From the NCBI GenBank assembly GCA_002009975.1, contig MTLP01000005.1:1-50306 (forward strand): a stretch of 50,306 bases of DNA. The letters are read 5' to 3'. How positions within the stretch are numbered: the first letter of the stretch is position 1; the number at the start of each line of letters is the position of its first letter. This stretch comes from Thermococcus sp. JdFR-02 (GTDB lineage: Archaea > Methanobacteriota_B > Thermococci > Thermococcales > Thermococcaceae). Positions 1 through 50,306 of the stretch are shown piece by piece. The position numbers and the translations under genes were made by a program. The notes below the pieces were generated by a model. It had not been told where the DNA came from and did not search any database. It saw only the letters and a list, made by a program, of their open reading frames with translations.

Positions 1-1
1 G

Positions 2-91
2 GCTACGGTTATTTTGGCAATGGGTGACGGAAGAAAAGCGGCAAAAGCAATACACGAATACCTCCAAAAGAAGGCGAAGAAAAGTGCTTGA
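2..91 (+). CDS. C-terminal 29 residues of a glutamate synthase small-subunit-like oxidoreductase (partial)
   Basis: The frame is open from the left edge to a TGA at 89-91. The readable tail contains ILAMGDGRKAAKAI, the usual C-terminal signature of the GltD/GltA family of FAD- and Fe-S-containing NAD(P)H oxidoreductases (glutamate synthase small chain, or the related NfnB/sulfide dehydrogenase alpha subunit). Nothing else of the protein is visible, so the exact family member cannot be decided. It converges on the ATPase gene that follows. Confidence 0.75.
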   Translation, partial: ATVILAMGDGRKAAKAIHEYLQKKAKKSA

Positions 92-103
92 CTCTCTTTT
101 TCT

Positions 104-1204
104 TTAACTTTTGAAGCACTCTTCTAAAATTGGATCAGCGATTCTGTAGTAAACGTTCCTCCCCTCCTCAACTCTTTCTAAAAATGACGAATTAACCAAC
201 CCCTTAAGCAACCGTGAAAGGACACTGTCTGCTATTGTTTTTCCTTCACGCTCCTCAAGGTGATCTTTTATTCTCTCCCACGTTATCTTTCCATTTGCTA
301 CAGCTTCCATAACACGTGTATATCTCTCTTCTGCAGGCTTTCGCTTTTTTAGAAATTCATTAAACTCTTCAATTACCAGTAGCTTGGCTTCCTCAAACAC
401 TTCTTCAACCAACTCTTTTGAGGGTCTTTTTTCTAAAGATTTTATGCCAAAGAAGACGAGCCATCCCACTATACCGTCGAGTCTTTCCACAGCATATTCG
501 AGTATCTCTTCATCAACTTCACTGCCCATTTGCCTGAAGCCTTCTCTTAAAAAGTTGAGGCTTTCATCCTTGCTGAATCTCTCAAGGGTTATCTCTTTGA
601 AATATCTGCCATATAGAGGAGCTTTTGGGTTATCCATTCCTAAAAAATCATGGAGCAAACCAACTTCTGAACCTGTTAAAATCATCCTAATGTCTGAGTA
701 ATCATATAGATGAGCCAAGAGCCCTGAAAATTCTTCTCCCATTGGTCCCCGCAGATTTTGAACTTCATCAAAGGCTAAGACCACATCATATTTTTCGAGT
801 TCTTTGAATAAAGCAGCTAAATCTGTTTTTTCTTTTTTCCATGAAAAGTTAACCCCTGTTCCTAAAATTTCAAGTCCGCTTATGCTTTTTAAAACCTCTT
901 TTACACTTTCCCATATCGTGCGGTTTTGCTGGAAAAAGGTGTTCACAGCAGATTCGATTTTTTTGTAAATGTCTCTCCTAGAGTTTGGGTTAATTCCGCG
1001 AAAGTCAACTAATATGTAAGGAACTTTCATCTCGTTTAAACCCACAAGCAATAGAGAGGTTTTTCCGAGTCTTCTGACACCGGATATGACTGTTAGTGGG
1101 TTTCTCTGCTTAAGTGATTTCTCAAACTCCTTGAGTTCTTTTTCTCTGTCATATAAATCCTCCTTCCGTCTTTTCGGTCTTATATCGAAATATATAACTA
1201 CCAC
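104..1204 (-). CDS. Archaeal AAA-type ATPase with C-terminal winged helix (PF01637-like)
   Basis: This is a 366-residue member of the family of ATPases found mostly in archaea (PF01637/DUF234 type), whose cellular role is generally unknown. The Walker A motif is GVRRLGKTSL near residue 42, the Walker B motif is LAFDEVQNL near residue 143, and a sensor-like ILTGSEVGLL follows. The last 80 residues resemble a winged-helix DNA-binding domain. The start is GTG at 1202-1204. A TATA box on the minus strand at 1232-1240 places the transcription start inside a perfect palindrome that reaches the start codon, so the message is nearly leaderless and probably operator-controlled. Confidence 0.85.
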   Translation of the reverse strand: MVVIYFDIRPKRRKEDLYDREKELKEFEKSLKQRNPLTVISGVRRLGKTSLLLVGLNEMKVPYILVDFRGINPNSRRDIYKKIESAVNTFFQQNRTIWESVKEVLKSISGLEILGTGVNFSWKKEKTDLAALFKELEKYDVVLAFDEVQNLRGPMGEEFSGLLAHLYDYSDIRMILTGSEVGLLHDFLGMDNPKAPLYGRYFKEITLERFSKDESLNFLREGFRQMGSEVDEEILEYAVERLDGIVGWLVFFGIKSLEKRPSKELVEEVFEEAKLLVIEEFNEFLKKRKPAEERYTRVMEAVANGKITWERIKDHLEEREGKTIADSVLSRLLKGLVNSSFLERVEEGRNVYYRIADPILEECFKS

Positions 1205-1225
1205 CCCAGTAGTTAACTACTGGGG
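1204..1225. promoter_or_regulatory. Perfect 22-bp palindrome at the start of the ATPase gene (probable operator)
   Basis: Each half is CCCCAGTAGTT and the second half is its exact reverse complement, with no spacer. The palindrome overlaps the GTG start codon and the predicted transcription start of the minus-strand ATPase, just downstream of its TATA box. It could be bound by a dimeric regulator, possibly the ATPase's own winged helix, or form a hairpin at the mRNA 5' end. The binding protein is not known. Confidence 0.6.
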
Positions 1226-1231
1226 CGGAAG

Positions 1232-1259
1232 TATATATAACTTTCGAAAAGGTTTATCA
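1232..1259. promoter_or_regulatory. Divergent overlapping BRE/TATA promoters (ATPase on minus, C/D sRNA on plus)
   Basis: On the minus strand a BRE-like CGAAAG (1241-1246) precedes TTATATATA (1232-1240), pointing at the ATPase. On the plus strand CGAAAAG (1245-1251) precedes the TATA-like GTTTATCA (1252-1259), about 25 bp before the 5' end of the C/D box RNA. The two purine-rich BREs overlap in a TTCGAAAA segment, so the two promoters may compete for TFB/TBP. Confidence 0.6.
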
Positions 1260-1282
1260 ACATTCTGAGAAAAGCACTTCAT

Positions 1283-1338
1283 GGGCGATGAAGAGCTCTA
1301 GGGTATCTGAGAGATGATGAAGGTCAACAAGCTGAGCC
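1283..1338 (+). ncRNA. C/D box sRNA (2'-O-methylation guide)
   Basis: The order of boxes is that of an archaeal C/D sRNA: C box GCGATGA (1285-1291), a guide segment, D' box CTGA (1307-1310), C' box ATGATGA (1314-1320), an 11-nt guide, and D box CTGA (1332-1335). Short flanking GG/CC can pair as a terminal stem, and a T run follows at once. The total of about 55 nt is typical. Such RNAs bind L7Ae, Nop5 and fibrillarin and direct ribose methylation of rRNA or tRNA opposite the fifth guide nucleotide upstream of each D box. The targets were not determined. Confidence 0.85.
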
Positions 1339-1402
1339 TTTTTAGCTATCTTGGGAAAAGTATTTACATGACAAGAATTAATTATCCTTAGATGATGGAA
1401 AA

Positions 1403-2086
1403 ATGACCTCAAAAAATCACGAAGTGTTACGTGTATGTAGGACCAAGGCTCAGGCGAAAAAAGCCTACGACAGGATCAGCCGGTTTTACGATTATTTTGC
1501 CGGTGTCTTTGAGCGGAAGTATAGAGACAGGGCATTGGAGCTGTTGGACATTAAAAAAGGGGAAATTGTTTTAGAGATTGGCTTTGGAACAGGGCACTGC
1601 TTGAAGAAAATGGCTGAGCTGGTAGGTGAAGAGGGGAAGGTTTACGGTATTGATATTTCTTCTGGGATGTTAGAGGTTAGTAAAAAGAGACTCCAAAAAG
1701 CTGGGCTTTTGGATAGGGTCGAGCTGTACTGTGGAGATGCATCAAAGCTGCCCTATGAAGATAACAAATTTGATGCTGTTTTCATGAGCTTCACCCTTGA
1801 ACTTTTTGACACACCCGAAATTCCGAAAGTTCTTAATGAGATTAAAAGGGTCTTAAAACCTGGTGGAAGGCTTGGAGTAGTCAGCATGTCAAAAGAAGGT
1901 GGGGGATTGTTGATGAGACTGTATGAGTGGCTCCATGAAAAGCTTCCCCAATATATTGACTGCAGACCAATTTATGTTGAGCAATCAATAAGAGAAGCTG
2001 GATTCGAGATAAAGTACAAAGAAGAAGTGAGATTATTCGGGCTGCCAGGAGAGATCGTTATTGCTGTAAAGCCATCCAAACTGTAA
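1403..2086 (+). CDS. SAM-dependent class I methyltransferase (UbiE-like)
   Basis: The 227-residue protein has the class I methyltransferase motifs in order: VLEIGFGTGHCL (motif I, near residue 52), the acidic loop GIDISSGML, GDASKLPYEDNKFDAVF (motif IV region), and LKPGGRLGVVSMS (post motif). This resembles the UbiE/COQ5 group, but archaeal members methylate diverse small molecules and the substrate is not predictable. It uses ATG at 1403. The upstream ribosome binding site is weak. It lies alone between the sRNA and the broken cupin gene. Confidence 0.85.
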   Translation: MTSKNHEVLRVCRTKAQAKKAYDRISRFYDYFAGVFERKYRDRALELLDIKKGEIVLEIGFGTGHCLKKMAELVGEEGKVYGIDISSGMLEVSKKRLQKAGLLDRVELYCGDASKLPYEDNKFDAVFMSFTLELFDTPEIPKVLNEIKRVLKPGGRLGVVSMSKEGGGLLMRLYEWLHEKLPQYIDCRPIYVEQSIREAGFEIKYKEEVRLFGLPGEIVIAVKPSKL

Positions 2087-2124
2087 AAGGAACAAACAAA
2101 ATGAATGACACAAATACAACAATG

Positions 2125-2132
2125 TTATATAC
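2125..2132 (+). promoter_or_regulatory. TATA box of the disrupted cupin gene
   Basis: TTATATAC lies 33 bp upstream of a strong GGGAGGT ribosome binding site, which sits just before the ATG at 2165. The promoter and start of the cupin gene are therefore intact although the coding region is destroyed. Confidence 0.6.
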
Positions 2133-2237
2133 TCTTTGAGCCAACAAAAGCACGGGAGGTAAAAATGCCAAAAGAGAACTTCTTTCCGGATATAATTACA
2201 AATCTGCCAAAAGCGGATATTCCAATTGAAGATATCC

Positions 2238-2686
2238 ACTTTGTTCATTAGGGTGGCTGTGAAATGGTACATGGTCGCCAGCCTTATAGTGCATCTTTGT
2301 AATCATCGATTTTTCACCAACAGCCAACACGTCAAACGAAACTCCTTTAAACTCCCTCTTTTTAGCATCCTGCCTTTTTACTATCTCTCCACACAGCGCT
2401 CTTGGTTGTGTAGTCTCTTTTGCCTTATATCTATCTTTTTGATTAAATAAAGTCAAATCTTTGTAGCCTTTCTTAATCTTCGCACTGTGCTTGACACCTT
2501 TGGGAATAAAATATGTGTCGCCTTTTTTGAAAATGTATTTCTTGCCGTCTATGGTTAATTCGATTTCGCCATCCAAAATAACGCCCCACTGTGCCTCATG
2601 CGAATGTTCTGGAATTTCTACATCCTTTTCAAAGTTCATGAAAAGGATTTGCTGGTTTTCACCTTGAAAAAGGTACGCATGCAATC
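2238..2686 (-). other. Inverted segment within the cupin pseudogene
   Basis: Flipping this segment of about 450 bp restores continuous cupin coding across both junctions. The left junction falls in GATATCCAC. The matching TGGATAT of the second cupin (the GGA TAT codons of its SGY) gives a short inverted homology that may have mediated the event. The right junction shows a few mismatched bases (around 2682-2686), so the exact breakpoint is uncertain to about 5 bp. The chimeric minus-strand frame running through 2196-2792 is a by-product of this inversion and is not a native gene. Confidence 0.75.
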
Positions 2687-2832
2687 GTTGTTTCTGGAAG
2701 GATTCGATTGAGATTCGGGGAATATGATGAAATTCTCGAAGCTGGGGATAGCTATTCAATACCAGCGGGCATGGAGCATAGCGTTGATGCACTGGAAGAC
2801 TCGATAGTAATAGATTTCTTTGTTCCGTTCTG

Positions 2833-2878
2833 CCTACCCGTTAATTGTGTGTAGTGTGTTAATTTCGTAACGGGTAGG
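2833..2878 (-). ncRNA. Terminal hairpin of the IS607 element, candidate 3' end of the TnpB guide (omega) RNA
   Basis: Arms CCTACCCGTTA (2833-2843) and TAACGGGTAGG (2868-2878) are perfect inverted repeats at the element end and overlap the last codons of tnpB. In TnpB systems the guide RNA comes from the 3' end of tnpB and the element end, with the guide immediately outside the element. Here the guide would begin with CAGAACGGAAC, read on the minus strand from 2832, which is cupin sequence. The RNA itself is inferred. Confidence 0.5.
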
Positions 2879-4015
2879 CTTCCAGCCTCCCATCTTCATC
2901 GGCTGGCTTTCGGGGGGAACGGTGACTCCCCACATCTTCAGGGCTTTCAAGCGAATATTCCAACTTCCAACAACGTCCCTATCGGCTTCAAAACCACAGT
3001 TTGAACACTTCAAAACCCTGTGCCCATTCGGGCTTAATTTACTCCCACATATCGGGCACAGGGAGGAAGTGTGAGCGGGATTTACGAAAACAACCTTAAC
3101 ACCCTTCAGTTTAGCCTTGTACTCAATGATTGATTGAAGTTTGCGAAAACTCCAGCGGTGAAGTCTCCCATTCATTTCAGCAGAGTATCTGATTGAATCC
3201 CTAATTTCAGTCAAATCCTCTAAAGCAATACCACCGTATTTCTCTGCCAACTCCACGATTTTATTCGCAAGTTTATGATACAAGTCGTTAAGCCTATTCC
3301 TCTCCCTCTCACCGTATTTTTCAAGGAGTTCTCTCCTCCTTTTGCCAGTCTTAAGTTTTTTCTGAATCTTCCTCCTCTTTACAAAATAACCCGTCCTAAT
3401 TTCCCTCTCGTGAGTTATGATTTGGACAAACTCGCCATTCGGAAGGCTTAAAGTAACATTATTCTCATTCAAGTCCACTCCAACGAAAGTGAATGGCTCT
3501 CCGATTTCAACCTCTTTTGAAAAGACCACGTTAATGAAAACTCCCTTAGGTGTTTTGATAAGCCAAGCCTGTCCAACCTTCCAGTCCCTTAACTTCTCGT
3601 GATACTTGGCTGGATAGAATTCAAAGAAAGTCCTCCCTTTGGGAGTGGAAAGTTTGATTATTCCCTTTTCAAGGTTGAGTTTGAACAAGTGGTCGTCCAG
3701 CATTATAACTTCCTTCTTAAAAACAGGCTTACCGTTGGCTTTCCCTTTCCTTTTCCTCTTCCTGTAACTCTTGTAAATTGATGTAGCCATTTGGCAAGCC
3801 GTGTAAAGGTAGTGGCTCGGTAATTGTGGGTACTTCCCTCTTAACTTTTTGTAAGTCTCTTTCTTGAGCCTTTTAAAACTGGTTATGTTGTTCTCGAAGG
3901 CAAAAGTTATGAGATAATTCACAATCTCACGGTAAGTGGAGAAAAGGTTATTTAACTCTTCAGAAAATTCCTTAAGTTTGAATTTTGCAGTGAGTTTAAT
4001 CGTCTCTGAGGGCAT
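2834..4015 (-). CDS. tnpB: TnpB RNA-guided endonuclease of the IS607 element
   Basis: This is a full-length 393-residue TnpB. The RuvC-like catalytic residues appear intact: D181 in GVDLNENN, E266 in IALEDLTE, and D345 in FEADRD. A zinc ribbon sits between them with C320 and C323 (CPICGS) and C337 and C340 (CSNC). TnpB proteins are RNA-guided nucleases that cut the empty donor site and so help retain the transposon; they are the ancestors of Cas12. The gene overlaps tnpA by 20 bp, suggesting translational coupling. The stop codon is the last triplet of the element, so the message runs directly into the guide RNA hairpin. Confidence 0.95.
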   Translation of the reverse strand: MPSETIKLTAKFKLKEFSEELNNLFSTYREIVNYLITFAFENNITSFKRLKKETYKKLRGKYPQLPSHYLYTACQMATSIYKSYRKRKRKGKANGKPVFKKEVIMLDDHLFKLNLEKGIIKLSTPKGRTFFEFYPAKYHEKLRDWKVGQAWLIKTPKGVFINVVFSKEVEIGEPFTFVGVDLNENNVTLSLPNGEFVQIITHEREIRTGYFVKRRKIQKKLKTGKRRRELLEKYGERERNRLNDLYHKLANKIVELAEKYGGIALEDLTEIRDSIRYSAEMNGRLHRWSFRKLQSIIEYKAKLKGVKVVFVNPAHTSSLCPICGSKLSPNGHRVLKCSNCGFEADRDVVGSWNIRLKALKMWGVTVPPESQPMKMGGWKPTRYEINTLHTING

Positions 4016-4604
4016 TCTTTACCGCCTCTACAAGACGCTTTTTCTTATGAGAACGCATTCCATAAAGTTTTCCAGCAAATGAAGTTACGATGGCTAACAA
4101 ATCCTCTACGAGTTCTTTTTCTGGCGTTTTCTCTTCATCATCGAAGATTACCTCGATTTCAACACCATGAGAGTTGAAGTATTGTTCGAGGTATTTGAAT
4201 CCAAAGCGTGTGAGTCTATCCCTGTAAGTTATGACGACTTTCCCAACTTCTCCACCCTCAACCAATTTGAAGAGTTGTTTTAATCCCCTTCTGTTCTCGT
4301 TCAAGCCTGATGAAATGTCGGTAAGAATTTTCACAACTTGATAACCCTTGGAGGAGCAGTAGTTTTTGAGATATTCAACCTGTCTCTCCAAGTCCTCTTT
4401 CTGGTCTCTGCTCGAAACTCTGGCATAAATGACGACCTTATCAAGAGTTTTTCCTTCAAGTAGTCTTTTGATTTCACTTTCGGGAATACGGTATTCTTTT
4501 CCAACACGATACGCTTTAATCTCGCCAGATTTAATCTTTCTAATTAGTGTTGGTTTGCTGATACCCAAGAGTTGTGATGCCTTACCTGTTCGATAGAGCC
4601 TCAT
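3996..4604 (-). CDS. tnpA: IS607-type serine recombinase TnpA with MerR-like N-terminal helix-turn-helix
   Basis: The protein has an N-terminal excisionase/MerR-like DNA-binding domain (RTGKASQLLGISKPTLIRKI) followed by a serine-resolvase catalytic domain. The nucleophile region is IYARVSSRDQ, with LTDISSGLNENRRGL and TYRDRLTRFG further on. This domain order, DNA-binding first, is diagnostic of IS607 transposases. I start at ATG 4604 (202 residues) because GGAGGAGTG lies just upstream; the TTG at 4619 would sit on that ribosome binding site. It catalyses strand exchange at GG dinucleotides through a circular intermediate. Confidence 0.92.
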   Translation of the reverse strand: MRLYRTGKASQLLGISKPTLIRKIKSGEIKAYRVGKEYRIPESEIKRLLEGKTLDKVVIYARVSSRDQKEDLERQVEYLKNYCSSKGYQVVKILTDISSGLNENRRGLKQLFKLVEGGEVGKVVITYRDRLTRFGFKYLEQYFNSHGVEIEVIFDDEEKTPEKELVEDLLAIVTSFAGKLYGMRSHKKKRLVEAVKNALRDD

Positions 4605-4879
4605 ACAGCACTCCTCCAAAATAAATTATGAAATGAAAATATTTAAACTTTACGCTTTTAACTATTTATGAAACAGCCCTAGAGAGGACTATCTATGAAG
4701 TAACTGCTGTTTAGGAGTACTATTACCAATTAAAACCACAAGCTAATCAAGTACTGCATTTATAAACACATCCATCATTCAATATAAATTGAAAAGTTTG
4801 GGGAGGAGTACATAGAGTACATGAAAAACAAAAAAATTAATTCCTTACCTATACTAAGTGAATGGGGAAAGAAAGAAGC

Positions 4880-5284
4880 TCAAAGGCTCTCCAAATATTT
4901 GGCATAAGCTTCGGCATCCATTAGGTTCTTTAAATCTTCTTCAAGATTCTCTGGCTTAATCTTTGCAATCCATGCTTCGTATGGCTCTTCGTTAATCTTT
5001 TCTGGGGCATCTTCAAGTTCGCCGTTAACTTCAACAACTTCACCACTAACTGGGGCATATACTTCGCTCACAGCTTTAACGCTTTCAATTTCACACAAAA
5101 CTTCAAATTGCTTAACTTCTTTTCCGACCTCGGGAAGCTCAACGTATGCGACATCTCCAAGCTCTTTTTGGGCATAATCGCTGATACCAACTAAAACGTT
5201 GCCATCTTCCAAAACTTGAACCCATTCATGTTCTTTTGTATAGTAGAGACCTTCCTTAACTTTGTACTCTCCTACTTCGATCAT
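4880..5284 (-). CDS. gcvH: Glycine cleavage system H protein
   Basis: GcvH carries the lipoyl group that moves the aminomethyl intermediate between the P, T and L proteins of the glycine cleavage system. The lipoylation lysine lies in the conserved IESVKAVSEVYAPVSGEV segment. The N-terminus KEGLYYTKEHEWV is typical, and length (134 residues) fits the family. The start is ATG at 5282-5284 with GGTGGT 5-10 bp upstream, so six extra codons that extend the frame are not used. The gcvT gene lies one gene away on the same strand; gcvP is not in the window. Confidence 0.93.
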   Translation of the reverse strand: MIEVGEYKVKEGLYYTKEHEWVQVLEDGNVLVGISDYAQKELGDVAYVELPEVGKEVKQFEVLCEIESVKAVSEVYAPVSGEVVEVNGELEDAPEKINEEPYEAWIAKIKPENLEEDLKNLMDAEAYAKYLESL

Positions 5285-5463
5285 GAGAAACCACCAAAGC
5301 ATTTTAGGAATATAAAAGATTTAAAGCTTTCCATGAGACAGAGAGATTTACTTTCCTCTTTTCACCTTGAATATTGTTTCACAAAAGATGTTAAGGTACA
5401 AGAACTTGTTGAAGTTTTCTGTAAAACTGAAGATTTTTAACGTTTAATCTTGAAAAGAAGAAT

Positions 5464-6333
5464 ATGAAGCGCCAAGAACTTGCTTACATATACGGTATGT
5501 TAGCGGTCTTTCTATGGTCAACCGTAGCTTCGGCTTTTAAGCTATCCCTCAGATATGTGGGCTATGTTCATTTGCTGTTTTACTCTTCATTAACTTCTTT
5601 AACAGTTTTCTTTCTAATTTTGCTCTTTCAAGGAAAGCTAAGACTTTTGAGAGAAAACCCAAAAAGCCATTTTCGATCTGTAATTTTGGGCTTTTTAAAT
5701 CCCTTCTTGTACTACTTAGTCCTGTTTAAAGCATATTCCCTTCTTCCAGCCCAAGAGGCACAAGCTTTAAACTATACGTGGCCAATAATGTTGGCTTTAC
5801 TTTCAATTCCTCTGCTTAAGCAAAGGGTGACGACTAAAAACATTATCGGAATTTTAACCAGCTTTTTTGGAGTGTTAATAATCTCTACTAGAGGGGATGT
5901 GTTTTCTCTCCACTTTGCGAATCCACTAGGTTCATTGCTCGCTTTGAGTAGTGCAATCATATGGGCTCTCTACTGGATATTTAATTTGAGAGATGAGAGG
6001 GATGATCTTCTTAGAATGTTCCTAAACTTTACATTTGGCTTTATTTATACAGCTCTTGTTCTTATGATATTCTCAGGATTTTATCTTTCCCCACTGAAAG
6101 GGACTATTGGAAGTGTGTATGTTGGACTTTTTGAGATGGGGATAACATTTCTGGTTTGGCTGAAAGCCCTTAGACTCTCAAAAACAACAGCCCAAATAGC
6201 GAATCTCATATATCTAACTCCCTTTTTATCATTGGTCATTATTCATTTTGCCGTTGGAGAAAAGATTTTACCCTCAACGCTTCTTGGACTAGGTTTCATA
6301 GTTGGGGGCATAATAATAGGGCGCTCAAAATAA
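5464..6333 (+). CDS. EamA-family (DMT superfamily) membrane transporter
   Basis: The 289-residue hydrophobic protein has about ten predicted membrane helices in two five-helix halves, the layout of two EamA domains. The first half ends near ILTSFFGVLIIST and the second near LGLGFIVGGIIIG. EamA proteins export or import metabolites such as amino acids, but the substrate cannot be inferred. It lies between gcvH and gcvT on the opposite strand, so it is not part of that operon, though a role in amino acid transport would suit the neighbourhood. Confidence 0.88.
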   Translation: MKRQELAYIYGMLAVFLWSTVASAFKLSLRYVGYVHLLFYSSLTSLTVFFLILLFQGKLRLLRENPKSHFRSVILGFLNPFLYYLVLFKAYSLLPAQEAQALNYTWPIMLALLSIPLLKQRVTTKNIIGILTSFFGVLIISTRGDVFSLHFANPLGSLLALSSAIIWALYWIFNLRDERDDLLRMFLNFTFGFIYTALVLMIFSGFYLSPLKGTIGSVYVGLFEMGITFLVWLKALRLSKTTAQIANLIYLTPFLSLVIIHFAVGEKILPSTLLGLGFIVGGIIIGRSK

Positions 6334-6347
6334 AGAGAGAAAAGAAG

Positions 6348-7541
6348 TCACATCTCACGGAAGGCTCCATATTTCTTTGGATCATAGAATGGTGGTGCAA
6401 CTGTTAAAGCCTTCTTCTCCTGTCCCCTAATCTCTATCTCAATCTCAACCCCTGGCTTTGCGAACTCTGGCTTAACGAAAGCGATTCCAATACCTATACC
6501 TAATAATGGCGACATTGTTCCGCTCGTAACTTCTCCAATCAATTGACCATCCTTGTAGACTTTATAACCAGCCCTTGGAATTCCTTTATCAACCATCTTG
6601 AAGTGAACCATTTTACTTGGTAAGCCACGCTCTTTTTGCTTAAGCAAAGCATCTTTTCCAATAAATTCTTTATCCCAGAACAAAGCAAAATCCAAGTTAG
6701 CTTGTAAAGGAGTTACTTCATCAATATCTGTGCTTAAAAGTTGCAATTCTTTAGTTTCGTTTCCATACAATGTATAACCTGCTTCCAATCTCAAGGTATC
6801 TCTTGCACCCAAGCCACAGGGCTTAATGTCATACTTTTTCCCAGCTTCTAATATTTTCTCCCAGACATAGAGGGCTTTTTCAGGCTTTTCTCTCTTGCTT
6901 TCATCTGGGTGATATGGATTTGCATCTTCAAAATAAACTTCAAAGCCATTTTCTCCAGTGTAACCGCTCCTTGAGAGAATCATCTTTATTCCATCAAGCT
7001 CAACTTCTGTTGCTTTGAACCACCAAAGTTCATTAATATCAACACCAAATAGCTCCATAGCCAAATCTCTTGCTTTAGGACCTTGAATCGAGAACATAAC
7101 ATAATCATAAGTCTTATTTTCAATCTCAAGATCAAGCTTTGTGTATTGCTCAATCGCACCCTTTATACTTGTAAACCATGCATAGAGCTTTTCAAAGGCA
7201 TCGCTGTCACAAACCATCATGTAAGTATCATTACCCATGTTGAAAACTAAGGTTTCATCTTTAACAGCACCTCTTTCGTTCAAAACAAGGGTGTAGGTTC
7301 CACTAATTGCAGGTGGTCTCGAGATATCGTTTGTTGTTACATATTGCAAAAACTTTAGGGCATCTTTTCCTCTAAAGAAGATTTCACCCATATGGGATAC
7401 ATCAAAAATTCCAACGCCATTTCTAACAGCCAAGTGTTCTTCTTTAATGCTTGAATACCAAATTGGCATTTCCCAGCCAGCAAATTCTTCAACTTTTTTA
7501 GCATTTGCTTTATGCCAGTCAAAGATATGCACTCTCTTCAT
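6348..7541 (-). CDS. gcvT: Aminomethyltransferase (glycine cleavage system T protein)
   Basis: GcvT transfers the methylene group from aminomethylated GcvH to tetrahydrofolate (or the archaeal equivalent) and releases ammonia. Family signatures include [46 protein letters not shown] and [19 protein letters not shown], followed by the C-terminal barrel with [15 protein letters not shown]. The start is ATG 7541 (397 residues) with GGTGATACTC directly upstream. The frame continues 27 codons further upstream but those residues are not conserved-looking. It is probably co-expressed with gcvH. Confidence 0.94.
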
Positions 7542-7618
7542 GAGTATCACCGTAATGAAATAATTTATCCTTAATATAATACTTTCGGGTTTAAAAGAGC
7601 AAGAGAAAAGAAGAGCAC

Positions 7619-8998
7619 TCAAAATCCATAGATATGTCTTCCATATTTGACTAGTGCATAAACTGCATCAACACCATCTTCAACAGTTTCAAATACTGGA
7701 ACTCCACCTTTTTCGATTCTTCTTGCCATTCTCTCTGGATATTCTCCACCAGGAGCTACGAAAATTATTGGCTTACCGTACTTTTGCAATGCTGCAACTT
7801 TCTCAACTATTCCTTCATCAAGAGCTGGGCTTTGGAACAATGCAATAACCACAAGAGCATCGACATTTGGATCTTCTAAGGCATACCTCATAGCAATTTC
7901 ATACCTTGTGGAGGGTGCATCGCCTATAATGTCAATTGGGTTTTTATAGCTCATATGCTCTGGGAGCTTCTTCTCTTTAATATCCCTCTCAAATTTTTGT
8001 TTTGTTTCTTCACTAAGCTCTGCAATTTTCATTCCAGCTTCAATTATTCCATCGCTCATCATAACACCAGCACCGCCACCATTGGTAACTATTGCAATCC
8101 TATCGCCCTTTGCTGGTGGTTGCATTGCTAAGGCTTTTGCAAAATTAAAGAGTTGCCTCATTGACCTTGCGCCTAAAACACCTGTTTGTTCAAATGCTGC
8201 TTCATAAATTGCATAGCTTCCAGCCAGTGAACCTGTGTGTGAAGCTGCAGCTTTTGCACCTGCTTCAGTTCTTCCACTCTTTAAGACTACAACTGGCTTG
8301 ACCTTTGTTGTATCTTTAGCGGCTTTTAAGAACTTTTTACCATCCTTAACTCCCTCTAAATACAGTGTTATGACTCTTGTCTTCTCATCATCTTTTAAGT
8401 ACTCAATAAAGTCGCTTTCATCCAAATCCGCCATGTTACCTAAGCTAACGAACTTGCTCATTCCTACCTCATGCTTTGCAGCCCAGTCAAGAATTGCAGC
8501 ACCAAAAGCGCCACTTTGGCTCATGAAGGCTATTGTTCCAAAATGTGGTCTTGCTTGTCTCTCTGGTGGGTTAAAGTTACAATCAAAGCCATTCTCTAAA
8601 TTCGTCACACCTAAACAGTTTGGACCGACTAATCTAATTCCCCATTTTCTTGCCCTTCTTACCAATTCTTCTTCTAAATCCGCTCTTCCAGCCTCTTTAA
8701 ATCCAGCGCTTATAACAACTGCACCTTTGACACCTTTTTGACCACATTGGTCAATAACATCTGGAACGAACTTTGCTGGAACTGCTATGACTGCAACATC
8801 AACTTTCTCTGGAACATCTAAAATGCTTTTGTAGGCTTTTAATCCTAAAACTTCTTTCTCTTTGATGTTTATTGGGTAAACCTTTCCATTAAATTCCCGT
8901 AGAATTGACTTCATTATTGAATTCCCGATTTTTCCCTCTTTGTTTGAAGCCCCTATGACAGCAACACTTCTCGGATAGAACAAGAAATCCAAGTTCAT
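7619..8998 (-). CDS. acdA: Acetyl-CoA synthetase (ADP-forming) alpha subunit
   Basis: The 459-residue protein matches the large subunit of archaeal ADP-forming acyl-CoA synthetases, which make ATP from acetyl-CoA in sugar and peptide fermentation. It has a CoA-binding Rossmann domain ([15 protein letters not shown]) and succinyl-CoA-synthetase-like ligase domains ([14 protein letters not shown]). The phosphorylated active-site histidine lies in [14 protein letters not shown]. The start is preceded by GGGGGTGG. The beta subunit (ATP-grasp) is not in this window. Thermococcales have several isoforms differing in acyl preference, and I cannot tell which this is. Confidence 0.93.
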
Positions 8999-9188
8999 AC
9001 TTCCACCCCCTCTTTAATTAAGCCTATGCTCCCTTAAGGTTATCGTCTATACATGATTTTACACATGCCGATGTATGTTGGGGTTTCGTACCTTTACATT
9101 TATAAAATTTTTCTAAATTGGATATCTTGTCCATTTTTTATAGAATTCTTTTTATCTTTCAACTTCCTTTATTTTAGTGGTGGTGAAC

Positions 9189-10874
9189 ATGCTTTACAAG
9201 GACTTGGCTGAGCTCTATAAAAGGTTGGAAAAAACTACACTTAAAACACTTAAAACTCGCCTTGTTGCAGAGTTTTTAAGAGAAGTTGATAAGCCCGATA
9301 TTTTAGAAATCGTTCCATATCTAATTCTTGGAAAAGTTTTTCCAGATTGGGATGAGAGAGAATTAGGAGTTGGAGAGAAGCTTTTGATTAGGGCAGTATC
9401 AATGGCTACTGGAATTGAAGGGAGTTGGATTGAAAATTCTGTAAAAGATACTGGTGATTTAGGTGAGAGCGTTGCTTTAGCCTTACAAAAGAGGAGGCAA
9501 AAAAGCTTCTTTGGTCAGCCTTTAACAATTAAAAGAGTTTACACAACTTTTGTTAAGATTGCAGAGACACAAGGAGCGGGAAGTCAAGATAGAAAGCTGA
9601 AATATTTAGCCAATATTTTCATGGATGCCACACCGGAGGAGGGAAAATATTTGGCAAGGACGATTTTGGGGCAAATGAGAACTGGTGTTGCTGAGGGACT
9701 ACTAAGGGATGCAATAGCTCAAGCATTTAGCGTTAAAGTTGAACTTGTCGAAAGAGCTTACATGCTCACAACCGATTTTGGATATGTGGCTAAAGTAGCA
9801 AAGTTTGAGGGAAACGAAGGATTGTCAAAAGTTGAGATACAGGTTGGGAAGCCCATAAAGCCAATGTTAGCCCAAATGGCTACTAATGTTAGAGACGCTT
9901 TAGTGGAAATGGGTGGAGAAGCCGAGTTTGAAATAAAATATGATGGCGCGAGAGTTCAGGTTCATAAAGATGGGGATAGGATTATAATATACTCGAGAAG
10001 GCTGGAAAACGTTACGAAGTCTATTCCCGAAGTTGTTGAGAGGATTAAAAAGCACTTAAAGCCCGAAAAAGTTATTGTTGAAGGTGAACTGGTAGCAATA
10101 GGTGAAGGTGGAAGACCAAGACCTTTCCAATACGTTTTGAGAAGATTTAGAAGGAAATACAACATCAAAGAGATGATTGAAAAAATACCCCTTGAGCTTA
10201 ACCTTTTTGACATTCTCTACGTAGATGGAGAGAACATGATCGATACGATTTTTATTGAGCGCAGAAAAAGGCTTGAAAGTGTTGTAAATCAAGGAGATGG
10301 AGTAAAGCTTGCTGAGAATATAATTACAAAGAGTCCTGAGGAGGCTGAAGCTTTCTATAGGAAAGCTTTGGCAATGGGTCATGAGGGATTAATGGCAAAA
10401 CGTTTAGATGCAACCTATGAGCCTGGAAACAGGGGAAAAAAGTGGTTGAAGATTAAACCAACCATGGAGAACTTAGATTTGGTTATTATTGGAGCAGAAT
10501 GGGGAGAAGGTAGAAGGGCTCACGTTTTAAGCTCCTTCTTACTTGGTGCCTATGATCCAGAAAAGGGTGACTTCGTTCCAGTTGGTAAAGTTGGTAGCGG
10601 GTTTACAGATGAAGATTTGATTGAGTTTACAAAAATGCTTAAACCTTTAATAAGGGAAGAAAAAGGCAAGGAAGTAAAAATCGAGCCTAAAGTCGTCATA
10701 GAAATTGCATATCAAGAGATCCAGAAGAGTCCAAAATATGAAAGCGGCTATGCCTTGAGATTTCCAAGATACGTTGCTTTGAGGGAAGATAAGAGCCCAG
10801 AGGATGCTGATACAATAGAGAGAGTTGCCCAGCTTTATGAACTGCAAGAGAGAATGAAGGCTGGAAAGGGTTAG
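9189..10874 (+). CDS. lig: ATP-dependent DNA ligase
   Basis: This is the replicative archaeal DNA ligase (561 residues from ATG 9189, which has GGTGGTG just upstream; a GTG at 9177 is less likely). Domains run in order: N-terminal DNA-binding domain, adenylation domain with the nucleotidyl lysine in [12 protein letters not shown] (around residue 247), motif [18 protein letters not shown], motif [11 protein letters not shown], motif V WLKIKPT, then the OB fold. It seals nicks, including Okazaki fragments, and pairs with PCNA. The pyrE gene follows on the same strand. Confidence 0.96.
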
Positions 10875-10941
10875 CTTTTTAAACTCTTTTCTGTTTAACT
10901 TCTTTGACATTTTGCTTAGCTTTAACATTTTGGTGGTAAAA

Positions 10942-11490
10942 ATGAAGGAAGAACTGATAAGACTGATCTTTAAAGAAGGTTGTATAAGGTTCGGTCATTT
11001 TGTCTTGACTTCTGGAAAGGAAAGTAACTATTACATTGACATCAAAAAGCTCATAACTAATCCCAGAGCATTAAAGTTGATTGCTAAGCTCATTAAAGAA
11101 AAGACTCAAGAGATGAATCTTGAATTTGATAAAGTGGCTGGTCCAGAGCTTGGAGCAGTGCCGATAGCTACAGCTTTATCTTTAGAGACTGAAAAACCGC
11201 TATTAATTGTGCGCAAGAAAAAGAAGGATTATGGAACCGGAAAGCAAATAGAGGGAGAGGTCAGAGAAGGAGACATGGTTATTCTTGTAGAGGATGTAAC
11301 AACAACTGGTGGAAGTGTCCTGAGGGCAGCAAAAGTTATTGAAAGCGAAGGTGCAAAAGTAAAGGCTATCTTTGTTGTGGTTGATAGGGAGGAGGGTGCA
11401 AGAGAGAGTTTGAAAAAAGAAGGATACCGTCTAATTCCATTAGTAACTGTTGGAGAATTATTTAAATATAAAGAAAAACTGGGCGGATAG
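10942..11490 (+). CDS. pyrE: Orotate phosphoribosyltransferase
   Basis: PyrE converts orotate and PRPP to OMP in de novo pyrimidine synthesis. The PRPP-binding motif [14 protein letters not shown] is clear, and the substrate loop region [17 protein letters not shown] precedes it. [17 protein letters not shown] is the usual N-terminal signature. The start is ATG 10942 (182 residues), with GGTGG upstream; a start 30 bases earlier would place that site inside the gene. It sits 67 bp after the ligase gene and may be co-transcribed. Confidence 0.95.
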
Positions 11491-11498
11491 AGGAGAAA

Positions 11499-11708
11499 TT
11501 AAAGATAGCTGTTCAAATTTTTAGCTTTAACCATTATTGAAGCCTTTTCTTTACCATAGAATACTTCTACCAATCCATCAGATTCTAACTTTTTTAACAG
11601 AAGCATTAGAGAGGGCATTGAAACATCGAAGGTCATGGAGAGTTTTTGTAAGGATGTGTCCCCATTTTTAGATAAAAACTTGTAAAGCACTTCGGGGGAA
11701 ACTTGCAT
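11499..11708 (-). CDS. Small winged-helix DNA-binding protein
   Basis: I start at ATG 11708 (69 residues, MQVSPEVLYKF), which has GGTG six bases upstream. The frame extends 21 codons further but without a good site. The sequence has a MarR/ArsR-like helix-turn-helix (LQKLSMTFDVSMPSLMLLLKKL) and a hydrophobic wing. It is a likely transcription regulator with no recognisable ligand domain. It converges on pyrE, with only 8 bp between the stops, and is divergent from the RNA methyltransferase. Confidence 0.65.
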   Translation of the reverse strand: MQVSPEVLYKFLSKNGDTSLQKLSMTFDVSMPSLMLLLKKLESDGLVEVFYGKEKASIMVKAKNLNSYL

Positions 11709-11845
11709 AAGGTACACCAAATCTATATTCTCATTGAATATTAATAAGCATTGCTGAATAGGTATTGGCATAATGTCAAATTTTCTGCTTTATTATACAG
11801 TAATGTTCCATAGAATTTATAAGCAGAGCTCTTGAATGAAAACTT

Positions 11846-13099
11846 ATGAAGGTACAGATTGAGAAATATGACGACAATGGATTTGGGATAGCCAAAATAG
11901 GTAAAAAGGAGGTTAGTGTTCCATTCACCTCTGTTGGAGATGTTGTCGAAATTAGGAAGTGGGGACGAGAAAAGAGGAGAATTGTGGCTAAAGATTTTGA
12001 AATTATTGAATATTCTCCCCATAGGGTTCAACCGAGATGCGCTTATTTTGGAAAATGTGGGGGCTGTTTATGGCAACATATTCCCTACAAAGAGCAGATT
12101 AAAATAAAGGAGGAAAAACTCAGCAAGTTATTGGATTTAGAGATAGGAGTTTTGCCTTCTCCAAAAACCTATGGACATAGGAATAGGATAGATGTTGCTG
12201 TAACAACTCAAGGCATAGGATTTAGGGAGAGAGGTAAATGGTGGAAGACTGTTGATATTGAGAAGTGTGAAGTATTTGGAGACAAAAGTGAGCTTTCACT
12301 AAAAAGGCTACGTGAATTTATGGAAGATTTCAACCTTAAGCCGTGGGATTTAAGAAAAGGAGAGGGATTTTTGAGGTATATAGTTTTAAGAGAAGGGAAG
12401 TTCACCGGTGAGTTGATGGTTAATCTAGTTACTTACGAAGGAACTTTGCCAGAGGAAGTTGAGAATTATTTTAATTTTGCTGATTCTTTGTATTGGAGCA
12501 TTAACGCAACAAAAAGTGATGTTTCTTATGGCGACCCAAAGAAGTTTTGGGGAAGTGAGTTCATAACTGAAATGCTTGATGATGTAGTCTATCTTATCCA
12601 TCCCAACAGTTTTTTCCAGACTAATTCTTATCAGGCTGTGAATTTGGTGAAAATGGTCTCTAAATTTGTTGAGGGTGAAAGGATTTTGGATCTTTATGCA
12701 GGTGTGGGAACTTTTGGAATTTACTTGGCAAAACGCGAGTTTAAAGTAGAAGGCATTGAAATCAACCCATTTGCAGTGGAAATAGCCAATAAAAACGTCG
12801 AAATGAATAAAGTGGAGGCTATTTTTAGAGTGGGTGAAGATAAGGATGTTGAAAGCTTGAAGGACTATGATACAGTAATAGTTGACCCACCAAGAGGTGG
12901 TTTGCATCCAAAACTCATAAAGAAAATTCTTAGGGATAAGCCGTCTAATATTGTCTATGTCTCATGCAATCCCAAAACATTAAAAGACAACCTGAATATC
13001 TTAAAGCAACAATATAAAATCGATGCAGTGGTAGGATTAGATATGTTTCCCCACACGCCTCATATTGAATCGGTTGTTAAATTAACTCTTAAAGTTTGA
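11846..13099 (+). CDS. RumA/TrmA-family RNA (uracil-C5)-methyltransferase
   Basis: The 417-residue protein has an N-terminal TRAM-like domain, an iron-sulfur cysteine cluster (CAYFGKCGGCLWQ, around residue 69), a central domain, and a C-terminal Rossmann methyltransferase domain. The last includes LDLYAGVGTFGIYLA, the catalytic region IVDPPRGGLHPKLI, and VYVSCNPKTL with the nucleophilic cysteine. Thermococcales have two RumA-type paralogues, one making m5U54 in tRNA and one acting on 23S rRNA. I cannot assign this copy to one of them from sequence alone. Confidence 0.93.
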   Translation: MKVQIEKYDDNGFGIAKIGKKEVSVPFTSVGDVVEIRKWGREKRRIVAKDFEIIEYSPHRVQPRCAYFGKCGGCLWQHIPYKEQIKIKEEKLSKLLDLEIGVLPSPKTYGHRNRIDVAVTTQGIGFRERGKWWKTVDIEKCEVFGDKSELSLKRLREFMEDFNLKPWDLRKGEGFLRYIVLREGKFTGELMVNLVTYEGTLPEEVENYFNFADSLYWSINATKSDVSYGDPKKFWGSEFITEMLDDVVYLIHPNSFFQTNSYQAVNLVKMVSKFVEGERILDLYAGVGTFGIYLAKREFKVEGIEINPFAVEIANKNVEMNKVEAIFRVGEDKDVESLKDYDTVIVDPPRGGLHPKLIKKILRDKPSNIVYVSCNPKTLKDNLNILKQQYKIDAVVGLDMFPHTPHIESVVKLTLKV

Positions 13100-13165
13100 G
13101 TCATAAACCAAAAAGTTCAAAAACTTAATATATTAGATTTACAAAGTTTTGGATGAGGTGAAAAA

Positions 13166-13594
13166 ATGACAGTGGATGAGAGGGATAGGATAATAATCGA
13201 CATTTTGGCTAAGGATTCAAGGACTCCATTTACAGAAATTGCAAAGGTCTTAGGGATAAGTGAAACAGCGGTTAGAAAGAGGATTAAATCCCTAGAGGAA
13301 AGGGGAGTAATAAAGAAGTACACAGTTGAAATTGAACCGTCAAAATTGGGCTATGGGTTAGTTTCAATAACGGGTGTTGATACATTACCAGAGAAAATAT
13401 TCGAGGTCGCTGAGGAGCTTAAGAAGTACGAATTCGTGAAGAGTCTATATCTAACGAGCGGGGATCACATGATAATGGCAGAAGTATGGGCAAAGGATGG
13501 AGAGGACTTAGCAGACATAATTTCGAATAAAATAGGCAAAATTGATGGGGTAACTAAGGTCTGTCCGGCAATAATACTTGAACGGTTGAAATGA
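13166..13594 (+). CDS. lrpA: Lrp/AsnC-family transcription regulator, LrpA-like
   Basis: The 142-residue protein has an N-terminal helix-turn-helix ([24 protein letters not shown]) and a C-terminal RAM ligand/oligomerisation domain ([31 protein letters not shown]). From memory it is very similar along its length to Pyrococcus furiosus LrpA, which represses its own promoter. A TATA-like CTTAATATATT lies about 45 bp upstream and the ribosome binding site is GAGGTG. It is likely autoregulated; other targets are unknown. Confidence 0.88.
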
Positions 13595-13705
13595 TCAATT
13601 TTGAGAAAACGGTAATTAAGCTAAGAAAGGTTATTTTGGAGTTTCGTGTTTTGTTTAAAACAGCGAAAGCTTTAAATTTACCCCTCCTTCTAATTATCTA
13701 ATGAT

Positions 13706-13783
13706 GCGGTGGTAGTCTAGTCTGGTCTAGGACAGCGGCCTCCCGAGCCGCTGACCCGGGTTCAAATCCCGGCCACCGCACCA
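13706..13783 (+). tRNA. tRNA-Gly (anticodon CCC)
   Basis: The acceptor arms GCGGTGG and CCACCGC pair, the anticodon stem GCGGC/GCCGC encloses loop CTCCCGA (anticodon CCC), and the T arm has GGGTTCAAATCCC. Discriminator A and an encoded CCA follow at 13780-13783. A TTTAAATTT box about 35 bp upstream fits the promoter. Confidence 0.95.
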
Positions 13784-13841
13784 AATTTTCTATTAAACCA
13801 AAGTATGCTACTTCTATGGGCTGATTAAGGGGTGGGAGAGT

Positions 13842-14933
13842 ATGGACGACATGATTAAAGCTGCAAAGGAGTTCTATGAAGATGAATACAGCGATTCAGC
13901 ACTTTATGCTCAGCTGGCAAAATATGAGAAGAATGAGGAGCTAAAAAGGGAATTCTTAAGGCTTGCAAATATTGAATCTGCCCATGCTAAATTTTGGCAC
14001 GATTTTTTGATAAAAAGAAATGCTAAGCCCCCAAAAGCTAAAATTAGCAAATTTAAGATTAATATAGTTAAGCTCTTGAGAAAAGCATTAGGTCCTGGAG
14101 CAGTTGCATCTCTTTTAGAGATGGGTGAAAACTCTGCTATTCAAAAATATTACAGCTTTTTAAGCTCTTATAGGTTGAGTGAGGATGAAAAAGCTGAGCT
14201 GGCAAAGGTTATTGTTGATGAGCTTGAGCATGAACGATTTTTCTATGAGAGCAAAAAGAAGTTTCACGTTGAAAACGTTAGGGATTTAGTTTTGGGAATG
14301 AATGATGGTTTGGTAGAAATTTTAGGAGCAGTTACTGGTTTATCTGCCGTCTATGTGAATAACCCCTTTTTAGTTGGTGTTAGTGGTTTAATTGTTGGTG
14401 TTGCTGGTGCCCTTTCAATGGGAATTGGAGCTTTTATTTCGGTTCGCTCTCAAAGACAGGTAAATGAAGGAATTAGGCAAAGATTGGAGATACTCTTTAG
14501 TGTTTCTCCAGAAAAGGCAAAGGAGGAGCTTTTGAATAAGCTGAGTGACTATGGGCTACCTCTGGAAGTTGCACAAGAAATAGCTGAAAAGCTCTCAAAA
14601 GGTAAGAAGACACTAATAAAGATGTTGATTGAAGAGAGTGAAGAGAATGAAATACGCTCTGCCCTCTACACTGGATTAGCCTATCTATTGGGTGTTTTCT
14701 TCCCAGTTGTGCCATACTTCTTTGCAGGCTCTTCTTTAACTGCACTGCCCTTTTCAATACTTTTTGCTGGAAGTGTTTTAGCTATAGTTGCCACGATTGT
14801 TTCAATACTCTCAGGGATTTCAATAAGACAGAAAGTCTTTGAAATGGTGACTACTGGGCTAGGAGCGGCTTTCTTGTCATACATGTTTGGAAGGCTAATG
14901 GAATCTTTCTTTGGAGCTTCATTTGGTCTTTAA
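13842..14933 (+). CDS. Ferritin-like (rubrerythrin-type) domain fused to a VIT1/CCC1-family transporter
   Basis: The first 140 residues look like a rubrerythrin/ferritin-like four-helix domain with carboxylate and histidine ligands (FYEDEYSDSALYAQL, NIESAHAKFWHDF, VDELEHERFFYE). The rest is a VIT1/CCC1 transporter with five hydrophobic segments, beginning VRDLVLGMNDGLVEILGAVTGL, a hallmark of the family. VIT1/CCC1 proteins move Fe2+ or Mn2+ across membranes. The fused cytoplasmic domain probably binds or oxidises iron. The 363-residue length fits known fusions. The start has GGGGTGGGAG upstream. Confidence 0.9.
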   Translation: MDDMIKAAKEFYEDEYSDSALYAQLAKYEKNEELKREFLRLANIESAHAKFWHDFLIKRNAKPPKAKISKFKINIVKLLRKALGPGAVASLLEMGENSAIQKYYSFLSSYRLSEDEKAELAKVIVDELEHERFFYESKKKFHVENVRDLVLGMNDGLVEILGAVTGLSAVYVNNPFLVGVSGLIVGVAGALSMGIGAFISVRSQRQVNEGIRQRLEILFSVSPEKAKEELLNKLSDYGLPLEVAQEIAEKLSKGKKTLIKMLIEESEENEIRSALYTGLAYLLGVFFPVVPYFFAGSSLTALPFSILFAGSVLAIVATIVSILSGISIRQKVFEMVTTGLGAAFLSYMFGRLMESFFGASFGL

Positions 14934-14935
14934 TT

Positions 14936-16066
14936 TTAACTTTTTGTGTAAACCCATTTCAATAGGGGTGGGGTGATTAGAGTTGTTATAATTACCATAA
15001 AGACGGCTATGGTAAGCATATCTTGACTCGCAACTCCACTTCTTATTGCTATGGAAAGCATTGCTAACTCTACACCCAGTCTTGGTATCATTCCTACTCC
15101 TATCCTAATAGCCTCCTTTGGAGTAAACTTTGCCAAGTAAGCTCCCAAACCACAGCCAAAAATCTTGCTTATTATCGCTATTATTGTATAAACAACGGCG
15201 AAAGCGCTTGCTTTTAAAAAGTATCCGAGTTCTATACTCATTCCAACTTCTACAAAAAATATGGGGATAAAAAGGGAATAACCTATAGTGGAAACTTTCT
15301 CAATGATTTGCCTGCCATAGAACGTTTGCCCTAATACCAAGCCAACCATATATGCTCCAAGAATTGAAGCTATGTTTAGTTCTTCTGCTATAAAAGCAAT
15401 TAAAATTGCAGATATCAAGGCAAAACTTGTAACAGTTTCTGGTAAATGTATTCTGCTGACTGTATGGAAGAGTTTATTTGCAACGGGAACACCAAACTTC
15501 AAAAGGATAATTAGGAATAGAGAAACTTCAATTAAAATTTTAAGTATGTTGATCACGTTTACAGTGTGTTCCTTCAATATTGAAATGATTATAGTTAACA
15601 ACAAAATTGCTAGAACATCATCTATTACTGCTGCAGCCAATATGGTTGCTCCTTCTTTTGTTCTAAGACTTCTAAGCTCCATTAAAACCCTAACAGTGAT
15701 GCTAACGCTTGTTGGAGTCATTATTGCTCCAAATAGAAGAGCCTCTCCATAGGAGTAATGGAAGGGCAAAGCAATTAAAAATCCAAAAATGAATGCTATA
15801 AAGACTCCAATGGTAGCAACTAAGACACCTGGGACTCCAACGCTTCTAAACTCTTCAATATCGCTTTCAAGACCTGCTAAGAATAGCAAAAGCAAAACAC
15901 CCATAATGGAAAAAGCCTGAATTATCTCATCACTTTTAAGATAAAGCCCAATTAAAATGCCTCCCAATATCTGTCCCAACACGGTTGGTTGCTTTAATTT
16001 GTCAAATATCCAGCCCCCAATTTTTGCCGTTGCAAGCATTATTGCTATAATGAGCAGATCTTCCAT
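14936..16066 (-). CDS. CPA2/NapA-type cation/proton antiporter (second of a tandem pair)
   Basis: The 376-residue protein has about 12 membrane helices. The paired acidic residues in AAAVIDDVLAILLLTI are the ion-binding site of NapA/KefB-type exchangers, and ATIGVFIAFIFGF and GVPVANKLF fit the family. It has no C-terminal TrkA domain. It starts 1 bp from the end of the preceding paralogue, so the two are translated from one message. The pair could be Na+(or K+)/H+ exchangers for pH or salt homeostasis; specificity is not predictable. Confidence 0.9.
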   Translation of the reverse strand: MEDLLIIAIMLATAKIGGWIFDKLKQPTVLGQILGGILIGLYLKSDEIIQAFSIMGVLLLLFLAGLESDIEEFRSVGVPGVLVATIGVFIAFIFGFLIALPFHYSYGEALLFGAIMTPTSVSITVRVLMELRSLRTKEGATILAAAVIDDVLAILLLTIIISILKEHTVNVINILKILIEVSLFLIILLKFGVPVANKLFHTVSRIHLPETVTSFALISAILIAFIAEELNIASILGAYMVGLVLGQTFYGRQIIEKVSTIGYSLFIPIFFVEVGMSIELGYFLKASAFAVVYTIIAIISKIFGCGLGAYLAKFTPKEAIRIGVGMIPRLGVELAMLSIAIRSGVASQDMLTIAVFMVIITTLITPPLLKWVYTKS

Positions 16067-16067
16067 T

Positions 16068-17216
16068 TTACTCCCTCGAAAATGCCCATTTTAAGAGCGG
16101 AGGAGTTAGGATAGTTGTCACTATCACCATAGCCACAGAAACTGAAAAAACTCCTCTATCAAATACTCCCTCAGTTAGGGCTATATTTGCCATAATTAAT
16201 GCAACTTCCATTCTTGGTATCATTCCTATTCCAACTCTCAGAGCTTCTTTCAAATTAAACCTAGATAACATTGCACCCGCACCACATCCTACGATCTTTC
16301 CAATAATTGCTATCATAGAATAAATTATGGCAAACTTTCCGGCATGGCTAAATATTCTAATATCGCTGTTGACTCCGATTCCAACTAAGAATACTGGAAT
16401 AAAGAGGGAATAGGCAATCGTTATCATTTTATCGCTAATTCTCCTTGCTTCATCAGTTTGTCCTAAAATTAATCCTGCTAAAAATGCTCCAGTAATTGCT
16501 GCAATTCTAACCTCTTCTGCTAGATATGCAAATATCAAAACAATTGCAAAGGCAAAGCTCGGAACTGCCTCAGGCAGAACAACATTAATTCTATTTGAAA
16601 GCTTCATAAGGCGTTTTACAAGAGGTACCCCAATAAAGATGCTAAATACAAAGAAGGAGATAACCTCAATGAATAAGGTGGCAATCTCCCTAATGCTAAT
16701 ACTCCCTGTTCTGTTCAAAGCGACAAAGACCGTTAACAACAAAATTGCTAAAACATCATCCACAACAGCAGCAGCTAAAATGGCAGTTCCCTCTTTTCCT
16801 CTAAGCTTCTTCATTTCCATTAAGATGCTTGCAGTTAAACCAACACTTGTTGCAGTTAAAACACCACCTAAGAAGAGTGCTTGGGTTTTGGGATACCCAA
16901 AAGCTATCGCAATCCAGTATCCTAAAATAAAGGGAACTATTACACCACCTCCAGCTATTAAGAAAGCTGGGACTCCAACTCTCTTGAATTCATCCAAATC
17001 TGTTTCAAGTCCAGCCAAGAAAAGCAACAAAACGACACCAAGGGAGCTTACGAGTTCTATGGCTTCATTGAACTCAACAAGACTTAAAAGAGAGGGACCA
17101 ATTACAATTCCTCCAATAATTTCACCCAATGCTGAAGGTTGCTTTAATTTTGTAAACAAAAAACCAAAGGTCTTTGATACCAATAACATTAGCGCTATAG
17201 TTATGAAGATATCCAT
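16068..17216 (-). CDS. CPA2/NapA-type cation/proton antiporter (first of a tandem pair)
   Basis: The 382-residue protein is a close paralogue of its downstream neighbour, with about 12 membrane helices and the ion-site motif AAAVVDDVLAILLLT. Shared blocks include LGEIIGGIVIGPSLL, LLLFLAGLETDLDEFKRVGVP and IPVFLVGIGVN. The ribosome binding site is AAGGGGTGGG. It heads a two-gene antiporter operon, and a CBS-domain gene lies just upstream on the same strand. A tandem duplication is the simplest origin; the two may form homo- or heterodimers. Confidence 0.9.
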   Translation of the reverse strand: MDIFITIALMLLVSKTFGFLFTKLKQPSALGEIIGGIVIGPSLLSLVEFNEAIELVSSLGVVLLLFLAGLETDLDEFKRVGVPAFLIAGGGVIVPFILGYWIAIAFGYPKTQALFLGGVLTATSVGLTASILMEMKKLRGKEGTAILAAAVVDDVLAILLLTVFVALNRTGSISIREIATLFIEVISFFVFSIFIGVPLVKRLMKLSNRINVVLPEAVPSFAFAIVLIFAYLAEEVRIAAITGAFLAGLILGQTDEARRISDKMITIAYSLFIPVFLVGIGVNSDIRIFSHAGKFAIIYSMIAIIGKIVGCGAGAMLSRFNLKEALRVGIGMIPRMEVALIMANIALTEGVFDRGVFSVSVAMVIVTTILTPPLLKWAFSRE

Positions 17217-17266
17217 GCTCCCACCCCTTAATGTTTAAAGAGCTTTTGACCACTCTAAGCACCAGT

Positions 17267-17827
17267 CTAGGTGCTTACTATCCTAATAAGCCTGATAATA
17301 TCCTTAACTTCCAAAACTCCGTGAACTCTCTTGTTATTATCAATTACAGGCAAATGATGCTTTCCAGTTTCGATCATGACCTTTATGGCATGACCTAGAT
17401 TATCATCTATGTGAATCGTTATGGGTTTGGTGGTCATAACATCTCTAATTCTCGTTGCCCTGCTAACCCGATATTTCTTCAGTAAACCTAAACCAACGAC
17501 TCTATAACGCTGAAGAGGCTCAAAAAACTTTAGTAAATCTTTGACTGTTATGAAACCTAATAATTTGCCCTCTGAATCCAGAACAATTGCAGAAGTTTCT
17601 TCTCCTCTTAATTGTTCTATAAGTGTGACAATAGAATCTTCTGGATGAACAGTTAAAAATTCCCTATCCATAACAAGTTTTACCGGAACTTTTGATATGT
17701 ATTTAATATTGTGGCTTAATTCTTGTTTTCTCTGCATTTGTAAGTGTCTTCGTTTACCAACTATAATATGCATCTTTTTTCTCTTGCTCTTCTCAGATCT
17801 GCTTAGATTAAGGGCATCTTCAACCAA
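17267..17827 (-). CDS. CBS-domain-pair protein
   Basis: The 186-residue protein has a basic N-terminal tail (KSKRKKMHIIVGKRR) and two CBS motifs (LTVHPEDSIVTLIEQL through LGFITVKDLLKFF, and ITIHIDDNLGHAIKVMIE through VHGVLEVKDIIRLI). CBS pairs sense adenine nucleotides or related ligands. The start is TTG 17827, supported by GGGGAG upstream. It lies 50 bp upstream of the antiporter pair on the same strand, so it could regulate them, but this is inference. The basic tail could contact nucleic acid. Confidence 0.82.
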   Translation of the reverse strand: MVEDALNLSRSEKSKRKKMHIIVGKRRHLQMQRKQELSHNIKYISKVPVKLVMDREFLTVHPEDSIVTLIEQLRGEETSAIVLDSEGKLLGFITVKDLLKFFEPLQRYRVVGLGLLKKYRVSRATRIRDVMTTKPITIHIDDNLGHAIKVMIETGKHHLPVIDNNKRVHGVLEVKDIIRLIRIVST

Positions 17828-17915
17828 CCTTGCTCCCCAGCATTAAATATGCAAAGTTAATGCGTTTAAAGATTTCGATAGAAATTTTTCTTGCATAAAG
17901 TGTTGCAGAAGAGCT

Positions 17916-18917
17916 TTGTTAATTTTTTGGTGGTCCCGCGGCCCGGATTTGAACCGGGGACCTGCGGATCTACAGAGCACAAATTCTCCAAACAAAGGTG
18001 ACAAACTCACTTACACACCAGTCAGAGAACAATTTATCCGGTATCTCGCTAACAGACTCAGTAAAAGTACTGCTGACGACTACATTAAGTACTTGGACAA
18101 ATACTTTGGTGATGCTGTCGTCAGGAGTCCAGAAGAATTGAAGCAACTCCTCGCCAAAGCAGATAATGGGAAACCTGGAAGGTGGAATTGGTTGATTAAT
18201 GCAATTCGTGTTTTGATACGCTTTCACTTGGAGACTGGAAGAATTACTCAGGATTTTGCATTCCAACTGAAGCGGGTCTTGAAAGAAAGACCAGAAGGTG
18301 TAGATGTGCGGTTGCCTAGCGACGAAGAAGTTAGACAAGCTCTTTCCAAAGTTGAAGACGAGAGGATGCTGGTTGTCGGGTTGCTCTGTTTGTTTGGTGG
18401 TATCAGAGTAAAAGAAGCTATCAAACTAGTCAATGAGTTTGACAGGAGCAAGCTTCACATAGAAGACGGAATAGCCTACTATGAGTTGGGTTGGAGGAGA
18501 AAGAGCAAGATATCCTACTATGTCTTCATGCCAATTGAGTTAGCGGAAAGGTTAAGGAGATTCAGAGTGACGTATGATGGAGTTGGAGGATACTTTGTTA
18601 AGCGAGGTCTCCCACTGAAATACGCAAGAAAATGGTTCATAAACAAGATGATAGAAAGCGGTGTTCAGGAGAGTGTTGTGAAGTTCATGATAGGTCATAG
18701 CCAAGGTGGTGACATCTTAGCAACCCATTACATCAACCTCTTTCACCAGGCAAGAAAAGCTTACAAAGAGAATGTGGAGAGGCTAAAACAAGCCCTTGAT
18801 TTTCCCACCATTCTTGCCTCTTACAACCAGCACTCAATGACAAAAAACCGTGAAGAAACAAAGGTTACCAGTACTCCAATCCCCTCAAGAACTCTAGTTG
18901 CCTATCAATGTCCCTGA
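17916..18917 (+). CDS. SSV-type integrase, C-terminal part (int(C)) with tyrosine recombinase domain
   Basis: The element-specific part starts at 17976 (313 residues); upstream codons come from attL. Catalytic residues of archaeal tyrosine recombinases are visible: Arg I in LFGGIRVKEAI, Lys in WRRKSKISYY, the KxxR box as KYARKWF (in place of HxxR), GHSQGGD, and the nucleophile Tyr in ATHYINL. An N-terminal core-binding (SAM-like) domain covers YLANRLSKSTADDYIKYL. Integration has cut it from its promoter and first 57 codons, so it should be silent until excision. The last 53 bp overlap a convergent gene. Confidence 0.92.
   Translation: MLIFWWSRGPDLNRGPADLQSTNSPNKGDKLTYTPVREQFIRYLANRLSKSTADDYIKYLDKYFGDAVVRSPEELKQLLAKADNGKPGRWNWLINAIRVLIRFHLETGRITQDFAFQLKRVLKERPEGVDVRLPSDEEVRQALSKVEDERMLVVGLLCLFGGIRVKEAIKLVNEFDRSKLHIEDGIAYYELGWRRKSKISYYVFMPIELAERLRRFRVTYDGVGGYFVKRGLPLKYARKWFINKMIESGVQESVVKFMIGHSQGGDILATHYINLFHQARKAYKENVERLKQALDFPTILASYNQHSMTKNREETKVTSTPIPSRTLVAYQCP
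17925..17975 (-). repeat. attL: 51-bp direct repeat, copy of the 3' half of tRNA-Tyr
   Basis: The 51 bp are identical to 26457-26507. They include the 3' 45 nt of tRNA-Tyr (17931-17975, CCA to anticodon loop) but no 5' half, so this is a tRNA fragment and not a gene. The repeat marks the left edge of the integrated element and encodes residues in the split integrase reading frame on the plus strand. Confidence 0.93.
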
Positions 18918-19083
18918 TTTCAGCGTCGATAAATTTTATTTCCTGAATAAGCCTCCTCCTCTCCTCTAGCAGTTTTTGCCTCTGTTTTTCCAGTTTTTCA
19001 ATCTTTCTGAAGTATGCACTGGTCTGGCGGACTTCATCAAGAGCACTTCTGGCAACTTTCCTCCCAAAGAGTAATCTCAACAT
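18865..19083 (-). CDS. Small coiled-coil protein of the integrated element
   Basis: The 72-residue protein starts at ATG 19083, with GGTGG just upstream. About residues 25-65 are a charged heptad-like region (KIEKLEKQRQKLLEERRRL and the following segment) expected to form a coiled coil. There is no signal peptide and no enzymatic motif. It lies directly downstream of the small membrane protein on the same strand, 40 bp away, suggesting one transcript and perhaps one function, for example a membrane-associated scaffold. The function is unknown. Confidence 0.7.
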   Translation of the reverse strand: MLRLLFGRKVARSALDEVRQTSAYFRKIEKLEKQRQKLLEERRRLIQEIKFIDAEIRDIDRQLEFLRGLEYW

Positions 19084-19123
19084 CTTGACCACCTAAAAAA
19101 GAAAGTTTCAAGGGGAGAGGAGT

Positions 19124-19444
19124 TCACTGCCTCTGATAATAGCCTGCTCCCCCGAATTGCTGAACGACATTCCACAAGGCGTAGATAATCATTATCAAGA
19201 AGAACAGTAGGATTACTGTTGCTCCTATGCTCATAGCGTTGTTCAAGGGCTGGAAGACTCCACCAAAGACTGGAAGTGTGGTAATGTCTGTGACGTTTAT
19301 GTTGTCCAATGTAACTTTTGCTGTGTATCCTAGGAAGATAAAGGTCAATGACAAAATCCCAATATACATCATAGCACGTCCTGCTATTTCAATGTCGGTA
19401 AAGGCACTGTCTTTACTCAAGAGCCACTTCAAAAACACTATCAC
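19124..19444 (-). CDS. Small two-TM membrane protein of the integrated element (candidate coat protein)
   Basis: The 106-residue protein starts at GTG 19444 with a strong GGAGGTGG upstream. Hydrophobic helices lie at about 24-42 and 70-93, separated by a polar, Asn/Thr-rich linker (VTLDNINVTDITTLPVFGG), with a Gly/Tyr/Gln tail. Major capsid proteins of archaeal spindle-shaped viruses are about this size with two hydrophobic helices, and a helix-linker-helix layout resembles SSV1 VP3. That is only a shape resemblance. It could equally be a plasmid membrane protein. It is the first gene of a leftward transcript. Confidence 0.7.
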   Translation of the reverse strand: MIVFLKWLLSKDSAFTDIEIAGRAMMYIGILSLTFIFLGYTAKVTLDNINVTDITTLPVFGGVFQPLNNAMSIGATVILLFFLIMIIYALWNVVQQFGGAGYYQRQ

Positions 19445-19796
19445 TTTTCACCACCTCCTAAGGTTGTTGTGGTTGTAGGGGGAGGACAGGGACAGAGAAT
19501 TGTCCCCTCCTCCCAATATTCACTAAATTTTCAATCTTTACAGGATTTTTGGACGGTTTTCATAGTGTTTTAGACGGAGAAACACTATCATAGCCCTCTG
19601 TTTCTTGTCATTGTCGTCAGTGTCTAGTCAGAAATCTTAACATTCAGAGTGAAAGTTAAAAGTTCTTACCAGGCTTTTCTTAACTTTCAAACTGATATCT
19701 AGCGAATGTTAAGAAAACAGAGAGCTGAAAACCGTCCAAAAAGTTTACTAACAGTAAGTAGGACTTAATATCAGTAAAGGGCGGAGGTGAAACGAG
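19445..19796. other. Non-coding region with nested inverted repeats (candidate origin and divergent promoter region)
   Basis: This gap of 352 bp separates leftward and rightward genes of the element. It holds four inverted-repeat pairs: TTTTTGGACGGTTTTCA (19546-19562) with its complement at 19726-19742; ATAGTGTTT (19562-19570) with 19580-19588; TCTTAACATTC (19635-19645) with 19704-19714; and TGAAAGTTAA (19650-19659) with 19680-19689. The third and fourth pairs are nested inside the first. Such symmetry is usual at replication origins or operator arrays. No coding frame is convincing here. Confidence 0.6.
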
Positions 19797-19967
19797 ATGG
19801 GGAAGGAAGAAGAAATCAAACGACTTGTAAGGGACTTGAAAACCAACCTCTACAGTATCCGAGCGACAAAGGTGTCAAAGTACTGGAAAGGTGTTGGAAG
19901 GAATGTCGAGGAGGCTATCAACCTTGTTGAGACCTTAGAGAAAGAGTTAGGAGGTGAGAACAAATGA
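19797..19967 (+). CDS. 56-residue hypothetical protein, first gene of the element's rightward operon
   Basis: ATG 19797 follows GGCGGAGGTG and reads MGKEEEIKRLVRDLKTNLYS onward to GGENK, then TGA at 19965-19967. The last codons overlap the ATG of the next gene (ATGA), so the two are translationally coupled. The protein is charged and probably all helical, with no motif I recognise. Its position at the head of the operon next to the inverted-repeat region would suit a DNA-binding or copy-control protein, but that is only positional. Confidence 0.7.
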   Translation: MGKEEEIKRLVRDLKTNLYSIRATKVSKYWKGVGRNVEEAINLVETLEKELGGENK

Positions 19968-20203
19968 AGCCAAGATTACAGTTCGAGAAGTACCTAGGAG
20001 CCAAGGTCAGCATAAAAATGGATGATGGCAATGTGTTTGTTGGCACTCTTGAGAATGAGGATTGGCAATTCTTGCACCTCACTAATTGCAAAGTGAAGAC
20101 ACCCAAAAGCAGAAAATTCACCAGCAGACCTGCTGCAGTGGTGAGAAAGTTGTTCATACAGAACTTGGTTGTCCTTGAAGATTCAAGAGGTGAGGCGAGA
20201 TGA
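19964..20203 (+). CDS. LSm/Sm-like protein 1 of the integrated element
   Basis: The 79-residue protein has the Sm-fold pattern. Sm1-like strands are GAKVSIKMDDGNVFVGTLEN with a following NEDWQFLHLTNC, and then a basic loop and a final strand pair (RKLFIQNLVVLE) equivalent to Sm2. Sm proteins form rings that bind RNA. The start ATG overlaps the preceding stop, and its own stop overlaps the next start (ATGA), so three genes are coupled. The family assignment comes from pattern only and needs profile search. An unrelated small beta-barrel remains possible. Confidence 0.65.
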   Translation: MKPRLQFEKYLGAKVSIKMDDGNVFVGTLENEDWQFLHLTNCKVKTPKSRKFTSRPAAVVRKLFIQNLVVLEDSRGEAR

Positions 20204-20463
20204 GCACTAACTGGGCTGAGTTTAGCCACTTCTGGCGAAAGAAAGTCATTGTCATGGACAGGTCTAAGAAAACCACGTATGTTGGGAAACTTGTTCAGGA
20301 GACCAATCAGTTTATCACACTTAAGGACGCTAAGGTTGTAGTTAACGGCAGGGCGAAGGAGTCAGAATATCTAGCAATTTGGAAAGGAAGAATTGCTGTT
20401 ATTAAGTTGGCAGAACAACAACCAGGAGAAGGTGAGGACAATGCAAACACCAAAAATCCCTAA
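20200..20463 (+). CDS. LSm/Sm-like protein 2 of the integrated element
   Basis: The 87-residue protein repeats the pattern of its upstream neighbour: FWRKKVIVMDRSKKTTYVGKL as the first strands, TNQFITLKDAKV as the third, and YLAIWKGRIAVIKL as the closing pair, then a disordered acidic tail (EQQPGEGEDNANTKNP). It is divergent in sequence from protein 1, so the two are not a recent duplication. The start ATG overlaps the preceding stop. The stop lies inside the next gene's 5' end. Role unknown; RNA binding is the family expectation. Confidence 0.6.
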   Translation: MSTNWAEFSHFWRKKVIVMDRSKKTTYVGKLVQETNQFITLKDAKVVVNGRAKESEYLAIWKGRIAVIKLAEQQPGEGEDNANTKNP

Positions 20464-20809
20464 ACCTGAAGGCCCGTATTACTCTCCACGGGAAATAGCC
20501 AAGATTCTTGGCACTTCGGTTGACGCCATTTACGTCTGGATAGAACAGGGGAGAGTTGCAACACTGAAAATACACTATGGGATGAGAGTGTATCATTGGA
20601 TACCGAAAGAAGAAGTTAAAAGGCTCAAGAAGGAGAAACCTCCAAAAGACAGAGTGTTAAGTACTCGTGAAGCCGCTGAAATTCTTGGCGTTAGACAGGA
20701 AGACGTGGTGCAGCTTATTCATTCCGGCAAACTCAGAGGCATCAAAGTAGGATTGTACTGGAAGATACCTGAAAGTGAAGTCTTGAGGTTGAAACAAACA
20801 GAGGGATAA
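20441..20809 (+). CDS. Double excisionase/MerR-type helix-turn-helix protein
   Basis: The start is ATG 20441 with GGTGAGGAC upstream, overlapping the end of the LSm-like gene. The 122 residues contain two tandem winged-helix domains of the excisionase (HTH_17/MerR-like) type. One is YYSPREIAKILGTSVDAIYV with VYHWIPKEEVKRL; the other is VLSTREAAEILGVRQEDVVQ with YWKIPESEVLRL. Such domains bind DNA as recombination directionality factors or regulators. With two more genes of this type nearby the element devotes unusual space to them. Confidence 0.85.
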   Translation: MQTPKIPKPEGPYYSPREIAKILGTSVDAIYVWIEQGRVATLKIHYGMRVYHWIPKEEVKRLKKEKPPKDRVLSTREAAEILGVRQEDVVQLIHSGKLRGIKVGLYWKIPESEVLRLKQTEG

Positions 20810-20843
20810 GCACTTGAAAAAGAAAAGTTGGAGGGAGACAGAC

Positions 20844-21113
20844 ATGGCAGCACTCCTCTACGCCTTTCAAGGAAATGAGATTGCCATAGAGTATGACCCC
20901 AATAAGATGTTTGCCTTTCCACATACAAAGGCATTTTGGTACACTCCCGAAATCCCAGAAACCGACAGATTGTCCTGTTCCTCTCAAAAGCCCACAGCAT
21001 CTCCCTTCTTTGGGTTTTTGAAAAACAACAAGGAGACAGGAGGACTTGTGGAACAACCGGTGAACATGGCTTCTTTTTCTACCCCTTTGTTTTCTTGCCA
21101 GATTTTGGTATGA
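20844..21113 (+). CDS. Hypothetical protein, possibly frameshifted
   Basis: ATG 20844 follows GGAGGGAGA and opens an 89-residue frame (MAALLYAFQGNEIAIEYDPN at the start) with no recognised domain. From about 20975 on, a different frame, shifted by -1 and open to 21154, looks more protein-like (QIVLFLSKAHSISLLWVFEK, then EHGFFFYPFVFLPDFG). The residues in the annotated frame are Ser/Pro/Cys-rich instead. This suggests a frameshift, real or from sequencing, and a native protein of about 103 residues ending at 21154. I keep the unshifted frame as written. Confidence 0.5.
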   Translation: MAALLYAFQGNEIAIEYDPNKMFAFPHTKAFWYTPEIPETDRLSCSSQKPTASPFFGFLKNNKETGGLVEQPVNMASFSTPLFSCQILV

Positions 21114-21168
21114 ACAACCAGACCTCTACAGTTAAGATTTTGGAAGTTTGCTAAGGGTGGTGGTGAAG

Positions 21169-21390
21169 ATGGGGAGGCAGTATTTCACCATTAAAGAGTT
21201 CGCCAAAGCGTTCATGACGTCTGAAGGAGAAGTACTATGGGCAATCACATGGGGCAAAATCAAGGCAGAGAAAGTGGATGGTAAGCTCATGATTCCGAGG
21301 AGCGAGATACTCAGATTACTAAGAAAGGTGAATCCCAACCTAACTGACAAAGACTTGGACATCTGGGAAGAAGCAAACTTTGGGAAATGA
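21169..21390 (+). CDS. Small excisionase-type DNA-binding protein
   Basis: The start is ATG 21169, after GGTGGTGGTG. The 73 residues form one winged-helix domain of the excisionase type: YFTIKEFAKAFMTSEGEVLW as the recognition part and GKLMIPRSEILRLL as the wing and last helix, with a short acidic tail. It could regulate transcription of the element or act as the directionality factor for excision. It is related in pattern to the proteins at 20441-20809 and 21490-21714. Confidence 0.75.
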   Translation: MGRQYFTIKEFAKAFMTSEGEVLWAITWGKIKAEKVDGKLMIPRSEILRLLRKVNPNLTDKDLDIWEEANFGK

Positions 21391-21489
21391 TAAGCCTCTC
21401 CTGTTCTTTCTTTTTCTTGGTAGGCTGGTGAAAACACTCCAAAAAGTATATGTAATGAGATAAAGAGATAAAGATTTGAGGGAGGAAGC

Positions 21490-21714
21490 ATGCAGAAGAA
21501 GGAGTACTATACAACTGGAGATGTTGCAAGATTGTCAGGCTACCACTACACTACTGTCCAGCTTTGGATTCAAACAGGAAAGATAGAAGCAAAGAAAATC
21601 GGTGGCTGGTGGAGAATACCCAGAAGTGAAGTTATCAAGATTCTCAAAGAGAAACTTGGCTTAACTAATGAGGAAGTCAAAAAGCTCCTAGGTCAAGAGG
21701 AAGTAAAAAACTAA
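21490..21714 (+). CDS. Small excisionase-type DNA-binding protein
   Basis: The 74-residue protein has the classic excisionase-like fold in sequence: YYTTGDVARLSGYHYTTVQL, WIQTGKIEAKKIGGWWRIPR and SEVIKILKEKLG, then a short helical tail. GAGGGAGGAAGC precedes the ATG. It is preceded by 99 bp without a gene that contains AAAAGTATATGTAATG (about 21443), which could supply a local promoter, so it may be expressed separately. It is the best match of the four domains to the Xis/HTH_17 profile. Confidence 0.82.
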   Translation: MQKKEYYTTGDVARLSGYHYTTVQLWIQTGKIEAKKIGGWWRIPRSEVIKILKEKLGLTNEEVKKLLGQEEVKN

Positions 21715-21734
21715 AACAGAAAAGGTGAGACCAG

Positions 21735-23591
21735 ATGACCAAGAGCACAGCCCCCAATAGTGGATATGCTGGAACTCCTACAAAGGGTTTATGGAGGGTT
21801 CCGGTAACTGTCTACCGAGCACCAGCAGGTTCAGGGAAAACTACTTACATGGCAAGGCAAGTGAAAGAATGGTGGAAGAAGAATCCAATAAACCGGAAAA
21901 TTGTACTCATCCTTTCTGATAATCACAAAAGTCTTGAAGAAGTTGAGAGGAAACTAATTGAAGCTGGTATTGACCCTAAGCTCATTTTCCACTACTATGG
22001 ACACTCCCAACTGTGCCCTGTTGTTCACTTGAAAAACTTCAGACCAGTCATTGCTTGTAGCATCTGCGAGAAGTTCTATCCGCAAACTGCCCAAAACTGC
22101 CTGTACAAAGAGAGAGTTGAGAAGTTTAGGAGAGGTCACTACAAAATCCTCATAGCTCCTTTTGAAGTCATAAACAACAGAACCTTCAGAGAGATTCAGG
22201 ACAGAATAGCATTCATCTGGATTGAAGAAGACCCTTTCAAAACAAGACCACTGAAAGAGCCAACACCTCAAGTAATTGCAGGGCAATCAAAAATCTACGG
22301 CAGAATGCTTACAGAAGATGACTACATCAACAGAGCTACTGAAATTGAAAAGAAGATAGTGGAAATTTTGTTTCCTTCCAATCTTGACCCTCAAGAAGTA
22401 CCTGCTAGAGCAGTCCTCTTAGCTCAAATCTTCAATCCATCACCAAGAGAGATAGGGTACTACTACAAAATGAAACAAGCAGGTCTTAGTACTTGGCTAA
22501 TCAAACAGTGGTACATCCTTGACGTCATTGAAATTGCAAAATCAAACCAAGCTCCAATCTACATAACTAACGCTTCATTTGACATGAACAAGTGGCTAAA
22601 TGTAGATGTTATTTACTTTGCCATTCATGGAGAGCGCCTCCCAGTAAACCTCACAATTGACAACACTATTTTCTTTAATCCTAGCCCATCTCCCAACATG
22701 ATTGTAAGACTACATTTTGAGGCTTGGTATCCTAGAAACTCCTTCAACAACAGAAGAACAGTGAAGGAAATTGCAAAAGAGATAGTGATTCTTGCTAGTA
22801 AGTTCAAACAGCCAGTTATTCCGGTTATCACTTTCAAGACTCTTGCTGATACCCTGAAAGCTGAGATAGAGAATGAAATCTCCAAGATAAGAATGAAGGA
22901 AGGCAAAGAACTCAAACACTACAATGCTGAGGTCAAGGTCATGACATTTGGAAGTTTGAAGACAAGAAATGACTTTGAAGACTACAAAGTTGGATTCATT
23001 GTCGGCAGTTACAACATTGGGAAAGAGAGCTTGAAAAAAGCGATTGAAAAAGAGCGTGGTCCAGTATTCGATGATAAGGACTTTGAAACAACAAAAGTGC
23101 CAGGACTTGGTTACATCTACACGAATGCTGAGATTGAGGAATTCAGACAAGCGGAAGAAGATGAGGAGCAGTATCAAGCAATCATGAGGTTCAGACCTAA
23201 GAAAAAGCCTACTCTTGTTTTCATCTGGGGCAGAGTTCCCGAGAGAGCTATAAAAGAGTTCAACAGGTATGTCGAAGAAGATAGTGCACTAACTTTCATC
23301 ACAACTTGGCTCAGCCCAAGAAAAAGAAAACTCCTCAAACCCTACATCACAGAATTCACACTGGATGACTTGGTGAAAGTTGGTGAGGCTTATCTCCTCG
23401 ACAGGAAAAACAAAGGGGCAAAGAAAGTTGCAGTTTCAGAGGTCAGGAAATTCTTGGTCAGGCACTTCAAGGTTGACAACAAGAAAATCAACAGAGCTAT
23501 GAGAACACTGAAAGAGAAGTATAGGGTAGAGCAGGTCAAGAAAGGAAAAACTTACAAGGAGTTTTTTGACCTCTCCGACTCAAAGAATTAG
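21735..23591 (+). CDS. Large P-loop protein, candidate Fe-S helicase or replication protein
   Basis: The 618-residue protein has a Walker A motif (RAPAGSGKTTYMA, residues 28-40) and a probable Walker B (IAFIWIEEDPF, near 158-168). Between them are four cysteines, C94, C108, C111 and C122. The 13- and 2-residue spacing of the first three resembles the Fe-S cysteines of XPD-type helicases. A charged central part and a C-terminal winged-helix-like region (EVRKFLVRHFKVDNKKINRA) follow. It is the largest gene of the element, so a replication role is the natural guess. Family membership is uncertain. Confidence 0.65.
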   Translation: MTKSTAPNSGYAGTPTKGLWRVPVTVYRAPAGSGKTTYMARQVKEWWKKNPINRKIVLILSDNHKSLEEVERKLIEAGIDPKLIFHYYGHSQLCPVVHLKNFRPVIACSICEKFYPQTAQNCLYKERVEKFRRGHYKILIAPFEVINNRTFREIQDRIAFIWIEEDPFKTRPLKEPTPQVIAGQSKIYGRMLTEDDYINRATEIEKKIVEILFPSNLDPQEVPARAVLLAQIFNPSPREIGYYYKMKQAGLSTWLIKQWYILDVIEIAKSNQAPIYITNASFDMNKWLNVDVIYFAIHGERLPVNLTIDNTIFFNPSPSPNMIVRLHFEAWYPRNSFNNRRTVKEIAKEIVILASKFKQPVIPVITFKTLADTLKAEIENEISKIRMKEGKELKHYNAEVKVMTFGSLKTRNDFEDYKVGFIVGSYNIGKESLKKAIEKERGPVFDDKDFETTKVPGLGYIYTNAEIEEFRQAEEDEEQYQAIMRFRPKKKPTLVFIWGRVPERAIKEFNRYVEEDSALTFITTWLSPRKRKLLKPYITEFTLDDLVKVGEAYLLDRKNKGAKKVAVSEVRKFLVRHFKVDNKKINRAMRTLKEKYRVEQVKKGKTYKEFFDLSDSKN

Positions 23592-23785
23592 CAATATGCG
23601 TTAATCTCTTCTATCTACCGAGTTCAACTTGATTGCTTGGTTTTCTGGCAACTTTGTTTCCAAAGATGCTTAAAATAATAATAATGTAACAACAATCTTT
23701 TTCGTTGTCCTCCACCACTCCTAGCATACTCCTTCTTTTCCTAGAAAGAAGAGATTTCCTCCTGACCTAACGCATATTGCTAATT
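23587..23785. repeat. 18-bp perfect inverted repeat enclosing 163 bp, with an inner inverted repeat
   Basis: AATTAGCAATATGCGTTA at 23587-23604 is matched by its reverse complement at 23768-23785. Immediately inside, ATCTCTTCT (23605-23613) is matched by AGAAGAGAT (23747-23755). The interior has an AATAATAATAAT run near 23671 and a pyrimidine-rich plus strand. The left arm overlaps the stop of the large P-loop gene. It may be an origin, a partition or resolution site, or a structured RNA; nothing in it codes convincingly. Confidence 0.6.
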
Positions 23786-24046
23786 TTTTGCCCTATACTC
23801 CTCACACAGAAAACTCACAAACATAATTTTCGTCAGTGAGGTGGAAAGCTGTGGGGGATGTTGAAATCCTTTCCAAACTTCCGACTTTGATTTCAACAAG
23901 ACTCTATTATTATATAGTATGGCAGAAATCAAACATACCAGAAAATAGCCTCCTCTTCACAAGCACCAAGAAAACTTCCGCACTGACGAATATTATGTTT
24001 TGCCAAACTGTAGTCCTGATAAGAAAGCTGTTGGGAGGTGGTTTGT
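23786..24046. other. Stretch without a convincing gene
   Basis: Together with the inverted-repeat region this makes about 455 bp between the large P-loop gene and the third LSm-like gene. A 72-codon frame from GTG 23836 exists but has no ribosome binding site, looks un-protein-like and overlaps the next gene's start region. A TATTATATAG segment at about 23907-23916 could be a TATA box, which would place a start of transcription near 23940 for the LSm-like gene. Confidence 0.4.
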
Positions 24047-24241
24047 TTGTTTGACTACTTGATAAACAGTTTAGTTGGGAAGAAAGTTCTTATTAAGACT
24101 ATCAAAGACATCACTATCAAGGGTGTCCTCAGAGACTACTCTCCAGATTTCCTTTGGATTCAGGATGCAGTGATGGGAGGAGTTTATGTCGGAACTGTCT
24201 TTGTGCCAAGAAACACAGTTATTGACATTCTTCCAGTCTGA
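24047..24241 (+). CDS. LSm/Sm-like protein 3 of the integrated element
   Basis: I start at TTG 24047, since GGGAGGTGG lies 6-14 bp upstream and a GTG at 24038 would overlap it. The 64 residues again fit the Sm fold: LVGKKVLIKTIKDITIKGVL as the first strands, SPDFLWIQDAVMGG as strand 3, and VPRNTVIDILPV as the closing pair. It lies apart from the other two LSm-like genes, after a non-coding region. The three share the fold pattern but little sequence. Confidence 0.6.
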   Translation: MFDYLINSLVGKKVLIKTIKDITIKGVLRDYSPDFLWIQDAVMGGVYVGTVFVPRNTVIDILPV

Positions 24242-24399
24242 TTCTCTTTTGTTCCACTCTTCCAATCTCAGCTGATGCTTTCTTTCCTCAGTTTTCCCCA
24301 CATTTTCTCCTGTTTTCACTCTACCAGTAATCTACCCTCTCCCCCTCCAAAAAGTAGATGTAGAACTTCCAATTAACAATTTTACACAGAGGGAGAGGG

Positions 24400-25326
24400 G
24401 TGAAGATTGTGGGCTTGTCTCTGCTCTCAGGTAAAGAGCTTCTGGCAAAAAACGGAGGAGAATTACTTGACCGCTTTCTCAGCAGAAACCCAGCATACGG
24501 TGGTAGACTTGGCATGATTACAGGAGAGCAAGGAAGTGGAAAAACCTCCTTGCAACTACTCTTTGCCAAGAACTTTGTTGGTGGGGAGTATGTCATCTGG
24601 AGAGGCAGATTCTTGGCACAGTGGCATAAGTTACCAAACTGGGGAAGCAAGGTAAGGATACTTGTTCACAAGGACGACAGTATAGAATTCTTGAAGTTAC
24701 CTTATGACGGTAGTAGGTCTGAAGTACTTAACATTCCAGTGGTCAGATATGAGAGTGCCAGAGATGTACTGAAGAAGTTAGACAAGAACTACATTAATGT
24801 GATTTACGAACCACCTGGCTACAGAATTTCACAAGAGTTGGTGGAAGATGTCAAAGAGAGGACAGGATTAGTAATCTCGCCCGACAAACTTGAGGAGGAG
24901 AAGCCTGCGTTCTTTTGGTTCGAGATGTTATACCGTCTGCTCACCAGAGAAGACAGAGATTGGTACGCTGTTTTCATAGATGAGGTGGACGACATTTTCC
25001 CAGAGACACCGTCGGGCCCTCAATTCGCCCTCCAAGCGTGGGTGAAAGACATACTCAAAGACCTGAGGAAGGCGTTGGTGTCGCTGATAGTTTCAACTCA
25101 CACAATCCGCAATGTTGACTGGAGGATTCGCACTAAGATACCGACATATATTTACCTGAGAGGAGCAGAGGTGAGGCCGGGGTCTAAAATAAAACAACAG
25201 TATGTCCTCCTCATGGACCCTGGGTATGCTTACATTGAGTGGGGGCGATATGGTGTATTCAAATTCAACTATCTTCCCCAACCAAAATACGACATCCTAG
25301 TACGGAGAGGTAAGAAGGAGGGGTGA
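24400..25326 (+). CDS. HerA/FtsK/Zot-like P-loop ATPase of the integrated element
   Basis: The 308-residue protein starts at GTG 24400 after GAGGGAGAGG. The Walker A motif is GEQGSGKTS (42-50) and Walker B is VFIDEVDDIFPE (191-202), followed by a sensor-like VSLIVSTHTIRN. Conserved acid after the Walker B aspartate and the Thr/Gln sensor suit the HerA/FtsK superfamily, including the Zot-type morphogenesis ATPases of filamentous phages. Such proteins move DNA or help assemble virions at membranes. No membrane segment is obvious. The assignment within the superfamily is open. Confidence 0.7.
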   Translation: MKIVGLSLLSGKELLAKNGGELLDRFLSRNPAYGGRLGMITGEQGSGKTSLQLLFAKNFVGGEYVIWRGRFLAQWHKLPNWGSKVRILVHKDDSIEFLKLPYDGSRSEVLNIPVVRYESARDVLKKLDKNYINVIYEPPGYRISQELVEDVKERTGLVISPDKLEEEKPAFFWFEMLYRLLTREDRDWYAVFIDEVDDIFPETPSGPQFALQAWVKDILKDLRKALVSLIVSTHTIRNVDWRIRTKIPTYIYLRGAEVRPGSKIKQQYVLLMDPGYAYIEWGRYGVFKFNYLPQPKYDILVRRGKKEG

Positions 25327-25447
25327 CACAGAGAGGGAGTACTTTTAATATTTACTATGTCCCGCCTACATAGTCTGCCTCTCGCTCTTCTCTCTTGCGG
25401 GTTGGCCGCCTGGTACCCTGGGTGTTTGTCAACTTTGTTTTCAAGCA

Positions 25448-25515
25448 TGAAAGTTCTTTGAGGATTCAAGTGAACATTCAACTTTCAACTGTTTTACAAA
25501 CAGAAAAGCCTATAA
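25448..25515 (+). promoter_or_regulatory. Promoter and TGAAAGTT inverted repeat upstream of the 215-residue gene
   Basis: TGAAAGTT (25448-25455) and its complement AACTTTCA (25480-25487) flank 24 bp. The same TGAAAGTT forms an arm in the 19.6-kb inverted-repeat region. Further down, CAGAAAAG precedes the TATA-like CCTATAAGT (25509-25517), which would start a transcript near 25540. The site could be the target of one of the element's small regulators. Confidence 0.5.
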
Positions 25516-25569
25516 GTGTCAAAGAAGAATACTACAGGTGACAACCTGTTTTTCTGGGAGGTGTTAAGG

Positions 25570-26217
25570 GTGGCAAGATGGGTTCAGGTCTTGAAGGATG
25601 GAGACTGGGCAATGGTACGTGCGGAAGCCATAGATAGTTTTTGGATTACTGAGCGCAAGGATGAAAAGGTTGTCAACTTTGATGTCAATGGTCAGACCTA
25701 CTATCTCCTTTACCCAAGGAAGCGTCTTGTTCCAGACATTTCCGACATTCGCAAGTGGCTTGATGTCGACTATGATGGGGTCTTGACACTCTGGCACTTC
25801 TATGTACTCCCAACACGGTATGATGTCACAGAATTTGTTGTTTCCGTTGCTCTGACTGATTACCTCCACTCTTTCTCGAATTTCAAGAGCTTCAAGAATA
25901 GAGAAGTGGTGCGTCAGGGAGTTGAAGAAGCATTAGAGGAGATTTCGGAGAGAGGAGAAGCGCTAGATTTTGGCTTCACCTTGCCATTGTTTGGTCCAGG
26001 GTGGTGGGAAGATTTGACATTTCCGAAATCATTGCTCTTGGAAGAATGGAATGGTTTCAAACTTGTTTTGAAGTCACACTTTGTGCAAATTATCCCAAAA
26101 CTTCAAGGTGAGGAAAAAATCTCAGATATAGCAGACAGAATTGCCGGTACTATTGTTAACTACTACAACCTTGTTAACTTTGTGAAAAGGAAGTATCCAA
26201 AATTCTGGATTCTTTGA
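25570..26217 (+). CDS. Hypothetical protein, last complete gene of the element
   Basis: I start at GTG 25570 (215 residues) because GGGAGGTG lies just upstream and the TATA box at 25509-25517 rules out the GTG at 25516. The N-terminal third looks beta-rich (VQVLKDGDWAMVRAEAIDSF) and the rest mixed, with a helical segment VVRQGVEEALEEISERGEAL and a C-terminal helix. There is no signal peptide, membrane segment or motif I recognise. It has its own promoter, separate from the ATPase gene. Confidence 0.75.
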   Translation: MARWVQVLKDGDWAMVRAEAIDSFWITERKDEKVVNFDVNGQTYYLLYPRKRLVPDISDIRKWLDVDYDGVLTLWHFYVLPTRYDVTEFVVSVALTDYLHSFSNFKSFKNREVVRQGVEEALEEISERGEALDFGFTLPLFGPGWWEDLTFPKSLLLEEWNGFKLVLKSHFVQIIPKLQGEEKISDIADRIAGTIVNYYNLVNFVKRKYPKFWIL

Positions 26218-26247
26218 CTCTTCCTTCTTTTCTTCCGGTTTGGCAAA

Positions 26248-26261
26248 AAGATTTAAATCTT
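26248..26261 (+). promoter_or_regulatory. 14-bp palindrome containing the TATA box of the integrase gene
   Basis: AAGATTTAAATCTT is a perfect palindrome, and its TTTAAA centre could serve as the TATA box of int(N), whose ATG is at 26337. A repressor bound here would block TBP. The N-terminal ribbon-helix-helix domain of the integrase itself is one candidate for the protein. Confidence 0.5.
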
Positions 26262-26336
26262 GATTTATATCAGTTACTATTGCTTGTGGTATTGTTGCCA
26301 TAGGAGTTATAGGCTCTATAGTCGGAGGCGCTGGCA

Positions 26337-26693
26337 ATGGGTGTTGAATCCGGAAGGAAAACGACAATCTGGGTGAGTGTGGAGTTGAGGGAGGAGTTAC
26401 GGAAGATTGGCAGAATGGGAGAAACTTACGAGCAGGTTATCTGGCGTCTGCTAGAATTTTGGTGGTCCCGCGGCCCGGATTTGAACCGGGGACCTGCGGA
26501 TCTACAGTCCGCCGCCGCTCCCAGGCTAGGCTACCGCGGGACCCTACAGCCTAGCCCTCATGATGTAGTCATCGATGATGGATTTATAAACTTTTCCATA
26601 ACAAACTTCGCCTTCGCGAAGTTTGATCAAGGTTTGTGTATCATTTCAGAAACAGTCGTTTTTAGAGGTTTTTCTATTAAGGCGATATCTTAG
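26337..26693 (+). CDS. SSV-type integrase, N-terminal part (int(N)) with ribbon-helix-helix domain
   Basis: The element-derived part is 26337-26507, 57 codons. Residues 8-41 (KTTIWVSVELREELRKIG and following) match the ribbon-helix-helix pattern of VapB-type antitoxins: a short strand, two helices and a Gly turn. The attR sequence then encodes FWWSRGPDLNRGPADLQ, the same residues that begin int(C). Joined, the integrase has 370 residues. In the integrated state the frame reads on through antisense tRNA-Tyr to a stop at 26691-26693, so a 118-residue protein could still be made. Confidence 0.88.
   Translation: MGVESGRKTTIWVSVELREELRKIGRMGETYEQVIWRLLEFWWSRGPDLNRGPADLQSAAAPRLGYRGTLQPSPHDVVIDDGFINFSITNFAFAKFDQGLCIISETVVFRGFSIKAIS
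26457..26507 (-). repeat. attR: 51-bp direct repeat within tRNA-Tyr
   Basis: The repeat is identical to 17925-17975 and marks the right edge of the integrated element. Its 26463-26507 part is the 3' half of the functional tRNA-Tyr gene, so insertion restored an intact tRNA gene. On the plus strand the same bases are part of the integrase coding sequence. Confidence 0.93.
26463..26540 (-). tRNA. tRNA-Tyr (anticodon GTA)
   Basis: Acceptor arms CCCGCGG and CCGCGGG pair, giving the C1-G72 pair typical of archaeal tRNA-Tyr. The anticodon stem GCGGA/TCCGC encloses loop CTGTAGA (anticodon GTA). The T arm is CCCGG-TTCAAAT-CCGGG, and A plus encoded CCA end the gene. It has no intron. A TATA-like TTTATAAAT lies upstream on the minus strand near 26582-26590. 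It is the attachment gene of the integrated element. Confidence 0.95.
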
Positions 26694-26872
26694 AGTCTGT
26701 TTCAAACTTTCACTCGCTCTAGAACGCAATAATAACGAAACAGCGGCAAAAAGCTAAGTTAAAACTAAAAAACGCATCTGAGCTTTAACATTTGAGATGA
26801 TACACAATGTATTTGTGTTCATTAAGAAGTCAACATACTTTTGATCAAACTTTTCTGACGAAAAGTTTGTTG
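26541..26872. repeat. Region between tRNA-Tyr and tRNA-Pro with an imperfect inverted repeat
   Basis: Left arm 26600-26646 and right arm 26797-26872 share AAGTTTGATCAA (26619-26630) with its complement at 26841-26852, and TTGTGTATCAT (26634-26644) with its complement at 26797-26807. The right arm has about 33 extra bases. Each arm also folds on itself: AAACTTCG/CGAAGTTT on the left and AAACTTTTC/GAAAAGTTT (26847-26868) on the right. The right hairpin lies immediately after the 3' end of tRNA-Pro. No gene is visible in the middle. It may be a small MITE-like remnant or processing structures. Confidence 0.55.
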
Positions 26873-26950
26873 TGGTGGGGCCGCCGAGATTTGAACTCGG
26901 GTCACGGGATCCCGAATCCCGCAGGATAGTCCAAGCTACCCCACGGCCCC
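26873..26950 (-). tRNA. tRNA-Pro (anticodon CGG)
   Basis: Acceptor arms GGGGCCG and CGGCCCC pair, the anticodon stem CGGGA/TCCCG encloses loop TTCGGGA (anticodon CGG), and the T arm contains GTTCAAATC. Discriminator A and an encoded CCA end the gene. On the minus strand a TTTATAATT box lies about 30 bp upstream (near 26975-26983). Confidence 0.93.
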
Positions 26951-27035
26951 CCAAGAATAATGCTCAAAAAAGCAATTATAAAGATTATCCTCAAAAGATA
27001 TAAAGCATGGGTAAAATATCCAATCTGGTGAGGCA

Positions 27036-27731
27036 ATGAAAAACTTACTCCCCTTCCTTACGAGAGTTCCATTAAAAGGAGACTTTGAAAAAGCGAGAGA
27101 AGAGTTATGGAGTTTGCCCCTATTAGCGATTGTTACATCCTTTTTACCTTGTTCAATCATTTATTTCAAAGTGCCCTTATTTAACGTGCTTTCACTTTTA
27201 GCACTTTACTGGATTATAGGTCTTCTGCATCTCGATGGATTAGCGGATTTTGCCGATGGAATTATGGTTAAGGGAGACAAAGAGAGAAAAATTAAGGCAT
27301 TAAAAGATGTTAACATTGGGATAGCGGGAGTTTTTGTCGTCGTTATGGTACTCCTTTTACAGGTTTACTCTTTAAGTATTGTTCCTTTTTACGCTCTCTT
27401 TTTAGCTGAACTAAATTCAAAATTTGCGATGCTTTTAGCTTTGGCTACAAGAAAGCCTCTTGGCAAGGGTTTGGGAAGATACTTCATGGAGAAGATGAAT
27501 AAAAAGCAGCTTTTGGTTGGCGCTGTAATTTACGTTTCTCTTCTCTTAATAGTTTTCTTTTTTGATTCAACAGCCTTCTTATCTCTTTTAGCAATCCCAT
27601 TTGTTCTCTATCTAATTACACTCTCCCTTAACAACTTTGGAGGGTTAAATGGGGATTGCATTGGAGCTATCGCTGAGCTTACACGAACTTTTACGCTTTT
27701 AGTATTTGCTTTGGCTGGTGAGATAATATGA
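27036..27731 (+). CDS. cobS: Adenosylcobinamide-GDP ribazoletransferase (cobalamin synthase)
   Basis: CobS joins adenosylcobinamide-GDP with alpha-ribazole(-phosphate), the last assembly step of cobalamin. The 231-residue membrane protein has the family signature [20 protein letters not shown], an Asp-rich cytoplasmic loop, and several membrane helices, ending [20 protein letters not shown]. The stop overlaps the start of cobY (ATGATA), so the two are coupled. It begins a cobinamide-salvage operon. Confidence 0.93.
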
Positions 27732-28267
27732 TAATCATAATGGCTGGCGGAAAATCAAGGCGAATGGGTAAAGAAAAGACCGTTTTAGAGGTTAATGGAA
27801 AACCTATGCTTTTAAGGGTTTATGAGCAGGCAAAAGAAATTGATGAGACTTTAGTTACTTTGAGCAAAAACACGCCAAAAACTAAGGAGCTATGCATAAA
27901 GGAAGGAATTGATTTTGTAGAAACATCTGGAAAGGATTATGTAAGCGATGTTCAATGGCTTTTAAGGGAATTTGGCGAATTTATAAGCGTTGCGGGAGAT
28001 CTGCCTTTTATAAAAGCAAGCGACATTTATGAGATTAAGAAAGCCTTTAAGGGAAAAAGCTTGACTGGTGTTTTGCCTCTCTCAATAATCCCCAAGGATT
28101 TAAAGCCTCTAATTTACAAGAATTATGCAATAGTTGGCTTAAATGCTGTTTCATTTGAAGGTAATGCATTTTTTGAGCTTAGAAACTTCTTGCTGGCTTT
28201 AAATGTTAATACACCAAAAGAGCTTAAGCTTGCAAATAGAATAGCTGAGCTTATTGAAAAAGCATAA
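27728..28267 (+). CDS. cobY: GTP:adenosylcobinamide-phosphate guanylyltransferase (CobY type)
   Basis: CobY is the archaeal, non-orthologous replacement of bacterial CobU and activates adenosylcobinamide phosphate with GTP for CobS. The 179-residue protein opens with the nucleotidyltransferase signature [20 protein letters not shown] and has the acidic [12 protein letters not shown] motif. Its ATG overlaps the cobS stop, consistent with consecutive steps of one pathway. Confidence 0.92.
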
Positions 28268-28303
28268 AAACAAAAGAGAGCTTATCTTTTAGGAGGGTTT
28301 GGC

Positions 28304-29371
28304 ATGATTTCAATCATCGTTCCAACTTACAATGAGCGTGAAAATTTGGAGGAACTGTTTAAGAGAATTAGTGATGCTTTAAAGGATTATGAGTATGAAA
28401 TTATAGTTGTTGACGATGATTCTCCAGATAAAACCTGGGAGAAAGCTCAAGAGTTATCAAAGAGTTATCCAGTTAGAGTTATCAGAAGGACGAAAGAAAA
28501 AGGGCTCTCTTCTGCAGTTATTAGAGGATTTAAAGAAGCAGAGGGAGAAATTTTTGTCGTTATGGATGCAGATTTGCAACACCCTCCAGAGATCATTCCA
28601 AAACTTCTAAATGCTCTTGAAAAAGCTGACATTGCAATTGCTTCTCGCTATGTAAAAGGGGGAAAAGTCGAGAACTGGTATTGGTGGAGGAAGATAATCT
28701 CTAAAGGTGCAATAATGATTGGAAGAGTTGCATTGCCTAAAATTAGGGGTATAAAAGACCCTGTGAGTGGTTTCTTTGCTTTGAGGAGAGAAGTTGTTGA
28801 AAACGTTAACTTAAATCCAGTTGGCTTCAAAATCTTGCTTGAGATTCTCATCAAAGGCAATTACTCAAAAGTAGTTGAAGTTCCATTTACTTTTGGCTTG
28901 AGGTTCGCTGGAGAAAGCAAATTGGGAAAGAAGCAGATCTTCAATTACTTGAAGCATTTATACCGTTTGATGAGATGGGAAGGCGAAATTGATAGATTCC
29001 TCAAGTTTGCAATCGTAGGAACAACGGGAATATTTGTGAACCAATTTTTCCTTTGGCTTTTTGTGGAGAAGATTTTTGGAAAAGGTGCAAGTCTGGATTA
29101 TCTCATAGCTAATATCCTTGCAACAGAGTTGGCTATATTAAATAACTTTACCTGGAATGATCTTTGGACTTTTAAAGACTTAAGGAGAGCACCACTATAC
29201 AAGCGGCTCTTTAACTTCCATTTAGCTGCTTTAACTGGGGCAATTGTTCAATGGGTAATCTTCATAATTCTGTTGCAATTTGGAATTCACTACCTAATAG
29301 CCAACCTAATAGGAATTGGTTTCTCTTTTGTGGTCAGATTTCTCGTTAATAGACATGTTACATGGGGATAG
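28304..29371 (+). CDS. Family 2 glycosyltransferase with GtrA-like membrane domain (DPMS-like)
   Basis: The 355-residue protein has a GT-A fold with [27 protein letters not shown], the metal-binding DADLQHPP and [15 protein letters not shown]-terminal GtrA-type domain of four membrane helices starts near [19 protein letters not shown]. The architecture matches Pyrococcus furiosus dolichylphosphate mannose synthase, which makes dolichol-P-mannose for N-glycosylation. AGGAGGGT precedes the ATG. It sits among cobalamin genes without an obvious functional link, probably as part of the same transcript. Confidence 0.9.
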
Positions 29372-29373
29372 GC

Positions 29374-30825
29374 ATGGGAAAGGCTTTAATGATTCAGGGG
29401 ACTTCATCAGGTGCTGGAAAATCTCTGCTAGCTTTAGCCCTTTGCAGGATTTTCTCTAATCTGGGCTATGACGTAGTTCCCTTTAAAAGCCAAAACATGA
29501 GCCTAAATTCAGCACCGAGCATTGAAGGCGGGGAGATTAGCAGAGCTCAATATTTACAAGCTTTAGCATGCAGAAAAAAGCCATCCATAAAGTTTAACCC
29601 AATACTTCTGAAACCTGAAGGAAATATGAAAAGCCAAGTGGTTTTCATGGGAAAGCCAATTGGAAGTGTTTCTGCTAAAGAATACATGTTCAGCAAAAAG
29701 GAGGAGCTCTTTTCGAAAGCTATGAATGTTTTAGATGAGCTTTTAGAGAAGCATGATTTGGTAATAATTGAAGGTGCTGGAAGTCCAGTTGAAATAAATC
29801 TGAAAGACTATGATATTGCCAATATGCGAGTTGCAAAGCACTCAAAATCCAAGGTGATTTTAGTTACAGATATTGACAGAGGGGGGAGCTTTGCATCAAT
29901 CGTTGGCACAATGGAGCTTTTAGATAAAGAAGAGCGTGATTTGATCCTTGGTTTTGTATTCAACAAGTTTAGAGGTGATAAAAGCCTTCTTGAGCCAGGA
30001 TTTGAGTTTTTAGAAAATCGCTATAGAAAGAGGGTTTTAGGTGTTATACCTTATGTCGAACATAAACTCCCAGAAGAGGATTCTCTAGTTGAATTTCCAA
30101 AAGTTAAGGGAGATTTGCACATTCAAATAGTTAAGCTACCGCATATAAGCAATTTCACGGACTTTGAACCTTTGCACTGGGCTAATGGAGTGGATTATGT
30201 AACAAAGGCTGAAGAGATTAAAGGAGACCTGATAATTATTCCAGGGAGTAAAAACACTGTTGGTGATTTACTTTGGATGAGAGAGAACGGAATCGAAGAT
30301 GCGATAATTCAAGCCTATAAGGAAGGAGCATTTATTGTGGGAATCTGTGGTGGCTTCCAAATGCTTGGGGAGAAGATAATAGATAATGTTGAGAGTAAAG
30401 CTGGAGAAATTAAGGGAATTGGGATTTTAAAGGTTAAAACTACATTTGCAAACCAAAAAAGGACTAATCATTTAAAGGGTGAGCTTTTGTGGGAACCTTT
30501 CAAAGGCATGACAGTTGAAGGTTATGAAATTAGATTTGGGAGGAGCAGAACAGAAAAACCCTTCTCTATAATTAGGGCAATTAACGAAAAGCCAGCATTT
30601 GAGTATGATGGGGCTATTGGAAAGAGAGCTTTTGGAACCTATCTGCATGGAATCTTTCACAATTTTGCATTTACACAAGGGTTCTTGAACATGCTCAGAA
30701 AAGAGAAAGGACTGGAAAAGATAAGCTTGGAAGAATGGAGTATAGAAGAGGAGATAGGGAGATTTGCAAAGATAGTTGAGAGGAATATTGATGTTGATTA
30801 TATCTTAAATGTCCTTGAGCTTTAG
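29374..30825 (+). CDS. cobQ: Cobyric acid synthase
   Basis: CobQ (CbiP) amidates adenosylcobyrinic a,c-diamide at four side chains using glutamine and ATP. The N-terminal P-loop is [15 protein letters not shown]. The C-terminal class I glutamine amidotransferase domain has the nucleophile Cys in [12 protein letters not shown] and the histidine in [10 protein letters not shown]. The start at ATG 29374 follows the preceding stop, with 483 residues; ATG 29362 is an alternative. Together with cobS and cobY it forms a cobamide assembly and salvage cluster. Confidence 0.94.
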
Positions 30826-30871
30826 GAAACCTTTTTTATATCTTTGTCTTCTAATTTTTTAGGTGTTCGGT

Positions 30872-32560
30872 ATGAGGCGTTTTTTGAAAGAAGCTGAGGA
30901 ATATTTTAACGTTGATGGAGCTTTAGGAAACATAGCAGACATAACAAAATTCCATAGGATTCAAGGATCAAAAGAGCTTGTTGAGGCTGCAAAATATATT
31001 TTGGAAGAACTTTGGCTTTTAGGCATGAAAGCAGAGCTTTTGGAAGATACCTATGATGGTGAGAGATTGCATTTGACCTTAAAATCACCAATAGCATGGG
31101 ATGTTATTGAAGGTTTTGTCGAAATAAATGGAAAAAAGCTCACAACCCTAAAAACGCCCCTTGTTGTCATGGCACATTCTCCAAGTGGAGAAGCTGAGGG
31201 AGAAGTTGTTCTAATTGAAAGTGAAGATGAGTGGGAAAAAGCAAAGGGAAAAATAGTTTTGGTTGGAAAAGAATGGAGAGAGAATTATGAAAAGGCAAAT
31301 AAAAATGGTGCAATTGGCTTTATTATTTATAAAAAGGGTTCTGGGAAAGCAATACCTTACGTTGGGCTTTTCTTGACTAAAAAAGATTTGGAATGGGCAA
31401 AAATTCCAGCTGTGGCAATAAGTGAGGAATGGGCTGAAGAAATTATTGCAAAGCTGAAAAAAGGCGAAAAAGTTGAAGCAAAAATAAAAACTGTTACAGA
31501 GATTAGGGAAAAACAGACTTTGCCAATAGTTTATGCTGAAATTGGAAAAGCGCCTTACATTCTTTTCACAGCACATATTTGTCATCCAACGCCTGGAGCA
31601 AATGATAATGCGAGCGGTAGTGGACTATTGCTTGAAATTGCGAGGGTTTTAAATAATTTATACAATGAAGAATTCCGCTTTGGCTTTGCTTTCCTTTGGG
31701 TTCCAGAATATCATGGAAGTCAAGCGTTTATAGAGAAGTTTGCAAAGCTTGAGAATTATTACGTTTCAATGAACCTTGACATGGTTGGAGGGAGTGAGGA
31801 CAGGACAAATTCGACTTTAATGCTTATTAAAACACCTCTTTCAAGATTTTCAATAGTTAACGGGCTTTTGGAGTACTTTGTTAATCTTTTGAACTCCCAA
31901 GGGAAGAGTTTTGGAGGAGAGGCTTTGCCAAAGCTTAAGTTTAAAGCTTACAGCTATGAAGCAGGAAGCGATCACGATGTATTGAACTTTTTTGGAGTTC
32001 CCTCCCTAATGCTGATAACATGGCCCGATAACTATTACCATACAAGCGAAGATTCTCTTGAAAAGCTCAGCAAGGATTCTCTTGAAATAGTTGGAAAAAG
32101 CATTGTTGCAACAGTTTTGGCTTTGGCAAAGGCAGAGAGGAGTGAATTGAAGAGGTTTGTAAGGGGTTACATTATGAAGTATCTGGGAGAGCTTGGGTTG
32201 GATAGGGATATAGAAGTTTCAGAGAAACTTATCATGAGCGGATTGTTAAGAGATTCAAAGTTTTTGGGGGTTAATTTAGGTCATGAGTTTAAGCCTAATC
32301 CTTGGCTTAGATGGGAAAGAAAAGGCATAATCTCTGTAAAAGCAATAAAGGAAATTGATGAAGAAGTTGCAGAAGAGCTAAGGAAGCTCTTTAAAGATTC
32401 TAAAATTTACCATATATATGAACTCTTAATGCTTGGCGAAGCTTTGCCAAAGGAAGAGAGCTTCAAAGCTTTAGAAGAGGAGTTTGGCAAAATTGAGAGA
32501 GAAAAGCTTGAAAAGGTTTTAGAGCTTTTAAGTAGAATCGGCTTCGTGTCTTTTGTTTAG
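30872..32560 (+). CDS. M28-like zinc aminopeptidase with PA domain (DUF4910-type)
   Basis: The protein of about 562 residues looks like a cytosolic M28-type metallopeptidase. A PA-like insert lies around residues 100-185. Metal-ligand motifs include FTAHICHPTPGANDNASGSG, VPEYHGSQ, MNLDMVGGSED and AGSDHDVLNFFGVPS, and then NYYHTSEDSLEKL. A C-terminal domain of about 150 residues includes a winged-helix-like stretch. There is no signal peptide. I start at ATG 30872 because GGTGTTCGG lies upstream; GTG 30863 is possible. It probably cleaves N-terminal residues from peptides. Confidence 0.85.
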   Translation: MRRFLKEAEEYFNVDGALGNIADITKFHRIQGSKELVEAAKYILEELWLLGMKAELLEDTYDGERLHLTLKSPIAWDVIEGFVEINGKKLTTLKTPLVVMAHSPSGEAEGEVVLIESEDEWEKAKGKIVLVGKEWRENYEKANKNGAIGFIIYKKGSGKAIPYVGLFLTKKDLEWAKIPAVAISEEWAEEIIAKLKKGEKVEAKIKTVTEIREKQTLPIVYAEIGKAPYILFTAHICHPTPGANDNASGSGLLLEIARVLNNLYNEEFRFGFAFLWVPEYHGSQAFIEKFAKLENYYVSMNLDMVGGSEDRTNSTLMLIKTPLSRFSIVNGLLEYFVNLLNSQGKSFGGEALPKLKFKAYSYEAGSDHDVLNFFGVPSLMLITWPDNYYHTSEDSLEKLSKDSLEIVGKSIVATVLALAKAERSELKRFVRGYIMKYLGELGLDRDIEVSEKLIMSGLLRDSKFLGVNLGHEFKPNPWLRWERKGIISVKAIKEIDEEVAEELRKLFKDSKIYHIYELLMLGEALPKEESFKALEEEFGKIEREKLEKVLELLSRIGFVSFV

Positions 32561-32863
32561 TTCTTCCTCAATTTCACTTATCCTTTTAACTATATTTTCC
32601 TTCAGCCTTTCTAGGAGTTCTGTTGGCGAGATTGCTGTGTAAACGTAACCTAACCAGCCTTTTTGGATTAGTTGTCTCTTTAAAAATCCTCTACGATATA
32701 AATTTAGAACATGTTCTCTAACGCTTCTCTCGCTTATTCCAAGCTCCTTTTGAATTTCTGTTATTCTCATCGGCACTTCTCTCTCTAAAAGCAGTCTATA
32801 AATCTTGATCTCTGTTCTCTTAACGCCTAATGACCTCAATAGGTTCTCAAACTTTTCATGCAT
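32528..32863 (-). CDS. Winged-helix transcription regulator (TrmB-like N-terminal domain)
   Basis: The start is ATG 32863 (111 residues) with GGTGAGAG upstream. The helix-turn-helix is MRITEIQKELGISERSVREH, followed by a wing (RGFLKRQLIQKGWLGYVYTA) and a C-terminal helix (ELLERLKENIVKRISEIEEEL) likely to dimerise. The regulon is unknown. Its 3' end overlaps the end of the convergent peptidase gene by 33 bp. Confidence 0.85.
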   Translation of the reverse strand: MHEKFENLLRSLGVKRTEIKIYRLLLEREVPMRITEIQKELGISERSVREHVLNLYRRGFLKRQLIQKGWLGYVYTAISPTELLERLKENIVKRISEIEEELNKRHEADST

Positions 32864-32982
32864 TACTCTCACCATTTCGATATTTGTTTAATTATGCTAT
32901 CTAACCCACCTATGCAAATTTATTTTCATACGTTTATGTTCATAAAACTTGCGGTTGGGATTGACAACTTTCTGATAAAATT

Positions 32983-33645
32983 TTAAAAATTTGAATAACT
33001 GTCGAATTTTATACTTCCCAAATAGGTTCCATCTGGTAAAAAGACCTCCCCTTCTTTGCTATTTTTCAAAAAGGGAATCATTTTAATACCTTCTCTAATT
33101 TCAAATCCTTCAAGGTATGGATTTATTGTAGGCATGATTAGAAATTTGCTGATCTTAAGAAAGCACTTCGCTTTTCTAACAACGCCTCCAACTTTAACAC
33201 TTACAGCTGGGTGTATATGACCTAAAACGGCTTTTTTAAACTCCATGTCTGGCAAATTTTGATGCCCATGAATGAATAGAACATCATCTAAGAGGAAATG
33301 ATTCACAACTTTAACATTTGGAAATTCCGTTATAATCTCTTCAATCAAGCCATCGTGATTCCCCTTCGTTATAATAATCCTAAAATCTCTCAAATTACTA
33401 AAAAACTCTAAGAGAAGTTTCTTTGTAAATGTGCTCATCCCTATGGGCTCTTTAATGTCTCCAAGCAAAATAACTAGGTCTGGGTTATTTGAGTTAATAA
33501 ACTCTGCTAACTTTTTCTCAAAGTAGGTTCTTATCCTAATTCCACGTGAGAGCTCAAAAGCAATGTGCGGATCAGCTAAAATAAGGGTTTTTCCAAGTGA
33601 AGTTTTTAGTTCCAAAGAAAGTTTAGAAAAGCTTTCAAAATTCAT
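32983..33645 (-). CDS. Calcineurin-like metallophosphoesterase
   Basis: The protein of 220 residues (ATG 33645, AAGGTG upstream) has the full metallophosphoesterase motif set: LADPHIA, LLGDIKEP, TKGNHDGLI, FIHGHQ and LGHIHPAV, supplying two-metal ligands. Archaeal members of this small single-domain type act on phosphodiesters or nucleotides, substrate unknown. It is 36 bp downstream of the L41e gene on the same strand. Confidence 0.9.
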   Translation of the reverse strand: MNFESFSKLSLELKTSLGKTLILADPHIAFELSRGIRIRTYFEKKLAEFINSNNPDLVILLGDIKEPIGMSTFTKKLLLEFFSNLRDFRIIITKGNHDGLIEEIITEFPNVKVVNHFLLDDVLFIHGHQNLPDMEFKKAVLGHIHPAVSVKVGGVVRKAKCFLKISKFLIMPTINPYLEGFEIREGIKMIPFLKNSKEGEVFLPDGTYLGSIKFDSYSNF

Positions 33646-33681
33646 ATTTTGCACCTTAAGAGAAATGAAAAAGGGAAGTCT

Positions 33682-33795
33682 TCAAATGATTCCTCTTTCC
33701 TTCTTCCTTTGTCTCTTCAGTCTCCTGATTCTCTTTTTAATCCACTTCCACCTCATCCTGCCCTTCTTTTTCCATTTCCTTGGTCTCCTCTTCAT
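33682..33795 (-). CDS. rpl41e: Ribosomal protein L41e
   Basis: The 37-residue, extremely basic peptide begins [20 protein letters not shown] and ends RKKERGII before TGA (complement of 33682-33684). This is the signature of archaeal L41e, the smallest ribosomal protein, a single helix in the large subunit near the subunit interface. GGGGTGATC precedes the ATG (33793-33795). It is easily missed by length cut-offs. It lies between two same-strand genes, but is probably expressed from its own promoter. Confidence 0.92.
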
Positions 33796-33844
33796 GATGA
33801 TCACCCCTATAATCGTTCCGCCTTAAGCTTTTTCAAGTATCTTT

Positions 33845-35698
33845 TTAAGCTTTTCTCCTCAAGAGGAATGAACCTATAACAATTCCCACAAAAAGCGATG
33901 TAAAGGCTATTATGCTGGCTTTGTCGATTGGGAGCACTTCCTTTTTTACTATCTTTTCAACGGGAGCATAAACGATCTTAGTTATGTTTTGGGGCTTGCA
34001 TTGGCTTTGATTGGTCAATGTGATAGTTTGAGTTGCATTTTCTGGGCATACTTCTTTTTCAACAATTTTCTTAATTAATTGTGTTGTTACAGGTGAGTAA
34101 ACTTGAATCACTGCACTGTCAAGGGTTTTTTCAATAGGAAATACGCTTTTGAGGGCTATGGTTAGATTGCCCTCTTTTAGGGGGATGGCTTCCAAGCTAA
34201 TAACACCCTTTGATGGAGAATCAATAAATACTCTATTAGAACCTTTGATAAACAATTCTCCAGTTAGCTCTAAAACCACGGAGCTGTTATAGCTTGAAGA
34301 TGCTTCATAGTTAACTTTCAATGTGAAAGGCTTACCAAGAGTTATATTTTTATAATCGCCAACTATCTTTGCATTGAGAGTTAGCTCTGGGTCTGTAACG
34401 GATATCTGTCTCGTTAAAACATTCCTATAAATTCTTCCCCTTTCATCTTCGTATATTAGTTCAACTGTAACTTTTTGGTATCCTTTCTTGTTCATTGTTA
34501 TGTTGCCTGTGACTGAAAAGCTCCTTCCAGGGTTGAGTCTCAAAAGCGACTTCCTTAGAATTAATCCATCTGTATAAACAAGTACCTCCAAGTTATTTGC
34601 CTTTCCATCCCCTTTATTTTCAAAGGAAATCTTCAATGGGATGATTTCTCCTATATGGGAAGTCTCTTTCAAATCTATGTTTACATCGATTATTGGAAGG
34701 GTAACATTGCCTTCCTCTTGATACAGCAATTCCTCATCTGCAAAAATGATTACATGAGCTAAGTTGTGTGTAACACCGCCGAAACCGTAATCAAACTTAA
34801 TCGCTACTGGTGGGTGCACTAAATATGGATCATCCAAAGTTAACACTTTTTTGTCTACCATAATGCCAGCTCTGTAAAGGGTAATCTCTACCCTTTCCTC
34901 GCTGATGAATTTTGAGAGCTCAACTTCGTAAATCTTGGATATCCTAACCTTCTCTCCCTCTATTAAAAATCCTTCAAAAAAGGGAAGTTCTTTTATCTCC
35001 AGATAGGCTCCATCCACTAAATCAAGCCTAACAACTGCTTCTTTTGTGTTGAAATCTAAAAGCGTCATTAGAGTTGCATCGTCGATATAAACGCTCTCTC
35101 CCCTACCAAGTTTGTAAGTTTTTTCATTCACAACTAAAACAGCCTTTCCATTGCTGATTCCTTCATATTTCACATATCCTTCTTCTCCTTTTTTAATAGA
35201 TGCCTTAAAGATATAATCATAGGAATCGAGCTTTATTTCAAAATTCTTGTCTTTATAGTAAGTGTTTTCCTTATTTAGTTCAATGACAGTGTATCCAAGG
35301 TCTATCTTTGCATAGCTTTGATTAGCCTTTACAATGCGAATTTCTTTATCTTTAAGCTTTATTTTCTGCCCGGTTTTAAAGTATGGTACATCTATCTCAA
35401 AAAGAACAGATGGGTAAATCTCTGACTTAAAACTATCTTCAGCCCATATTAGAAGGTTATCAACTAAAGTTCCGTTACCTATTGGGAGCGTGTCTATTCT
35501 ATACAACTGCCCATATTTGTATGTATGCAATAGGGCTTTTGTAAAGTCTCTATCCACATCTGCAAGTTTTATCGTGTATTCATCTATAACGATGCTATCA
35601 CCAATCTTAATCCATGTAAACAGCTTTCCTTGATCGATAGCACTCACTGGATTAGAGATAAGAAGGAGAAGAGCAATAGTAATTAAAACTTTTTTCAT
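33845..35698 (-). CDS. Secreted, membrane-anchored S-layer-type protein with CARDB-like domains
   Basis: The protein of 617 residues (ATG 35698 after GGTGGTG) has an N-terminal signal peptide (KKVLITIALLLLISNPVSA), a long all-beta extracellular part and a C-terminal membrane helix followed by RRKA (IAFTSLFVGIVIGSFLL). Two repeats resemble CARDB/NEW3-type immunoglobulin-like domains (INVDLKETSHIGEIIPLKIS, and ARIVGDYKNITLGKPFTL-like around 460). The function is probably structural or in envelope assembly; no enzyme motif is present. Confidence 0.8.
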   Translation of the reverse strand: MKKVLITIALLLLISNPVSAIDQGKLFTWIKIGDSIVIDEYTIKLADVDRDFTKALLHTYKYGQLYRIDTLPIGNGTLVDNLLIWAEDSFKSEIYPSVLFEIDVPYFKTGQKIKLKDKEIRIVKANQSYAKIDLGYTVIELNKENTYYKDKNFEIKLDSYDYIFKASIKKGEEGYVKYEGISNGKAVLVVNEKTYKLGRGESVYIDDATLMTLLDFNTKEAVVRLDLVDGAYLEIKELPFFEGFLIEGEKVRISKIYEVELSKFISEERVEITLYRAGIMVDKKVLTLDDPYLVHPPVAIKFDYGFGGVTHNLAHVIIFADEELLYQEEGNVTLPIIDVNIDLKETSHIGEIIPLKISFENKGDGKANNLEVLVYTDGLILRKSLLRLNPGRSFSVTGNITMNKKGYQKVTVELIYEDERGRIYRNVLTRQISVTDPELTLNAKIVGDYKNITLGKPFTLKVNYEASSSYNSSVVLELTGELFIKGSNRVFIDSPSKGVISLEAIPLKEGNLTIALKSVFPIEKTLDSAVIQVYSPVTTQLIKKIVEKEVCPENATQTITLTNQSQCKPQNITKIVYAPVEKIVKKEVLPIDKASIIAFTSLFVGIVIGSFLLRRKA

Positions 35699-35756
35699 GT
35701 TCACCACCAATGTTATTAGGTCTTAAGCTTATTAATAATTTGTCGTGGTGATGGAA

Positions 35757-36551
35757 ATGAAAATCGGGTTTATTCAAATGGAACCAAAGCTTTTGGATTT
35801 GAACACTAACTTAAGCAAAGCAGAGAAGTTTTTAAAAGAAGCCGCTAAAAAAGAAACAAAGCTTGTTGTTTTGCCAGAGCTTTTTGACACGGGATACAAC
35901 TTTTATAGCAAGGAGGAATTGGAAGAGATTGCTCAGCAAGTTCCAGATGGTGAAACTACCCAATTCTTAATTGAACAGGCAAGGGAGCATGAAATGTTTA
36001 TTATCGCTGGAACTGCAGAGAAAGATGAAAAAGGGAGAATATATAACTCAGCAGTAATTGTTGGTCCTATTGGATGGGGCTACATTGGAAAATACCGCAA
36101 GATACATCTCTTTTACAGGGAAAAACTATTCTTTGAGCCTGGAAATTTAGGATTTCACGTCTTCAACATAGGTATAGCTAGAGTTGGGGTAATGATTTGC
36201 TTTGATTGGTTCTTCCCTGAAGCAATGAGGACTTTAGCTTTGAAAGGCGCTGATATAATTGCTCATCCTGCTAACCTAGTCATGCCTTATGCTCCAAAAG
36301 CTATGCCAATTAGGAGCTTGGAGAACAGGGTTTTCAGTATTACGGCAAATAGGATTGGAGAGGAGAGAGGATTGAGGTTCATTGGAATGAGCCAAATTAA
36401 CTCGCCAAAAGCTGAGATTTTGCTTAGGGCAAGTGAAGACAAGGAAGAAGTTGGAATTGTGGAGATTGGCTTAGAAGAAGCGAGAAATAAAAAGATAAAC
36501 GAGTTTAACGACATTTTCAAAGATAGGAGACCAGAGCATTATATGCTTTAG
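35757..36551 (+). CDS. Carbon-nitrogen hydrolase (nitrilase superfamily)
   Basis: The Glu-Lys-Cys triad is clear: E in LVVLPELFDTGYNF, K in GKYRKIHLFYREK, and C in VGVMICFDWFFPEAMR. The protein of 264 residues starts at ATG 35757 after GGTGATGG. It is of the size and type of the characterised Pyrococcus abyssi nitrilase. The natural substrate is unknown; other family members hydrolyse amides. It is a single gene facing away from the secreted protein. Confidence 0.93.
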   Translation: MKIGFIQMEPKLLDLNTNLSKAEKFLKEAAKKETKLVVLPELFDTGYNFYSKEELEEIAQQVPDGETTQFLIEQAREHEMFIIAGTAEKDEKGRIYNSAVIVGPIGWGYIGKYRKIHLFYREKLFFEPGNLGFHVFNIGIARVGVMICFDWFFPEAMRTLALKGADIIAHPANLVMPYAPKAMPIRSLENRVFSITANRIGEERGLRFIGMSQINSPKAEILLRASEDKEEVGIVEIGLEEARNKKINEFNDIFKDRRPEHYML

Positions 36552-36555
36552 CTTT

Positions 36556-37359
36556 TTAATTTTTGGAAAACAATGAAATAAACATCATTACAATTGGCAA
36601 ACCTATTAATAGAGCAACCAAGATTGGCAAATGATTAACTGGGAAGATATGAGTGCTGTTTAAGTTGAACCAAAGCATGTCGAGGAAGGAAATAAATTGA
36701 AGGAACATTACAGAGAGAAGTAAATTAAGCGTCCATTTCCTTGTTTTCTCTGGATTTTTTGAATAAATAGATATGTAAACCCTTCTAAAAGGCTCTTTTG
36801 CAAGGTAGATTAAACCTAAGAGAAGAAGCATCGTTAGAGAAGGAAGAATTAGCGCAAAAATTAGCTTTGAACCAAAGTTATCTGGAACTCCTGAGGAGTT
36901 AAAGTGAATTGCTATGATTTCGGGAAGCTTTGGATAAGTGTATAAAAGGATGAGTAAATAGGCTGCAAAGATTATACTTCCAGCAAAGAGCCAAGGCTTG
37001 ACATTAAATTCTTTTAAAGGCTTTACTTCACCTTTAGCTGGCTTAAAGGTTTCTATTTCAAGGGCTCTCTTTGATACGTAAGTACCTATTAAAATAACCG
37101 CAACTAGTCCAAACACGCTTACAGACACTACCTGATTCTCGTCTAAGAAAAAGCCCATAATAATTACAGCAATTCCAAGGATCATTAACGCTATTCCAAC
37201 AAATGTGTTTCCAACTTTCCAAGCTTCTGGAGAAGCTAAGGTATAGGGGATTCTAAAGCCAATCCTTAACCCATATTTAAATTCAGGCTTGTCCCTAAAT
37301 GCATAGCTTATAACTCCCGCAAAAAATATTATTACTCCTAAAAGCTGGACTTCATTCAT
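36556..37359 (-). CDS. DUF1648/SdpI-family membrane protein
   Basis: The protein of 267 residues (ATG 37359 after GGGGTGGG) has about seven hydrophobic segments. An N-terminal SdpI-like part includes YAFRDKPEFKYGLRIGFRIP, and a DUF1648 domain includes IIAIHFNSSGVPDNFGSK, the family signature. SdpI-type proteins are immunity or sensor proteins in bacteria; archaeal roles are unknown. It overlaps the upstream PadR gene by 8 bp, so the two are co-translated. Confidence 0.88.
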   Translation of the reverse strand: MNEVQLLGVIIFFAGVISYAFRDKPEFKYGLRIGFRIPYTLASPEAWKVGNTFVGIALMILGIAVIIMGFFLDENQVVSVSVFGLVAVILIGTYVSKRALEIETFKPAKGEVKPLKEFNVKPWLFAGSIIFAAYLLILLYTYPKLPEIIAIHFNSSGVPDNFGSKLIFALILPSLTMLLLLGLIYLAKEPFRRVYISIYSKNPEKTRKWTLNLLLSVMFLQFISFLDMLWFNLNSTHIFPVNHLPILVALLIGLPIVMMFISLFSKN

Positions 37360-37711
37360 TTTCCCACCCCAACTTTTCAAATATTTTGGTTATGAATGAA
37401 AGCTCATTTTTCAGTTCATTTAAAACATCCTCTCCAAGGGGCGTGATTTTATAATACTTCCTTGCTCTCCCCCCAATTTCTCCCCAAAAGCTACTAACAA
37501 GCTTATATTTCTCCAAACTTTTGAGCAGGTCATAAAGTGTCCCTTCGCTTGGAACTAATTTTCCTTCGCTAAGCTCTTCAAAAGCCCTTCTTATTGCATA
37601 ACCATGCATAGGTTTCTCTTTAAGGAAGGATAAAATTATGAGAGAGTAAGTTCCAGCCCTAAGTTCTTTCCTCAGCTTCTTGAGAGCTTTTTCCTTAGCA
37701 TCACCAAACAA
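37352..37711 (-). CDS. PadR-family transcription regulator
   Basis: The winged helix has the PadR signature MHGYAIRRAFEELSEGKLVPS with EGTLYDLLKSLEKYKLV and the wing RARKYYKITPLGEDVL. I choose TTG 37711 (119 residues), preceded by GGAGGAAGAG and overlapping the end of the upstream gene. Longer frames would run deep into that gene. PadR proteins repress transport or stress genes. Here it probably controls its own operon, made of a YhfC-like and a DUF1648 membrane protein. Confidence 0.88.
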   Translation of the reverse strand: MFGDAKEKALKKLRKELRAGTYSLIILSFLKEKPMHGYAIRRAFEELSEGKLVPSEGTLYDLLKSLEKYKLVSSFWGEIGGRARKYYKITPLGEDVLNELKNELSFITKIFEKLGWENE

Positions 37712-38810
37712 TCTTCTCTTCCTCCTTCTCTTCCTTTGCTTTAGGCAATGCATAGTGGAGCAGTATTAGGGCAGTGATGATTAAAGAGCTATATGTCAAA
37801 ATTAGGCTTATTTGGGACTGTGTTAGCTGATAGTGAGCGGCAAATGTGTCTATGATTCCATGAGCAATGCTTAAACCTAAAAGTGCTTTCCTTCCAAAGC
37901 CATTTTTGTAAGCGTAAGCTAAAACCATTGTAGTTCCAGCATGGAAGAGCGTTGCTGAAAATCTCTCTATCATGGATAAAAAGCTCATGCTGATTGAAGA
38001 GACTGACAAAGGAGCACCAAGTATAGAATAGAGCACTGATAAGAGGGGGATTATTATTGCTTCTCCAACTCCAAAGCCTAATCCTATAAAGAGCGCAACT
38101 TTAACGCTTCTATTTCTTGAAAAGAAGTACTTCAACCCTTCTTGGAAAAAGCCTGCGACAAAGCCTAGCCAAATCGAAGCAAAAATAATGAATTCTGTTC
38201 CCCTCGCAACAACATCAACGTTAGATTTTATGCCCATTGCTAAAAAAGGTAGCTGTTGAAAGATCGGCTGAATGAAGAGAGTTATCATTACCAGGAAGAA
38301 ACCTAATATGATCTCCGCCCATCCTATTTTTTTGAATCCAAGTGCATAGAAGGTTAAAAATGCTAAAATTCCACCAAGCATTGGAAAAGCCACTGCTATA
38401 GGTGTTGGAATGCTTTTTTCTTTTCCCTTCAGATTTACAGCATCTATCCAAAGTCCAGAAAGCTTGTATTGCCCATTAACTTCCCTAAAAACGAGTCTTA
38501 AAGTCAAGTCGGCTTTTTCAAATTTAAAACGATAGTATGCTAAGATAAATTCGCCTTTTTTCCCTTCTTTAACGAATTCGTAGCTCTTAAGATCTCCATA
38601 CTTTGAAGTTAGCTGATCCCTAAAGGCTTCGAAATAGCTTTCTGTAAATGCTTTTTTCATTTCTCTGTCTAGGTATGGCTCCAAAATTGAATAATCCCCA
38701 CTTTTTAAACTTTCAAATGTTGCCTTAGCAGCTTCATCATAGGGTTTTTCAGAAATCACAAGGCTTGATATCAAGAGGATTCCAATCAATGGAATGATTG
38801 CTTTCTTCAT
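37701..38810 (-). CDS. YhfC-like membrane protein (putative intramembrane protease) with DUF3887-like domain
   Basis: The protein of 369 residues (ATG 38810 after GGTGATGA) has a signal-type helix, a DUF3887-like extracellular domain (FESLKSGDYSILEPYLDREM), then about eight membrane helices. Candidate active-site motifs are FFQEGLKYFF, FGVGEAIIIP, FHAGTTMVLAYA and AHGIIDTFAAH, as in the YhfC/CPBP type of membrane-embedded putative peptidases. Whether it is proteolytic is not known. It heads the operon with PadR and the DUF1648 gene. Confidence 0.82.
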   Translation of the reverse strand: MKKAIIPLIGILLISSLVISEKPYDEAAKATFESLKSGDYSILEPYLDREMKKAFTESYFEAFRDQLTSKYGDLKSYEFVKEGKKGEFILAYYRFKFEKADLTLRLVFREVNGQYKLSGLWIDAVNLKGKEKSIPTPIAVAFPMLGGILAFLTFYALGFKKIGWAEIILGFFLVMITLFIQPIFQQLPFLAMGIKSNVDVVARGTEFIIFASIWLGFVAGFFQEGLKYFFSRNRSVKVALFIGLGFGVGEAIIIPLLSVLYSILGAPLSVSSISMSFLSMIERFSATLFHAGTTMVLAYAYKNGFGRKALLGLSIAHGIIDTFAAHYQLTQSQISLILTYSSLIITALILLHYALPKAKEEKEEEKIVW

Positions 38811-38894
38811 ATTCATCACCATACCTCGGACCTCGATGTATTACTTTTTCACAAATATTAAAAGGTTTTTGCTTTAAATAGAAGCGGTGAGAAA

Positions 38895-39923
38895 ATGCAC
38901 GAGATTCATGAAAGAGAGATATTAGAAAAGCTTAGAGAACTTAATGCTAAAAGAGTATTAATTCAAACCCCTGAAGGCTTAAAGAAGGAAGCACAGTATT
39001 TAGCAGACTTTTTGGAAGAGAATGGAATTGAGGTTATTATTAGCGGAGACATTAATTATGGTGCTTGTGATCCTGCTGATAGGGAAGCAAAGCTTCTCGG
39101 TTGTGATGCTTTAGTTCATTTGGGGCATTCGTATATGCAGCTCAATTTGGAAGTTCCAACTATTTTTGTGCCAGCCTTTGCAAAAGTTGATATTGTTAAA
39201 GCTTTGGAGAAAAATCTTGAGCAAATTAAAAAGCTTGGTAAGAGAATAGCTTTGGTTACAACTGTTCAGCACATAAAAGACTTGCCTAATGTAAAAGAGT
39301 TCTTAAGAAGCAAAGGTTTTGAAGTTTTCATTGGAAAAGGTGATAACAGGGTTTCTTTTGCAGGTCAAGTCTTAGGGTGCAACTTCACTGCTGCAAAGGT
39401 TAGTGAAGAAGTTGATGGCATTTTATTTATCGGTGCAGGCTATTTTCATCCAATAGGCGTAGCATTGGCAACTAAAAAACCTACTTTAGCCATTAATCCC
39501 TACAGCGGAGATGCCCTGTGGATGGATGTTGAAGTTGGGAGAATAATAAGGAAACGCTGGGCTCAAATTGCTAAAGCTTACGATGCAAAGAAGTTTGGGG
39601 TAATAATAAGCACAAAGAAGGGACAACTGAGATTAAATGAAGCTAAGAGGATTGTCAAGTTATTGAGAGAGCATGGGAGGGAAGCAAAGCTCATTGCAAT
39701 GAACTACATAAATCCAGAAGCACTGGAAGGTTTTGATTTTGATGCTTACGTAGTAGTTGCCTGTCCAAGGGTTCCAATTGATGATGTTGAGAGGTGGAGA
39801 AAAGCAGTTCTAACGCCTAAAGAGGTTGAAATTTTGCTTGGTTTGAGGGAAGAATATCAGTTCGATGAAATTTTGGGAGGAGAAAGGAAAAAAGATGAAC
39901 CTTTAGGAATTAGTTTAAGGTGA
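38895..39923 (+). CDS. dph2: Diphthamide biosynthesis radical enzyme Dph2
   Basis: Archaeal Dph2 is a [4Fe-4S] enzyme that forms a 3-amino-3-carboxypropyl radical from SAM and transfers it to a histidine of elongation factor 2. Three widely spaced cluster cysteines are visible: GACDPADREAKLLGC (near residue 60), VLGCNFTA (near 163) and VVACPRVP (near 289). Length (342) fits the homodimeric archaeal type. GGTGAG precedes the ATG. The METTL5-like gene starts 4 bp after its stop. Confidence 0.95.
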   Translation: MHEIHEREILEKLRELNAKRVLIQTPEGLKKEAQYLADFLEENGIEVIISGDINYGACDPADREAKLLGCDALVHLGHSYMQLNLEVPTIFVPAFAKVDIVKALEKNLEQIKKLGKRIALVTTVQHIKDLPNVKEFLRSKGFEVFIGKGDNRVSFAGQVLGCNFTAAKVSEEVDGILFIGAGYFHPIGVALATKKPTLAINPYSGDALWMDVEVGRIIRKRWAQIAKAYDAKKFGVIISTKKGQLRLNEAKRIVKLLREHGREAKLIAMNYINPEALEGFDFDAYVVVACPRVPIDDVERWRKAVLTPKEVEILLGLREEYQFDEILGGERKKDEPLGISLR

Positions 39924-39927
39924 TTTG

Positions 39928-40542
39928 ATGAAGAAGAAGCATCTTGCAATTATTCTTTCTAAGCTAAAGGGCTTTGAGAATCCAAAAATAGAGTTGGAGC
40001 AATATAGAACACCGGGAAACGTTGCAGCTGAAATGCTTTGGTTAGCCTATTCTTTAGGCGATATTGAAGAAAGGATTATAGCGGATTTAGGTGCTGGGAC
40101 TGGAGTTTTGAGTGTTGGGGCTTGTCTTTTAGGTGCAAAGAAAGTTTATGCTGTTGAGATTGATGAGAAAGCATTAATGATAGCTAAAGAAAATGCTAAA
40201 AACTTAAATTTAGAAGGCTGTGTTGAGCTAATTTTATCTGATGTTCGCTTTTTTGATAAAAAGATTGACACAGTCGTTATGAACCCTCCTTTCGGCTCTC
40301 AAAACCCTAAAGCAGACAGACCTTTCCTAATGAAAGCGTTTGAAATAAGTGACGTTATTTATTCGATTCACCTAGCAAAGGAAGAAGTTAGAAGGTTTAT
40401 TGAAGCTTTTGTAAATGATAATGGTTTCAAAATTACGCATCGCTTAACATTAGACTTTGAAATTCCAGCTCAATTTTTCTTCCATAAAAAGAGATTGGAA
40501 CGGATAAAAGTTGATGTTTATAGATTTGAGAGGGAAAAATAA
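39928..40542 (+). CDS. METTL5-like rRNA N6-adenine methyltransferase
   Basis: The protein of 204 residues has the class I motif IADLGAGTGVLSVGACLLGA and the catalytic N6-adenine motif MNPPFGSQNPKADRPFL. The N-terminus (LKGFENPKIELEQYRTPGNV) matches human METTL5 by eye along its length; that enzyme makes m6A1832 in 18S rRNA. The archaeal target is probably the equivalent small-subunit adenine. The start is ATG 39928. It follows dph2 by 4 bp; both modify parts of the translation machinery. Confidence 0.88.
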   Translation: MKKKHLAIILSKLKGFENPKIELEQYRTPGNVAAEMLWLAYSLGDIEERIIADLGAGTGVLSVGACLLGAKKVYAVEIDEKALMIAKENAKNLNLEGCVELILSDVRFFDKKIDTVVMNPPFGSQNPKADRPFLMKAFEISDVIYSIHLAKEEVRRFIEAFVNDNGFKITHRLTLDFEIPAQFFFHKKRLERIKVDVYRFEREK

Positions 40543-40606
40543 TTGTTTAAGGGTCAAAATCTTCCAAATTAATCATAGTTGAGATTTTCACTTTTATAGT
40601 TATCAA

Positions 40607-41671
40607 TCATTGTTCTTTCTCAATTCTGACTCTGAGCTCCTCTGCAAACCAGTTCACTCTTTGTGGGAATGGAATTTCGATTCCTTCTTTATCTAAAGCC
40701 TCTTTGACCCTTTGAACTATTTGAGTTCTAACATCAAACCACTTTTCACTTGGCGCCCATGCTCTAACCGAGATGATAATGCTATTATCAGCGAGCTCAT
40801 TAACAAAAACTGTTGGCTCTGGCTCGGCTAAAACGTAAGGCATTTCATCGAGCGTTTTCTTTATAACCTCAATAGCTTTATTTACATCCTCTCTGTAGGC
40901 AATGCCAATTTTAATGTCAACTCTCCTTGCTGGATACCTCATTAGATTTCTAATTTCAGAATTGAAGACTTTTTCATTTGGGATTCTTACTAGAGTTCCA
41001 TCCCATGTCCTGATTCTTGTTGATAGAATTCTAATATCGTTTACAATACCGCCATAGCCCGCTATCTCAACTGGATCACCAATTTTTAAGGGTCTGTCAA
41101 AGTACATGAAAATACCAGACACAAAGTTTGCTATAACTGTTTGAGCTGAAAAACCTAAAACTATGCCCGTTATTCCACCTGCAACTAAAAGGGAGTCGAT
41201 GTTCTCTAAAAAGCCAGCAACGTCAAGAGATACAATTAATGCAGCAAAGACTATTATGTAATAGAAAAGCTTGGCTTTAATCTGAGCTTCTTCAACTTTT
41301 CCCTTTTGAACACCGCTCATTAGTAGATAGTCTTTTGATTTTTTGGCGATTAAATATGAGAAGTAGAAAACTACAACAGCGGAAATGATGTTTCTAATTG
41401 TAGTCCCTGCTATCTCGTAAGAAAGAATTCTTTCCCCTAAAACGCTTAGCGAACCAACTAGTGATAAAATAATTATGAATTTAAAAGTCAGGTTTGCTGT
41501 ATCCTCATTTATTATCCAAACATAGCGGGTAGTCCTTGATAGAGAAATTAAGTAGGATTTGAGGGCTTTTGCAAGAATGATGCCAATTAAAAGAATAATT
41601 AAAGCTTTAGCTATCATTAAAAAAGTTATTCCACTGATAATTTGCTGGTTAAACAAGTTTGTGACATTCAT
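40607..41671 (-). CDS. MscS-family mechanosensitive channel
   Basis: The protein of 354 residues (ATG 41671 after GGTGGTGAGG) has several N-terminal helices, the pore helix in the MscS domain (VAGGITGIVLGFSAQTVIANF), the beta domain (LKIGDPVEIAGYGGIVNDI) with TRIRTWDGTLVRIPNEKVF, and the cytoplasmic vestibule with RVKEALDKEGIEIPFPQ near the end. It releases ions under membrane tension. It starts just inside the stop region of the DUF432 gene upstream, so the pair is an operon. Confidence 0.95.
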   Translation of the reverse strand: MNVTNLFNQQIISGITFLMIAKALIILLIGIILAKALKSYLISLSRTTRYVWIINEDTANLTFKFIIILSLVGSLSVLGERILSYEIAGTTIRNIISAVVVFYFSYLIAKKSKDYLLMSGVQKGKVEEAQIKAKLFYYIIVFAALIVSLDVAGFLENIDSLLVAGGITGIVLGFSAQTVIANFVSGIFMYFDRPLKIGDPVEIAGYGGIVNDIRILSTRIRTWDGTLVRIPNEKVFNSEIRNLMRYPARRVDIKIGIAYREDVNKAIEVIKKTLDEMPYVLAEPEPTVFVNELADNSIIISVRAWAPSEKWFDVRTQIVQRVKEALDKEGIEIPFPQRVNWFAEELRVRIEKEQ

Positions 41672-41673
41672 CC

Positions 41674-42312
41674 TCACCACCTCATTAGGAAGTTCGGTAA
41701 AGCTAAAAGCTCCATTGTGGCGTTTAATCCCTCTTTGGGAGGTTTCCCTGTGTTGTTAACTTCTAGGATGTTGTTCTTTATCGTTACAACTAGGAGAGGA
41801 TAATAGGCTTTGTCGTTTGAATAAAACATCACACTGTTTTTTATTGGAAAAACTATTCTTTCAAGCATTTTCCAGTCTTTTGATGGATTACTTACAATTA
41901 TTTTTGCAGTTCCTAAAGCTTTAGGTTCTTCTAAGTGAAAATCGCTCACATGATAGCGTGTTATCACTCCAACATCAACAGTGCCATACAGAGCGTATTT
42001 TTCCCTTCCAATGTTAAAGTGATCAATAATTAGCTCACCAACCTTTACATCAACTTCAATTGGAGCTTCAACAAATCCTGTTAAGACATTTTTTGGAGGC
42101 ACAACTATGGGCTCTTTAAGCTTGAGCATCATCAAGTCAACTCCATAACCTACAGCTGGAGATGGAAGAATTCTTGGAGTTTCTTCACCTTTTTTAATAA
42201 TCCTCCTAACTTCATCCCGCTTGTAGATAATTATGTCTCCTTTTTCTTCAAACTCTATCTGATAATTGCCGACTAAAAATCTTTGAGCTTTAAGCTCTAT
42301 ATCTCCAAACAT
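41674..42312 (-). CDS. DUF432 protein, operon partner of MscS
   Basis: The 212-residue soluble protein has a conserved opening (FGDIELKAQRFLVGNYQIEF) and PPKNVLTGFVEAPIEVDVKVG in the middle, as in DUF432. DUF432 genes commonly lie next to MscS genes in Thermococcales. The function is unknown; a cytoplasmic regulator or accessory of the channel is inferred from the operon. Stop and next start are essentially contiguous. A DUF432-type beta-sandwich is likely. Confidence 0.85.
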   Translation of the reverse strand: MFGDIELKAQRFLVGNYQIEFEEKGDIIIYKRDEVRRIIKKGEETPRILPSPAVGYGVDLMMLKLKEPIVVPPKNVLTGFVEAPIEVDVKVGELIIDHFNIGREKYALYGTVDVGVITRYHVSDFHLEEPKALGTAKIIVSNPSKDWKMLERIVFPIKNSVMFYSNDKAYYPLLVVTIKNNILEVNNTGKPPKEGLNATMELLALPNFLMRW

Positions 42313-42425
42313 AAAGAAAGATAAGCATTAAAGGATTTAAAGTTTGTTAAAATGAATGAACGTCCGAATGAGATTTAAAGGATGAACTCAAATTTTGCTT
42401 TAGGCGAATTAAAGGAGGTGTTTAG

Positions 42426-43196
42426 ATGTATGAGAGAGAAAAGCTTTTAGGTGAAATAAGAGAGCTGATGGAAAATGAAGAGCTTTTTAAACTTTTCAAA
42501 GAAGCTTTTGAAAGGTATGAGTGTTATTTCAACACAACAAATTACATAGTTTTAAACATTTATCGCTTTAACGATCATGGAGTGATTCACGTTTTGCTAA
42601 CAGTGAGAAGAGCTTTAGAAATTTTGAGAATACTTAAAAAGTTTGGCATTAGCACTACAGCTGAACAATTAGGAAAACCTTTTGAATGGAGCAAGTTCAT
42701 AGTTGCTTTTGGAGCATTGTTCCATGATATTGGAAACTCAATTCATAGGGAAAACCATTATCTATTCAGCGTTTTATTGGCAGAGCCTATAATTGATGAA
42801 TTTGTGAAGAAATTTGAAAGAGAAGACTGGCTTTTGCTTAAAGCTTTAACCTTAAACGCAATTTATACTCATGACGAGGCAATGCAGTGCACGACCATTG
42901 AAGGGAGCTGTGTAACAATTGCGGATGGCTGTGATATGGAGGAGGGAAGGAGTAGATTAGCTTATAAGAGGGATAAAGTTGATATTCATGCCGTTTCAGC
43001 ATTGGCTATAAATAAGGTTGAGATTAAAGAAGGAGATGAGAGAACTCCAATCCTAATTGAAATTTGGATGAAGCATCTTGCAGGAATATTCCAAGTTGAT
43101 GAAATTCTGACCAAAAAAGTTAAGCATTCTCTTTTAAGCGGAAAAGTCATGATTAAAATTCATGCAGAGAATCAAATTTTAGAAAAGATAGTGTGA
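42426..43196 (+). CDS. HD-domain metal-dependent phosphohydrolase
   Basis: The 256-residue protein has the HD superfamily motifs: FNDHGVIHVLLTVRRAL supplying the first histidine, ALFHDIGNSIHRENH as the HD pair, and a later DGCDMEEGRSR aspartate. HD proteins hydrolyse nucleotides or phosphodiesters; the substrate is unknown. The ribosome binding site is AAAGGAGGTG. Its stop abuts the DUF434 gene, so both are in one transcript. Confidence 0.9.
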   Translation: MYEREKLLGEIRELMENEELFKLFKEAFERYECYFNTTNYIVLNIYRFNDHGVIHVLLTVRRALEILRILKKFGISTTAEQLGKPFEWSKFIVAFGALFHDIGNSIHRENHYLFSVLLAEPIIDEFVKKFEREDWLLLKALTLNAIYTHDEAMQCTTIEGSCVTIADGCDMEEGRSRLAYKRDKVDIHAVSALAINKVEIKEGDERTPILIEIWMKHLAGIFQVDEILTKKVKHSLLSGKVMIKIHAENQILEKIV

Positions 43197-43197
43197 G

Positions 43198-43851
43198 GTG
43201 ATATTTATCCTCTTTGATGCGTATAGAGACTTGAAGTATCTCCTTAATAGGGGCTATAGAAAAAGCATTGCCCTAAATTTTGTGGCTAATCATTATAAGC
43301 TTAGACTTAAGGAGAGACATCTCTTGGCTAGATGTGTTTTTAGCGATGAGGATATAGAGACTAGGATGAAAAAAATAAAGCCTATGTGTTTTATAGAAGG
43401 TAAAACACTTGCAGTTGATGGATTCAATGTTTTGATAACCCTTGAGTCCGTTCTTGAAGGAAAAGCCGTTCTTTGTGAAGATAATATAGTTAGGGATTTA
43501 AAATACCAAGGAGGTTACAAGCAAAGGAAAAACACTGCAAAAACACTTGAACTTCTAATATCTTTTATTTCCAAATTTAGTCCAAAAGAAGTGGTTTTTT
43601 TCTACGATGCTCCAATAAGCGGAAGCGGAAAAATTGCTAAGCTAACTGAGGAAATTTTAAGAAAGTTCAACCTTCTCGGTGAGGCTAAGACTGTTAAAGG
43701 AGTTGATAAAGAATTAAAGCGGTTCGAAGTAGTCGCTACCTCTGATATTGGCGTGATAGACAAGGTCCCCTATATTATCGATTTGCCTTTTGAAATTGCA
43801 AAAAATAGAAGCATTAAAATAAAAAAGCTTGAAGAAATACTGCAATCTTAA
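43198..43851 (+). CDS. DUF434 protein
   Basis: The 217-residue protein begins with a helical part (YRDLKYLLNRGYRKSIALNF, LARCVFSDED) typical of DUF434. It continues with a region resembling a PIN/NYN-type nuclease fold (LAVDGFNVLITLESVL, EVVFFYDAPISGSG, VATSDIGVIDKVPYIIDLP) with acidic residues in the right places. Nuclease activity is therefore plausible but unproven. The start is GTG 43198, 1 bp after the HD gene stop. Confidence 0.82.
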   Translation: MIFILFDAYRDLKYLLNRGYRKSIALNFVANHYKLRLKERHLLARCVFSDEDIETRMKKIKPMCFIEGKTLAVDGFNVLITLESVLEGKAVLCEDNIVRDLKYQGGYKQRKNTAKTLELLISFISKFSPKEVVFFYDAPISGSGKIAKLTEEILRKFNLLGEAKTVKGVDKELKRFEVVATSDIGVIDKVPYIIDLPFEIAKNRSIKIKKLEEILQS

Positions 43852-43893
43852 TACCGCATTTTGAGTCTTGTTCTAAAGATAAAATAAAAAAGA

Positions 43894-44895
43894 TCAGTTG
43901 TCTTTTTTGAGTTCTTTGTATTCGTAGGACACGCCTTCATCAACGATTGTATAAACTTCACTTGATCCTGTTTCATAATGCATTATAGGTTTGTCAAGTA
44001 GCTCAAAGGCTTTTCTTAAATCATCTTTTGTAGCTAATGCTATTTTTTTGTCAACTCTGTTTGGAATCCCTTCGATTATATACTGTCTCAAATCCTTTAA
44101 CTCGTCTTTCGGAGCTTTTCCTTTTGCGGTATACACCATGCCAAAGAGAGGTATACCCGTAAAGAGCATTAACACTGAGAACAATATTTTTCCTGTTCTA
44201 ACTTCTACAGACCTCCCAAGAAATGTTAAGAAATTTTGCTGTTCTTTGCTTTCAATTATGTTTTTTCTTGTAACTTTCTCCTCATTTGTGAAGTATATAA
44301 GTCCAGTTGCTGTGTCTTCAACAAGACCGATACTTTGAGTAAAGTCCTCTAGTATATTTTCATTGGCAATGATTCCAGAGGGTTTTGTATGAAATACTAA
44401 CCTCACTTCACGTGAAAGTCTTGGAATTTTAAGCGTCTGCTTTATCTCCGCGGATCTTGCATTAATGACTTGTAAGTTGAAGAAAACTGCTTCACTTGCG
44501 GTTCCATTCTTTAAAATTCCTTCTTTCTTTAAGATGCTTTCATCCCAAAGCACTATCTTCTCGTTCCCCTTTGAGACGTAGTAGATTGTGATAATCTCAA
44601 GCGTGTAATTTCCGTTAACATTTTCTCTAGGAGAAAAAGAGTACCTATAAACTCCTGAAATGTTTTTAGTTATATCTCGAGGGTAATATTCCATGCTTTG
44701 AGGGGTTTTGTAAAGTGAATTATTTGAGAAAATACCCTCATGATGAAAAACACCTTTCTGCGTATAGCTTCCTACTGCTGTATTTACCATTAAAACTGAG
44801 TCCTTTTGAAACGCCATAATTGTTAGCGTTGAAAAAGATAGAAAAAGAAACAAAAGAGTTCCTAGCGCGATTTTTTTCTTTTTAACTTTTTTCAT
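43894..44895 (-). CDS. DUF5305-like membrane protein of the TasA-like cluster
   Basis: The 333-residue protein has an N-terminal membrane helix (IALGTLLFLFLSFSTLTIMAF), an extracellular beta domain of about 190 residues, a second helix (GKILFSVLMLFTGIPLFGMVY) and a cytoplasmic tail of 85 residues. The layout (outside domain between two helices) fits DUF5305. It is the last gene of the cluster, 22 bp after the DUF11-like gene. A role in assembly or anchoring of the secreted proteins is inferred from position. Confidence 0.75.
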   Translation of the reverse strand: MKKVKKKKIALGTLLFLFLSFSTLTIMAFQKDSVLMVNTAVGSYTQKGVFHHEGIFSNNSLYKTPQSMEYYPRDITKNISGVYRYSFSPRENVNGNYTLEIITIYYVSKGNEKIVLWDESILKKEGILKNGTASEAVFFNLQVINARSAEIKQTLKIPRLSREVRLVFHTKPSGIIANENILEDFTQSIGLVEDTATGLIYFTNEEKVTRKNIIESKEQQNFLTFLGRSVEVRTGKILFSVLMLFTGIPLFGMVYTAKGKAPKDELKDLRQYIIEGIPNRVDKKIALATKDDLRKAFELLDKPIMHYETGSSEVYTIVDEGVSYEYKELKKDN

Positions 44896-44917
44896 TTTTT
44901 AAACACCTAGTTTAATC

Positions 44918-45829
44918 TCAATTATCCGTCACAATAACAGTTATAGGGCTTGTGACAATCCCATAATTTGTTAGATTTGCACCATCATTTAGGTTGTAGA
45001 TACCGGGGCTTGTGTACCCTATGTGACAGCAAGATTGGTGTCCACAGTGACATTTTTCTCTTGTAGTGACAGTAATGTTCATATGAGCTGAAGTACCTGC
45101 AGGGAGATCAAATGTCCATGTTATCTTTGTTGCGCCTAGACCATGACAATTCCCCATTTTAACAGCTGTATAGTTTCCTACACTTACTGAAGTCTGAGCT
45201 AAGTTCACTTCAAGTTCAGCTGGAATTGTATCCTTTACTATCAAGTTGTTTTTATCTCCACCATTGTTTACGACGGTTATTCTCATCATCCAAGTTTGGT
45301 TTGTATTTACTGGAAAGACCGTTGGTCCTGATATTAGATCCTTTGTTATTGTAATTAGAGGTCCGATGACATTAATCCTTAGAGGGCATGTGCTGACTTC
45401 TGCATCCCCCGTGTTCCAAGTTCCATAGAGAGTTAGAGGAACCTCATAATCCCCTGTGACATCACCAGCACTTATGACTCCAGTGAAAGTGTACGTATCT
45501 TGATCATATAAGAGAATCCACTCACTCTCAATGTCTACATCAAGTGAGGGAGGTAGGGATGAATAATCTCCTTCAATTCTAAGGTTTAAGTTCTCTCCAA
45601 GTTTGTTTTCTACTGATAGGACATCAAAAACTCCTGACGAATTAGCTTCTATAGTCACAATGTTTGACGAATTTTGATACTCACAGTAATAGCTTATGTA
45701 TGAGGAATTTCCAGCGACGATATCAATTTGGAAATTCCGTTTGCTATCATATTCTCTGAAAGTTCCACTGGAGCTAATTAGTATTAAAAAGCTTATTGCT
45801 AACAGAAATAGTAGTTTAAGTATTTTCAT
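44918..45829 (-). CDS. Secreted DUF11-like protein with a Cys/His-rich loop
   Basis: The 303-residue protein has a signal peptide (LKLLFLLAISFLILISSSG) and two beta-sandwich regions. The second resembles DUF11/CARDB domains: TVVNNGGDKNNLIVKDTIPA, then TWTFDLPAGTSAHMNITV. An unusual CHCGHQSCCH motif sits in that domain. There is no C-terminal anchor. The gene overlaps the signal peptidase gene by 4 bp, so it is part of the same transcript. It could be a tip, adhesin or cross-linking component of the fibre. Confidence 0.75.
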   Translation of the reverse strand: MKILKLLFLLAISFLILISSSGTFREYDSKRNFQIDIVAGNSSYISYYCEYQNSSNIVTIEANSSGVFDVLSVENKLGENLNLRIEGDYSSLPPSLDVDIESEWILLYDQDTYTFTGVISAGDVTGDYEVPLTLYGTWNTGDAEVSTCPLRINVIGPLITITKDLISGPTVFPVNTNQTWMMRITVVNNGGDKNNLIVKDTIPAELEVNLAQTSVSVGNYTAVKMGNCHGLGATKITWTFDLPAGTSAHMNITVTTREKCHCGHQSCCHIGYTSPGIYNLNDGANLTNYGIVTSPITVIVTDN

Positions 45830-46902
45830 AGTCTCATACCCCTTCTTATTCTTTTAAAAATCCCAAAAGTTCCAGAACGATGAACCCGATATCTAATTAC
45901 CTCTTCATTTCCAACTCCTGCAATGAGATGTAACAGCAAAAACAACAATGCAGCTTCTCCAATATATGCGATAAATGGCAGATATGGACTTTTGGAGTAA
46001 AGAACGCCAATTATGCTAATTGGGACTATTGGAAGGTAAGCATACACATCGATTTTTTCAGTAAAGAGTCTTGTTTCCTTTGGAACATTAATAGTTAATT
46101 TAATGTCCTTGTTTTCCCCACTAGAAATTTTGAAGGAATTCTCTCCATTTATCTGTATTCTGTCGCCCCGTGGTTCTATGAAGTAATAAAATGGATAAAC
46201 CGCTCTGTTTTGCAAAGAAAGTTCTTTTTCAAAGGTAGATTCCGGAAGATACCATCCCTCATTTTGTCCTCCCGCAAGAGTTGAGGAATATCCAAATGAC
46301 AAAGTTCCCCAAGACAGCATCATTGAGAGAATCAAAATTGCTATTGTCAGAGCAGATGTGATTATATAAACAGTTTTAAATTTAATTTTGATAACTTTCT
46401 GTCTTTTTCTTTTCTTCTCATTTTTGTCGTTAAGTGTTACCAAAACACCTCCAAAAATTAAGAGTGCTGCAGCAACATAAAAGTTTGATATTTTATTTGA
46501 TATCGTCTTAACATAACCTCCAACTTTTGGCACCGTTAGAGGTGTCCCTTTAATAACTATAACCTTGCCAATTATATCTTTTGATTTTATCTCAGGATTT
46601 TTGCCCTCTTGTTGATCTGTAGCGATATTGTTATCCCCTTTTGTTATATATCCTTCAGCCCCTTTTGCATAAATTCTGTGTACCGTCCACTGACCTTTCA
46701 TATTATAAACGATTATATCTCCAACATCTCCTTTTGACAGTGGATTTATGAAGAAAAAGTCTCCTTTTTTCAAGGTTGGATTCATGCTGTCCGAATAAAC
46801 ATATGATACAAGAACGGGCATATCCAAAATAAATCCTGCTATAGATGCAAACAAAAATACAACTATGATCCCTGTTAAAACTCCTTCAAGTATCTTTATC
46901 AT
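45826..46902 (-). CDS. Signal peptidase I, SipW/ER-type (S26B), with a long C-terminal extension
   Basis: The 358-residue protein opens with a membrane helix, the catalytic serine in YVYSDSMNPTLKKGD, the box with histidine in QWTVHRIYAKG (archaeal/ER/SipW enzymes use His, not Lys), and ITKGDNN. After residue 150 come two more helices and an extra beta domain between them that ordinary signal peptidases lack. In Bacillus, SipW processes TasA. Here the enzyme lies between three TasA-like genes and the DUF11-like gene and probably matures them. Confidence 0.9.
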   Translation of the reverse strand: MIKILEGVLTGIIVVFLFASIAGFILDMPVLVSYVYSDSMNPTLKKGDFFFINPLSKGDVGDIIVYNMKGQWTVHRIYAKGAEGYITKGDNNIATDQQEGKNPEIKSKDIIGKVIVIKGTPLTVPKVGGYVKTISNKISNFYVAAALLIFGGVLVTLNDKNEKKRKRQKVIKIKFKTVYIITSALTIAILILSMMLSWGTLSFGYSSTLAGGQNEGWYLPESTFEKELSLQNRAVYPFYYFIEPRGDRIQINGENSFKISSGENKDIKLTINVPKETRLFTEKIDVYAYLPIVPISIIGVLYSKSPYLPFIAYIGEAALLFLLLHLIAGVGNEEVIRYRVHRSGTFGIFKRIRRGMRL

Positions 46903-47396
46903 TCACATGCACCTTCAAAAGCTTGTATTTTAATTGTTCCAGAGGCATTTCCAATGTTAAAGTTTGTAGTGTTTATTTGCATCCCAATATTCATAATTTC
47001 GTTGGCTCCGAGAGTTATTGCAATGCTTTCACTTGGATTATTATCTAAGTAGTAAAATTTCAATCCAGTCATTTGAGATGTTACAATTACGCAGATAACA
47101 TCTGCTCCGGTTTTAGTTACATTATTTTCAACAAACATAACATCATCGAAAGTGTAAGTAGAATCCTTACTAAGTCCTTCCCCATAGTTGGGATAAAGAG
47201 GACTTTGTGAGCTTATATCAATTGTTAAGTTCTCTCCGTGATAGAGAAAAGCATAGGGAGGAAGTGGTGTTTCAATATTATCCGGAGTATCAGAAACATT
47301 CCCATCAAAGGCATAAGAAATTGGAATAGGCTTACTAACACTAATTCCAAAGAATAACATGAATACAATGATTAATAATGCGATTTTTATGTTCAT
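46899..47396 (-). CDS. DUF1102 TasA-like secreted protein 3
   Basis: I start at ATG 47396 (165 residues) because GGAGAG lies just upstream. A signal peptide (IALLIIVFMLFFGISVSK) precedes a single beta-sandwich domain with the family blocks ETPLPPYAFLYHGENLTIDI, YPNYGEGLSKDSTYTFDDVM and VICVIVTSQMTGLKFYYL. Its C-terminus ends in GACE. It is the most divergent of the three and lacks the DDNELIDLTP motif of the others. It overlaps the signal peptidase gene by 4 bp. Confidence 0.82.
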   Translation of the reverse strand: MNIKIALLIIVFMLFFGISVSKPIPISYAFDGNVSDTPDNIETPLPPYAFLYHGENLTIDISSQSPLYPNYGEGLSKDSTYTFDDVMFVENNVTKTGADVICVIVTSQMTGLKFYYLDNNPSESIAITLGANEIMNIGMQINTTNFNIGNASGTIKIQAFEGACE

Positions 47397-47473
47397 TGTT
47401 TTTTCTCTCCACAAAGTTAAGGTATTATGAAGAGCAAAGGCTCTTCCAAATCTTCAAAATTCTAGTATTTTCA

Positions 47474-48019
47474 CTATGGGCATGCGCCAGCAACTGCTTC
47501 TATGTTCATTTGTGTTTGGTATGATCCCAAGCTCATGTTTGTATTGTCGAATATAAATCCGATCTTAACTGGACTTCCATGATTTACTGTAAAGGTTATG
47601 CTATCACTTGGACCAGCTGTTGGAGCGTCATAATCACCTGCAAATATTTCAACATCGTATGCTCCTGCAACGCTAATTGTTACACAAATTGGGTAAGCAG
47701 TTTTATTGTTTTCCCAAAGGTCGTTACTGACTTCAAACATTTCCTCAAAGACATAGGTTGTGTTTGGGCTTAATCCAGTTCCTCCCCAAGCAGGTCTATT
47801 TGGGTTGTACTGACCGATGTCAATGTAAAGTTTTCCACCGCTCAGCCTTGCATATGGCTGGATTGGAGTTAAGTCGATGAGTTCGTTGTCGTCTGCAACT
47901 ATTGCAACTGTAATGTCTCTCTCGGCTTCGTAATATCTAAAGTTAGCGCCTGCGCCAACTGCTAAAACCATCCCTATTAGAAGTAGGGCTAAACCAATAA
48001 GTTTATTCATTTTTCTCAA
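47474..48019 (-). CDS. DUF1102 TasA-like secreted protein 2
   Basis: The 181-residue precursor has a signal peptide ending VLAVGAGA, then NFRYYEAERDITVAIVADDN as mature N-terminus, followed by ELIDLTPIQPYARLSGGKLY and GGTGLSPNTTYVFEEMFEVS. It ends GACP. In TasA and the archaeal bundling pilin AbpA the N-terminal strand of one subunit completes the next, so the segment after GAGA is the candidate donor strand. It is 16 bp downstream of protein 1 and clearly its paralogue. Confidence 0.85.
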   Translation of the reverse strand: MRKMNKLIGLALLLIGMVLAVGAGANFRYYEAERDITVAIVADDNELIDLTPIQPYARLSGGKLYIDIGQYNPNRPAWGGTGLSPNTTYVFEEMFEVSNDLWENNKTAYPICVTISVAGAYDVEIFAGDYDAPTAGPSDSITFTVNHGSPVKIGFIFDNTNMSLGSYQTQMNIEAVAGACP

Positions 48020-48035
48020 TCCTCCTCAAAATTCA

Positions 48036-48626
48036 CTATTGTCCGCACTTTCCTACGAGCTCTGCTGGTTCTGTTCCTAGTCTGTAAGCCTTAATGCTCA
48101 TGTGCTCATCCCAAACGTCTCCTGGGGTGTCACCGTCTGTACTGATATCTATTCCCACTTTAACTGCATCGTTTGGACCAACAACAAAACAAACGTCTTC
48201 GTCTGCTACATCTGAAGAACTAACGACTGTTCCGTTTGCAACTTCATGAACGTCTCCTTCGTGTCCATAGAATTCAATTCCAGTAACACTTGAAGTTATT
48301 CTGACAACTATTGTCATATTGTCTTCCCAAAGATCATTGCTGACTTCAAAGACCTCATCAAAGTTATATTCTGCTGATGGACTTATGCCGTCCCCATATC
48401 CTGGATAGTTTGGATTCTCAGTTGAGAAGTCTATCACTAAAACACCTGCATCACTTATGTATGCATATGGTTGAAGTGGCGTTAAGTCAATAAGTTCATT
48501 GTCGTCCGGAACAATTTCCCAATGGACGCTTCTGCTGGCATTGTAGTCACTAAAATTTGCCCCCGCTCCAAGAACGAGCCCAAAGGCAACTAAAAGACCA
48601 AAAATACCAAGTATTATTTTTCTCAT
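48036..48626 (-). CDS. DUF1102 TasA-like secreted protein 1 (probable major subunit)
   Basis: The 196-residue precursor has a signal peptide (GIFGLLVAFGLVLGAGA), the mature start NFSDYNASRSVHWEIVPDDN, and the shared blocks ELIDLTPLQPYAYISDAGVL and FEVSNDLWEDNMTIVVRITS. The C-terminus ends VGKCGQ. It is acidic and rich in Asn and Asp. As first gene after the operon promoter it is the likeliest main fibre protein. GGAGATG precedes the ATG. Confidence 0.86.
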   Translation of the reverse strand: MRKIILGIFGLLVAFGLVLGAGANFSDYNASRSVHWEIVPDDNELIDLTPLQPYAYISDAGVLVIDFSTENPNYPGYGDGISPSAEYNFDEVFEVSNDLWEDNMTIVVRITSSVTGIEFYGHEGDVHEVANGTVVSSSDVADEDVCFVVGPNDAVKVGIDISTDGDTPGDVWDEHMSIKAYRLGTEPAELVGKCGQ

Positions 48627-48693
48627 TTTTTCATCTCCTTAAAAAATTTCGAGCCCTCATACAAGGGCATCATCTAGAGAGTTAGTCATTGTT

Positions 48694-48702
48694 GTATATA
48701 GG
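48694..48702 (-). promoter_or_regulatory. TATA box of the TasA-like operon
   Basis: On the minus strand CCTATATAC (complement of 48694-48702) lies about 70 bp upstream of the first DUF1102 ATG, predicting a leader of about 45 nt. The leader contains a small hairpin, GCCCT (48653-48657) with AGGGC (48664-48668). No operator is evident by eye. Confidence 0.55.
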
Positions 48703-48733
48703 TAATGAGAACAATACTGGGGGTAATGGAGAA

Positions 48734-49180
48734 TTACTCTCCGTTTTTTAGGAGTAAATGCTCCTTTGATCTGTGAATTATTGAGAGACTTAGGAAAACC
48801 ATTGATATGAAAACTCCATGCCAGTTCGTTATGGCATAGCTTATAATTGCTGAACTTAAAGAAAGAAGAATATAGAAAGTTGACCATCGAATGTCATTTT
48901 CTCTTACAATTTCCAAATAAACACTCACATTTTCAGGAACCTTGATAAGTCGAACTGTTCCTGCCCTATAGGTTATTACTCCTTCTCTTTCCATCTTAGG
49001 GAGATGGGTTTGGATTAAACTTACATATATGCTCTTTCTATGCTTCCTATCAGTCTTACCTTCCCTCTCAGCTATGTACTCAACTACATCCCTAAGATCC
49101 GCATACCCACTTGATTTTTGAAGAAACTCTACCACAAACATTCTTCTATCGTTTCCAAGGAGCATTGCTGAAGTATTCAT
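48734..49180 (-). CDS. DUF7344-type winged-helix regulator with C-terminal membrane helices
   Basis: The 148-residue protein has the DUF7344 pattern known from haloarchaea: LGNDRRMFVVEFLQKSSG, LRDVVEYIAEREGK, then KSIYVSLIQTHLPKMEREGV and a wing. Two membrane helices (FYILLSLSSAIISYAI and VFISMVFLSLSII) follow, so it is a membrane-tethered DNA-binding protein. It lies just upstream of the TasA-like operon on the same strand and is the obvious candidate regulator. Its ATG overlaps the stop of the gene before it. Confidence 0.82.
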   Translation of the reverse strand: MNTSAMLLGNDRRMFVVEFLQKSSGYADLRDVVEYIAEREGKTDRKHRKSIYVSLIQTHLPKMEREGVITYRAGTVRLIKVPENVSVYLEIVRENDIRWSTFYILLSLSSAIISYAITNWHGVFISMVFLSLSIIHRSKEHLLLKNGE

Positions 49181-49407
49181 TATGTTGACCTCAATCTATA
49201 ATGCTTTCTGTGATTGCTGTTGATATAATATGCCTCAATTATCTCCTTTCCAATAAGGTCTCTTAGAACCCTTTCGACCTTTTGTCGTGTGCAGGGTATG
49301 CCTCGTTCATTTAGTCTTCGTGTAAGAATTGCTACTGTAGAAGAGTCCTCCATACTTAAAATATTAATAATCTCATGTATAATAGATGCTGTCATCATAT
49401 TTATCAT
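49180..49407 (-). CDS. Small winged-helix DNA-binding protein
   Basis: The 75-residue protein is one winged-helix domain: IIHEIINILSMEDSSTVAIL, TRRLNERGIPCTRQKVERVL, and a wing YYINSNHRKHYRL. GGTGAG precedes the ATG at 49407, and a BRE/TATA pair (TAGAAAA, GTATTTATAA at 49441-49450 on the minus strand) gives a near-leaderless message. It is translationally coupled to the membrane-tethered regulator and may act with it on the fibre operon. Confidence 0.75.
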   Translation of the reverse strand: MINMMTASIIHEIINILSMEDSSTVAILTRRLNERGIPCTRQKVERVLRDLIGKEIIEAYYINSNHRKHYRLRST

Positions 49408-49762
49408 ATACTCACCTTATAGCGTAATTATTTCCTTATATTATAAATACTTTTCTAAGATTGCTTACTTTTGCTAAATGGGGTATTTCAACTATCTATT
49501 GCTAAAAATCGGTTGTATTATCTTGCTATTATTGTCTAAACCATGATTTAAAAAATAAAAGGGTTTGCAAAGTTCTTAAAATTTTGGAAAAAATTCAATA
49601 AATTTTAGGTTTATGATTTGATATAAGCTATTTTCTAATGACATGTTATATTTTCAATATAAAATCCAAAAGAGCATATTACGTTTAAATATATAACATA
49701 AAGAACTAATAGAACTTGGTTTAGTTTAAAAATTTTTGTATCATGAAAATATAACATGTGAT
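49408..49762. other. AT-rich intergenic region
   Basis: Apart from the minus-strand promoter of the small regulator (about 49441-49457) this 355-bp stretch has no supportable gene. It is very AT-rich and includes two ATATAACAT-type elements near 49694 and 49750. The right end is the 3' flank of tRNA-Gln. Confidence 0.6.
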
Positions 49763-49838
49763 TGGTAGCCCCGCCGGGATTCGAACCCGGGTCAGGGGAT
49801 CCAGAGTCCCCCATGCTTGGCCGCTACACCACGGGGCT
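49763..49838 (-). tRNA. tRNA-Gln (anticodon CTG)
   Basis: Acceptor arms AGCCCCG and CGGGGCT pair, the anticodon stem GGGGA/TCCCC encloses loop CTCTGGA (anticodon CTG), and the T arm has CCGGGTTCGAATCCCGG. Discriminator A and encoded CCA end the gene. It is one of three closely spaced minus-strand tRNA genes following 5S rRNA. Confidence 0.95.
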
Positions 49839-49929
49839 ACAATAACAAATAATACTCCGTAGCTTTTAAGGTTTTGCGGAATATAGAAAGCTCCCAAACA
49901 ATGGCATGATATGAAATTAAGAACGATTC

Positions 49930-50007
49930 TGGCGGGCCGGCCGGGATTCGAACCCGGGACCACCGGGTTAAAAGCCCGGTGCTCTAACCAGGCTGAGCTA
50001 CCGGCCC
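49930..50007 (-). tRNA. tRNA-Lys (anticodon TTT)
   Basis: Acceptor arms GGGCCGG and CCGGCCC pair, the anticodon stem CCGGG/CCCGG encloses loop CTTTTAA (anticodon TTT), and the T arm is CCCGGGTTCGAATCCCGG-like. Discriminator G and encoded CCA end the gene. Confidence 0.95.
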
Positions 50008-50122
50008 ATGTCGAATACCAATAAAAGGGATTGTTTTATAAATTTTATGGTCTGTTTGAGAACAAAGCATAACCCAATTTGAATTAATAACTCTGAGAAT
50101 TTTTAAGAAACGATGTAAAAGT

Positions 50123-50200
50123 TGGCGCCCGGGTCGGGATTTGAACCCGAGTCGCGGGAGTGACAGTCCCGCATGATGGGCCGGGCTACACCACCCGGGC
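50123..50200 (-). tRNA. tRNA-Asp (anticodon GTC)
   Basis: Acceptor arms GCCCGGG and CCCGGGC pair, the anticodon stem GCGGGA/TCCCGC encloses a loop CTGTCAC (anticodon GTC), and the T arm has TCGGGTTCAAATCCCGA. Discriminator G and encoded CCA end the gene. Only 6 bp separate it from the 5S rRNA, so both are probably cut from one transcript. Confidence 0.95.
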
Positions 50201-50206
50201 ATTTGA

Positions 50207-50306
50207 GTGGCCGGCGGCGTCCCCGGTTTCCCGCCCCCTCTCGGAGGGCAGTACTGCCGGGATCGCTGGCGGGCTTAACTTCCGGGGTCGAAACGAGTCC
50301 GGGTGT
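50207..50306 (-). rRNA. rrf: 5S ribosomal RNA (partial, 3' part; 5' end beyond the window)
   Basis: Read on the minus strand, the sequence contains the conserved 5S blocks TTTCGACCCCGGAAGTTAAG, GATCCCGGCAGTACTGCC and TCCGAGAGGGGGCGGGAA, ending GCCGCCGGCCAC. About 100 of 120-125 nt are inside the window. The linked tRNA-Asp is as in other Thermococcales, where a 5S copy lies apart from the 16S-23S operon. Confidence 0.93.

Follow-up and report, generated by a model that had tools for sequence, protein, structure and literature searches.

Sm-like genes are not new to archaeal mobile elements, since plasmid examples have been published. Sm/Hfq-like proteins were described for pP12-1, pCIR10, pIRI48 and pMETVU01, with homologues on methanococcal elements (Krupovic et al., 2013; PMC3543421), and an Hfq-like protein was noted in Pyrobaculum spherical virus (PMC3543421). 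In the pTN2-type plasmids, these genes adjoin helicase genes (PMC3543421). There is one such gene per plasmid, roughly 10–20 bp after the helicase gene, and the protein mostly has a zinc finger or a basic N-terminal extension. On the chromosomal side, Euryarchaeota have 1–3 LSm genes, in most cases just one (PMC10221803); the Thermococci genomes compared here mostly give one LSm match each, in line with that report. The Sm rings of archaea are, by published description, typically homo-oligomers (PMC12817955).

The stretch of DNA analyzed here (the window, 50,306 nt) includes an 8,532-bp element integrated in a tRNA-Tyr gene of a 2.36-Mb Thermococcaceae genome (Table 1). A Phage_integr_3 integrase is split by an att site in the tRNA gene, as in elements of the SSV (suicidal) integrase type, and by ORF and repeat coordinates the reading frame of its two parts is continuous through the 51-bp att sequence. 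The direct repeat, the split SSV-type integrase, and the tRNA-Tyr gene at the right end together indicate that the element is real. It carries the three small ORFs singled out in a preliminary description of this DNA, here called S1, S2, and S3, at the positions given there. As that description had it, all three are of the Sm type, and no other element examined has three. No close DNA relatives of the element were found in plasmid and phage collections, and the tRNA was the sole RNA matched in an Rfam scan.

Table 1. Features of the integrated element, with positions in the window.
Feature	Position	Strand	Remarks
int(C), C-terminal segment of a tyrosine integrase of SSV (suicidal) type	17916–18917	+	PF16795, E 9.6e-40
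att repeat, left copy	17925–17975		51 bp, inside int(C); 100% identical to 26457–26507
75-aa coiled-coil protein	18865–19092	-	Counterparts in related loci L008 (9878–10105) and L009 (9470–9694)
106-aa protein, two predicted transmembrane helices	19124–19444	-	83–88% identical in two relatives
p56, 56 aa, first gene of S1/S2 operon	19797–19967	+	98% identical in G088, 59% in G072
S1, Sm-fold protein, 79 aa	19964–20203	+	ATGA overlap with p56 stop; predicted model and relatives
S2, Sm-like protein, 87 aa	20200–20463	+	ATGA overlap with S1 stop; family membership by sequence
Double HTH_17 (MerR/excisionase-type) protein	20441–20809	+	PF12728, E 3.9e-19; ATG at 20441 inside the end of S2
HTH_17 protein	21148–21390	+	PF12728, E 2.9e-6
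HTH_17 protein	21490–21714	+	PF12728, E 4.9e-12
618-aa P-loop protein, probable helicase/replication protein	21735–23591	+	Resembles a 606-aa protein of G072
Two 23-nt inverted-repeat pairs, putative replication origin/regulatory region	23581–24000		23581–23603/23768–23790; 23819–23841/23978–24000
S3, 64-aa Sm-fold protein, start codon TTG	24047–24241	+	Predicted model
308-aa AAA-type ATPase, common to pTN2-family plasmids	24400–25326	+	phrog_22963, E 1e-90
233-aa protein, function not assigned	25516–26217	+	ORF; without a Pfam match at E<=0.1
int(N), N-terminal part of split integrase	26337–26540	+	Runs into tRNA
att repeat, right copy	26457–26507		Inside tRNA-Tyr gene 26463–26540, minus strand

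Outside the Sm-type genes, the link to the pTN2-type family is the AAA ATPase, with an identity of 50.5% to that of pP12-1 and ~40% to those of pTN2 and pIRI48, over 96–98% of the protein. The family's helicase appears to be missing: a tblastn search with the 618-aa protein found nothing in the plasmid collection, pTN2, pP12-1, and pIRI48 included. Its Pfam matches are weak ones to helicase N-termini, with no strong family, and it shares 28% identity across 554 alignment columns with a 606-aa protein at the equivalent position in G072, an integrated element in another of the genomes. Its Walker A and probable Walker B motifs are separated by a segment with four cysteines (LCPVV...ACSIC...NC), shared with the G072 relative, which may hint at an iron-sulphur domain like that of XPD-type helicases. 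Searches of PHROG and Pfam with the 106-aa protein returned no match. Major capsid proteins of the alpha-helical-hairpin type are reported for spindle-shaped and bacilliform viruses of Thermococcales (PMC12934983, a 2026 preprint); the 106-aa protein could be such a capsid protein of a small virus, and the element may therefore be a provirus.

That S1, S2, and S3 have the Sm fold, as the preliminary description proposed from the sequence, is very probable. Single-sequence scores against Pfam LSM were 20.1 bits for S1 and 16.2 bits for S3, both under the cut-off of 23.4; S2 gave no match, and the curated cut-off for the archaeal SmAP/LSm family (PF01423) was reached by none of the three. The main host SmAPs score 62–88 bits with the same model. 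The host itself has a single canonical SmAP, plus a divergent Sm-like gene adjoining a MobB-like gene; the divergent gene (locus L002, 1444–1677, in contig G000:C4) encodes 77 aa and at 22.3 bits is also just under the Pfam LSM cut-off.

Structures were predicted for S1 and S3 with AlphaFold2, the input alignment being limited to the three window proteins, and their best matches are Sm/LSm structures. S1 is predicted as a short helical turn and five strands (pLDDT 83.5, with the other four models at 63–78), S3 as a helix and five strands (pLDDT 91.7, all five models >90), so that both models have the N-terminal helix and five-stranded bent sheet of the Sm superfamily. In Foldseek, S1 had 193 matches at E<=0.001, with TM ~0.7–0.75. 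The top 50 are nearly all Sm/LSm chains, the exceptions coming from entries for NatC and for Edc3 decapping, and the best matches are single subunits of eukaryotic hetero-oligomeric Sm/LSm rings. S3 had 108 matches, to archaeal or eukaryotic Sm proteins, the best of them (TM 0.87) being 1i8f, the heptameric SmAP1 of P. aerophilum. The predicted fold is like that of the archaeal SmAP/LSm proteins generally (1i8f; P. abyssi Sm, 1m8v), and the C-terminal strand of S3 (VIDILPV) resembles VLAISPV of 1i8f. S2 is Sm-like by sequence homology to the S1 family.

A profile of nine S1/S2-family members (A2) agrees with this. Nine of its ten PDB matches are Sm proteins, the tenth being the uncharacterised protein 1ycy, and in a search with it the host SmAPs, the chromosomal Sm-like protein, and S3 outranked every decoy in a set of ~4,400, made up of random ORFs and shuffles. 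In hhalign, A2 scored 23.6 with the SmAPs, against a maximum of 16.3 for 100 shuffles. Comparisons of S3 with the SmAPs and the plasmid Hfq-like proteins were borderline, with 3 and 2 of 100 shuffles, respectively, reaching the score, while none of 100 did so for S3 against A2; the Sm case for S3 is thus made by its structure model and the alignment to A2. When a narrow SmAP profile built from Thermococci was used in the forward direction, S1–S3 were not separated from the decoys. Given the agreement of the reverse search with the structures, the limited breadth of that profile is taken to be the cause. It is highly improbable that S1–S3 belong to another small beta-barrel class such as the SH3-like C-terminal domain of RimP: three A2 members match RimP-type models weakly (best E 0.018) and S1 has a RimP match in NCBIfam (E 0.012), but S1 scores better with LSM (E 5e-4), the profile-to-PDB and Foldseek searches yield Sm/LSm proteins almost exclusively, and the helix (in S1 a short helical turn) and five strands of the predicted models are those of Sm proteins.

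The S1/S2 family was found in six genomes, with 94 Thermococcaceae genomes searched (115 in the phylum). S1 and S2 are paired in the same order in the window, G088, and G090, and there is a single family member in G072, in G067, and in G023 on plasmid pTI1 of Thermococcus indicus (NZ_CP040847), where the gene is annotated as encoding a hypothetical protein and scores 104 bits with A2. The single-copy relatives tie the two paralogues together, with hhalign probabilities of 97.8% to S2 and 97.3% to S1. As far as can be judged from sequence comparison, S1 and S2 are therefore the outcome of an old tandem duplication within one element-specific family. Here the preliminary description, in which the three proteins differ too strongly for a simple recent duplication, was right on the divergence and on the age, but a tandem duplication does lie behind S1 and S2. 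Both are shown by pairwise substitution rates among the three elements to be under purifying selection (dN 0.13–0.23 vs. dS 0.96–1.79).

The operon is similarly conserved. Its order is p56-S1-S2-HTH in the window and G088, S1-S2-HTH in G090, and p56-Sm-HTH in G072, where the single Sm gene has a 59% identical p56 homologue on one side and an HTH gene on the other. In the window the genes overlap throughout (ATGA for p56/S1 and S1/S2, 23 bp for S2/HTH). The C-terminal half of p56 has a weak Pfam match to Alba (E 0.021). Replication modules differ among the elements: D5-type in G088 and G090, the 618- and 606-aa proteins in the window and G072, and prim-pol in pTI1, which also differs from the window element in its one Sm copy and a RelE/ParE toxin-antitoxin pair. 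Across the related loci L008–L011, a Sm gene is common to all and the whole replication module is swapped; the integrase and ATPase are common to L008–L010. Retention of the Sm gene while replication modules change would suit a regulatory role. Viral contigs were searched with S1, S2, S3, the single-copy family, the ATPase, and the 106-aa protein, and no relative of any was present. A scan of genome contigs with S1 gave no match, and one with the ATPase gave a single locus (L053), with a 279-aa gene between helicase and ATPase and no Sm gene on the part of the locus read.

Like the Hfq-like genes of the pTN2-type plasmids (gp2 of pP12-1, pIRI48, and pCIR10; pMETVU01; ECE1 of M. jannaschii), those of the window are on a mobile element and encode an Sm/Hfq-like domain. 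S1/S2 and the plasmid proteins share a shortened loop before strand 3 and a K-x-x-I sequence in the same place in the second Sm motif; in the S1/S2 family this K-x-x-I (K62 and I65 of S1) is invariant in all nine members, as is a Phe before strand 3. An hhalign score of 24.2 between A2 and the plasmid Hfq-like proteins compares with a null maximum of 16.0 in 100 shuffles. Direct sequence similarity is weak, however (6.2–6.4 bits with the A2 profile), and S1 and S2 differ in being bare domains, paired, and part of a p56-HTH operon. The Hfq models PF17209, PF21979, and TIGR02383 match the pP12-1 and pIRI48 proteins and none of S1–S3. Given the published plasmid examples, one per plasmid, what looks new, as far as searched, is the different family, the conserved tandem pair, and the presence of three on one element. 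The words “Hfq” and “LSm” do not occur in the main text of the preprint cited above on Thermococcales viruses (PMC12934983), among whose contigs the present element may be.

The reading preferred here, with a probability of roughly 0.45 and so somewhat short of even odds, is that S1–S3 form Sm rings regulating the element's own transcripts or replication at the level of RNA. Gene overlaps are usually read as translational coupling, by which S1 and S2 would be produced jointly. They would then assemble into Sm rings, either homo-rings or a mixed S1/S2 ring, and bind element transcripts (regulatory or replication mRNA, or antisense RNA) through the Hfq-like K-x-x-I site, so setting expression and copy number. 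In ColE1, copy number is set by Hfq binding the antisense RNA I (PMC11012335). Counting against regulation at the RNA level, residues of the kind that bind RNA in the P. abyssi SmAP (Lys22, Asp35, Asn39, Arg63, Asp65; PMC10221803) are mostly missing. Counterparts of Asn39 and Asp65 are found in none of the three and those of Asp35 and Arg63 in S1 only, so that the full uridine-binding set of the archaeal SmAP/LSm proteins (Asp35, Asn39, Arg63, Asp65) is kept by none; in S3 both the R-G-D-N of SmAPs and the K-x-x-I are absent. Nor did the Rfam scan, in which the tRNA was the sole match, bring up an antisense RNA. The Sm fold is in any case no guarantee of RNA binding, since SmAP3 of S. acidocaldarius co-purified almost no RNA (PMC12817955).

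The same losses favor the main rival, in which S1 and S2 act chiefly on DNA or proteins, as a repressor, origin-binding, or nucleoid complex with p56 and the HTH protein, and have no RNA ligand. Their operon partners are of DNA-binding type (HTH_17, and p56 with its weak Alba match), the NatC and Edc3 entries among the Foldseek matches are Sm folds of protein complexes, and DNA binding was raised as a possibility for the plasmid Hfq-like proteins, bacterial Hfq being a nucleoid-associated protein that binds DNA (PMC3543421). The K-x-x-I motif, being that of Hfq-like proteins, weighs the other way, and a role directed at DNA or protein is considered somewhat unlikely.

The preliminary description suggested a hetero-oligomeric ring. 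In its strict form, an obligate ring of S1 and S2, perhaps with S3, built from duplicated paralogues and controlling element RNAs or replication, this seems doubtful. The mixed rings of eukaryotes need diverged paralogues that are made together, as S1 and S2 would be, but the element has at most three paralogues, and of low identity (14–27%). A three-way ring is further opposed by the location of S3 ~3.6 kb from S1/S2, after a non-coding leader of its own, and by its absence from relatives that carry S1 and S2.

The preliminary description also suggested hijacking of host RNA metabolism. Such hijacking, or interference, which might work by S1–S3 entering the SmAP rings of the host, is distinctly unlikely. 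The host has potential partners in its canonical SmAP and second Sm-like gene, and the predicted structure of S3 resembles SmAP1. The sequences of S1 and S2 are remote from that of the host SmAP, however, conservation as an operon of the element fits a function within it, and no precedent was found in the literature searched.

Under the preferred reading, regulation of the element's own RNAs, S3 would be a separately expressed, SmAP1-like ring acting beside the putative origin. Its TTG start is behind a GGAGGTG motif, while the longest ORF begins at a GTG at 24038. The inverted repeats just upstream follow the replication gene closely, as do long inverted repeats in the elements of G088 and G090 (L008, 5036–5231, and L009, 4823–5018), and the 136-nt spacing between their arms recurs among related elements. 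Together with a cumulative GC-skew minimum at 24388, this recurrence in position is suggestive of a replication origin adjoining S3. The repeats are present in one copy in the genome, so they are not a multi-copy insertion. S3 is like the plasmid Hfq-like genes in being downstream of a helicase gene; a correspondence to plasmid gp2 was rejected, as the helicases are unrelated and S3 is without K-x-x-I.

Neither the 115 genomes nor the viral contigs yielded a relative of S3, so its status as a coding sequence rests on the ORF, ribosome-binding site, and predicted fold. In the relatives, all of which lack S3, its place is taken by a gene of 246–292 aa. This, and the absence of the canonical RNA-binding residues, would be expected if S3 were a recent hitchhiker, a captured and decaying Sm gene without function, leaving only S1 and S2 to matter. 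An intact ORF with a ribosome-binding site and a fold predicted with high confidence in 5/5 AlphaFold2 models makes such decay improbable.

An overlapping pair of diverged Sm genes under purifying selection offers a small system in which to test two things: the origin of mixed Sm rings in prokaryotes, and the use of RNA regulation of the Hfq kind by plasmids or viruses of archaea. A mixed S1/S2 ring formed from duplicated paralogues would, if real, parallel what eukaryotic Sm/LSm rings became. If S1–S3 bind DNA instead, the known roles of the Sm fold would be widened.

Follow-up and report, generated by a model that had tools for sequence, protein, structure and literature searches.

A conserved Thermococcales operon that probably encodes a donor-strand surface fibre with its own signal peptidase

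An eight-gene leftward operon of Thermococcus sp. JdFR-02 very probably encodes a surface fibre built by donor-strand exchange, of the kind represented by TasA, the archaeal bundling pili, and the Tafi pilus. The operon lies at positions 43894-49407 of the window, by which is meant the whole stretch of 50,306 nucleotides that was analysed (GCA_002009975.1, contig MTLP01000005.1, positions 1 to 50,306 of the forward strand), and in the ORF list of the window all of its genes are on the minus strand. Three DUF1102 proteins (D1, D2, and D3) are encoded together with a signal peptidase (g3), a DUF11 protein (g2), a membrane protein (g1), and two regulators (g7 and g8).

Organization and conservation of the operon

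A first-pass annotation had described a leftward operon of three DUF1102 proteins, an ER-type peptidase, a DUF11 protein, a DUF5305-like protein, and a regulator pair, and every one of these was recovered on the minus strand, as follows.

43894..44895, minus strand: g1, DUF5305-like membrane protein (PF17231, E 2.6e-6; 27.5 bits over 200/217 positions, just short of the gathering score of 29)
44918..45829, minus strand: g2, pilin-like protein, secreted and carrying a DUF11 domain (27.6 bits)
45704..45763, minus strand: predicted N-terminal donor arm of g2, TFREYDSKR... (low pLDDT, motif)
45826..46902, minus strand: g3, Ser-His signal peptidase I (TIGR02228, 68.3 bits; catalytic motifs)
46899..47414, minus strand: g4 (D3), divergent DUF1102 protein (PF06510, 3.6e-29, 102 bits)
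47429..47446, minus strand: covarying RNA hairpin 3' of the D2 gene (7-bp stem, CTTT loop)
47474..48019, minus strand: g5 (D2), DUF1102 pilin-like subunit (PF06510, 1.5e-53, 181 bits)
47885..47944, minus strand: predicted N-terminal donor arm of D2, NFRYYEAERDITVAIVADDN (low pLDDT, conserved motif)
48036..48626, minus strand: g6 (D1), DUF1102 pilin-like subunit (PF06510, 6.9e-54, 182 bits)
48498..48557, minus strand: predicted N-terminal donor arm of D1, mature residues 1-20, NFSDYNASR... (motif position)
48734..49180, minus strand: g7, DUF7344 helix-turn-helix regulator (PF24035, 5.4e-19)
49180..49407, minus strand: g8, small regulator of 75 aa (ORF; ArgR-like hint)

Neighbouring genes overlap or are separated by 16-60 bp, and the sole wider gap, of 107 bp, sets the regulators apart. 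Gene order is constant across the 38 Thermococcales loci examined and is also found in Archaeoglobi. Because this identical order recurs in all 38 loci, and because DUF1102 is present in 87 of the 94 genomes of the order, a chance assembly of genes can be ruled out. The DUF1102 genes and the peptidase also share their fate: both are present in 72 of 74 good Thermococcales genomes, the remaining two have neither, and in one genome (G029) the two are decaying jointly. Beyond these groups, a related set of regulator, pilin, peptidase, and DUF5305 genes was found in Halobacteria. Searching haloarchaeal plasmids with D2 returned one Halocatena locus, and the same plasmids gave no match to a TafE-like query. 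In the literature searched, neither the Tafi pilus nor DUF1102 turned up as the subject of a paper. The operon is, as far as could be found, a widespread and apparently uncharacterised further case of a known kind of fibre. The Halobacteria set is added here, as are g2 as a fourth pilin-like subunit, the absence of an arm motif from D3, the finding of a single further type I signal peptidase in the genome, and the hairpin.

Pilin-like proteins and their N-terminal arms

All three DUF1102 proteins score above the Pfam gathering score (PF06510, 22.2 bits). By alignment with homologues, translation of D2 probably begins at the ATG at 48010 and that of D3 at the ATG at 47396, in neither case at the upstream TTG. 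D1, D2, and g2 carry a common motif directly after the signal peptide; its Phe occupies P2', the position that Phe also has in TasA. This N-terminal Phe motif is found in 70/70 homologues of D1, 69/69 of D2, and 56/63 of g2, as against 14 of 772 background ORFs. D3 is without the Phe arm motif and has a conserved V/S-x-A site in its stead.

The model of mature D2 (pLDDT 84) consists of a floppy N-terminal arm followed by a beta-sandwich, the arm being disordered (pLDDT <50) at residues 1-9 and 14-18; in the mature g2 model, pLDDT is <50 at residues 1-15. As in the donor-strand pilins TasA, AbpA, and Tafi, the peptide for Sec export precedes a short arm that lies outside the folded body, judging from the disorder in both models and from the conserved motif. 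The donor arm of D1 is predicted by likeness to the D2 model and to TasA.

The DUF11 score of g2 is above the cut-off of 24.6 bits, and several comparisons tie the protein to the DUF1102 subunits. Searching the organism's own genome with a g2 profile matches, besides g2 itself, only D2 and D1, and full-length g2 matches the DUF1102 profile with an E of 9e-17. The body of g2 by itself matches the DUF1102 body weakly (probability 36%, E 4e-4), indicating that the strong full-length match is owed mostly to the N-terminal region. With g2 as the query, a profile search of the PDB returned no match. The first domain of g2 has FimC among its best structural matches, which suggests a PapD-like sandwich. 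Because g2 is itself a subunit-like relative, the operon is counted here as holding four pilin-like proteins. This refines the earlier proposal of three subunits, as does the atypical nature of D3.

The hairpin that follows the D2 gene is present in 53 of 72 loci, with covariation that exceeds all shuffles, and the next best place in the organism's own genome scores E 0.12.

A dedicated signal peptidase

The g3 protein passes the cut-off for archaeal signal peptidase I (TIGR02228, 51.85 bits), and its motifs SDSM, TVHR, and GDNN are those of the Ser-His (ER) type. It has additional membrane segments and an Ig-like ectodomain, and just one other type I signal peptidase is encoded in the genome. 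Against the SipW model of Bacilli (NF046067), g3 gives a weak 28.2 bits and does not reach the cut-off of 190, such that it is classed as an archaeal signal peptidase I, yet we infer that it is SipW-like in its working. TasA and SipW of Bacillus subtilis provide the precedent, SipW being TasA's own Ser-His signal peptidase and the substrate having Phe at P2' (PMC10269814). The SipW/ER-type peptidase that the first-pass annotation had proposed beside the subunits and the P2' Phe motif of the subunits both agree with this pair.

The membrane protein, the regulators, and the extent of the system

The g1 protein, with two membrane segments, is named DUF5305-like because its score is narrowly under the PF17231 cut-off. 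DUF7344 is matched once in the genome, by the regulator g7, and also occurs among DUF1102-like genes in Halorubrum. The second regulator, g8, has no Pfam match and gives a faint ArgR-like helix-turn-helix hint alone (E 0.05); it is probably a winged helix, and most Thermococcales loci have a homologue in the corresponding position.

One alternative accepts the fibre and restricts its core to D1, D2, g2, and the peptidase, leaving D3, g1, and the regulators loosely associated and outside the system. The sub-threshold score of g1 is compatible with this, as are the locus comparisons, in which D3 is absent from many relatives and g7 and g8 are missing or set apart in some loci. However, a DUF5305-like gene terminates the operon in all complete loci, D3 is itself a DUF1102 protein, and in Halocatena a TafE-like/DUF1102 gene adjoins peptidase, DUF5305, and DUF7344-like regulator genes. 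We consider so small a core unlikely.

Fold and relationship to known fibres

A TasA/AbpA-like structure had been claimed for the subunits, and the best PDB match of the mature D2 model in Foldseek is indeed AbpA, the bundling pilus subunit of Pyrobaculum calidifontis (7ueg; E 5.9e-4, TM about 0.4), which likewise consists of a beta-sandwich and an N-terminal arm and shares only about 10% identity with D2. VIA-align ranks AbpA first (Z 8.7) and the Natrinema 'Tafi' pilin second (Z 8.0). These fold scores are modest, an unrelated sandwich being close behind (7.8). No TasA entry appeared in the list of fold matches for D2, an absence compatible with a TasA fold, and sequence comparison gave no match to TasA or TapA.

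The Tafi pilus of Natrinema sp. J7-2 (9p0a; NCBIfam TafA, TafC, TafE, and TafF) is matched by D2 in both profile and fold. With the signal peptide included, the D2 profile has one significant match in the PDB, the Tafi pilin (E 2.7e-9); the match is lost with the mature part alone, showing that signal peptide and arm jointly carry the link in sequence. Taf families are the main named NCBIfam matches of the wider family, and proteins of the window score at best 19.8 and 16.9 bits against TafA (NF052520) and TafE (NF052522), for which the cut-offs are 190 and 155. The neighbours of the Halocatena TafE-like protein (peptidase, DUF5305, and regulator) also resemble the Thermococcus operon.

TasA fibres are held together by an N-terminal donor strand (PMC9674648), and like the TasA-SipW-TapA operon the Thermococcus genes encode subunits with P2' Phe together with their own Ser-His peptidase. 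Unlike it, they include four pilin-like proteins, a peptidase ectodomain, DUF5305, and other regulators. For the strand-complemented thread filament of Sulfolobus acidocaldarius, a cap without an acceptor site has been proposed (PMC9715654), to which g2 may be a parallel. The thread subunit Saci_0406 (7pnb) is also among the listed VIA-align matches of D2, at a Z of 7.4 that is inside the range of unrelated sandwiches. Unlike D1, D2, and g2, it is predicted to be cut at a signal peptidase I site of the ordinary kind (LVA/DV), with no P2' Phe.

An alternative is that the DUF1102 proteins are of TasA-pilin ancestry yet do not polymerise, acting singly or close to the membrane at the cell surface, as envelope adhesins or S-layer partners, with the peptidase as their maturase and no more. 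Proteins of that sort often contain beta-sandwich domains, and several unrelated sandwiches score almost as well as AbpA. In Halorubrum, relatives of the DUF1102 proteins are fused to beta-helix or membrane-anchored parts, as this explanation would have it. The conserved arm motif, the disorder of the arm in two models, and the presence of several paralogous subunits within one operon argue otherwise, as does the fact that the best matches are two solved filament subunits, and we regard non-polymerising surface proteins as a distinctly improbable account. Type IV pili and archaellum-like filaments are known from the host's archaeal group, and a surface-protein operon might suggest one, but this reading is rejected as next to impossible, since the operon encodes a signal peptidase of type I but neither a secretion ATPase nor a platform protein, and the D2 and g2 models are all-beta with a short flexible arm.

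A model for assembly

From sequence-based evidence (the operon and its conservation, the common motif, the peptidase type, and the fold of the model) we infer how cleavage, strand exchange, the roles of single subunits, and regulation would give rise to a donor-strand fibre. D1, D2, and g2 would be exported via Sec and cut by g3 before x-Phe, freeing an N-terminal arm of roughly 20 residues that would enter the open beta-sandwich of the next subunit, such that D1 and D2 would polymerise without an ATPase. With the same arm and optional DUF11 domains, g2 may be a minor subunit or sit at the end of the fibre, and D3 may be another accessory subunit. The g1 protein and the g3 ectodomain may keep or steer the growing fibre at the membrane, and g7 and g8 would control the operon.

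A more elaborate and rather speculative scheme assigns joint roles to D1/D2, g2, D3, the g3 ectodomain, and the hairpin, with strand chemistry dividing the labour among the subunits. D1 and D2 would both donate and accept a strand and hence polymerise; g2 would donate a strand and, with its DUF11 domains, cap one end, its first domain being taken as a closed PapD-like sandwich; and D3, its arm lost, would accept a strand and terminate the opposite end. The Ig-like ectodomain of g3 would be a tethered chaperone taking each freshly cut subunit, and the hairpin after D2, as a putative attenuator, would fix the ratio of main to minor subunits.

Significance

Thermococcales are a model group of hyperthermophiles, and if the donor-strand fibre is real, they would possess a near-universal surface fibre distinct from type IV pili and archaella. 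TasA-type fibres would then extend over Thermococci, Archaeoglobi, and Halobacteria, with a gene set common to all three groups of regulator, subunits, dedicated peptidase, and DUF5305. A probable role would fall to DUF1102 and DUF5305, both of them families of unknown function, and the assembly and ending of a donor-strand fibre without chaperone-usher machinery would become testable.

Organization and conservation of the operon

All eight genes named in the first-pass annotation are present on the - strand at 43894-49407, and they are listed here from 5' to 3'.

g8, - strand: regulator of 75 aa, probable winged helix
g7, - strand: DUF7344 regulator (Pfam 5.4e-19)
D1, - strand: DUF1102 protein (Pfam 6.9e-54)
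D2, - strand: DUF1102 protein (Pfam 1.5e-53)
D3, - strand: DUF1102 protein (Pfam 3.6e-29)
g3, - strand: signal peptidase
g2, - strand: secreted DUF11 protein (Pfam 3.8e-6, over the cut-off)
g1, - strand: DUF5305-like membrane protein (Pfam 2.6e-6, 1.5 bits under the cut-off)

Alignment places the start of D2 probably at the ATG at 48010 and that of D3 at the ATG at 47396. Located in the gap between the regulators and D1 (48653-48706, - strand) are a TATA-like sequence, CCTATATAC, and an inverted repeat (GCCCT-TGTATG-AGGGC) with T's behind it; a promoter of its own and a structured leader are possible for D1. At one related locus (L077:1431-7372) both regulator genes lie ~5 kb upstream of D1, pointing to an insertion between the regulators and the structural genes. 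Upstream of the operon, the - strand carries three genes for tRNA and one for 5S rRNA (49766-50306), cut by the contig end.

DUF1102 proteins are found in 87 of 94 Thermococcales genomes, including 72 of the 74 of good quality, and a wider sample of the phylum yielded only one further genome, with a marginal match. The peptidase has the same distribution (72/74 good genomes), and the only two good genomes that lack it, G026 and G041, are the same two that lack DUF1102. The order regulators - D1 - D2 - (D3) - peptidase - g2 - DUF5305-like is kept in all 38 fetched loci, with g8 absent from some and D3 absent from many; at a few loci a short or diverged g2 was recognised weakly or not at all. 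In genome G029 (locus L125, G029:C1:1036000-1050000), tblastn shows the whole operon in decay: the regulators, D3 and the peptidase contain stops, the alignments of g2 and g1 are broken, and a single partial copy is left of D1/D2. Given the matching distributions, the constant order and this joint decay, conservation of the operon is not due to chance. Among the named genome contigs that were scanned, those of Archaeoglobus and Geoglobus carry this operon as well, and Halorubrum coriense has a looser cluster.

A shared arm motif and four pilin-like proteins

Directly after the signal peptide, where the donor arm of the mature subunit is predicted, D1 and D2 carry GAGA-NFxxYxAxR, and g2 carries SSG-(N/T)FxxYxxxR at the equivalent position. 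A fixed pattern for this motif matches 70/70 homologues of D1, 69/69 of D2 and 56/63 of g2; it matches 3/65, 1/71 and 0/59 for other operon proteins, and 14/772 unrelated ORFs (3/109 of those with a hydrophobic N-terminus).

Run against its own genome, a g2 profile hits only two sequences besides g2, namely D2 (E 1.4e-6) and then D1 (9e-6), both at the N-terminus. In profile-profile comparison the first domain of g2 aligns with DUF1102 over 144 columns (E 9e-17). Because this match falls to 36% probability once signal and arm are removed, the two bodies probably share an ancestor, though this is not proven. Several relatives have a g2 of no more than 120-140 aa that stops after the first domain, DUF11 being an optional addition, and the longest forms carry one more domain. 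On the shared motif, the profile matches and these short forms, g2 is counted as a fourth pilin-like protein. In a model of g2 (pLDDT 88, arm disordered), domain 1 most resembles PapD-like domains (FimC, for example), and domain 2 Gram-positive pilin and adhesin domains.

Of the three DUF1102 subunits originally proposed, D3 is atypical. Essentially all D3 homologues lack the Phe motif, and a conserved V/S-x-A site lies ~18 residues further in (27/29 of the sequences caught by the pattern). Cleavage there would leave mature D3 armless, and without cleavage the protein would stay in the membrane. Among the operon genes, D3 is the best match (E 2e-13) to a Halorubrum protein in which the motif is likewise missing; this protein has DUF11-like domains and a membrane segment at its C-terminus, which fits a possible role for D3 at the cell-side end of a putative fibre.

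Resemblance to AbpA and Tafi pilins

The first-pass annotation had likened these proteins to TasA and AbpA; the model of mature D2 (built with 67 sequences; pLDDT 84, pTM 0.80) comes closest to AbpA, by a small margin. Confidence is low for most of residues 1-18, and a beta-sandwich forms the body. Against the PDB, Foldseek ranks AbpA of the Pyrobaculum bundling pilus best, as the only match under E 0.001. In VIA-align the top score goes to AbpA (Z 8.7), followed by the Natrinema Tafi pilin (8.0); the margin is small, since an unrelated sandwich comes third at 7.8. This Tafi pilin is also retrieved by sequence with a D2-family profile (E 2.7e-9, next match 0.8), but no longer once the signal peptide is omitted. 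At E 0.01, 13/67 members of the wider family match NCBIfam TafA and 8/67 TafE; the window proteins fall far under both cut-offs.

The signal peptidase

The g3 product scores over the archaeal signal peptidase I cut-off, and its homologues keep the ER-type Ser, His and Asp motifs. It looks dedicated, as the genome's only further type I signal peptidase is a plain enzyme of 161 aa. Compared with the latter, g3 has additional membrane segments; the stretch between them, read by eye, may be an Ig-like ectodomain. In Bacillus, the P2' residue of TasA is Phe, and cleavage is the work of SipW, a dedicated ER-type enzyme with a Ser-His dyad (PMC10269814); in both systems, P2' Phe substrates are paired with their own Ser-His peptidase. 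At L054:5772-6838 (genome G074) the peptidase gene is two overlapping ORFs, a possible frameshift.

Halobacterial counterparts

In one stretch of Halocatena salina, a TafE-like DUF1102 protein whose signal peptide is followed by TGAFSSVQAER is encoded together with a signal peptidase I, a DUF5305 protein and, by eye, a DUF7344-like regulator. The alignment of this peptidase with g3 spans 302 residues (29%), including part of the ectodomain; between the DUF5305 protein and g1, BLASTP gives no significant match. With a DUF7344 gene also lying among DUF1102-like genes in Halorubrum, the set of regulator, pilin, peptidase and DUF5305 protein recurs, judging by sequence, in Halobacteria. Halorubrum coriense (L106:5670-10006) has fusions of DUF1102 domains with a beta-helix region and with a PGF-pre-PGF/DUF11 protein whose C-terminus bears a membrane segment; these may be adhesin and anchor forms.

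An RNA hairpin behind D2

A new detail is a structured element directly 3' of the D2 gene.

47429-47446, - strand: covarying GC-rich RNA hairpin with an NTTT loop

A GC-rich stem with a mostly NTTT loop occurs at 53/72 loci and in nearly all Thermococcales, and comparable hairpins are rare behind other genes. In five of the seven stem pairs both partners vary, and none of the 500 shuffles or of the slid controls reaches the covariation score of the stem. A covariance model, whose training set includes the window copy, finds the hairpin in its own genome at E 6e-4 (next 0.12); Rfam has no match there. From its place between D1-D2 and the minor genes, often with T-rich sequence following it, the hairpin might act by reducing read-through or by protecting the D1-D2 message.

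Implications

A donor-strand fibre of the TasA/AbpA/Tafi kind is, in our view, quite probable, on the strength of gene content, conservation, joint loss, the common arm motif, the type of peptidase and the fold of the model. Its subunits would be cleaved and exchange strands in distinct roles, under putative control of the operon's regulators. This reading is weakened chiefly by the modest fold margin of the predicted structure and by a sequence link to the Tafi pilin that needs the signal region. The operon constitutes a gene set of its own, nearly universal in Thermococcales.
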